Assembly: GCA_026389365.1 (NCBI GenBank)
Contig: JAPLHZ010000340.1
Coordinates: 1 to 35,309, forward strand
Direction: 5' to 3'
DNA length: 35,309 nucleotides
Source of the DNA: Cyanobacteriota bacterium
GTDB taxonomy: Bacteria; Cyanobacteriota; Cyanobacteriia; Leptolyngbyales; Leptolyngbyaceae
Shown: positions 1 to 35,309 of the stretch, piece by piece
How positions within the stretch are numbered: position 1 is the stretch's first letter
How the letters are laid out: each line of letters begins with the position of its first letter
Notes under the pieces: model-generated
Database searches by the model: none
Seen by the model: only the letters and a program-made list of their open reading frames with translations
What the model was told of the DNA's origin: nothing
Position numbers and translations under genes: made by a program

Positions 1-120
1 CTGACTTTTCTTCGTTTAAGTTAGCTATCTCTAATTGTCTTGAGATGTCTCATACTACTCACAAACGAGAATTAGATTCCTTATTAACTTTACGCTTTCA
101 GTCTTTTAAAAACATCAAGT

Positions 121-558
121 CTATTCCCTGTTAAGGTATAGCTCAGCCCCTACACCGACAAATACTGTGGCATCTTCTAGGGTGTCAAATTCCCCAAGGG
201 GTCTAGATTGATCAAAGTTACGATAAGTTCCGTCAGACCAAGGCTTCACTAAGGTATTAAAGGCGACATCGGGATTAGTCGATCGTGCTTTTTTGACCTC
301 ATCCATAATGATGGGTTTAAGATGAGCATGATTCTTTTGGGCGAGCTGAAAAATTTGACTTTCCCGTTTACTTCGTTCATTGACGTAGTTTTTAAGTTCG
401 CCAGTGGCTTGGGTTTCTACAGTCGCAACGGCATGACGATAACCAATAGTAATTGCGAGTGCAGAAAGCCCTACGATGGGTAATCCTAGCCAAAACATAG
501 ACTTATGAAAAATCGATCGGCGGATCGCTAAGGGAATATGCTTTGTAATCTGGTACAT
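121..558 (-). pseudogene. Truncated N-terminal part of a membrane sensor histidine kinase
   Basis: The 145-residue product has one hydrophobic helix at about residues 19-41 (SMFWLGLPIVGLSALAITIG), followed by an extracytoplasmic segment carrying KNYVNERSKRESQIFQLA and NHAHLKPIIMDEVKKA. That pattern matches the sensor region of a class of large cyanobacterial sensor histidine kinases, in which it is followed by a long coiled coil and HisKA/HATPase domains. Here translation stops after GVGAELYLNRE, so no catalytic domain is encoded. Downstream on the same strand, in another frame near positions 1-47, there is a coiled-coil-like stretch (ISRQLEIANLNEEKS) interrupted upstream by stops, which could be decayed kinase sequence. 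The likeliest reading is a gene broken by deletion or frameshift. A short free-standing membrane sensor cannot be excluded. Confidence 0.5.
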
Positions 559-750
559 CAGGACTAGGATTGGGTACGGAACAAGTAGACAAAAGTTAAT
601 TTAACCTAACATTGGACTTAGGGTTCCCTAAATCCTACACTGCATCATCAAATGGGTCAGTATCATCACCATAAAGATTGAGCTAAATCTACATTAACTT
701 GCAGATCCTCAGATTATCCATGCTCTACAGCGATATGCTGAATAACCTAA

Positions 751-1914
751 TCATAACGATCGGTAAAACTCCAGCAGATCTCTAGCAAGCGCTTTATTGG
801 TATAGTGAGATATACAACGTTGGTAGCCCGATCGTCCTAAGTTTTCTGCAAAGCTCCGATCGTCAATTAATTGCGAAAGCCGATCGCACAATGCATCTGC
901 ATCCCCTTCTGGAAACACTAACCCCGCATCTGCAATTACATTGGGAATCTCTCCGGAATCGGACCCTATTACCGGAATTGCCGCAGCCATTGCTTCAATT
1001 AATACATGGCCAAACTGTTCTTTCCAACCCGTGGCGGTTAATGTTTTGAATTGATAGGTTGTTTCCGACGGCAAAACCAATGTATTCATAGCGCTAATAT
1101 ACTGTGCAACTTGGTCATGTTTGACACTATCAAGTTGAATTAATTGGCTATCCAAGCCTAATTCTTGTGCAGTCTTGAGTAATTCATTCTTAAGTTCACC
1201 CCGTCCGAGAAGCAGTAGTTTAAACGATCGGTCTCCCAATGCTGCCGTAGCTTTCAATAAGGTATGTAAGCCCTTTTCGGGGACAAATCGACCGACAAAC
1301 CCAATCACAAATTCGTGATTTTGAATACCAAGACGCATTCTGATTTCTGTTGCATCTTGTGGTTTGAAAAGAGTTTCATCTACACCGAGTTGCGGCATAA
1401 TTTCCATGGGTCGATCGTAGCCTTTTTCTCGCAAAATTTCATAGCCAGCACTATTTCCAACAACAATACCATTAGTATTATTTAGATTATATTGTTCTAA
1501 CCAAGAGAATGGAAATTTCAAACTATAGGGCAAATTCCACCAAGTAAAGAAGAGCATTTTTGCTTTCAATCCCAGTAGTTTATTTAAGGTAATCAATTGA
1601 GCATAGGCCAAAGATTTTGAACCTTGTTCGACTTGTATGATGTCGGGCTTGAACGATCGCAGCAATTCAACTAACTCCCAACCAAAACATAATGCTCCTT
1701 GATTGTTTTCACTAAAGTTTGCGATCGGCACCACTCGAAAATTCCCATCCTGCCAACCTTTCGATTCAATGGTGTCGCGTATCACTCCGCCCGGTCTCCA
1801 TCGCTTGGGGACGACGATCGTAACTTCTAAACTCGGATCAAGTTGGGCTAAAAGACGGAACTTCTCACAATTGAGTTTAATAATATAGGAATGACTGACA
1901 ATGAGAATCTTCAT
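751..1914 (-). CDS. hpsO: GT4 glycosyltransferase, HpsO-like, hormogonium polysaccharide synthesis
   Basis: A 387-residue GT-B glycosyltransferase of family 4. The N-terminal half opens with a Rossmann strand (MKILIVSHSYI) and contains WRPGGV and IQVEQGSKSLAYAQ. The C-terminal half has the family signature GFVGRFVPEKGLHTLLKA and the donor-site region GHVLIEAMAAAIPVIGSD, with the conserved E-x7-E-type spacing. The enzyme should transfer a nucleotide-activated sugar to a growing glycan on the cytoplasmic side of the membrane. It lies 26 bp downstream of a GT2 gene and follows hpsL on the same strand, the arrangement expected for hpsL-hpsN-hpsO in filamentous cyanobacteria. The GT4 call is secure. 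The hpsO name rests on remembered similarity and context. Acceptor and sugar are unknown. Confidence 0.75.
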   Translation of the reverse strand: MKILIVSHSYIIKLNCEKFRLLAQLDPSLEVTIVVPKRWRPGGVIRDTIESKGWQDGNFRVVPIANFSENNQGALCFGWELVELLRSFKPDIIQVEQGSKSLAYAQLITLNKLLGLKAKMLFFTWWNLPYSLKFPFSWLEQYNLNNTNGIVVGNSAGYEILREKGYDRPMEIMPQLGVDETLFKPQDATEIRMRLGIQNHEFVIGFVGRFVPEKGLHTLLKATAALGDRSFKLLLLGRGELKNELLKTAQELGLDSQLIQLDSVKHDQVAQYISAMNTLVLPSETTYQFKTLTATGWKEQFGHVLIEAMAAAIPVIGSDSGEIPNVIADAGLVFPEGDADALCDRLSQLIDDRSFAENLGRSGYQRCISHYTNKALARDLLEFYRSL

Positions 1915-1940
1915 GACTAGTTGTTATTTGTTATTTTCTA

Positions 1941-2918
1941 TTATTTTCTATAAAGTGGATCGCGATCGCTGCACCATTGTCCGTTATCCCACAATCCCTT
2001 CACCTGCGACCATACCGCATCTCCAAAACCCAGCATATAAAAGACAAGTCGTGATACAACCTTTAATGGTGAACCCGACTTATGGCAGGGCGGACGACCT
2101 AAAACATGACAATCAAACAGTCGGCCATAAAAACGCAAACATTGCGCAAGGGTCAAATGCTTTAATCCCATAATGAAATGATTATGGTAGAAGGTCATTT
2201 GATAGCTTAAGGACTTTGTTGTAATATCATGACAACCGCCTGTTTCCTCGCCTAAATGAACCAAATGGGACAGTGGATCATACCAAATCAAATAGGGCGT
2301 TTTGCGAAATCCTAATCCAAAATCCGATTCCTCTCGTACCGCACTGCCACGATATCGCTCATCAAACCAAATGCCTTGTTCAAAGAAGATCTCGCGACGA
2401 TAGGACATATTGCAACCCCTTGCACTCAAAACCTGTTGTGGTTTGACAGTATGAACTAGATTGATATGGTACCAAGCGATCGCCGGATCCATGGCTTCTG
2501 GGGGGAGATCTTGTATTTCTAAATCACTAGAATGGTCTGCCAACTTCATCCGATCGAATACCCGTCCAGCCACACCGCCCACCTCAGGCCGATCGTAATT
2601 CTTTTCATGAGCGGCCAAATATCCCGCAGGCAATTCAACATCATCATCAACAAAAACTAAAACCTCACCTTTGGCCCGTCGAACCCCATAATTTCGTGCT
2701 CCCGGTAAGCTGGCCCAATCTAATTTAAAAAGTTTGATTTTGCCATATTCAGCCATTTGATTCAGGAAACGATCGGTCTCTGGTTCATGGTGGGTGGTTT
2801 GGTCTACAACAATGACTTCAAATGCAGGATAATCTTGTTTCAAAACATCATTAATTGAATTAATTAATGCCTGTTCTCGACCATAGGTTGCGATGATAAC
2901 TGAAATAAAATGTGTCAT
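1941..2918 (-). CDS. hpsN: GT2 glycosyltransferase, HpsN-like
   Basis: A 325-residue GT-A family 2 glycosyltransferase. Residues 4-12 (FISVIIATY) start the nucleotide-binding fold, VIVVDQTT marks the nucleoside site, and VFVDDDVELP near residue 90 supplies the DxD-type metal/UDP motif. WASLPGARNYGVRRAKGE fits the GT2 fold, and RGCNMSYRREIF is the typical acceptor-side loop. A catalytic-base region is probably REESDFGLG near residue 195. The protein lacks the membrane helices of processive synthases, so a single-addition transferase is likely. It sits between hpsL and a GT4 gene on the same strand, which supports a role in secreted polysaccharide that aids gliding and hormogonium movement. The GT2 assignment is firm; the hpsN name is inferred from context and resemblance. 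Confidence 0.75.
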   Translation of the reverse strand: MTHFISVIIATYGREQALINSINDVLKQDYPAFEVIVVDQTTHHEPETDRFLNQMAEYGKIKLFKLDWASLPGARNYGVRRAKGEVLVFVDDDVELPAGYLAAHEKNYDRPEVGGVAGRVFDRMKLADHSSDLEIQDLPPEAMDPAIAWYHINLVHTVKPQQVLSARGCNMSYRREIFFEQGIWFDERYRGSAVREESDFGLGFRKTPYLIWYDPLSHLVHLGEETGGCHDITTKSLSYQMTFYHNHFIMGLKHLTLAQCLRFYGRLFDCHVLGRPPCHKSGSPLKVVSRLVFYMLGFGDAVWSQVKGLWDNGQWCSDRDPLYRK

Positions 2919-2954
2919 ATCAATAAACCAGTTGATTTGTAGGTTGTCCTGTAG

Positions 2955-3074
2955 AGATCCCCCTAAATCCCCCTTGTTAAAGGAGGACTAAGAATTGTTC
3001 ATGTTCTTCCTTATGACGGGAATACTAAAAACCATTCATGTTCCCCCTTTAGCAGGGAGGGCTAGAGGGGATCT
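2955..3074. repeat. Imperfect inverted repeat overlapping the hpsL stop codon
   Basis: The left arm starts AGATCCCCCTAAATCCCCC and the right arm, read on the other strand, starts AGATCCCCTCTAGCCCTCC. The arms match at roughly two thirds of positions over about 35 bp and enclose a roughly 50 bp centre. GATCCCCCTAAATCCCCC-type sequences are dispersed repeats in many cyanobacterial genomes. The right arm contains the last three codons and stop of hpsL (Asp-Pro-Leu-stop), so the element has either landed at or become part of the end of that gene. It could fold into a large hairpin in the hpsL-hpsN transcript. Confidence 0.6.
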
Positions 3075-4687
3075 ACTTCTATCTCTTTATCTAATTCTGG
3101 TAGTTTTAAAATAACCCCCGCCATAAACCAGTAATATACCGCCACGGGATCGACATCCAATGGATAGTAATAGGTGTTGTAGCTAATAAACAAAACAAAC
3201 ACCCAAAGTGCCGCACCCGTTCCCCGAAGGTTTTTGTCTTTTACCTTGCGATATGCCTTAAAGGTCGCGATCGTTAGAGTGGTCACAACAGCCAACAAAA
3301 GCAACACCCCGATCGGACCTAATTCATAAAGTACTTTGGGATAGTACGTCTCTATTAGTTTTGTTTCCCCAAATGCCCGTGCTGAGTTGGTCGCCCGTCC
3401 CAGTCCCCGTCCCAAGATCCCTACAGCATCTCCCACAAATTCAAATTGACCTGCAATGAAATCCGTGGGAGGAGACGCTTCCCACCGGCTTGAAAAACTA
3501 TCAATCCGCTCTTTTACAATATCTGGAAATGTAGCTATAGCGCCAACGATCGCAAATCCCAACACTATTGCAATAGGTAAAAAACGTTTTAAATTTGTGA
3601 CTTGGCCCGTGATAGATAATAGCGTAATCGACGCGATCGGGACAATAATTAATGCAATTCGCTGACCTGATAGGACTGCCATTAAGAAGTTCAGTGCCAT
3701 CGCCACCATACCAATGATTCGCCAAATCCATTTACGATCGCAGAATGCTGTGGCGAAACTTGTAAATGCACTCATAATCAAATACCAACCCCATTGCCAA
3801 GGTGCAACAAAGGTTCCCGGCAACCGAATTACGCCCTGTTCGGGACTATAAAGCAATGATCCACCCACCAGACATCGCGATTCAATGGAGGCTTTGAAGA
3901 GTTCTGAACCACTGCCAACCGTGCCTTCACAGCGGCCTGTTTTCAAAAACATATATTGCAAAAATCCGAGACTACAACAGATAACAACTAATGTGGTCAT
4001 GACCCGTATTAGAAAATAGAAGTCACGTTTTGTTTTGAGTAAATAGTAGGCACAAGGAATCAGAGGTATATAGCCAAGAAAGACTTTTAGCCCTAAGATT
4101 CCCATCAGAAAAGGTTTTTCAGTTTTGGGACTAAACTGCTGTAATCCATTCACAAAGATCAAGACTAAAAGGCAATAGCCCAAAAGTAACATCAATGGTA
4201 TTTTTAAATTAACTGGCATAATAAACGGCAAACTTTTAGCTTTACAAGTTTGATATAAAGCAATGACAGCGGGGATATAGAAGGCATCTTTAGCAAGTTG
4301 TAAAACAGGATTGTCTCCGCCCCCGATCGCATAGGTAATTGATCCGCCCAGGGGTAAATAAATCAAAAATGCATATAAGGCTTTTTCAGGATATTTAAAT
4401 GAACTCAATATAATAAAAATTCCAGCAAAGCCCCCAATGCCTCCTTTAATCCCACCCAAAACGCTACCAATTCCCCCGATTACAACTGAGACCACCACGG
4501 CCATGGTCATGAATTGGCTTAGTTCCTGTTTTGCTTTGTTTACCTTGCGTTTTTCGAGTTGTTGTTCTTTTGGGGTCAGCGGCACAACTTCGATCGGCGC
4601 TTCGATCGGCTGATTCTTTTTAGACTTATTCAATTTGCCTTTTTTAGTATTTTTGTTAGGTGGTTTCTTTAGAATTTTTTTTGGCAT
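3062..4687 (-). CDS. hpsL: HpsL, O-antigen ligase/polymerase-like membrane protein
   Basis: A polytopic membrane protein of about 541 residues from the chosen start. A very basic N-terminus (MPKKILKKPPNKNTKKGK) precedes about ten hydrophobic segments. Recognisable stretches are FLIYLPLGGSITYAIGGGD, GRCEGTVGSG followed by LVGGSLLYSPEQGVIRLPG, GTFVAPWQWGWYLI, LGRGLGRATNSARAFG and YNTYYYPLDVDPVAVYYW. These resemble the cyanobacterial HpsL family, related in topology to O-antigen ligase and Wzy polymerases. The probable role is polymerising or transferring hormogonium polysaccharide at the plasma membrane. The frame is open upstream to an ATG at 4762, but that stretch is made of CTAGTCC-like repeats typical of intergenic DNA, so the ATG at 4687 is preferred. 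The stop lies inside an inverted repeat. The two glycosyltransferase genes follow on the same strand. Confidence 0.85.
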   Translation of the reverse strand: MPKKILKKPPNKNTKKGKLNKSKKNQPIEAPIEVVPLTPKEQQLEKRKVNKAKQELSQFMTMAVVVSVVIGGIGSVLGGIKGGIGGFAGIFIILSSFKYPEKALYAFLIYLPLGGSITYAIGGGDNPVLQLAKDAFYIPAVIALYQTCKAKSLPFIMPVNLKIPLMLLLGYCLLVLIFVNGLQQFSPKTEKPFLMGILGLKVFLGYIPLIPCAYYLLKTKRDFYFLIRVMTTLVVICCSLGFLQYMFLKTGRCEGTVGSGSELFKASIESRCLVGGSLLYSPEQGVIRLPGTFVAPWQWGWYLIMSAFTSFATAFCDRKWIWRIIGMVAMALNFLMAVLSGQRIALIIVPIASITLLSITGQVTNLKRFLPIAIVLGFAIVGAIATFPDIVKERIDSFSSRWEASPPTDFIAGQFEFVGDAVGILGRGLGRATNSARAFGETKLIETYYPKVLYELGPIGVLLLLAVVTTLTIATFKAYRKVKDKNLRGTGAALWVFVLFISYNTYYYPLDVDPVAVYYWFMAGVILKLPELDKEIEVDPL

Positions 4688-4814
4688 AGGACTAGGGATG
4701 GGACTAAGGTTTGGGACTAGGGGGATCCAAACGTTCGCAGCAGTCTTACTTAGAATTCCCATTTCTATCCGAAATTCTCCGAAACGGTCTACTTAAGATT
4801 TTGCGATCGATTTC

Positions 4815-7508
4815 CTACAGCGAACCCCGCACTAAAATTACAGTCTGAGTCGATCGTCTGGCGATTTCCTCGGGAATATTTCCCTTCAATACCTGCTGCA
4901 AAAGTCCCCACTGAGTCGCTCCGAGCAAAATCACATCGCAGTCATTCTGTTGGGCCAAATTAAACACCGCATCCGAAATCGAGGTATTGCACACGGAGAT
5001 CGAATGGGTGATACACCTTACTCGTAGTTGAACTTGATTACAAGCTTTATTCAGGGCGCTGATGCTGACTTCTGGCGGTATGTTTGGAGCGCTGACATGA
5101 CACAGAAAAGCTTCAGGCGCTTGAGTGTTTTTCATCAGACCCGGAAGCCACTGAATCGCCCGGGAGGAATTTGGGCCGCCTGCAGTGGGAATTAGCCAGC
5201 GTTCTCGAAGCTTTGCGTTAATGCCCCATTTAATCAACATCACATCACATCTCACTTGTTGAATTAGAGCATCAACGACTTCTCCAAAAATCCGATCGGG
5301 GGTGTCTGTTCCTCCTTTCCAATTGCTAATCAATAGATCAATATGCCGATCGCGAACGACTTCTAAAATAGCACTGGCAATGTCATGAGACACCCGAATT
5401 TGGGTATGAATCGAAATACCATAGCGATCGCGCAATGGTTTGACTTTTCGCAAAAGACGGCGTTCCTCTACGGTTGAGACGGTGGTTTCGGCGGGCGATC
5501 GTAATCGCGATACTGGAATTACTATCAAACATTCCAATTCATAATGTCTTTGCTGGGCAATGGCGGCGGCAAGTTCTAAAAGCTGCAATGCGGTGTCGGG
5601 GTTGGAGAGTGGAACAAGAATGCGGCCTCGACCGATCGCAGGAGCGCGGGTTTGATAAACCAAATAAGAGGGTTCATTTTTTGCAAGGCGCGGATCATGG
5701 GTTTGGATATTACCGCTGAGTTGTTCAGACTCGACTCGAATAATGTCGGCGCGGGTAATGATGCCCACAAGCTGCGATCGATCCACCACGGGCAAATGAC
5801 CAATATGATAGCGATTCATCCAATAAATCACCTGAGGTAATGGATCATGCGATCGTACACTGATGGGATTTCGGGTCATGATATCTGCAATGGTTTGAAT
5901 GGCCGCTAATCCATTGATCGAATCATTGATATTAATGGCTGACAATTCATCCTTCGTCACAGGATTCATATCATGAATTGGAGTTGTCGCAATTTGAAGT
6001 TCACTGAATTTAGTAAAATCTGACGAAGTAACAATTCCTATGAATTTCCCATCATCTAGAACGGGTAATCCATGGTGCTGCGATCGGGTAAATAAAAGTT
6101 TTGCATCCACAATTGAAACAGTACTACTAATTGTCTCCAATTGACGCGTCATAATATCAGCAGCAGTGAGCTTACTAAGGCGATTTTCAAGCTGTTGGGA
6201 TGGTTTTAAATGGATGCCATTCCAAGCCAAAATATGTTTGTAAACAGAACCCTTTGAAATCTCCTCAGCAACCAAATATGCCGTCACAGATGAAATCATT
6301 AAGGGTAATACAATTGAAAATTCTTGCGTCATCTCAAAAACAATGACGATCGCTGTCATTGGTCCCCGCGTCACCGCACTAAAAAAAGCACCCATTCCAG
6401 CCAACGCAAATGTCACGGCAAATCCTGCGCCAGCTTGAGTGCCTATTGGTAAATGGAGCCAATGGTTTAAAAACTGGGCCAAAAAACAAACTAAATATCC
6501 AAGCATTGATCCCAAAATCAATGACGGTGCAAACAATCCCCCCGGTGCGCCGGATCCCATGGCCACCAAGGTCAATCCAAATTTGACGGCAAAAATCAAT
6601 AGAATTAAATGCCAGGAAAATTCACTAGTGCGCCATACTTCCTGCAAACTGGCATTATCTCTTAGTGTTGCGGGCAATAGGGCCACGAGTAGTCCAGAGA
6701 CAAGACCCGCGATCGCAATCTTTCCCGGCAAACTCAAATGCAAACGCTTATAAATTTTCAGGCTTTGCAAAATTCCGCGAATAAAAACAACGCCCAATAG
6801 CCCCGCTAACACTCCAAGCAACACAAAAAATGGAATTTCGATAGCATTAAAATAGGGTTCGATACTCATCCAACTGGGGCTAAAGGTGAACTCCTGCCCA
6901 CCCAATTGTCGAGACACAACAGCGCCCACAAATGACGCAACGATAGCCGTCCCCAGCGTCAATCCCGACACATCCTGCAATAATTCTTCAATGACAAAAA
7001 GTACGCCTGCGATCGGGGCATTAAAACCCGCCGCCAGTCCCGCTGCTGCGCCCGCCGCCAACAATTGCCGCCGATGGTCGGGTGACGTGGGAAACCAATT
7101 GCTAACCTGGGACGCGATCGCCGCCCCAAGCTGTACCGTCGGTCCTTGCCGTCCCAGCGTCAACCCAGCCCCCAGGGTCAAAATCGTACTGGTTAGTTTT
7201 ACAAAAGCAATTCGCCCCGTTAAGGGCATGGGCAAATACGCCAGTGCCGCCTTAACTTGGGGAATGCCACTGCCTGAAGCTTCAGGAGCCAGCCGTTGAA
7301 TCAAGATTCCCGCTAAGCCACCGCCGATTGCGCCAAAAAGAGGGAGAGCCAGTATCGGTGGCAACAGGTCGGCCCCAGCCAACCGCCAGCCGCCCAGCCA
7401 GCCAACCCCCATCTTCAACATCACCGCCGCCAGTCCCGATAGTAATCCAATTAAAGACGCTTCAAGAATGGCGATTTGTTTGGGGCGGAGGGAGACGAGG
7501 TGGGGCAT
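4815..7508 (-). CDS. ClC-type chloride channel/antiporter with CBS pair and two USP domains
   Basis: An 897-residue membrane protein. Residues 1-430 form the ClC core: GSGIP at 79-83, the GRxGP element at 119-123, GFNAPIAGVLFVIEEL at 161-176 (with the E-E pair of the intracellular proton glutamate) and GGLFAP at 323-328. A CBS pair follows at about 450-605 (two copies starting DIMTR). Two universal-stress-protein-like domains fill about 635-895; the last contains DCDVILLGATQWG. Such proteins move chloride or related anions, and the CBS domains usually sense adenine nucleotides. The external gating glutamate of the GREGP motif is glutamine here (GRQGP, Gln121), which in characterised antiporters would remove proton coupling. 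The gene starts 18 bp after ilvE on the same strand. Whether it is a channel or an exchanger is open. Confidence 0.9.
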   Translation of the reverse strand: MPHLVSLRPKQIAILEASLIGLLSGLAAVMLKMGVGWLGGWRLAGADLLPPILALPLFGAIGGGLAGILIQRLAPEASGSGIPQVKAALAYLPMPLTGRIAFVKLTSTILTLGAGLTLGRQGPTVQLGAAIASQVSNWFPTSPDHRRQLLAAGAAAGLAAGFNAPIAGVLFVIEELLQDVSGLTLGTAIVASFVGAVVSRQLGGQEFTFSPSWMSIEPYFNAIEIPFFVLLGVLAGLLGVVFIRGILQSLKIYKRLHLSLPGKIAIAGLVSGLLVALLPATLRDNASLQEVWRTSEFSWHLILLIFAVKFGLTLVAMGSGAPGGLFAPSLILGSMLGYLVCFLAQFLNHWLHLPIGTQAGAGFAVTFALAGMGAFFSAVTRGPMTAIVIVFEMTQEFSIVLPLMISSVTAYLVAEEISKGSVYKHILAWNGIHLKPSQQLENRLSKLTAADIMTRQLETISSTVSIVDAKLLFTRSQHHGLPVLDDGKFIGIVTSSDFTKFSELQIATTPIHDMNPVTKDELSAININDSINGLAAIQTIADIMTRNPISVRSHDPLPQVIYWMNRYHIGHLPVVDRSQLVGIITRADIIRVESEQLSGNIQTHDPRLAKNEPSYLVYQTRAPAIGRGRILVPLSNPDTALQLLELAAAIAQQRHYELECLIVIPVSRLRSPAETTVSTVEERRLLRKVKPLRDRYGISIHTQIRVSHDIASAILEVVRDRHIDLLISNWKGGTDTPDRIFGEVVDALIQQVRCDVMLIKWGINAKLRERWLIPTAGGPNSSRAIQWLPGLMKNTQAPEAFLCHVSAPNIPPEVSISALNKACNQVQLRVRCITHSISVCNTSISDAVFNLAQQNDCDVILLGATQWGLLQQVLKGNIPEEIARRSTQTVILVRGSL

Positions 7509-7526
7509 CGCGAATTTCCATAAAGG

Positions 7527-8438
7527 CTATAGCGGTACGGTGAAAACCCAATCTTTGTATTTGGGATCGCGGTTTTCCGTAATGGCCGTCACTTGGGCGC
7601 GCAATCTGTCCGTAATTGGACGATCGGGTTTCAAATCGTACATCTCAATGCGCTTCACGGGCGTAATTTTGGCAGCAGTTCCGCTCAAAAACACCTCATC
7701 AGCAATAAAGAGTTCTGATTTATCCACCGGACGCTCTATGACTGGAATACCCATATCACGGGCGATCGTCAAAATACTGTCTCGGGTAATCCCTTCCAAA
7801 ATATCTTGCTCAAAACCGGGAGTAATAATCGTTCCATTACGAACAATGAAAATGTTCATGCCCGAGGCTTCACTCACTTTCCCATTAGAATTCAGCAAAA
7901 TCGCCTCATCAAAGCCCGACTCTACCGCTTCAGTCTTCGCCAAGGACGAGGTGATGTATGCGCCACTGATTTTCCCACGCAATGGCAAACTACGGTCTTC
8001 CTGACGACACCAAGAGCTAATGCGGCAGCTCACGCCATCGGGGGAAAGATAGTCGCCCAGCTCAATGCCATAGACGAAGAATTCTTTCTCGATATTGTGG
8101 AGGCGTGGGGCGATGCCGAGACCTGAAGTGTAGACAAAGGGGCGAATGTAGAAAGACGTTTTCGGCTGATTCTTCTTCACAAACTCTGTAATGGTTGCAA
8201 AAATCTTCTCAGCAGGCAGGTCGAAATTCAATAACCGGGCGCTCTTGCTTAAACGATCGGCATGACGATCGAGGCGAAATAGCAAAATCTGGTTCGGATT
8301 CGCAGGATCCGGAATGCCACGTAATCCACCAAATGCTCCGGTTCCATAGTGCAATGCATGGGTCGCGATCGAAATGGTTGCATCTTTGAAGGGTACAAAG
8401 TTTTTCTCGAAATAGGCAATCGGCAGAAAATTATCCAT
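7527..8438 (-). CDS. ilvE: Branched-chain amino acid aminotransferase
   Basis: A 303-residue fold-type IV PLP enzyme that transfers the amino group between glutamate and the 2-oxo acids of leucine, isoleucine and valine in the cytosol. Features visible are HALHYGTGAFGGLRG at 28-41, the PLP lysine in LRGKISGAY (Lys156), AKTEAVESGFDEAILLNSNG, the cofactor-binding SEASGMNIF with Glu190, and the phosphate-binding GITRDSI and SGTAAKITPV regions. Length is normal for the family, and FYIRPFVYTSGLG is characteristic of the IlvE rather than the D-amino-acid aminotransferase branch. The gene diverges from purA and reads toward the ClC gene, with which it may be co-transcribed. The ATG start gives the expected N-terminus. 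Confidence 0.93.
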   Translation of the reverse strand: MDNFLPIAYFEKNFVPFKDATISIATHALHYGTGAFGGLRGIPDPANPNQILLFRLDRHADRLSKSARLLNFDLPAEKIFATITEFVKKNQPKTSFYIRPFVYTSGLGIAPRLHNIEKEFFVYGIELGDYLSPDGVSCRISSWCRQEDRSLPLRGKISGAYITSSLAKTEAVESGFDEAILLNSNGKVSEASGMNIFIVRNGTIITPGFEQDILEGITRDSILTIARDMGIPVIERPVDKSELFIADEVFLSGTAAKITPVKRIEMYDLKPDRPITDRLRAQVTAITENRDPKYKDWVFTVPL

Positions 8439-8507
8439 AGGTCTCAGGCAAAAATTATAGAGATATAGCGGTGGACAAGCGTTAGCAGGCGGATCTCAAA
8501 AATTAAT

Positions 8508-8537
8508 TTGACACAAGATCCACTTGCTGACGATAAT
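8508..8537 (+). promoter_or_regulatory. Likely sigma-70-type promoter of purA
   Basis: A TTGACA hexamer at 8508-8513 is followed, after 18 bp, by GATAAT at 8532-8537. It lies 43 bp upstream of the purA start in the purA/ilvE divergent gap. The call is by consensus match only. Confidence 0.5.
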
Positions 8538-8571
8538 TGTAGGCTGTTGAAAACTTTATCATTGTTTTTGA

Positions 8572-9906
<1,335 letters not shown>

Positions 9907-9997
9907 CAATAGGTTGAAGAATATAAATTCTTATGGTCTAGGTTGGGTTTGACGGCGGTTTAAAATTTAGTGAAGACATCGAAGGTAGAGTTTCATC

Positions 9998-10294
9998 ATG
10001 GCAAAGTTTTCAATCGAAGCGACCAAGCGTCCTGAAGGTAGCAAACCCAACGCACTCCGACGCGCGAACCTTGTACCTGCGACGATGTATGGTCACAATG
10101 GAACAGAATCCGTTCAATTGACCGTTGATGCAAAGACTATTGAATTGCTGATCCGTGATGCGGGCCGAGGCGGCATGGTGGAATTGAATGTTCCTGAGTT
10201 GAACTACACCACAGGCGCACGAATTCAAGAAGTTCAGTCCCATCCTTGGAGGGGCTATTTGTATCACGTTAGCTTCAAAGCGAACAAAGGCTAA
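9998..10294 (+). CDS. rplY: 50S ribosomal protein L25 (short form)
   Basis: A 98-residue protein beginning MAKFSIEATKRPEGSKPNAL, with RRANLVPATMYGHNG, IELLIRDAGRGGMVELNVPE and EVQSHPWRGYLYHVSF. This is the 5S-rRNA-binding L25 beta-barrel in the short cyanobacterial form, without the CTC-type C-terminal extension. Binding of L25 to 5S rRNA helps assemble the central protuberance of the large subunit. The gene follows purA after 91 bp and ends 25 bp before a strong bidirectional terminator, so it is the last gene of this plus-strand unit. Confidence 0.92.
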   Translation: MAKFSIEATKRPEGSKPNALRRANLVPATMYGHNGTESVQLTVDAKTIELLIRDAGRGGMVELNVPELNYTTGARIQEVQSHPWRGYLYHVSFKANKG

Positions 10295-10319
10295 GCTATC
10301 TTTTTAGATTTGTTTTAAT

Positions 10320-10364
10320 AAAAACCGTACTTTTCTTGAATGCAAAGGTACGGTTTTTGTTTTA
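10320..10364. terminator. Bidirectional Rho-independent terminator after rplY
   Basis: AAAAACCGTAC at 10320-10330 pairs perfectly with GTACGGTTTTT at 10348-10358 around a 17-nt loop. Runs of T follow on the plus strand and also on the minus strand, so the hairpin can end both the purA-rplY transcript and the converging toxin-antitoxin transcript. Confidence 0.85.
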
Positions 10365-10394
10365 AAGGGGCGGACCAGGGGAATGGAGAGAGTC

Positions 10395-10670
10395 CTAGGG
10401 AAAGTAGCGATAGATTTCACGCCTGTGTAATATACGGGAGAATTGAATTTTTTCATTGGTAATGAAGATGCCGATGCGATAGTTTCCGACTCGGATACGA
10501 TAGGCAGTACTCGACCCTTTCAACTTTTTTAGGTTTGACAGCTCACTCAAACTGTCGGCGTTAGGAATATCTTCAAAGGCAAGTTGATAGATTGTTTTGT
10601 AGATTGGGCTACCGCGTAATGCTTTGAAATCTTTGATGAAGGTGGGGAGATATTCGATATTCATGGACAT
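10395..10670 (-). CDS. RelE/ParE-family toxin of a type II toxin-antitoxin system
   Basis: A 91-residue basic protein with the RelE/ParE fold signature: an N-terminal strand (MNIEYLPTFIKDFKAL), a helical hairpin, then the beta-sheet core LKKLKGSSTAYRIRVGNYRIG and the C-terminal ISRILHRREIYRYF-like stretch (read here as FSRILHRREIYRYFP). RelE members cleave mRNA in the ribosome, while ParE members inhibit gyrase; the sequence cannot decide between these, though the core pattern is more RelE-like. The ATG at 10668-10670 directly abuts the TGA of the upstream antitoxin gene, which implies translational coupling. A second ATG two codons later (MNIEY) is an alternative start. Confidence 0.8.
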   Translation of the reverse strand: MSMNIEYLPTFIKDFKALRGSPIYKTIYQLAFEDIPNADSLSELSNLKKLKGSSTAYRIRVGNYRIGIFITNEKIQFSRILHRREIYRYFP

Positions 10671-10907
10671 TCATGGCCGATCGAGTTCTGCGATCGCAGC
10701 TTCACGAGTGAGGGGGATTTCGTTTTGGGTGGCCAGCATGGCTTGATAAAGTCCCAGGTCTTCGAGGTCGTCGGTTCGATTGGTGAGAGATTCGGAGAGG
10801 TTGGGCAGTTGGTCCAAGAGGAGATTGAGGAGCCAGAGTTTGTCAGAGTCTGGGAGTTGAACTATTGTTTGTTCGAGTGCCTGAAGCTGGATTGATGTGG
10901 CAGACAT
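10671..10907 (-). CDS. Probable antitoxin partner of the RelE-like toxin
   Basis: A 78-residue acidic protein immediately upstream of the toxin gene and ending one base before its ATG. The N-terminal half is helical and leucine-rich (LPDSDKLWLLNLLLDQLP); the C-terminal half (LTREAAIAELDRP) is the kind of short tail that wraps a RelE-type toxin. No classical MetJ/Arc or HTH DNA-binding motif is evident, so the antitoxin family cannot be named. The function is inferred from gene order, size, charge and coupling. If it follows other type II modules, the complex would repress its own promoter in the 10908-11000 region. Confidence 0.65.
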   Translation of the reverse strand: MSATSIQLQALEQTIVQLPDSDKLWLLNLLLDQLPNLSESLTNRTDDLEDLGLYQAMLATQNEIPLTREAAIAELDRP

Positions 10908-10999
10908 AGCTTCGCTGGGGTGATTGTTCGCTTATTTTAGCAAATTAATAAAATTAGGGTGGGAGTTCGATCGCTTAATTCAGCTAGGTTGAATAATAG

Positions 11000-11027
11000 T
11001 TGCATTTTTATGTGTAAAAGCTATAAT
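11000..11027 (+). promoter_or_regulatory. Likely promoter of the NAAG(D/H)I gene pair
   Basis: TTGCAT at 11000-11005 and a perfect TATAAT at 11022-11027 are separated by 16 bp and lie 65 bp before the first start codon of the pair. This is a consensus match without experimental support. Confidence 0.45.
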
Positions 11028-11092
11028 GATAAATAGTTTTGATAGATTGAGTATCAAGTTTCATCCAATTCACCATTAGAGGCAAATGAGAT

Positions 11093-11443
11093 ATGGCAAT
11101 CTTTGACCAACGTGGGCAGCAAGTAAATTATCAGTACAATGCTGCTGGCGATATTAACTTAGGTTCCGTCCAAAATCAGGCGCAGCTCATTGAGGAGCTT
11201 GGGAAGCTCAAATCTGAACTTTCAAAAGCTGCTGAGGCTCAAGTGATAGATGCCGAAATCTTCACAGATGCTGATTATCAAATGACTAAGGCGATTCAAC
11301 AAGCTAAAAAGCCAGAGCCGGATAAAAAAGGCATTATGGATCACTTAAATAACACGAAGTCTCTTCTAGAAGGTGTGAGTGCTGCAAGTGGAATTGTAAC
11401 AGTCCTGAACGAAGTAGTTCAGATAGTTGTCAGTCTTTTTTAA
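11093..11443 (+). CDS. Small protein with N-terminal NAAGDI motif; putative conflict-system adaptor
   Basis: A 116-residue protein of unknown function. Residues 1-25 form a motif (FDQRGQQVNYQYNAAGDINL) also present, in diverged form, at the start of the next gene. From what I recall, similar N-termini occur on NTPase, effector and adaptor proteins of multicellular bacteria. The rest is predicted alpha-helical (IEELGKLKSELSKAAEAQVI, then DYQMTKAIQQAKKPEPDKKG, then a Gly/Ala/Val-rich C-terminal helix ending IVVSLF) and looks like an interaction domain without an enzymatic site. It lies 26 bp upstream of the larger gene in the same direction, so the two are probably one operon. Both lack the CGATCG palindromes common on either side. 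A role in regulated cell death or defence is inference only. Confidence 0.6.
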   Translation: MAIFDQRGQQVNYQYNAAGDINLGSVQNQAQLIEELGKLKSELSKAAEAQVIDAEIFTDADYQMTKAIQQAKKPEPDKKGIMDHLNNTKSLLEGVSAASGIVTVLNEVVQIVVSLF

Positions 11444-11469
11444 GATGATTAAATTTTACGGGGCATACA

Positions 11470-13029
11470 GTGAGTAACTTTAATCAATCGAATCAAAAAG
11501 TAGACCGTCAGTTCAACGCAGCAGGACATATTATTGACAATAGAGTCAGAGTGGCAAATCATAAAATTGTCCATAATCATATTCCCGCGCCTCTTGAAAC
11601 TATTAAGGAAGCATGGTCAATCACCTCAAATTGGTTTCGGAATTTGCTTCCTGAAAGGCGCGATCATTCTAGCATTGTGCAGTTTGATACCAATCATCAT
11701 AGAGAAATAGAGAGAATTGCAAGTGAGAGATTAGAATTAGCAAAAATAGATTCAAGTCGTCGAGCCGATGCTCAAAATAGATTGATTCAACTTAAAGAGG
11801 AAGAGAGGACGCTTCAGGAAGCAAAGTTTGAATGGGAAAAATCAGTTGTTCAAGAAAATTTGAGACTGATACGGAATTCTCATGATCTTGCTATTGAGGC
11901 TAGTCGAAGAAATCATCAGAGCATAACAGATATGCATTACTTGCCCCTCCAAGGCAGTCGAGATGACATTATTGAATCTTTGTCTCAGGATGCTGGGAAA
12001 TTCTTTATTATTTCATCGCCTCCGAAAGTTTTCCGCGACGATGTGCAAGCATTTAAATCATTGGAGGCTGAAATCCCACATGAATTATGCGATGCTATTA
12101 AGAAATATTATGGTGATGAAATAACAGAATCGGTCATTGGTTATAGAAATATATTTAATGGCCCAATTGATGAAATTAATGCATCGACTGTTGGAAAGTT
12201 TATAGCGCCAATCCCAACATTAATTTTTCACAGCCAAGTGACTTATCAGAAAGTCATTATATGGATAACTCTAACTCTTCCGGTAGTTGAATTAGTCGCT
12301 TCACAAACACAATCTTCCGAACAACAATTCGATATAAAGATTCTTCAGGATAAATTTTCCCTACCAGCATGGAATTGGATGAATCTCAAGAAAGAACTTG
12401 AGGCAGAAGGTCAAGACTCTGATGCAACTATATTAGAAATAGTCTCAACTATTCACTTGATAGTAGCGCTATATTTTTGTGATTTGTATTGCTTAAAATT
12501 GAATCCTAACCATATCCCTAAATTATTTGAATTTTTAGCAGAACCTAGCTTTCCAGATCATTTACAGGCATGGTCTGAACCTCTAAAAAGTTCCTTAATA
12601 GAAGCACAGAAGAAAATTAAGGAAGAATTAGATAGGATAGTTGCTTTGGAAGTAAACTTAAGGCAAAGTCGCAGCGAAAGTTACAGTGATTCCAGTGATT
12701 TTTTTAATTTTCCAGTTATCGGTTCTGTAATTGGAATAATATTTTTGTTTACAATGTGTAGTCATCAATCTCCCAATATGACCGGAGGTAATGTTGGCAC
12801 ACAAAGCATCATAGCGCAACAGCAAGTTAGAACTGGAATAATTCGAGCAGATCGCGATGGTAAGGGTTCAGCTAGACTGCGTGTTGTTCCAGACGGTAAA
12901 GTAATTAGCGAATTACTTAATGGTACTTCTGTAGTTATAGGAGAAGTGAGCAGTAATGGTAAATGGCAACGGGTCACTACTGAAGATGGAAAGTCTGGCT
13001 GGGTTTGGGCTGACTATATTCAACAGTAA
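11470..13029 (+). CDS. Coiled-coil/TM/SH3b protein with NAAGHI N-terminus; unknown function
   Basis: A 519-residue protein that starts at GTG, with ACGGGG just upstream. Order of parts: residues 1-22 repeat the partner's motif (FNQSNQKVDRQFNAAGHI); residues about 75-135 are a charged coiled coil rich in Glu, Arg and Lys; residues about 165-400 form a globular region with FFIISSPPKVF and IPTLIFHSQVTYQKVIIWIT, resembling an uncharacterised domain I recall from cyanobacterial coiled-coil proteins; residues about 415-432 (FNFPVIGSVIGIIFLFTM) are one membrane helix; the last 65 residues are a bacterial SH3 domain (RLRVVPDGKVISELLNGT, then WVWADYIQQ). One membrane pass would put the SH3 domain on the opposite side from the motif. 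It could sense the envelope or a ligand and signal through the small partner (inference). Confidence 0.65.
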   Translation: MSNFNQSNQKVDRQFNAAGHIIDNRVRVANHKIVHNHIPAPLETIKEAWSITSNWFRNLLPERRDHSSIVQFDTNHHREIERIASERLELAKIDSSRRADAQNRLIQLKEEERTLQEAKFEWEKSVVQENLRLIRNSHDLAIEASRRNHQSITDMHYLPLQGSRDDIIESLSQDAGKFFIISSPPKVFRDDVQAFKSLEAEIPHELCDAIKKYYGDEITESVIGYRNIFNGPIDEINASTVGKFIAPIPTLIFHSQVTYQKVIIWITLTLPVVELVASQTQSSEQQFDIKILQDKFSLPAWNWMNLKKELEAEGQDSDATILEIVSTIHLIVALYFCDLYCLKLNPNHIPKLFEFLAEPSFPDHLQAWSEPLKSSLIEAQKKIKEELDRIVALEVNLRQSRSESYSDSSDFFNFPVIGSVIGIIFLFTMCSHQSPNMTGGNVGTQSIIAQQQVRTGIIRADRDGKGSARLRVVPDGKVISELLNGTSVVIGEVSSNGKWQRVTTEDGKSGWVWADYIQQ

Positions 13030-13128
13030 GAGTTTTTTAGAGTATACTGTCTGACCTCTATCATTAAAGAGTAAAGATCTTGGACCTTAATAGAGAAGTG
13101 CCGAGAAAATTCAAAAATCTCAGAGCTT

Positions 13129-13142
13129 GAAACCCTGGTTTC
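13129..13142. repeat. Short perfect palindrome GAAACC-CT-GGTTTC
   Basis: A six-base perfect inverted repeat with a two-base centre in the gap after the SH3b gene. It is close to the AGAAACCCGGTTTCT element dispersed in many cyanobacterial genomes. It is not a terminator, since no T tract follows. Confidence 0.4.
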
Positions 13143-13223
13143 TCATTTCGTTCAAATTCTACACAGAGACAACGATCGGCTGGAGCCTGTTTAGGTTATT
13201 CTAAATTTGGAATTGCTGTAGAA

Positions 13224-13367
13224 ATGCAAGTGTATACTCAACTTACTGTGCGAACCTCAAACGCAGATGCACTATCTCTGATTCGCCAAGCCCATGATGA
13301 AAGCTGGGAAGAACTCCACCTCTCCGGCATGGATCCAACGGATTTGTCACAGGACATCTGTTGCTAA
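13224..13367 (+). pseudogene. Stub of a leucine-rich-repeat (Roco-type) protein N-terminus
   Basis: A 47-codon frame from ATG to TAA. Its middle, ALSLIRQAHDESWEELHLSG, then MDPTDLSQDI, closely follows the N-terminal cap and first repeat of cyanobacterial LRR/Roco GTPases (pattern ALxLIxxAxxxxxxELDLSGxxLTxLPxEI). The frame stops within the first repeat, so no LRR array or GTPase follows. The stop codon falls in the left arm of the adjacent dyad. I read it as the surviving 5' end of a deleted gene; a real 47-residue protein is less likely. The rest of the gap from 13030 to 13428 holds one small palindrome and the dyad, and nothing else that I recognise. Confidence 0.5.
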
Positions 13368-13386
13368 TCTAATCGTAGATTAGCAA
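13361..13386. promoter_or_regulatory. Perfect 11-bp dyad upstream of the HNH gene pair
   Basis: TTGCTAATCTA at 13361-13371 and TAGATTAGCAA at 13376-13386 are exact inverted copies around ATCG. No T run follows, so it is not an intrinsic terminator. A TATAAA (-10-like) lies 18 bp downstream at 13405-13410, which would place the right arm over the -35 region and suggests an operator for the gene starting at 13429. Confidence 0.45.
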
Positions 13387-13428
13387 ATCGGGTAGAATTG
13401 GCCTTATAAACTGATAGGTCAATAAATT

Positions 13429-13797
13429 ATGGCTCAGTTAACGATCGAAATTCCCGATGCATTATTACCGGAGTTAGAGCAGGTTCGATCGAAATTACCG
13501 ATGCTGTTGACTCAATGGATTACTGCATCGCGATCGGTTCAACAAAACATCGATCAAACGACTTCTCAGGAAGTGTTGAGCTTTTTAATGACACAGCCGA
13601 CTCCACAAGATATTTTGAATTTTAAAGTTTCGGAAAAAGCGCAGACCAGGTTAAAGATATTACTCGATCGTAATTGTGAGGGTGGATTGAGTGAAGATGA
13701 GTCTTTTGAATTGGATGGTTATGAGCAATTGGATCAATTGATGCAAATGTTGAAAATTCAGGCTTATTCGGTTGTGCATCAGGACGTAATAGGCTAG
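13429..13797 (+). CDS. Small hypothetical protein paired with HNH endonuclease
   Basis: A 122-residue acidic protein, not recognised at family level. The N-terminus (MAQLTIEIPDALLPELEQVR) resembles the strand-helix start of small cyanobacterial antitoxin-like proteins, and the rest is predicted helical with Gln/Leu/Asp-rich stretches (LDGYEQLDQLMQMLKIQAYS). It ends 5 bp before the ATG of the HNH gene, so the two are almost certainly co-transcribed and possibly translationally coupled. I recall comparable pairs of a small protein and an HNH nuclease in other cyanobacteria. Whether this gene encodes an antidote, a specificity factor or something else cannot be told from sequence. Confidence 0.7.
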   Translation: MAQLTIEIPDALLPELEQVRSKLPMLLTQWITASRSVQQNIDQTTSQEVLSFLMTQPTPQDILNFKVSEKAQTRLKILLDRNCEGGLSEDESFELDGYEQLDQLMQMLKIQAYSVVHQDVIG

Positions 13798-13802
13798 ATT
13801 TT

Positions 13803-14216
13803 ATGCCATCAGAAGTTAGTGCATCGTTGCGGCGATCGGTGATTGAACGATCCCAGGCAAAATGTGAATATTGCAAGCTTCACCAAGATTTTTCAATCTA
13901 TACCCACGAGATCGATCATGTGATTGCAATGAAGCATGGTGGGAGAGCAGTGCTTGAGAATTTAGCCTTATCCTGTTTGTCTTGTAATCGTCATAAGGGT
14001 TCCGATTTAACGAGTTTTGATCCACTGACGGGGGATCTGACCCGGTTATTTGATCCCCGATCGCAGGTCTGGGCAGAACATTTTGAACTCGATCGTGGAC
14101 GCATTCAAGGTTTGAGTGCGATCGGTCGAACAACAGTGATGTTATTAAAATTCAATACCCCGACGGCAGTTCTGAATCGTCAACTTTGGCAGCAGGTCCA
14201 ATCTGATTTGGACTAG
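13803..14216 (+). CDS. HNH endonuclease
   Basis: A 137-residue protein with a complete HNH nuclease core: zinc ligands CEYC at 21-24 and CLSC at 58-61, the catalytic ididH in HEIDHVIAMKHGG (His39), the conserved Asn in LENLALSC, and the final NRHKGSD (His64). This is a beta-beta-alpha-metal DNase expected to cut DNA. The C-terminal 60 residues (DLTRLFDPRSQVWAEHF and onward) form a conserved tail seen in stand-alone cyanobacterial HNH proteins. The preceding gene is tightly linked. The downstream VOC gene converges, with only 4 bp between the stop codons. Targets and biological role are unknown; options are a toxin-like, homing or repair nuclease. Confidence 0.88.
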   Translation: MPSEVSASLRRSVIERSQAKCEYCKLHQDFSIYTHEIDHVIAMKHGGRAVLENLALSCLSCNRHKGSDLTSFDPLTGDLTRLFDPRSQVWAEHFELDRGRIQGLSAIGRTTVMLLKFNTPTAVLNRQLWQQVQSDLD

Positions 14217-14220
14217 ATTT

Positions 14221-14643
14221 TCAATTTAACAATCTCAAAAATTCGATCGCTAACCCATCGGGATCAGCCAAAAACGCTACCTCATACCACCGATCGCCAA
14301 TCTGCTGTTTTTGCGGATCCAGTAGCACCGTCGCCCGCTGACCGATCGCGCTCAACCGTTCCTGAAACATCGTTACCCAATCTAGCAAACTCTCAGCAAT
14401 GCCCATCCGGGCCACATCAAACGACAAATGATAGTAGCCCACATAATGTTCATCAAAAAAAGCATCGACCGCAGGCTTCGGCTCAGGAATTTGGATTAAT
14501 TCTAGTCGCCCACCTAATCCTTCCATCCAACAGGCCAACGTCGTACCCGCCGTAAACCGATCGTTCACCTGAAATCCAAGTTGTTCATAGAACGCGATCG
14601 ACTTAAAAATATCCGCCGTCCGAATCGACACATGATGCAGCAT
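14221..14643 (-). CDS. VOC/glyoxalase-superfamily protein
   Basis: A protein of 140 residues with two beta-alpha-beta-beta-beta modules of the vicinal oxygen chelate fold. The first (MLHHVSIRTADIFKSIAFYE) offers an N-terminal His metal ligand. Glu is present in GRLELIQI, His in YYHLSFDV, and the last ligand Glu in FLADPDGLAIEFL, so a four-ligand metal site is plausible. Members include glyoxalase I, dioxygenases and resistance proteins; the substrate cannot be assigned. A TTG at 14646 also opens the frame, but the ATG at 14643 is preferred. The gene begins 6 bp after the TIGR02652 gene, so the two form an operon. Confidence 0.85.
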   Translation of the reverse strand: MLHHVSIRTADIFKSIAFYEQLGFQVNDRFTAGTTLACWMEGLGGRLELIQIPEPKPAVDAFFDEHYVGYYHLSFDVARMGIAESLLDWVTMFQERLSAIGQRATVLLDPQKQQIGDRWYEVAFLADPDGLAIEFLRLLN

Positions 14644-14649
14644 CAATCC

Positions 14650-15159
14650 CTACTCCAAAAGTCGAAAATAAGGATACCGCACCGGAGCACCCGGCTCCTT
14701 TTCTAGATCAAAATTAATAACATCCCACCGAGGCTCAAGTGAGGCTTCCACACTAAACTCCACTGGAAGTCCATAGAGCTTTGGTATTTGAGTATCCAAA
14801 GACTCACGCCAAGGGGTACTTCGTTCTAAATAGGTACTCACCAAATCCTGATAACGCGCTGCAATAATGACCTTTGTAGCCCGATAGCCCTGGGTATATA
14901 GCCGATCGAGTGCCTCGTGAATTTCAAATCGAATGCCATCAGGATGGTTATGTTGGCGATACCATTCATCCTTCCACAATCGCCAATGTCGCCCCGACTG
15001 GAGATGGACTAGCTCCTTCGCTTTGGGATCCGCCTCAAATGCACCATGACGTGGACACAGATAGGTATCTGTCAGAGTCAGAGCTGGAATGACCTGTCGG
15101 CAATGCGGACAAGAAATCTCAGCGCCATAGATGGGATATTGCAAGAGCAAACTATTCAT
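14650..15159 (-). CDS. TIGR02652-type conserved cyanobacterial protein
   Basis: A 169-residue protein that I recognise as a conserved cyanobacterial family. It begins with a zinc-ribbon-like segment ([20 protein letters not shown] then [12 protein letters not shown]), giving CxxC...C-P-R-H as possible metal ligands. It continues with [40 protein letters not shown] and [20 protein letters not shown], all strongly conserved in what I recall of the family. No enzymatic activity is known. The likely location is cytosolic, as there is no signal or membrane segment. It is upstream of the VOC gene in a two-gene unit and diverges from the gamma-carbonic-anhydrase-like gene. Confidence 0.85.
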
Positions 15160-15317
15160 ATCATCTGAAACTTATAGGGAGGATATTAAGCAGGTTCCAG
15201 GAGGAGGTCAAACTCGTAGAATATCTAAGAATATCTGAGTTGCTCCATTATTATAGCGATGGATATTTGTTGCGGTATTCCTCCTCCATCAATTTGTCAC
15301 AAACTCCCCGAATCACT

Positions 15318-15869
15318 ATGCCTTCTGCAAACTCCGGTCCTTCTACTCATTTCGGTCCAACCTATTGGCAACCCCCTGATTTATCTAATGCCACATTCAT
15401 CGCCCCCAATGCGACAATCATTGGCCACATTACGCTGGGTGTTGGCGTAAGTGTTTGGTATGGTGCGGTTCTACGGGGGGATCTGGAATCTATTATTGTT
15501 GGCGATCGGAGCAATATCCAAGATGGGGCAATTCTCCACGGTGATCCCGGCCAGCCTACCATTCTAGAATCTGACGTGACCATCGGCCATCGCGCCATTA
15601 TCCACAGTGCCCATATCGAATCCGGGTGCTTAATTGGTATGGGCGCTATAGTGCTTGATGGCGTTCGAGTTGGATCGGGCAGTATTATCGGTGCGGGCGC
15701 TGTTGTAACTAAAAATGTGCCCCCCCGATCGCGCGTTGTGGGTGTCCCTGGAAAAGTCATTAGCGAAGTCAGCGATACTGAGGCCGAAGAACTGATTGCC
15801 CACGCCCATCACTATGAAAGACTTGCGCAAGTTCATAATGGCACTGGAGTAGATTTAGGATTTCACTGA
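15318..15869 (+). CDS. Gamma-class carbonic anhydrase-like hexapeptide-repeat protein
   Basis: A left-handed beta-helix protein of 183 residues made of hexapeptide repeats ([57 protein letters not shown]). The three zinc-binding histidines of gamma carbonic anhydrases are present as His74 (LHGD), His91 and His96 (GHRAIIH). The fold continues to [18 protein letters not shown], the usual end of the helix. Related proteins include CamH and the N-terminal domain of CcmM, so CO2 hydration or a role near carbon concentration is possible, but many family members show no activity. The open frame extends upstream to a TTG at 15240, but the ATG at 15318 matches family N-termini and is preferred. Confidence 0.88.
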
Positions 15870-15918
15870 GCCTCAAGTTTTATTAGTCTTAAGGTTATTG
15901 CTTAAACCGAATATTTAG

Positions 15919-16734
15919 TCAGATTTTACTGGTGCTTTGGTGGGCAGGGGTTGAGGGCAAAAATGCACAAGTTCGTAAAATTTTCTGGAGATCAATCGAT
16001 CGTTCCAGTAGCACCGCATGTCCGCCCTCTGGAATTAAATGAAGCTGTGATCCCGGAATGTGTTGAGTTAGTAGTTCTCCTTCGGCTTTAGAGGGTAATA
16101 ACCGATCGCTGCCACTACTAATGACTAGGGTCGGTTGAGTGATTTTCTGGAGTTGTTGAATTTGGACATCAAAGCGATCGAGTAATGAAACTCGCCACAT
16201 TGCACTTTTGAATTTGACGGATTGCATGACATTAAGCAAGGCATTACTGTCGCTGATGGCTATTCTCTCTAGAGTCGCAAGTAGAGGCAGTAAGGCCATA
16301 CAAGACAATGGATACAGTCTGGCAGGTAATAGGGGAGTAAAGTACAATCCCCAACGCATCCAAGCTTGTTGTTTAAAGGATGATGCAGGATTGATCAGAA
16401 TTAATCGATCGCACAGTTCGGGAAATTGTATTGTAAGTTTTAATGCAAGGCATCCGCCAAATGATTCTCCACAGAGATATAGGTTGCGTTTTGGATATTC
16501 AGTGCCTAATTCATCCTTGATCAATTCAGCAATTTTCGCTACCATTTCCTCCCAATTACTCAAGTCATCTACAGGAATTGACAATCGTCGAATATCAAAC
16601 GATCGTTCTAAATTAGGGATTTGAGATTTGAGTAGTTTCCCGGTGCCATCCATTCCGGGTAGATAGATAAATAAAGGTAACTTGGGTTGGGGATTTTGGG
16701 CTGGTAGGAAGTGAATGAAGTGATTGGCTGACAT
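15919..16734 (-). CDS. Alpha/beta hydrolase resembling the N-terminal half of plant phytyl ester synthase
   Basis: A 271-residue serine hydrolase. The oxyanion region LPLFIYLPGMDGTGKLLKSQ begins at residue 19, the nucleophile elbow is GESFGG (Ser91), and the acid and base are probably Asp210 in SSGSDRLLP and His239 in EGGHAVLLE. The opening LPGMDGTG and ESFGGCLALKL are very close to what I recall for the hydrolase half of Arabidopsis PES1/PES2. It lies 39 bp downstream of an acyltransferase gene that resembles the other half. Likely substrates are galactolipid or other acyl esters, with the acyl group passed to phytol or another alcohol, at the thylakoid or plasma membrane. The substrate is inferred. 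Confidence 0.8.
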   Translation of the reverse strand: MSANHFIHFLPAQNPQPKLPLFIYLPGMDGTGKLLKSQIPNLERSFDIRRLSIPVDDLSNWEEMVAKIAELIKDELGTEYPKRNLYLCGESFGGCLALKLTIQFPELCDRLILINPASSFKQQAWMRWGLYFTPLLPARLYPLSCMALLPLLATLERIAISDSNALLNVMQSVKFKSAMWRVSLLDRFDVQIQQLQKITQPTLVISSGSDRLLPSKAEGELLTQHIPGSQLHLIPEGGHAVLLERSIDLQKILRTCAFLPSTPAHQSTSKI

Positions 16735-16773
16735 GAGTTGATTGAGTGGGATAAGCTAGTTTAGACGAGCGCT

Positions 16774-17511
16774 CTAGAATGATTGTTGCAGTAGTTGTTG
16801 AATGTCTTGATGACATTGTTCTGTTAGATCCCTAATCCAGTGCAATGCTTTGCGCCCATGATAATCGGGTTTCTGGGCCAAGCTCACGGGAATCGGCGTT
16901 CCAATGTTCACTTTGACTTGACCATATAGTACCAAGGGATGCCAATCTGGTCGATCGAATAGTGGTTCTGATGGGTCAAATAATTGTAGCCAACGCACAG
17001 GAAATAAACTAGTATTCAGTTCATTACGGGCGGCGATTGCAACGGGTAAAATGACTAGATTTTCCACGGGAGTGCGCAGTGCTAAATGGGCAAATCCCCG
17101 CTGAAATTTATTAATGGAATTAGGAGTTGTGGGCTTCACCATGGGCTGAGCACCTTCGGGGAAAATCCCAATCGTTTTGTGATTGAGCAGCAGACGACTG
17201 GCGCGACCGAAGAAATTATGATGGGGCTGGTTGGGTTTGTCTAAGGGCAAAAAGCCGAGTTGATTGATCAGTTCGTTCATCAGTGGAACTTGTCCCATGT
17301 AGTGATGGCAAGCGAAATGAATGGGAGTATTAAGGGCCGACATCAGAATTGCTGCATCCATCATACTGCGATGATTGCTAACGACTAGCGTGGCACAATT
17401 ATTCGGAATCCGATCCCGGCCCACAATAGAAAGTTCAGTTCCCAGTGTCCATAGAAACTGTTGTGAGACTAATAATGGATGCGGGGGAAATTTAAAAAAA
17501 TCAACAAACAA
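16774..17511 (-). CDS. Lysophospholipid/phytol-type acyltransferase (PlsC/LPLAT family)
   Basis: A 245-residue acyltransferase of the LPLAT superfamily. The catalytic HX4D box is NHRSMMD (His47, Asp52), followed by the second block in GFLPLDKPN and the substrate-binding FPEGAQPMVKP (a variant of the FPEGTR block). The final part contains VNIGTPIPV. It may act on lysophosphatidate, but its pairing with a PES-like hydrolase suggests acyl transfer to phytol, diacylglycerol or plastoquinol, as reported for Synechocystis slr2103 and plant PES proteins. No in-frame ATG is near the N-terminus, and the start appears to be TTG at 17511. The gene is first in a two-gene unit. Confidence 0.8.
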   Translation of the reverse strand: MFVDFFKFPPHPLLVSQQFLWTLGTELSIVGRDRIPNNCATLVVSNHRSMMDAAILMSALNTPIHFACHHYMGQVPLMNELINQLGFLPLDKPNQPHHNFFGRASRLLLNHKTIGIFPEGAQPMVKPTTPNSINKFQRGFAHLALRTPVENLVILPVAIAARNELNTSLFPVRWLQLFDPSEPLFDRPDWHPLVLYGQVKVNIGTPIPVSLAQKPDYHGRKALHWIRDLTEQCHQDIQQLLQQSF

Positions 17512-17589
17512 ATCAATAACTCTAAGATTTTAAATAAATTCTACCCTTATTATTATAGTTGTTTAGAGACCGTCATTCAGAGCTGATTT

Positions 17590-18018
17590 ATGTTGCTACA
17601 GCCGTTTTGCCCCTGTGGAAGCCAAATTCGTTATCCAGATTGCTGTGACGTATACTTGCGCGGGAAAGCCCTTGCCCCCACGGCTGAAGCCTTAATGCGA
17701 TCGAGATATAGTGCTTATAGTAAGGGGGATGTTGAGTATTTGATTCAAACGCAATATCCAAAAAAACGTAAAAACACCGATCGGCCAATGTTGTTGAAAA
17801 CCATCACAAACACAAATTGGATGGGTCTTACGGTATTAAAAACTCAGAAAGGTGGAGTGAACGATCGGCGCGGCATCGTTGAATTTGTAGCACTCTATAG
17901 AGGCTTGGAATTAACCGATCCGATCTATCAATTGCATGAACGATCGCGATTTCTAAAAGAAGATGGTGTTTGGTTTTATCAAGATGGAGATAGTTTACCG
18001 CCCATACCACTCAAATGA
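17590..18018 (+). CDS. ychJ: YchJ-family (UPF0225) SEC-C motif protein
   Basis: A 142-residue protein beginning with a SEC-C-like zinc motif (FCPCGSQIRYPDCC, Cys7/9/18/19), followed by the conserved APTAEALMRSRYSAYSKGDV block and an NTF2-like alpha+beta domain (WMGLTVLKTQKGG, VEFVALYRG, ERSRFLKEDGVWFYQDGD). This matches the YchJ/UPF0225 family. Unlike E. coli YchJ, no second SEC-C motif is visible at the C-terminus. The molecular function is not established; the zinc motif suggests binding to protein or nucleic acid. It diverges from the acyltransferase gene and converges on lptC with a 16 bp gap. Confidence 0.88.
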   Translation: MLLQPFCPCGSQIRYPDCCDVYLRGKALAPTAEALMRSRYSAYSKGDVEYLIQTQYPKKRKNTDRPMLLKTITNTNWMGLTVLKTQKGGVNDRRGIVEFVALYRGLELTDPIYQLHERSRFLKEDGVWFYQDGDSLPPIPLK

Positions 18019-18034
18019 AAAATGTAGCAGCAAT

Positions 18035-19222
18035 TTATGGAGTTAGATTATTCGGCACAATGTCGATGATGACGCGATCGTCAGATTCATTACCCCCGCT
18101 AACGGTTATATCTTGACTATTTAGATTCCCCTTAGCTGTTTTACCCACTAATTTTGCCGCAGGGCTAGCCTGACGATAAACAACATTACCTTCGGCTTCA
18201 AAGGTTTGACTATCTAGAAACCAAGTGAGCCGATCGGTGGCAATAGTGGATTGATTTTTTTGACTTGAGCCTTTGACATTTTGATTCAAATAAGCAATGC
18301 GTTCTTTAAGCTTTACTTCCCCCCGATCGCCGCTGATGGTCACTTGGTCTACAGGACTAAAGGCAGTCATGGGTTTTGCGGCCATAACAATTTCCTTTTT
18401 GGTATCCCAAGTGAGTTCTTGACCTGTAATTTTCAGATCGGGTTTGGCGACTGCAATATCGACATTATTTTCCAGTTTCGCCACATTTGTTTTGAGATTG
18501 TAAGAGCCTTTTTCAGCCTTCGCTCGATCGACAATCCCTTTCTCGGGTGTTCGTTCAATCGCGATCGGTGAATTACTTTCAATTGTTTCGGGTTCAAGAA
18601 GCCAAGTTAGTTTTTCGGTTTGAAGGTTAAGTTTTTCTTCCTTGACATTTGCAACTATTTTCCCCGAGAGATTCGCTTGACGTTTACGACTAAAATACTG
18701 ACCTTCTTTGGCTTCTAAGTTAATTCTCTTATGGGTTGCGGTGAACTGATTCTTGATGGACATTAAGTCTTGTTTGGGCTTCCATTCCATTTCGTTCCCC
18801 TTCAGCTCCACGCCATCTTTTAGCGCTAGGGCTACAATATTTTCTTTGAGCATCAAAATCTTTCCGTCGCCCAAAATCGATCCTTTTTTAGCCGAAATTT
18901 TAAAGGCGGGTTTTCCATCTTGATACAGTTCTCCGCTTAGATCTAGAATCTCACCTTCTTTTTTATCACGGTTATAGGTCGCTTTTTTGGCTTTAAGTTT
19001 CCACAGTAACTGTCCATCATCTCCAGCTTGTTCTAGCACTAAATCATCCAGTTTCAGACTTGGATCAATTAATCCCGCATCGCCGCCTGAACTGGATTTC
19101 AATCCATTTTGTTTGGGCTGAAAGATCCAATAAATGCCACCCGCGATCGCACCTACTAGCACCATCCCTGCCATGATTCGTCCCGATCGGCCCAAAGATT
19201 TCAACTGAATTCGACTCCACAT
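18035..19222 (-). CDS. lptC: LptC, LPS-export periplasmic bridge protein (long cyanobacterial form)
   Basis: A 395-residue protein with an N-terminal membrane anchor at about 14-33 (GRIMAGMVLVGAIAGGIYWI) and a repeating beta-jellyroll region. The LptC signature runs through LDDLVLEQAGDDGQLLWKLK, then AKKATYNRDKKEGEILDLSG and FKISAKKGSILGDGKILML. It is about twice the length of E. coli LptC because the jellyroll strands are duplicated (IKNQFTATHKRINLEAKEG, then VDQVTISGDRGEVKLKERIA). It should receive lipopolysaccharide from LptBFG at the inner membrane and pass it to LptA or an equivalent. It follows the LabA-like gene but is separated from it by a terminator-like hairpin, so it may have its own promoter. 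Confidence 0.87.
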   Translation of the reverse strand: MWSRIQLKSLGRSGRIMAGMVLVGAIAGGIYWIFQPKQNGLKSSSGGDAGLIDPSLKLDDLVLEQAGDDGQLLWKLKAKKATYNRDKKEGEILDLSGELYQDGKPAFKISAKKGSILGDGKILMLKENIVALALKDGVELKGNEMEWKPKQDLMSIKNQFTATHKRINLEAKEGQYFSRKRQANLSGKIVANVKEEKLNLQTEKLTWLLEPETIESNSPIAIERTPEKGIVDRAKAEKGSYNLKTNVAKLENNVDIAVAKPDLKITGQELTWDTKKEIVMAAKPMTAFSPVDQVTISGDRGEVKLKERIAYLNQNVKGSSQKNQSTIATDRLTWFLDSQTFEAEGNVVYRQASPAAKLVGKTAKGNLNSQDITVSGGNESDDRVIIDIVPNNLTP

Positions 19223-19253
19223 ATGATTAGATGAATGAAAAATTAGTCAAATG

Positions 19254-19322
19254 AAAAAACAGACCCTAGAACTAGGAGATTCTATCTACGCAATTTGCGT
19301 ACTTCCTAATCTTACAGTCTGT
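19254..19322 (-). terminator. Terminator-like nested hairpin between the LabA-like gene and lptC
   Basis: On the minus strand ACAGAC (19317-19322) pairs with GTCTGT (19259-19264), followed at once by a T run ending near 19254. Inside the loop TACGCAA and TTGCGTA (19287-19301) form a perfect second hairpin. It could terminate or attenuate transcription from the LabA-like gene into lptC. Confidence 0.6.
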
Positions 19323-19351
19323 CTCTAGTTAATCCCTCTCTAGTTAATCCC
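19322..19351. repeat. 15-bp tandem duplication
   Basis: The unit TCTCTAGTTAATCCC occurs twice, exactly, head to tail just before the LabA-like stop codon (reading from the plus strand), with TCT of a third copy following. Confidence 0.85.
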
Positions 19352-19359
19352 TCTGGAGG

Positions 19360-19971
19360 CTAGTTTTCTTGTTCTACGGCAACGCCTGCTGTGGATAGAG
19401 GACGGTAGGTGTAGGGACGCTGGGTCTTCTGAATGTCTTCTTTAACCGTGTCCAGATCAACATATCGATCGGCCACATTTATTAAACTATCACTCGTCAT
19501 CGATCGTAGGCTGACCACTTCAACCCGAACCCCGCGATAACTCACGGCATTGACGGCATACGCTAAATCGCCATCGCCGCTAACCAACACCGCTGTGTCA
19601 TAAGAACCCACAAGCGACATCATATCGACAGCAATCTCAACATCCAAATTAGCTTTCTTTGAGCCATCGGGAAGCTGAACGAGATCTTTTGAAATGACAC
19701 GATAGCCGTTGCGTCGCATCCACAATAAGAACCCCTGCTGCTTTTCATTGGTGCGATCGACACCTGTGTAGAAAAATGCTCTCAACAAACGAGATCCTCC
19801 CGTTAAACGGCAGAGAAGTTTGGTGTAGTCGATTTCAATTCCCAGCTGCAAGGCAGCGTAGAAAAGATTTGAACCATCAATGAAAATAGCGACTCGGCCA
19901 CGATTTTCAAGGATATGTTCGGGTGAGAACATGGACTCATGCTCAGTTGAAAGATTCTGATTATTCAACAC
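19360..19971 (-). CDS. LabA/DUF88-type NYN-domain protein
   Basis: A 203-residue PIN-like NYN domain protein. The acidic metal-site residues are present: Asp32 in FIDGSNLFYA, Asp110 in SKKANLDVEIAVDMM, and Asp133/Asp135 in LVSGDGDLAYAV. The family includes LabA of Synechococcus elongatus, which acts in KaiC-dependent negative feedback on circadian gene expression; NYN proteins are predicted RNases. Homologs I recall begin LNN-E and continue to ILENRGRVAIFIDGSNLFY, so the frame starts at GTG 19971 or the adjacent TTG. An internal ATG at residue 14 is a weaker choice. A terminator-like hairpin follows, before lptC. Circadian function is possible but not shown by the sequence. Confidence 0.85.
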   Translation of the reverse strand: MLNNQNLSTEHESMFSPEHILENRGRVAIFIDGSNLFYAALQLGIEIDYTKLLCRLTGGSRLLRAFFYTGVDRTNEKQQGFLLWMRRNGYRVISKDLVQLPDGSKKANLDVEIAVDMMSLVGSYDTAVLVSGDGDLAYAVNAVSYRGVRVEVVSLRSMTSDSLINVADRYVDLDTVKEDIQKTQRPYTYRPLSTAGVAVEQEN

Positions 19972-20105
19972 TTAATTATGCCTCTGTTATTATGCAGATA
20001 TTATGCAGACGTTTTAATGAGTCGGACAGTTGAGAACAATTCGGTTCCCTATATCTTATTCATCATAGGCCTGTTACAAATGTTCATTCATTATGAATGC
20101 CGAAT

Positions 20106-21749
20106 CTACAGATTTAGTACAGATTCAACAACGATGGGAAGTTCAAGTTTCTGAAAAATGGGTTGAGGGTTTCCTAAGATTTGCATTGATTTGAGTATTC
20201 CCCATGTCGAATGGGTGATGAATACATTCGATACATCTATTAAAGGAGCGTCATTGAAGTTAACACTGTATCCCAATTGTTCATAAATACGAGTGCTGAT
20301 ATTTGGCACGATCGGCGCGAGTAAATAAGCAGCTAATCGAACAGATTCTAGAATTGTGTAGGTGACCTGTTCAGCTTCTTTATGTTTCTGCGCCTCGGTC
20401 TTACCGAGTTTGTAAAGTGTCCAAGGTGCTTGCTCATCAATGTAGCGATTCCCCAGCCGAACTAACTCTAGCACTGCTTCACAGACATCATGGAAGGCGA
20501 GGGCTTCGTAGGATGCTGTCACCCGATCCCCTAAATCTGATCCCATGATTTTCAGTGGATTCGTCTCCGGAATATCTGCACCGCTGAGATTTGGGACGGC
20601 CCCAGCACCATTTTTAATTGCAGGCTTTAAGGTCCGGTTTAGTAAATTGCCTAAATCATTAGCCAAATCAGCATTAAGAATATTTACAAATCGTGTTTCT
20701 TCAAATGATCCATCTTGACCAAACTTAATTTCTTTTAAGAAGTAGTACCGCATTGCGTCACTGCCGTAACGATCGAGCAACAAATCCGGATTGATTGCAT
20801 TCCCGCTACTTTTCCCCATTTTCACGCCATTATCTAAGAAAAATCCATGACCAAAGACCCGTCCCGGTAAGGCTAATCCGGCAGACATTAACATCGCGGG
20901 CCAATACACAGCATGAAAGCGCAAAATGTCCTTTCCAATGATGTGGGTGTGGTGGGGATACCAGTGTTTGGTGGCATTGGCTAAGGTTGGTGCATCGTCT
21001 TTGTCTAGGAGTGCGGTCAAGTAGCCTAGCAGCGCATCAAACCAGACATAAATTACATGATTGGGATCTTCTGGAACTGGGAATCCCCAATCAAAATTAA
21101 CCCGAGAAATCGAGAAATCGCGTAACCCTTGTTTAACGAAATTGATGACTTCCTTGCGGCGAGTGTCGGGCTGGATAAACTCTGGCCGATCGGTATAGAG
21201 TGTTTCGAGATCGGTTTGATAATTTGACAACCGAAAGAAATAGTTTTCCTCATCCCGCCATTCAACTTCTTTGGTGACGTGAATGTTGCAGCGCTTGCCG
21301 TCTAGTAGGTCTTTTTCGTCCTTGAATTCTTCACAAGATACACAGTAGTAGCCTTTTTGTTGGCTGAGATAAATATCACCTTTTTCCCAGACCCGCTGAA
21401 AAAATTCGCGGACGATGGCGGCATGGCGTTCGTCGGTGGTGCGGATGAACCGATCGTACTTAATATCTAGGCGTTCCCACAGCGCTTTAAAGCTCCCAAC
21501 AATCTCATCACAGTGGGCTTGAGGCGTGCGGTTATTGGCCTCTGCTGTCCGCTGAATCTTCTGGCCATGTTCATCACTGCCCGTAATAAACCGAACCTCA
21601 ACCCCGCGCATTCGCTGAAACCGGGCGATCGCATCGGTGGCGATCGTGGGGTAAGCGCTGCCAATGTGGGGCACGTCGTTGACGTAAAACAGCGGCGTTG
21701 TGATGGCGAAGGGTGCGGGGCTTGGAAGGGCGGAAGATGAGGGAGGCAT
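20106..21749 (-). CDS. metG: Methionyl-tRNA synthetase
   Basis: A class I synthetase of about 547 residues that charges tRNA-Met. From the ATG at 21749 the HIGH motif is PHIGSAYPT (His28), the zinc knuckle is YYCVSCEEFKDEKDLLDGKRC (Cys136, Cys139, Cys154, His157), and KMSKS is KMGKSSG (Lys310). RFITGSDEHGQKIQ and WFDALLGYLTAL are typical of the MetG-1 type. The anticodon-binding helical domain fills the C-terminal 160 residues, and the MetG dimerisation domain of E. coli is absent, as in many short MetRS. The frame also opens at a TTG four codons upstream; the ATG is preferred. It lies downstream of manC, with a large hairpin between them. Confidence 0.97.
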   Translation of the reverse strand: MPPSSSALPSPAPFAITTPLFYVNDVPHIGSAYPTIATDAIARFQRMRGVEVRFITGSDEHGQKIQRTAEANNRTPQAHCDEIVGSFKALWERLDIKYDRFIRTTDERHAAIVREFFQRVWEKGDIYLSQQKGYYCVSCEEFKDEKDLLDGKRCNIHVTKEVEWRDEENYFFRLSNYQTDLETLYTDRPEFIQPDTRRKEVINFVKQGLRDFSISRVNFDWGFPVPEDPNHVIYVWFDALLGYLTALLDKDDAPTLANATKHWYPHHTHIIGKDILRFHAVYWPAMLMSAGLALPGRVFGHGFFLDNGVKMGKSSGNAINPDLLLDRYGSDAMRYYFLKEIKFGQDGSFEETRFVNILNADLANDLGNLLNRTLKPAIKNGAGAVPNLSGADIPETNPLKIMGSDLGDRVTASYEALAFHDVCEAVLELVRLGNRYIDEQAPWTLYKLGKTEAQKHKEAEQVTYTILESVRLAAYLLAPIVPNISTRIYEQLGYSVNFNDAPLIDVSNVFITHSTWGILKSMQILGNPQPIFQKLELPIVVESVLNL

Positions 21750-21871
21750 AGTGACGATCAAACAAGCTCATTGTTGAGCAGAGATTAACCGCCACATTTT
21801 AACGCGGCTTGCGTTGACTTCGTGCCTGATTGTGGTCTGAAGCTAAATTTAACTTTGAATTTAGGGGACGG

Positions 21872-21928
21872 TTGAAAAGTCTTTTCGGGGGGATTGGGTC
21901 TCAATCCTCCCAACTCGTGACTTTTAAA
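21872..21928. terminator. Nested hairpin between manC and metG
   Basis: The outer arms TTGAAAAGTC (21872-21881) and GACTTTTAAA (21919-21928) pair with one mismatch. The inner arms GGGGGGATTG (21887-21896) and CAATCCTCCC (21902-21911) also pair with one mismatch around GGTCT. It lies 26 bp after the manC stop on the minus strand and probably ends or attenuates that transcript. The T run is poor, so a structured leader for metG is an alternative. Confidence 0.55.
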
Positions 21929-21953
21929 ACACGGTCTTGCCTAAAATATCGTC

Positions 21954-23042
21954 TTACAGATGATGTTCTAATTCAGGGTCTGCTCGTAGGGTTTTTAAGA
22001 TTTGTTTGATGTCCTGGGTTCGGTCTTTTTTGACAACCAACGTGACCTTGCCATCTCGCACAATCACCACATCTTCTAGCCCGATCGTGACAATCAACTC
22101 GTCCTCTTGGGTGGAATAAAGGAGTGCCCCTTGGGTGTCGAGACCTACGTGTGTGGCGACTTCGACGTTGGGTTTGTCGGTTTTGAGCAGGCGTTCGATC
22201 GCACCCCAATCTCCCAAATCGTCCCAGGCAAAGGTGACGGGCAAGACGGTGGCTTTTTGGGTTGGTTCCATCAGGGCATAGTCAATACTCTTTTTGGGAA
22301 GCTCACTGTAGGCTGCAATTCCTTTTGATTCTAAGGGTTCCAAAATCTCTGGGGCATAGCGCCGAATTTCCTCTAGAGCTACTTTGCCTTGGAACACAAA
22401 CATCCCGGCATTCCAGCTATATAACCCAGTTTTGATAAAGGCTTCAGCGGTTTCCCGATCGGGCTTTTCTGTAAATCGATCGACCTTGTAGGCTGGGATT
22501 CCCTCGGGCGATTGAACTTCGCTGGGTAATAATTCTCCTTGGGCGATGTAGCCGTAGCCTGTGGATGCAAAGGTGGGAGTAATTCCTAGGGTGACGATCG
22601 TTTCGGACTTTAGGGCAACGTGCTGAGCTGCTTCTAGAGTCTGCACAAATTTTTCGGGTTCCGTAATCCAATGGTCTGCTGGAAAAAATGCCATCACCAC
22701 ATCTTCTCCATAGCGCTTAACGACTTCCAAGATGCTCCATGTCACTGCCGGGGCGGTGTCTCGTCCTTCAGGCTCCACTAGGAGATTGACTTCGGGTAAG
22801 TCCGGTAACTGCTTGCGTACGCCATCGGCTAATTGCGCGGATGTAATAACCCAGAGGTTTTCCCAGCCTTGGGCCGGAATCAGCAACCGATCGGCGGTAG
22901 TTTGGAGCAAGCTCAGGCCGCTACCATCCAGGCTGAGAAACTGTTTCGGATGATCGAGACGGCTTAGGGGCCAGAAGCGTTCACCTTTTCCGCCAGCTAA
23001 AATAATAGAAACTAGGGGCTGTGAAGAATAGGATGATGTCAT
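21954..23042 (-). CDS. manC: Mannose-1-phosphate guanylyltransferase
   Basis: A 362-residue nucleotidyltransferase that makes GDP-mannose from mannose-1-phosphate and GTP, the donor for mannose and fucose in surface polysaccharides. The pyrophosphorylase signature is LAGGKGERFWPLSR near the N-terminus; GRDTAPAVTW, FFPADHWI, VDRFTEKPDRETAEAFI, GLYSWNAGMFVF and PVTFAWDDLGDWGA follow in order. It lacks the C-terminal phosphomannose isomerase domain of bifunctional enzymes. The frame is open to an ATG at 23150, but those 36 codons read through three tandem copies of a 13-bp repeat and have no family similarity, so the ATG at 23042 is chosen. The next gene on the other strand encodes an LCP glycan ligase. 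Confidence 0.93.
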   Translation of the reverse strand: MTSSYSSQPLVSIILAGGKGERFWPLSRLDHPKQFLSLDGSGLSLLQTTADRLLIPAQGWENLWVITSAQLADGVRKQLPDLPEVNLLVEPEGRDTAPAVTWSILEVVKRYGEDVVMAFFPADHWITEPEKFVQTLEAAQHVALKSETIVTLGITPTFASTGYGYIAQGELLPSEVQSPEGIPAYKVDRFTEKPDRETAEAFIKTGLYSWNAGMFVFQGKVALEEIRRYAPEILEPLESKGIAAYSELPKKSIDYALMEPTQKATVLPVTFAWDDLGDWGAIERLLKTDKPNVEVATHVGLDTQGALLYSTQEDELIVTIGLEDVVIVRDGKVTLVVKKDRTQDIKQILKTLRADPELEHHL

Positions 23043-23105
23043 AAGAAAGGGTTGAGAAGTTTCGGGGTGAGGTACTTTGAGTTGACGATGACGACAGCAT
23101 AATTG

Positions 23106-23148
23106 TCGGAGATTAAGCTCGGAGATTAAGCATTGTCGGAGATTAAGC
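23106..23148. repeat. Three copies of TCGGAGATTAAGC upstream of manC
   Basis: Exact 13-bp copies occur at 23106-23118, 23119-23131 and 23136-23148; the last two are separated by ATTG. They lie in the leader of manC, or would encode a repeated LNLRQ in an unlikely N-terminal extension. Confidence 0.85.
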
Positions 23149-23294
23149 AATTATGAACAGCGCAGGTCTGATACTATCTGTACGATCGCATAGAGTATTC
23201 TGTTCTTGGATTATTTTGCACCACAATTTGTGACAAATTTGCTAGTTTGTAAAGAGATTTAGAAGAAGCCCCATCCTTTCCTGAACCATAATCT

Positions 23295-24596
23295 ATGACT
23301 TCGATCGCTCAAAAAATGTCTAAACAGATAGTTAAAATTCGATCGGGTCTCGGTCCTTTCTTAACGAAGAGTACAGTTTTGCTGCTGAGTGGTGGTCTGG
23401 CGGCGACGATTGGATCTTTTATTGCGGTGACGATGCCCATGCCGGGTGGGATTGGGGCTCGTGAAGGTCAGCAGTTGTTAGGTGATTTATTTAAAAATGG
23501 CTTCCGCTATCAGCTCAAGCGTCCGGTGAATGTGTTGGTGATGGGCATCGATCGGGTGGTGGGTGCGAAGCTAGGCAGCGAGGAAATATTCAGTGGCAAT
23601 AGTGATTCGATGTTGTTGCTACATATTGATCCCAAACAGTCTGGCGTGAGTCTCCTGTCGATTCCCCGTGATACTCAAGTTGAGATTCCAAATCTTGGTT
23701 TAACTAAAATAAATCAAGCTAATCCAGCAGGCGGGCCAGCGCTGGTGAATCAAGTTATTTCTGATAATTTTGCTGGAGTGCCCATTGACCGTTATGTCCG
23801 GTTTAGCACGGATGCTTTTCGTGAATTGATCAATCAAGTGGGCGGCGTTGAGGTGACTGTGCCCATAGATATGGTTTATGAAGACAATACTCAAAAACTT
23901 TCGATCAATCTCAAGCAAGGGCGGCAGACCCTGGATGGGGATAAGGCGGAACAATTTGCTCGGTTTAGAAATGATGCTCTTGGAGATATTGGCCGAGTTC
24001 AACGTCAACAGGTACTACTAAAAGCGCTGCGCGAGAAATTTACTAGTCCGTTAGTAATTGTCCGGATTCCAGGAATTCTTCGAGCACTACAGCCTTATAT
24101 TGATACGAATATGACCTTGGAGGAAATTTCGGCATTATTGAATTATGTTGCGGGCATTGATCAAAAAGCAATTAAAATGGTGTTGCTTCCTGGTCGTTTT
24201 AGTGGGGATAAGGAGTTTCAGTCGAGCTACTGGATTATGGAGCCGGATGCGCGCGATCGTATTATGAAAGAGTATTTTAATGTGGGTCTGGGTCAGGCAG
24301 ATGGAACGACTGCTCCACTGCGAATTATTATTCAAAATGCTTCAAATAATCCCGATGCGGCCCAAACTATTGCCATGAAACTTAGTAAGGCGGGGTATGA
24401 AAATGTATCTGTGAGTGATGACCGATCGGAACAACAAACCCAAACTCAAATCATTGTTCAAGGTGGCCAAAATCAAGCTGCGGAATCTATTCAACACATT
24501 ATAGGAATTGGTATTGTAGAATCGAGTTCTATTGGAGAATTAGAGTCTGATATTACGCTCCGAATTGGTAATGATATGGGGCGGCAAAAGCTCTAA
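23295..24596 (+). CDS. LytR-CpsA-Psr (LCP) family glycan transferase with C-terminal LytR_C domain
   Basis: A 433-residue membrane-anchored protein. One N-terminal transmembrane helix at about 27-50 (STVLLLSGGLAATIGSFIAV) is followed by an extracytoplasmic LCP domain: VLVMGIDRV, NSDSMLLLHIDPK, LLSIPRDTQVEIPNLG, KINQANPAGG, INQVGGVEVTVPIDMVYED, LDGDKAEQFARFRNDALGDI and GRVQRQQVLLKAL. The conserved Asp and Arg residues that bind polyprenyl pyrophosphate are present. The last 90 residues (LRIIIQNASNNPDAAQTIAM and onward) form a LytR_C domain. LCP enzymes attach lipid-linked polymers to peptidoglycan or the cell surface. It diverges from manC, so both may serve surface glycan assembly. Confidence 0.92.
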   Translation: MTSIAQKMSKQIVKIRSGLGPFLTKSTVLLLSGGLAATIGSFIAVTMPMPGGIGAREGQQLLGDLFKNGFRYQLKRPVNVLVMGIDRVVGAKLGSEEIFSGNSDSMLLLHIDPKQSGVSLLSIPRDTQVEIPNLGLTKINQANPAGGPALVNQVISDNFAGVPIDRYVRFSTDAFRELINQVGGVEVTVPIDMVYEDNTQKLSINLKQGRQTLDGDKAEQFARFRNDALGDIGRVQRQQVLLKALREKFTSPLVIVRIPGILRALQPYIDTNMTLEEISALLNYVAGIDQKAIKMVLLPGRFSGDKEFQSSYWIMEPDARDRIMKEYFNVGLGQADGTTAPLRIIIQNASNNPDAAQTIAMKLSKAGYENVSVSDDRSEQQTQTQIIVQGGQNQAAESIQHIIGIGIVESSSIGELESDITLRIGNDMGRQKL

Positions 24597-24619
24597 AATT
24601 TGGCGTTGTTGAAAAAAGT

Positions 24620-24748
24620 ATGAAACCTAAAAAAGCCGTCGCAAAACCTATGGCAGCTATTCCACAATTAATTGGATTAACAACCGAACAAATTGCGAGT
24701 TCTTGGGGATTGACGATCGCTGAGGTTGAGCAGGAAATGGAACGTTGA
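24620..24748 (+). CDS. Possible 42-residue small protein
   Basis: An ATG-to-TGA frame of 42 residues, 23 bp after the LCP gene, preceded by GAAAAAAG. The N-terminus is basic (MKPKKAVAKPMAAIPQLIGL) and the C-terminus looks like a helix-turn-helix start (TTEQIASSWGLTIAEVEQEM), as in small DNA-binding or sigma-like adaptors. It ends just before a hairpin. No family was recognised. Reasonable codon content and the terminator-like hairpin argue for a real gene, but the short length leaves doubt. Confidence 0.4.
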   Translation: MKPKKAVAKPMAAIPQLIGLTTEQIASSWGLTIAEVEQEMER

Positions 24749-24760
24749 AAAAGTGATTGA

Positions 24761-24802
24761 GCCTGTGAATTAGTTTAATTGATATAGTCTAATTCCACAG
24801 GC
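24761..24802. terminator. Hairpin after the LCP/small-ORF transcript
   Basis: GCCTGTGAATTAG (24761-24773) pairs with CTAATTCCACAGGC (24789-24802) apart from one bulged base, around a 15-nt loop. A T-rich stretch follows on the plus strand (TTATTGATTGTATTT). It most likely ends the LCP transcript. Confidence 0.65.
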
Positions 24803-24810
24803 TTATTGAT

Positions 24811-24840
24811 TGTATTTAAATCACTTGTATTTAAATCACT
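24811..24840. repeat. 15-bp tandem duplication TGTATTTAAATCACT
   Basis: Two exact head-to-tail copies at 24811-24825 and 24826-24840, just after the hairpin and before the end of the TIGR01777 gene. Confidence 0.9.
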
Positions 24841-24864
24841 CTTTTTCGATGAATCAAATCGTCT

Positions 24865-25782
24865 CTAAGCCCCTGCTAGAACTTGTTTCAATGCATCTGA
24901 AATAAATGAATAGGTGAACTGAAATCCGGTCGATAACGATCGCGTTGGCAATACTTTTTGACCTTCTAGAACTAACTTTGCACCTTCCCCGAGCAATGCT
25001 TCAAGGGCGATCGCCGGGACCGGAAGCCAAGACGGACGACCGAGAGATTTTCCCATTTCGCTGCAAAGCTCGCCCATGGTGACTGGGTTTGGGGCTGTGC
25101 CATTGTAAACGCCTTGCATGGTGGGTTCTGTAAGCGCTTGCATGAATAGATTCACCGCATCATCCCGATGAATCCAAGAGAATCCCTGTTTCCCCGTGCC
25201 GATCGGTCCTCCCGCAAACAATTTGAATGGCGGCAACATTTTTCCAATTACGCCGCCCATGCCCAACACAATGCCAAGACGGATTATTACGACTCGGGTG
25301 CCGGATGCTTGGGCGACATTGGCAGCGGCTTCCCAATTTTTACAAATCTCCGCTAGGAAATCTTCACCTGCTGGACTGCTTTCGTCAAAGGTCGCTGTTT
25401 CGCTGGTGCCGTAGAATCCAATGGCTGATGCGCTGACCAATACTTTGGGTTTGACTTCCGCTGCGGCGATCGCGTCCACTAATTTTTCGGTAGTGACAAC
25501 GCGGCTGTCCATCAGGAGTTTTTTCCGATCGGCGCTCCAGCGTGCATCAGAAATCGGTTCTCCCGCAAGATTGACAACGCTATCACAGCCACTCAGAGAC
25601 GATTGCCAAGGGGTGGATGTCAGGGAGACAATGGTGACGTTTTTATAGACATCGGCGGGAAATTGTTGACGCGCACGATCGGAATTGCGGGTCAACAACA
25701 GGGTCTGATGTCCACCTGCTTCAAGTTTTTCCACCAACCGACTTCCCACAAATCCGGTTCCACCCGTGACTGCAACTTTCAT
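24865..25782 (-). CDS. TIGR01777-family SDR-type epimerase-like protein
   Basis: A 305-residue Rossmann-fold protein of the extended SDR type. The NAD(P)-binding GGTGFVGSRLVEKL is at residues 7-20, and SVVNLAGEPISDARWS-like sequence (here CDSVVNLAGEPISDARW) is the TIGR01777 hallmark. VLVSASAIGFYGTSE supplies the active-site region, and RLGIVLGMGGVIGKMLPPFK, GTGKQGFSWIHRDDAVNLF and YNGTAPNPVTMGELC follow. The C-terminal 60 residues form the DUF1731-type tail (RPSWLPVPAIALEALLGEGA). Plant and cyanobacterial members are linked to cell division or photosynthetic membranes, and the E. coli homolog is YfcH, but the reaction is unknown. It diverges from the phytol kinase gene across an 88 bp gap. 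Confidence 0.88.
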   Translation of the reverse strand: MKVAVTGGTGFVGSRLVEKLEAGGHQTLLLTRNSDRARQQFPADVYKNVTIVSLTSTPWQSSLSGCDSVVNLAGEPISDARWSADRKKLLMDSRVVTTEKLVDAIAAAEVKPKVLVSASAIGFYGTSETATFDESSPAGEDFLAEICKNWEAAANVAQASGTRVVIIRLGIVLGMGGVIGKMLPPFKLFAGGPIGTGKQGFSWIHRDDAVNLFMQALTEPTMQGVYNGTAPNPVTMGELCSEMGKSLGRPSWLPVPAIALEALLGEGAKLVLEGQKVLPTRSLSTGFQFTYSFISDALKQVLAGA

Positions 25783-25870
25783 AGTTTTTTCTTAACATCG
25801 CGTCATAATTTCCATCTTTTATTCTAGGGTAAGAGAAGAGCCGGGAATTTTAGATTTTGGAGCAAGGGCT

Positions 25871-26560
25871 GTGATTGAGTGGCTGGGCGCAGTGGAGGCA
25901 GTGGAAATAAAAGTTGCAATAGCGGCATTGTGGTTGGCACTGGTGGGGCTAACCGCGATCGGGGTCGATCGGGTCGTGCCAGAGGGTTCGGAACTGGTGC
26001 GGAAGGTGGTTCACATTGGTACGGGAAATATTGTGTTATTGGCTTGGTGGATGAATATTCCGGGATGGATTGGGGTGAGTGCGGGCGTTTTTTTTGCGAT
26101 CGTCACCCTGGCTTCCTATCGGTTTCAACTTTTGCCGCGTATTGATAATGTGGGCCGGAAAAGTTTTGGGACATTTTTTTATGCCGTCAGCATCGCCGTC
26201 TTAGTGGGATGGTTTTGGGGCGTGAATCGACCAGAATTTGGGGTGTTGGGAATTTTGGTGATGACTTGGGGCGATGGGCTGGCGGGCTTGGTGGGTAAAC
26301 GGTTTGGCCGACATCGCTATCAGCTTTGGGGAATGGAGAAAAGTTGGGAAGGCTCACTCACCATGGCGATCGTGGCGACTCTGGTTTCGGGGATCATTTT
26401 GAGCAATGTTGCGGTTTCAACAGCGCAGTTGATTACAATTGCATTCACTATTGGCATCTTATCTGCCGTATTAGAAGCGTTCTCTAATTTGGGTATTGAT
26501 AATTTAACGGTGCCTATTCTTTCAGCGGCGATCGCATATAGTTTGGTTAGTATTCTTTAA
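25871..26560 (+). CDS. Phytol kinase (VTE5-like), polyprenol/dolichol kinase family
   Basis: A 229-residue integral membrane protein with about seven hydrophobic helices. The CTP-dependent lipid-kinase signature is present: ELVRKVVHIGTGNIVLLAWW at about 41-60, VGRKSFGTFFYA, MTWGDGLAGLVGKRFGRH, WGMEKSWEGSLTMA and SNLGIDNLTVPI. The closest matches in memory are cyanobacterial and plant VTE5, which phosphorylates phytol released from chlorophyll to feed tocopherol or chlorophyll salvage. A dolichol- or diacylglycerol-kinase-like role is an alternative. The start is GTG at 25871, as no ATG lies near it. The small zinc-ribbon gene follows by 26 bp. Confidence 0.85.
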   Translation: MIEWLGAVEAVEIKVAIAALWLALVGLTAIGVDRVVPEGSELVRKVVHIGTGNIVLLAWWMNIPGWIGVSAGVFFAIVTLASYRFQLLPRIDNVGRKSFGTFFYAVSIAVLVGWFWGVNRPEFGVLGILVMTWGDGLAGLVGKRFGRHRYQLWGMEKSWEGSLTMAIVATLVSGIILSNVAVSTAQLITIAFTIGILSAVLEAFSNLGIDNLTVPILSAAIAYSLVSIL

Positions 26561-26586
26561 TATAAGTATTTGGAGCGATCTGAACT

Positions 26587-26769
26587 ATGACTCGGCAACG
26601 GGAAAAGAATTGCGATCGGTGTCAGGCGATCTTTTCATGTTTATTCCGAGTGCAGCATGATGCATCAAAACAATGGATCTTTGTGTGTCAAAAATGTGGC
26701 AATCGGCTTTCAGAAAATAATACTCACTATTGTTATGGCGGAACCTGGAAATCAAAAAAACGTAGTTAG
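26587..26769 (+). CDS. Small zinc-ribbon protein
   Basis: A 60-residue basic protein with two Cys pairs, NCDRCQAIFSCLFRV near the N-terminus and FVCQKCGNRLSENN in the middle, forming a probable treble-clef or ribbon zinc site. The ending HYCYGGTWKSKKRS is conserved in small cyanobacterial proteins I recall. The gene has a GGAG ribosome binding site and follows phytol kinase by 26 bp, so the two are probably co-transcribed. The function is unknown; RNA or protein binding is the simplest guess. The 229 bp after it are AT-rich and hold only an 8-bp hairpin at 26930-26948. Confidence 0.7.
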   Translation: MTRQREKNCDRCQAIFSCLFRVQHDASKQWIFVCQKCGNRLSENNTHYCYGGTWKSKKRS

Positions 26770-26998
26770 CCAGATTAAGCCGATCGATGTCAAAATTTAG
26801 ACTAAAGATGAAAATAGGGCGCTAAATCCTATATTTCCTATGTTATCCTCTTATTTACTTAAGAATCCGTACGTTAACAAATTTTATACCTTTCAAGTAA
26901 ATTATTTCTTCTCCTGAAATAGGGGGTCTCACCCTCTAATCATGATATGATCGATTAATAATAAATCAATCCCATAAGTTTTCAGTAAATCGAGAGCA

Positions 26999-28357
26999 AT
27001 GTTGCTGTCAATATTGATAATGTCCCAATTAATGTCCCAGAAAACTCAAGTAGCGAAACGTAAGCGCGGCATTCTTCTAAGTAAAAAGGGTTGGCAACGG
27101 CTCCAGTCGGCTGAAATGCGTTATGTAAATCAACATAATGATAGTAAGTTGTTGACGCTTCAGGACTTGAGCGATCGGACTGGTTTGAGTGCGAATACGT
27201 TGGCGCGGGTGCGTGGACGAAAGATATCGGTAGATCAGCAGACTTTAGAATGTTATTTCCGAGCCTTTGAATTGGTTCTGAATCCAGAAGACTATACCGA
27301 TTCAGAAGGTGCCGTGGGCGGTCGTTTGGTATTGCCTCCCAGTGGTCAGTTGTCGTTAGATTCACCATTTTATGTATCTAGGTCTCCGGTTGAGTCGGTT
27401 TTTCAGGATGCCATTTTGCATGAGTGCGGCGGTTTGGTGCGGCTTAAGGCTCCTCGGCAATCAGGCAAGAGTTCGCTAGTGGCAAAGGTGTTGTTGGAGG
27501 TGCGATCGCAGCCTGTGACAACGGTGATGATTAATCTGCGTCTTGTGGATGCAGAGGTGAGGCAGGATTTAGGTCGCTTTTTGAAATGGTTCTGTGCGGT
27601 TGTAGCCCGAAGTTTGGGTCTTGAAAACAAGCTCAATGAGCAGTGGGATAGTTTATTTGGGGTGAGCTACAATTGCACCCACTATTTTGAGAATCACATT
27701 TTACCCCAAATGGGAATGCCCTTAGTTGTGGTGTTAGATGATGTGGATGTGGTCTTTGGCCATGATCATATTGCAGCGGACTTTTTTGGAATGCTGCGGA
27801 CCTGGCATGAAAAAGGACGGTATGGCGATCGGCATAGTGAACTGTGGCAGCAGCTTCGGTTGGCGTTGGTGTATGCCACGGATGTGTATATCCCGATGAA
27901 CTTAATGCAGTCACCGTTTAATGCAGGTGTGTTGATTGATTTGCCCGGTTTTGGATTGTCGCAGGTCCAAGAATTAGCTAAGCGCTACACCCTTCCTAAC
28001 CCTGACCAAATTGCGGAAGAAATGTCGAAACTCGTGGGCGGGAATCCACTGCTGATTCATTGGGGATTATATCAATTGAGTTTACCGGAAGTGACTATTG
28101 ATCAATTGTTTGAAAGCGCAATTGACCCAAATGGTATTTACACCAGTCACCTGCGCCAAAAGCTTTCAGACTTGCGTCAATCTCCTGAATCTATTCCCAT
28201 CATGCAGGCGATCGTTAAGGGCGAAGTCATCAAGTATGTGGAGCCGTTGATCGCCTTTAATCTTCAGAGTCAAGGATTGGTGTCGGTAGAAAATCAGCAA
28301 TTGATTCCCAGTTGTGATTTATATCGTAAGTTCTTTCTTCAAGCGTTGGCGGCCTAG
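26999..28357 (+). CDS. vMAP-type HTH plus AAA-like ATPase
   Basis: A 452-residue protein. Residues about 22-100 form the N-terminal HTH found on cyanobacterial vWA-MoxR-associated proteins (RGILLSKKGWQRLQSAEMRY, LSDRTGLSANTLARVRGRK, CYFRAFELVLNPEDY). An AAA_35-type STAND-like ATPase follows: LSLDSPFYVSRSP introduces the domain, the Walker A is APRQSGKSSL (Lys157), MINLRLVDAEVRQDLGRFLK follows, and the Walker B is VVVLDDVDVVF. A winged-helix-like tail ends the protein (IVKGEVIKYVEPLIAFNLQS). These proteins are predicted signalling ATPases of conflict or regulatory networks. No vWA, MoxR or effector gene is adjacent. ATG codons at 27020 and 27032 are alternative starts; the third may be the true one. 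Confidence 0.85.
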   Translation: MLLSILIMSQLMSQKTQVAKRKRGILLSKKGWQRLQSAEMRYVNQHNDSKLLTLQDLSDRTGLSANTLARVRGRKISVDQQTLECYFRAFELVLNPEDYTDSEGAVGGRLVLPPSGQLSLDSPFYVSRSPVESVFQDAILHECGGLVRLKAPRQSGKSSLVAKVLLEVRSQPVTTVMINLRLVDAEVRQDLGRFLKWFCAVVARSLGLENKLNEQWDSLFGVSYNCTHYFENHILPQMGMPLVVVLDDVDVVFGHDHIAADFFGMLRTWHEKGRYGDRHSELWQQLRLALVYATDVYIPMNLMQSPFNAGVLIDLPGFGLSQVQELAKRYTLPNPDQIAEEMSKLVGGNPLLIHWGLYQLSLPEVTIDQLFESAIDPNGIYTSHLRQKLSDLRQSPESIPIMQAIVKGEVIKYVEPLIAFNLQSQGLVSVENQQLIPSCDLYRKFFLQALAA

Positions 28358-28432
28358 TCCCGAGGGGTGGAGTCAGAATACTGGGATGATGTAGAGGTCG
28401 GATTGTCCCTCGCGTGACGGAAGGAAATCGCC

Positions 28433-28463
28433 AAAAAAGCCCCCCATTTCTGAGGAGCTTTTC
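28433..28463. terminator. Bidirectional terminator between the AAA gene and tkt
   Basis: AAAAGC and GCTTTT arms flank a GC-rich inner stem with two mismatches. On the minus strand the hairpin is followed by TTTTTT and on the plus strand by TTTTCATTT. It sits between convergent genes and closes tkt most convincingly. Confidence 0.65.
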
Positions 28464-28508
28464 ATTTAACGGTTAGTCATCAATTCCTAACCATTCAAAT
28501 TTGAAGGT

Positions 28509-30515
28509 CTAGCCCAACAATGCTTTTGCACGGTTATAGACATTCTCGACCGTGAAGCCGAATTCCTTCATCAACACGCCGCCCGGAGCCGATGCGCCGA
28601 AGGTATCAATTCCCACGACATCGCCTTCAGTTCCAGCGTATTTGTGCCAGCCAAACGTTGTTCCAGCTTCCACAACGAGGCGCTTGGTGACTGCTTTTGG
28701 CAATACTGCATTTTTGTAAGCTGCATCTTGCTCTTCAAACAGTTCCACACAAGGCATGGAGACAACACAAACTTTGTGACCATCTGCGCGGAGTTTAGCA
28801 GCGGTATCAACACAAAGGCTGACTTCGCTACCCGTACCAATCAGGATGATGTCAGACAGGTCGCCGTCGTTGGACAGAATGTATCCACCGCGTGCAACAG
28901 CTTCGATGCTGGAACCCGCCAACTGAGGCAAGGCTTGACGAGTCATAGCCATGATGGAAGAAGTTGTACGACGTTCCATAGCCACTTTGTAGGATCCAGA
29001 AGTCTCATTACCATCCGCAGGACGGAATACCAAGAGGTTCGGGATGACGCGGAGAGATGCGATCGTTTCGACGGGCTGGTGGGTCGGGCCATCTTCACCG
29101 AGGGCGATCGAATCGTGGGTCAAGACATAGATGACTTGAGTTTCAGCCAAAGCCGACAACCGGACAGCGCCGCGCATGTAGTCAACGAAGACTAGGAACG
29201 TTGCACCGAAGGGAACCAAACCTGTTTTGTGGAGATAGATTCCGTTACAGATGGCCGCCATCCCGTGTTCACGAACGCCAAAGCGAAGGTTACGTCCGGC
29301 GTAGCTTCCTTTTTGGAAATCAGCGAACCCCTTGAGTTGGGTCAAGTTGGAGTGGGTCAAGTCAGCAGAACCGCCGATCAGTTCGGGGACTGCGTTTGCA
29401 ATAGCGTTCAGGGTCTTCTCAGAAGTCTGACGGGTTGCAAGCGCTTTGTCTTCAGGGGTGTAAGTCGGCAGGCAATTTTCCCAACCCGAAGGCAATTGGT
29501 AGCTAGTTTGACGCTCGATGCGGGCGGTCTCTTCAGGATACTTAGTCTTGTAAGTTTCCCAAGTCTTGTTCCACTCAGCTTCATCCTCAGCACCGCGTTC
29601 TACGGCTTTTGCATAGTAAGCTTTTGCTTCTTCAGGAACGACAAATGGCTCGTAGTTCCAGTTCAATGCTTCACGGGTGAGCTTGATTTCGTCGCCGCCC
29701 AATGCTGCGCCGTGAATGCCTGCGGTGCCGCCTTTATTTGGGGAACCAAAGCCGATCGTTGTGCGGACTTTGATCATGGTTGGCTTGGTGGTTTCAGCCT
29801 TAGCTTCTTCGATGGCCTTTGCAATGGCTTCCGTATTGGTATCGCCATCGGGGACAACCAGCACTTGCCAGCCATAGGCTTCAAAGCGCTTGCCTACGTC
29901 TTCGGTGAAGGAAACTTCGGTGTCGCCATCGATCGAGATGTGGTTGTCATCGTAAAGCGCGATCAATTTGCCTAGGCCCAAGTGACCTGCCAAGGAACAG
30001 GCTTCACCGGATACGCCTTCCATGTTGCATCCGTCGCCCAGGATAACGTAGGTGTATTGGTCGAAGATGGTGCAGTCGGGTTTGTTGAAGGTGGCTGCCA
30101 TGTGTGCTTCAGCCATGGCCAAACCCACACCGTTACAAATCCCTTGACCTAATGGACCTGTGGTGACTTCGATGCCAGCGGTCATGAAGTTTTCAGGATG
30201 TCCAGGAGTTTTAGATCCCCATTGACGGAATTGCTTGATGTCGTCGATACTCACGCTGTCGTAGCCGAACAGGTGCATCAATGAATATTGCAGCATGGAG
30301 CCATGTCCAGCCGAGAGTACGAAACGATCGCGGTTCAGCCAAGTGGGGTTCTTGGGGTTGAATTTGAGGAATTTGTCCCATAGGGTAAACGCCATGGGCG
30401 CTGCCCCCATCGGTAGGCCGGGGTGCCCGGATTTTGCCTTTTCGACGGCATCGATCGCTAAGAAACGAATCGAGTTAATACAAAGCTGTTCTACGGACTG
30501 GGTTGCAACGACCAT
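28509..30515 (-). CDS. tkt: Transketolase
   Basis: A 668-residue thiamine-diphosphate enzyme that moves two-carbon ketol units in the Calvin cycle and pentose phosphate pathway. The N-terminal PP domain carries [18 protein letters not shown] (25-42), the metal/TPP motif [13 protein letters not shown] and [12 protein letters not shown]. The Pyr domain has the activating Glu in [15 protein letters not shown], plus [14 protein letters not shown] and [16 protein letters not shown]. The C-terminal domain ends with [17 protein letters not shown]. Length and motifs are normal for a cyanobacterial TktA. The gene is monocistronic here, converging on the AAA gene and bounded by a terminator. The upstream 800 bp is non-coding and carries mobile-element debris. 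Confidence 0.97.
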
Positions 30516-30540
30516 GATGGATATTGTGTTTTGGGTTGGC

Positions 30541-30902
30541 TAACGGGGATTCTTAAAGCTGAAGGTAAGCAGGCGATGAGCGTCTAGGTGAGTAGAAATA
30601 CTCATGCTGATTTGTCCAACCAGTATGTCAGATCATAAACAAGATTGCCTATAATCTAATCAAACATTTCCTATTATTCAGGAAAATGGTATCGATGGAG
30701 ACGACGATCGGAAAGTTTTTCTGATGCGGTGGAAGAACGGTGGGGCGATCGTCAGGAAATGCTGCGGGTTGAGATGGCAGATGTGAGGGAGTTCGATCGA
30801 TGGGATCAATAGAAATTATGTTTATCGACTTCTTGGGACGGACGCACCAGTATGAAAGCTTAGGCGTTGCATAATTAAGGTATGAAAACGAGGATAATTA
30901 CT
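30541..30902. other. Non-coding DNA upstream of tkt with one coding-like scrap
   Basis: This stretch has no convincing gene. It should hold the tkt promoter. On the plus strand a short open frame ending in TAG at 30810-30812 reads SDAVEERWGDRQEMLRVEMA and then DVREFDRWDQ, which looks coding-like but has no clear start and no family I can name. At 30861-30880 the sequence AGGCGTTGCATAATTAAGG might be the end of the degraded IS1-family element that follows. Confidence 0.4.
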
Positions 30903-30977
30903 ATGAAATACCCTAAGTACAAAAGTACTAATATCCGTAAAAATGGCATCAAACGAGGTAAGCAAAATCACATCTGC
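30903..30977 (+). pseudogene. Degraded 5' end of an IS1-family transposase (InsA-like)
   Basis: The 25 codons from ATG read MKYPKYKSTNIRKNGIKRGK then QNHIC. This is the InsA-type zinc-finger start (consensus MxCPxCxSxxIxKNGxxRGKQNHxC), but the first two cysteines have become tyrosines, each explained by one TGY-to-TAY change. After Cys the similarity ends at the junction with an oppositely oriented transposase fragment. It is not functional. Confidence 0.65.
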
Positions 30978-31104
30978 TACGGGGATCTTCGACGAACGGA
31001 CGACCACAATCCCGGCATTTATGATTTTGTTTTCCTCGGCGAGTCATGCCATTCTTCATGACATCATCAGAACCGCAGCTTGGACAGATTAGGTAGGGGT
31101 TCAT
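30978..31104 (-). pseudogene. 5' fragment of a second IS1-family transposase, opposite orientation
   Basis: On the minus strand an ATG at 31104 starts MNPYLICPSCGSDDVMKNGM, then TRRGKQNHKCRDCGRPFVED. All four zinc cysteines (7, 10, 30, 33) and the KNG-RGKQNH core of IS1-family InsA are intact. The similarity stops at about 30978; the frame then runs into antisense of the other fragment and stops at 30949. The helix-turn-helix and DDE catalytic parts are missing. An inverted-repeat-like element end lies 47 bp upstream at 31151-31175. Confidence 0.7.
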
Positions 31105-31150
31105 TTATTGTTCGTTGACGACAAGGTCCCGCAACACAGCCTATTATCCC

Positions 31151-31175
31151 TCACCCTTTCCCTAATGGCACTACC
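31151..31175 (-). mobile_element. Terminal inverted repeat of the minus-strand IS1-family element
   Basis: On the minus strand the sequence reads GGTAGTGCCATTAGGGAAAG and then GGTGA. The same terminus bounds the MITE at 34157-34271. The GGTxxTG start fits IS1-family ends, and its distance to the transposase ATG is appropriate for a left end. No second end of this element is present. Confidence 0.6.
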
Positions 31176-31342
31176 TCCTCCTAAATTAGTCATTACTCAG
31201 AATTGAATCCTGAATTTCTAGATCTTGAAAGTGTCGTGAAACGTCAATATTCTGGATCATCTTGTTGTGATTAGTTGGAATCCCTGTCTTCCAGATGTGA
31301 GACTATTGGAAAGCCTTATCTTTTATTTTGGATGCGTGGCTG

Positions 31343-32698
31343 ATGGTTGCTATTTTTGACGCTCTTCCTACGATCGATCTCCTGATTTACTTTGCAGCAT
31401 CGGGAGGGCTGGCTCAGCCAGAAAATTTGGCAAAGACTATTCGAGTTTGGTCGATCGCGAAGACACTTTATAACGAAAATGGCACTCTTGATTTAGGGGA
31501 ATGTTTTAATCCTGCTCAATGGCGTAGTTCCTACTTTCCCAACGGCATCCCAAAGCAATCGATCGTCCAGGTGCTCAAAGAATCGGGAATCGATCTGGAT
31601 GAGTGGATAAGAGATTATCGTCAGCGGTATCCTCAAGCGGCAGAGTGTGTGCTGAATATTATGGAGACGGATGCTTTTGCAGTGAGCGATCGGACGTTAC
31701 GCAATGATTTTGCAACGCTATCTAAGTTAGGCTGGCTGGGGGTTGTGGGTGAAGGGAAACAACGTAAATATCAACTGATGTCTGTTTTACCACGATCGAT
31801 TGCTCTTCAAGTTCATCGGGAAGAGGTGAGTACACAACAATTGATTCCGAATGAATTAACGTTGATTGCTGATCCCTTTTTGAGTCCGATTTTGGGAGAA
31901 CAGCGGTTCATTTTGGATGTTGAAAATGTGATGTCGAGTGATTTATCTCGTAGGCTTAGTACGATCGTTGACCAGCTCAAAGTCCTCTGGCAGTGCGATC
32001 CAGTGCAACCCGTTCGTTTGATTTATAAGAGTGCAAGGCTCTTCCAAGAAGAATGTGCGGTGATTATTTATCCGGTTTGTATTTATTATTGTCAACGTGC
32101 GCCCTATTTATTTGGGTTTGGCCAGACTCCGGGAACAATTAGTAGTGAGCAACCCAATCTAACCGAATGGTATGACTATCGATTGGATCATATTTTGAGC
32201 CTTGAGCCGATCGGGTGGACAGAGGTGCCGAGCAGTTGGCGACCGAAAGCTTGGTCAGGAAACGGGGTGCCGCCGAGATTTGTAGATAAGACACCGCAAC
32301 GGGTTTTGAATGAGGTGGGGGCGGGTTTGGGATTTGAGATTTATCGGCCTTTGAAAACGTTGCTATTGCGGTTTGATCAATATTTCTATGGTAATTATAT
32401 TGAGGGGACAGAGCGAGAAAAGCTATTTACGGTGATTACTTGGGAACAGGCAGCACGGGCCTGGAAGAACGATCGGGATGTGCCTGGGGGGATATCTCTA
32501 GACCAGTTGTTTGAGGGACGATCGAAGCAGCAAACAGATGTATTTTGTGTGATTGATCATCGGGTGGGAGATAACAATGTGGTGATGCGGATGCGGGCTT
32601 GGGGAGATAATGTTGAGGTGTTGTTGCCTTGGAGTTTTCGGGAACGGATGCGGAATGATTTAACAAAGAGTCGATCGTTCTATGGGGAGTTGAAATAG
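31343..32698 (+). CDS. TIGR03985-like CRISPR-associated WYL-type regulator
   Basis: A 451-residue protein from the preferred ATG; the frame opens 15 bp earlier at TTG. The N-terminus (LPTIDLLIYFAASGGLAQPE, NLAKTIRVWSIAKTLYNENG) and the winged-helix region VSDRTLRNDFATLSKLGWLG, then GKQRKYQL, match my memory of the TIGR03985 family, which is confined mainly to cyanobacteria and found near type III CRISPR loci. The central and C-terminal part (VRLIYKSARLFQEECAVIIY, PVCIYYCQRAPYLFGFGQTP) is WYL-like, a ligand-sensing fold. It probably acts as a transcription regulator responding to nucleotides or nucleic acid. It converges on the CARF nuclease with a 20 bp gap. No cas genes or array are in the window. 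Confidence 0.65.
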   Translation: MVAIFDALPTIDLLIYFAASGGLAQPENLAKTIRVWSIAKTLYNENGTLDLGECFNPAQWRSSYFPNGIPKQSIVQVLKESGIDLDEWIRDYRQRYPQAAECVLNIMETDAFAVSDRTLRNDFATLSKLGWLGVVGEGKQRKYQLMSVLPRSIALQVHREEVSTQQLIPNELTLIADPFLSPILGEQRFILDVENVMSSDLSRRLSTIVDQLKVLWQCDPVQPVRLIYKSARLFQEECAVIIYPVCIYYCQRAPYLFGFGQTPGTISSEQPNLTEWYDYRLDHILSLEPIGWTEVPSSWRPKAWSGNGVPPRFVDKTPQRVLNEVGAGLGFEIYRPLKTLLLRFDQYFYGNYIEGTEREKLFTVITWEQAARAWKNDRDVPGGISLDQLFEGRSKQQTDVFCVIDHRVGDNNVVMRMRAWGDNVEVLLPWSFRERMRNDLTKSRSFYGELK

Positions 32699-32718
32699 GA
32701 CGATCGATAACATCGTTT

Positions 32719-33912
32719 TTATTTGAATTCATTGAGCCATTGCGTCATTCTATTTCCAAGTTGATGGAGATCTTTGCGACCAAAGACTTTGATTTTTGGA
32801 TCTTTGCGTTGATGGATTTTGCTAGAGGCGATATCTAATTCATCTCGTAGACGATCGGGATAGTCTGAACAGCACACTAAGGCGATTCTTGCTTCTGTGC
32901 CCCCGAGTTGCTGAGCACGGGTCTTTGCTTCCATGAGCTTTTGTTTACAGAGTGGGTGGCTGGCGCTGGTGGTGCAGGAAAAGTAAAATAGGTGGTAAGA
33001 CTGCATGAATGCAACATCAGATTCAAATTTGTCGGCGGCGTCTTTTCGGTTTGGATCTTGGATATGAAATGACATGCCTCGATCGTGAATTTTATTTGTA
33101 TCTGCGATGCGTTCAATTTCTGCGAGGACATGGTTCTCCATCCAAATGCCGTTGAGCCATTCACAAAGCTGGGTGATACTTTGGAAGCCTTTGGTTTTGG
33201 CAACTTGTAGGGAGAGTTGGGTGGCGTTTGCATCTAGATAGGTTTGACACCATTGTTTTAGATCTCTGGGCAAAGATTGAATACTGAGGGGCGCGATCTT
33301 TTCTAGTTCTAATTCACTTAGCCAAATATTCTTTCTGTATTGTATTTTTTCTTGTAGGGTGTTGTCGCACCACTTTCTCCAAGCTCTTTGGAGTATGTCG
33401 TTTTGGTGGTGATGGGCGAGTTGGGTGGCGGCGATCGGTAGGGTTGCAGTTTCGACGGGGGTGAGGTCTTTACGCCATTGGAGTCCATGGAGGGCGAAGA
33501 GGGCATCGAAGGAAAGGGGGATGGTGCATTTGAGTCGATCGCTTTTTCGATCGTTGTTGTCGATGATAATCTCTTGGGTTTGGGAGTCGAGGTAGCTGAA
33601 GACTGCGTTGGGGTGAAGTTGACTAATGGCACGATAGGCATGGACGGACATGGCTTTATTGCCGCCTGTATAGTTCAAGCCGATGCTGCCTTGGAGGGAT
33701 TGGGCGCTGGTGCTAATTCGGCTGGCAATGATGGAGGCTTCGGCTTGGTTGTCTTCGAGGTTGATGAGTTGAGCGGGTTTTAGGCTAGGTTTGGCGACGG
33801 CTAATGCGGTGGCGAGACGTTGGGCTTGGAGTTGGGTTTGTTTGGTATGGATGAGGTAGGGGGTGCCGATCGGGGATAGGAGGGCGATCGCGGCGTTGCT
33901 ATTGATGGGATA
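32719..33912 (-). CDS. CARF-domain nuclease (Card1/Can2-like, DUF1887-related); start missing or frameshifted
   Basis: The open frame has 397 codons, from just after a TAA at 33913-33915. The N-terminal 110 residues are a CARF domain: IALLSPIGTPYLIHTKQTQ, QLINLEDNQAEASIIASRI and the ligand loop GLNYTGGNKAMSVHAYR. The C-terminal region is a PD-(D/E)xK-like nuclease: NGIWMENHVLAEIERIA, DKFESDVAFMQSYHLFYFSC, then KLMEAKTRAQQLGGTEARIA. Such proteins are activated by cyclic oligoadenylate from type III CRISPR complexes and cut DNA or RNA. No ATG, GTG or TTG occurs in the first 78 codons. The first TTG (33678) falls inside the CARF loop and cannot be the true start. Frameshift near the 5' end, a non-standard start or decay are possible. 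The usual ExK is SCT. Confidence 0.65.
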   Translation of the reverse strand, partial: YPINSNAAIALLSPIGTPYLIHTKQTQLQAQRLATALAVAKPSLKPAQLINLEDNQAEASIIASRISTSAQSLQGSIGLNYTGGNKAMSVHAYRAISQLHPNAVFSYLDSQTQEIIIDNNDRKSDRLKCTIPLSFDALFALHGLQWRKDLTPVETATLPIAATQLAHHHQNDILQRAWRKWCDNTLQEKIQYRKNIWLSELELEKIAPLSIQSLPRDLKQWCQTYLDANATQLSLQVAKTKGFQSITQLCEWLNGIWMENHVLAEIERIADTNKIHDRGMSFHIQDPNRKDAADKFESDVAFMQSYHLFYFSCTTSASHPLCKQKLMEAKTRAQQLGGTEARIALVCCSDYPDRLRDELDIASSKIHQRKDPKIKVFGRKDLHQLGNRMTQWLNEFK

Positions 33913-33921
33913 TTACCAGTT

Positions 33922-34128
33922 CTAGCCCCAACCTCTGAGCGATCGCGCCAAAGTCTGTGGTAAGTGACCGATTTCATACAACAAATCTCGAGGACTAATC
34001 TCAAATCCGTATTGCAGCACTAAAAAGATTGCCCCGATCGTCAATAACATTCCTAGACCGGATTTTAATGCTCCAGATAATAATCTGATTGCCAAAACTA
34101 CCACAGCGATCGCAGCAACTAGAACCAC
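33922..34128 (-). CDS. Small membrane protein, 5' end altered by MITE insertion
   Basis: A 68-residue protein from GTG at 34128. It has two hydrophobic segments (VLVAAIAVVVLAIRLLSGAL and GLGMLLTIGAIFLVLQYGF) and a soluble tail, EISPRDLLYEIGHLPQTLARSL. No family is recognised beyond a small cyanobacterial membrane protein. The frame continues upstream for 13 more codons (reading PILDSIDSRT just before the GTG) until a TAA at 34168-34170 that belongs to the MITE. No ATG is found there, so the original start was probably displaced by the insertion. The stop codon lies 9 bp before the open CARF-nuclease frame, in the same direction. Confidence 0.55.
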   Translation of the reverse strand: MVLVAAIAVVVLAIRLLSGALKSGLGMLLTIGAIFLVLQYGFEISPRDLLYEIGHLPQTLARSLRGWG

Positions 34129-34156
34129 AGTGCGAGAATCGATCGAGTCTAAAATT

Positions 34157-34271
34157 GGGTAGTGCCCTTACTTAAAGGATAGAGAAAAATAGCCTTTAAT
34201 CGTCAAATGCTTACCGCACCGCTTCTGAGAATATCCGATTATTCTTTACCCTTTACATAATGGCACTACCC
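34157..34271. mobile_element. 115-bp MITE with IS1-type terminal inverted repeats
   Basis: The left end GGGTAGTGCCCTTACTTAAA and the right end read on the minus strand, GGGTAGTGCCATTATGTAAA, agree at 21 of the outer 25 positions. There is no coding capacity. The right-end form GGTAGTGCCATTA is also the terminus of the IS1-family fragment at 31151-31175, 3 kb away, so that transposase type probably mobilised it. No clear target-site duplication was seen. Confidence 0.75.
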
Positions 34272-34387
34272 AGGTTTTTATGAAAACCCCGATTGTTCTT
34301 GGTCTCTAACCTGAGTAGTTACAACTCAAGCTAAAGTGAAATACTGATTACCTCAAGAAATAACCTAAGGGTTTCCCAAACAATAGT

Positions 34388-35309
34388 ATGAGTTCAGCCA
34401 GCTTCCAGTCACTATCAAACTTTATCTGGTCTGTTGCTGACCTGTTGCGTGGTCCTTATCGTCCACCACAGTATGAACGGGTAATGCTGCCGATGACGGT
34501 GTTGCGGCGCTTTGATTGTGTTTTAGAGGCAAGCAAGCCGCAGGTATTGAAGAAATATGCTCAGCTTCAGGCAAGTGGCAAGATTACCAATGTGGATGCG
34601 ACACTGAATGCTTTTGCTAAGGATAAAAATGGCGAATCATTAGGTTTTCATAACCATAGTCCCCTTGATTTTCAGATTTTGAAGGGCGATCCTGATAATG
34701 TGGGGCGGCATTTGCAGGATTATAAAAATGGCTTCTCGGAGAATATTCGCAAGATTTTCGATCGCTTTGAGTTTGATATAGAGATCGAGAAAATGGAGGA
34801 GTCCAATCGCCTCTATTTAGTAGTTGCTAAGTTTGCGGAGATGGATTTGCATCCCGATCGCGTGGACAATATCACGATGGGGCTGGTGTTTGAGGATTTG
34901 ATTCGGCGGTTTAATGAGGCGGCGAATGAGACGGCGGGGGATCACTTTACGCCGCGTGAGGTGATTCAGCTTATGGTGAATTTGTTGATGGAGCCTGATG
35001 GCGATATTCTGACGGGTGGTAGTCCGATTGTGACGGTGTGCGATCCAGCTTGTGGCACGGGTGGGATGTTGGCGGAGGCGCAAAACTGGATTTTGGCGCA
35101 TAACCAAAAGGCGATCTTGAAGGTATTCGGGCAGGATTACAATCCGCGATCGTTTGCGGTGGCGGCTTCGGATTTGTTGATTAAGGGGCATAAGGATAGT
35201 CGGATTGAGTTTGGCAATACGCTGACTGCACCTCCTTTTACGGAAATTGAGGGTTTTGATTATTTGCTGGCTAATCCGCCGTTTGGGGTGGACTGGAAGG
35301 CGGAGCAGA
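34388..35309 (+). CDS. hsdM: Type I restriction-modification system methyltransferase (partial)
   Basis: An incomplete gene; 307 codons are visible and it runs off the window. The N-terminal helical HsdM_N domain (SLSNFIWSVADLLRGPYRPP, QYERVMLPMTVLRRFDCVLE) is followed by the N6-adenine methyltransferase domain: NETAGDHFTPREVIQLMVNL, the SAM-binding motif I VCDPACGTGGMLAEAQ, FGQDYNPRSFAVAASDLLIK and the catalytic motif IV LLANPPFGVDW. HsdM methylates adenine in the bipartite site chosen by HsdS and is needed with HsdR for restriction. HsdS and HsdR would be expected just beyond the window. The ATG at 34388 gives the standard N-terminus. The 116 bp between the MITE and this start probably hold its promoter. 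Confidence 0.93.
   Translation, partial: MSSASFQSLSNFIWSVADLLRGPYRPPQYERVMLPMTVLRRFDCVLEASKPQVLKKYAQLQASGKITNVDATLNAFAKDKNGESLGFHNHSPLDFQILKGDPDNVGRHLQDYKNGFSENIRKIFDRFEFDIEIEKMEESNRLYLVVAKFAEMDLHPDRVDNITMGLVFEDLIRRFNEAANETAGDHFTPREVIQLMVNLLMEPDGDILTGGSPIVTVCDPACGTGGMLAEAQNWILAHNQKAILKVFGQDYNPRSFAVAASDLLIKGHKDSRIEFGNTLTAPPFTEIEGFDYLLANPPFGVDWKAEQ

Follow-up and report, generated by a model that had tools for sequence, protein, structure and literature searches.

The window (the whole stretch of DNA that was analysed, 35,309 nucleotides in length) carries on its minus strand, at 32719–33912, a 5′-truncated gene that is predicted to encode an effector of the Can2/Card1 type with a CARF domain and a PD-(D/E)xK nuclease domain. 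The gene comprises 397 sense codons and a stop codon at 32721–32719, and its 5′ end has no start codon. A plus-strand gene for a TIGR03985 WYL-type CRISPR-associated regulator (31328–32698) meets it tail to tail, with 20 nt between the two, and directly upstream of the CARF frame lies an intact, unrelated minus-strand gene for a small protein of 68 residues (33922–34128), the C-terminus of which is conserved in relatives. Repeats common to genomes of the same genus (30863–30979 and 30983–31104) and a terminal-repeat-like end resembling a MITE end (31140–31175) occupy 30863–31175, and a MITE-like element with 40-nt terminal inverted repeats that are 80% complementary is located at 34151–34277. 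The inverted repeats of this element have the end GGGTAGTGCC, and related copies are present in the same-genus genomes G002 and G003. A small frame in the repeat region 30863–31104 (MKYPKYKSTNIRKNGIKRGKQNHIC...) may resemble InsA of the IS1 type; a Pfam search of this frame gave no match. The window aligns with a further genome of the genus (G001) at ∼89–91% up to ∼30726, after which the two diverge. Beyond this point the order in the window is repeats, terminal-repeat-like end, WYL gene, CARF gene, 68-residue gene, MITE-like element and an hsdM gene that is cut by the window end. By these comparisons, the segment that holds the CARF gene is lineage-specific and contains IS/MITE-like remnants.

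The window protein matches the PADLOC profile CARF4--CARF_PDDEXK (PDLC01883) with an E value of 3.5e-124, its frame covering profile positions 26–389 of 390; the nearest intact homologue (genome G024, 49% identity to the window protein) covers positions 5–390. Among solved structures, DUF1887/Can2 proteins are the nearest relatives in sequence. Can2 of Thermoanaerobacter brockii matches the family profile at an E value of 1e-61 and is also the best fold match of the AlphaFold model of the intact G024 homologue. Homology extends over both the CARF and the nuclease domains and, as judged from sequence, the gene belongs to the CARF–PD-(D/E)xK nucleases of the Can2/Card1 type. Effectors of this type are switched on by cyclic oligoadenylate made by the Cas10 of type III CRISPR systems. 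The strand-4 motif of the CARF domain (LNYTGGNKAM; 33649–33678, minus strand) is present as N80-Y-T-G-G-N-K86 and fits the pattern [DN]x[ST]xxx[RK] with its basic residue. Lys86 aligns with the invariant lysine of the family motif TGGTK (Lys99 of Can2), and the threonine at position 85 of this motif, which is 99% conserved in the family, is an asparagine in the window protein. The nuclease domain (approximately 32722–33141, minus strand), as located by alignment to T. brockii Can2 (8q3y/8q41) and by invariant columns, keeps Glu297 and Asp299 (FESD) and Lys323, and the catalytic residues Glu297, Asp299, Lys323 and Glu328 are at the family positions.

The CARF frame is bounded upstream by a TAA at 33915–33913 (minus strand). 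The 78 codons from 33912 to 33679 that follow contain no ATG, GTG, TTG or CTG, in agreement with the preliminary description, which had reported this segment to be without a usable start. The earliest possible start is TTG 33678 and the earliest ATG is at 33651, both of which lie within the strand-4 motif. Since a run of 78 codons without a start is expected by chance with a probability of ∼11%, computed from the codon usage of the CARF gene itself, the absence is weak evidence by count alone and owes its strength to homology. The start-less segment (33679–33912, minus strand) corresponds to helix 1 and strands 2–3 of the CARF domain, on the basis of an alignment to 79 homologues and AlphaFold models, with strand 1 and the GENPLP loop absent. 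Thus, CARF coding sequence does extend upstream of TTG 33678, where automatic start calling would clip it, as had been anticipated. The segment had further been called an excellent CARF domain, which holds for its homology; the domain is incomplete, beginning at helix 1/strand 2 without strand 1 and the ligand loop.

The alignment of homologues that had been proposed as a check shows that they do not begin at the TTG. The CARF domain starts ∼22–24 residues before the window frame in 79 of 80 GTDB homologue loci, with the sequence M...YKVDHLFLLIGENPLP|NYVAA, which supplies the start codon, strand 1 and the ligand-binding loop. The consensus of this segment, M..Y(K/Q)(V/T)DHLFLL(I/M)GENPLP, stands directly before NYVAA, where the window frame begins. 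It is also present in seven of eight full-length homologues from the genomes of relatives (a set that overlaps the 80 GTDB loci), and the sole exception among the 80 is a damaged locus, L040, described below. In the model of the intact homologue (pLDDT 94.9) the segment forms the first β-strand (residues 13–19) and a loop (residues 21–27); the model of the window protein (mean pLDDT 93.4) starts at the next helix and lacks both. A survey of CARF domains (PMC4012209) placed the two main conserved regions at strand 1 and after strand 4, respectively, and Ser19-Asp20-His21 of Can2 contact cA4 (PMC7969007). These three residues align with the GEN loop of the family. A profile HMM of the 79 homologue N-termini, run against every frame of 33860–34130, gave a best score of −1.0 bits compared with 54–70 bits for controls, and the segment is absent in all frames. 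The missing N-terminus was likewise not found elsewhere in the same genome by a genome search or in a six-frame scan of the whole window. Relocation of the N-terminus, including to a position upstream of the WYL gene by circular permutation, was considered and rejected on the basis of these two scans.

The DNA at the position expected for the N-terminus is the conserved 3′ end of the 68-residue gene, the stop codon of which sits six bases before the TAA of the CARF frame. The gene ending at 33922 that had been noted earlier is real, as conservation of its product in relatives runs through to the final residue (in G016, 58% identity over residues 2–68). Relatives carrying this gene have no CARF gene after it, and it is present in none of the 80 CARF homologue loci. 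The junction zone, from the stop codon of the 68-residue gene to the first CARF-like codons, spans 33904–33921 (minus strand) and contains the TAA of the CARF frame. Local alignment of the junction DNA with the 5′ ends of homologues gave weak and inconsistent matches and the homologues are 49% identical; we therefore do not claim a breakpoint to the base. Because no frame scores against the N-terminal profile, a conserved 68-residue gene is in place and the N-terminus was found nowhere in the genome and window scans, we conclude that the frame results from a 5′ truncation joined to another gene and not from a slipped base.

The order of the neighbouring genes is also changed. In 39 of the 80 homologue loci, as well as on Anabaena cylindrica pANACY.01, the CARF gene has a WYL relative upstream in head-to-head (divergent) orientation, whereas the WYL and CARF genes of the window are tail to tail. 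The CARF gene of G024 has a Cas10 gene downstream; G057 carries the nearest WYL relative (46%), at the end of a cas cluster that looks RAMP-type by eye. A location beside type III CRISPR genes is usual for the family, if not strictly defining; in the window the CARF gene has only the TIGR03985 WYL gene beside it. A search of the genome found a single Cas10, which belongs to a type III-B locus on another contig (C183), and the CARF and WYL genes of the window are therefore orphans. The III-B locus (L107:7237–17001) contains a Cas10b with GGDD, RAMP-like genes, a CARF–HEPN (Csm6-like) effector and a CRISPR array; a 332-residue ORF at 14510–15508 within it appears by eye to be Cas1-like.

The remainder of the gene is intact, its frame being open over its whole length with no frameshift. 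All 23 invariant family columns are kept and, of 28 columns with conservation of at least 95% among homologues, the window protein differs at one, which places it at rank 18 of 80. Relaxed constraint or long decay of the remainder was rejected on the grounds that such a mismatch is ordinary. The retention of the invariant residues together with this ordinary mismatch therefore suggests either that the loss is recent or that the remainder is still used. Plasmids and viral contigs were searched for an intact close copy: the plasmids yielded four matches, each with less than 60% identity, and the viral contigs yielded none. No close relative of the window gene (>50% identity) was found, and an ancestral intact version of the same locus was not seen.

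Loss of the 5′ part is seen elsewhere in the CARF–nuclease family. Locus L040 (the same sequence as L006; L139), from a Leptolyngbyaceae MAG, has an internal frameshifting deletion of ∼37 nt (by count against L005) after MNTTKFDKYKVN, which removes the same strand-1/ligand-loop segment that is absent from the window. Plasmid p3 of Planktothrix agardhii (L143:488–2061) carries a CARF–nuclease remnant consisting of residues 208–393, and C-terminal remnants of the same nuclease family are present at L008, L009 and L010 in G018, G027 and G039. Two cases of damage at the same strand are too few for a pattern.

Taken together, the gene is probably a 5′-truncated orphan of a Can2-like effector gene and an ordinary pseudogene relic. 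A deletion or rearrangement would have joined the 5′ end of the effector gene to the end of the unrelated 68-residue gene, with loss of the promoter, the start codon and the first ∼24 codons and with the gene body left intact. This deletion is likely to be real in the living organism and may be recent. No full-length protein would be expected. At most, a read-through mRNA might be translated from TTG 33678 or ATG 33651 to give a product of 319 or 310 residues with a broken, half CARF domain, in which control by cyclic oligoadenylate would be lost, and such a product is likely to be inactive. The gene would then be left over from a type III locus, an orphan in a genome that keeps a separate III-B locus with its own CARF–HEPN effector. 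Against this reading, 397 codons without a stop or frameshift and a full set of invariant residues are also what would be expected of a protein in use.

An artefact of the assembly is unlikely. The organism would then have an intact CARF gene, the 5′ end of which was collapsed in the draft or mis-joined to the 68-residue gene. The draft consists of 412 contigs, and the nearby IS/MITE-like repeats belong to a class of sequence at which assemblies break; however, the repeats that were found are at least 200 nt from the junction with none at it, the genome search revealed no contig end that carries the missing N-terminus and 22–24 missing codons are beyond any single base error.

We also consider it improbable that the start-less frame is translated from a non-canonical start at an isoleucine codon (ATC 33906 or a different one), with initiation coupled to the stop codon of the 68-residue gene, which lies 15 nt upstream, to give a functional CARF protein without strand 1. 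Such translation would be consistent with an open and conserved frame, with the proximity of ATC 33906 to the upstream stop and with the confidence of the AlphaFold model of the remainder, but no well-placed Shine–Dalgarno sequence precedes ATC 33906. Moreover, a start at this rare codon would still give a CARF domain without strand 1, and strand 1 with its loop, kept in all but one of the 80 homologues, holds one of the two regions in which CARF domains are mainly conserved (PMC4012209) and includes the cA4 contacts Ser19–His21 of Can2 (PMC7969007). It is very unlikely that a termination-coupled start at an isoleucine codon yields a working effector, the strand-1-less CARF domain of which is untied from cA4 and is either constitutive or responsive to another ligand. 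If this were the case, L040, with loss of the same strand, would suggest that the nuclease is repeatedly freed from signalling in this way.

Least probable of all is a one-base frameshift near 33890–33915, one of the causes proposed in the preliminary description, or a base-call error there, or programmed frameshifting from the upstream gene ending at 33922 or the overlapping TTG 34004 frame, that would join TGNIPSIAT to the CARF remainder: a neighbouring frame does read TGNIPS at the position of GENPLPN, but this supposed CARF beginning at most sits where that motif is expected and has no score against the N-terminal profile, the residues before it (LWRDRSEVGAR) are read from DNA of the conserved 68-residue gene in another frame and include no strand 1, and a single-base correction cannot restore the missing codons.

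The locus indicates that, where the open frame of a defence gene has no start, the cause can be a true 5′ deletion and not a sequencing slip. Annotation from TTG 33678 would wrongly list an intact protein of 319 residues. The gene is a further example of a cyanobacterial type III CRISPR ancillary effector that has decayed and been rearranged, L040 being damaged at the same place.

Compared with known systems, the window gene has the same CARF–PD-(D/E)xK architecture as Can2 (T. brockii, 8q3y; Sulfobacillus, 7bdv) and Card1 (DUF1887), with the NYTGG.K motif of strand 4 and the FE.D...K nuclease pattern, and these proteins are the best solved-structure matches both by profile and by the fold of the intact homologue. 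It differs from them in having no start codon, no CARF strand 1, no cA4-contacting loop and no adjoining cas effector genes. The cyanobacterial Can2-like proteins of PDLC01883 (G024, contig C18; A. cylindrica pANACY.01, WP_015217575) share the same profile over positions 26–389 and are complete, whereas the window gene is 5′-truncated; the G024 gene has a Cas10 gene as its neighbour, a RAMP-type cas gene is present at the Anabaena locus, and both have a TIGR03985-type WYL gene divergently upstream. Of the damaged members of the family, L040 has also lost strand 1, but it retains its ATG and the deletion is internal, while the P. agardhii p3 remnant has also lost its 5′ part but, unlike the window gene, adjoins a transposase gene.
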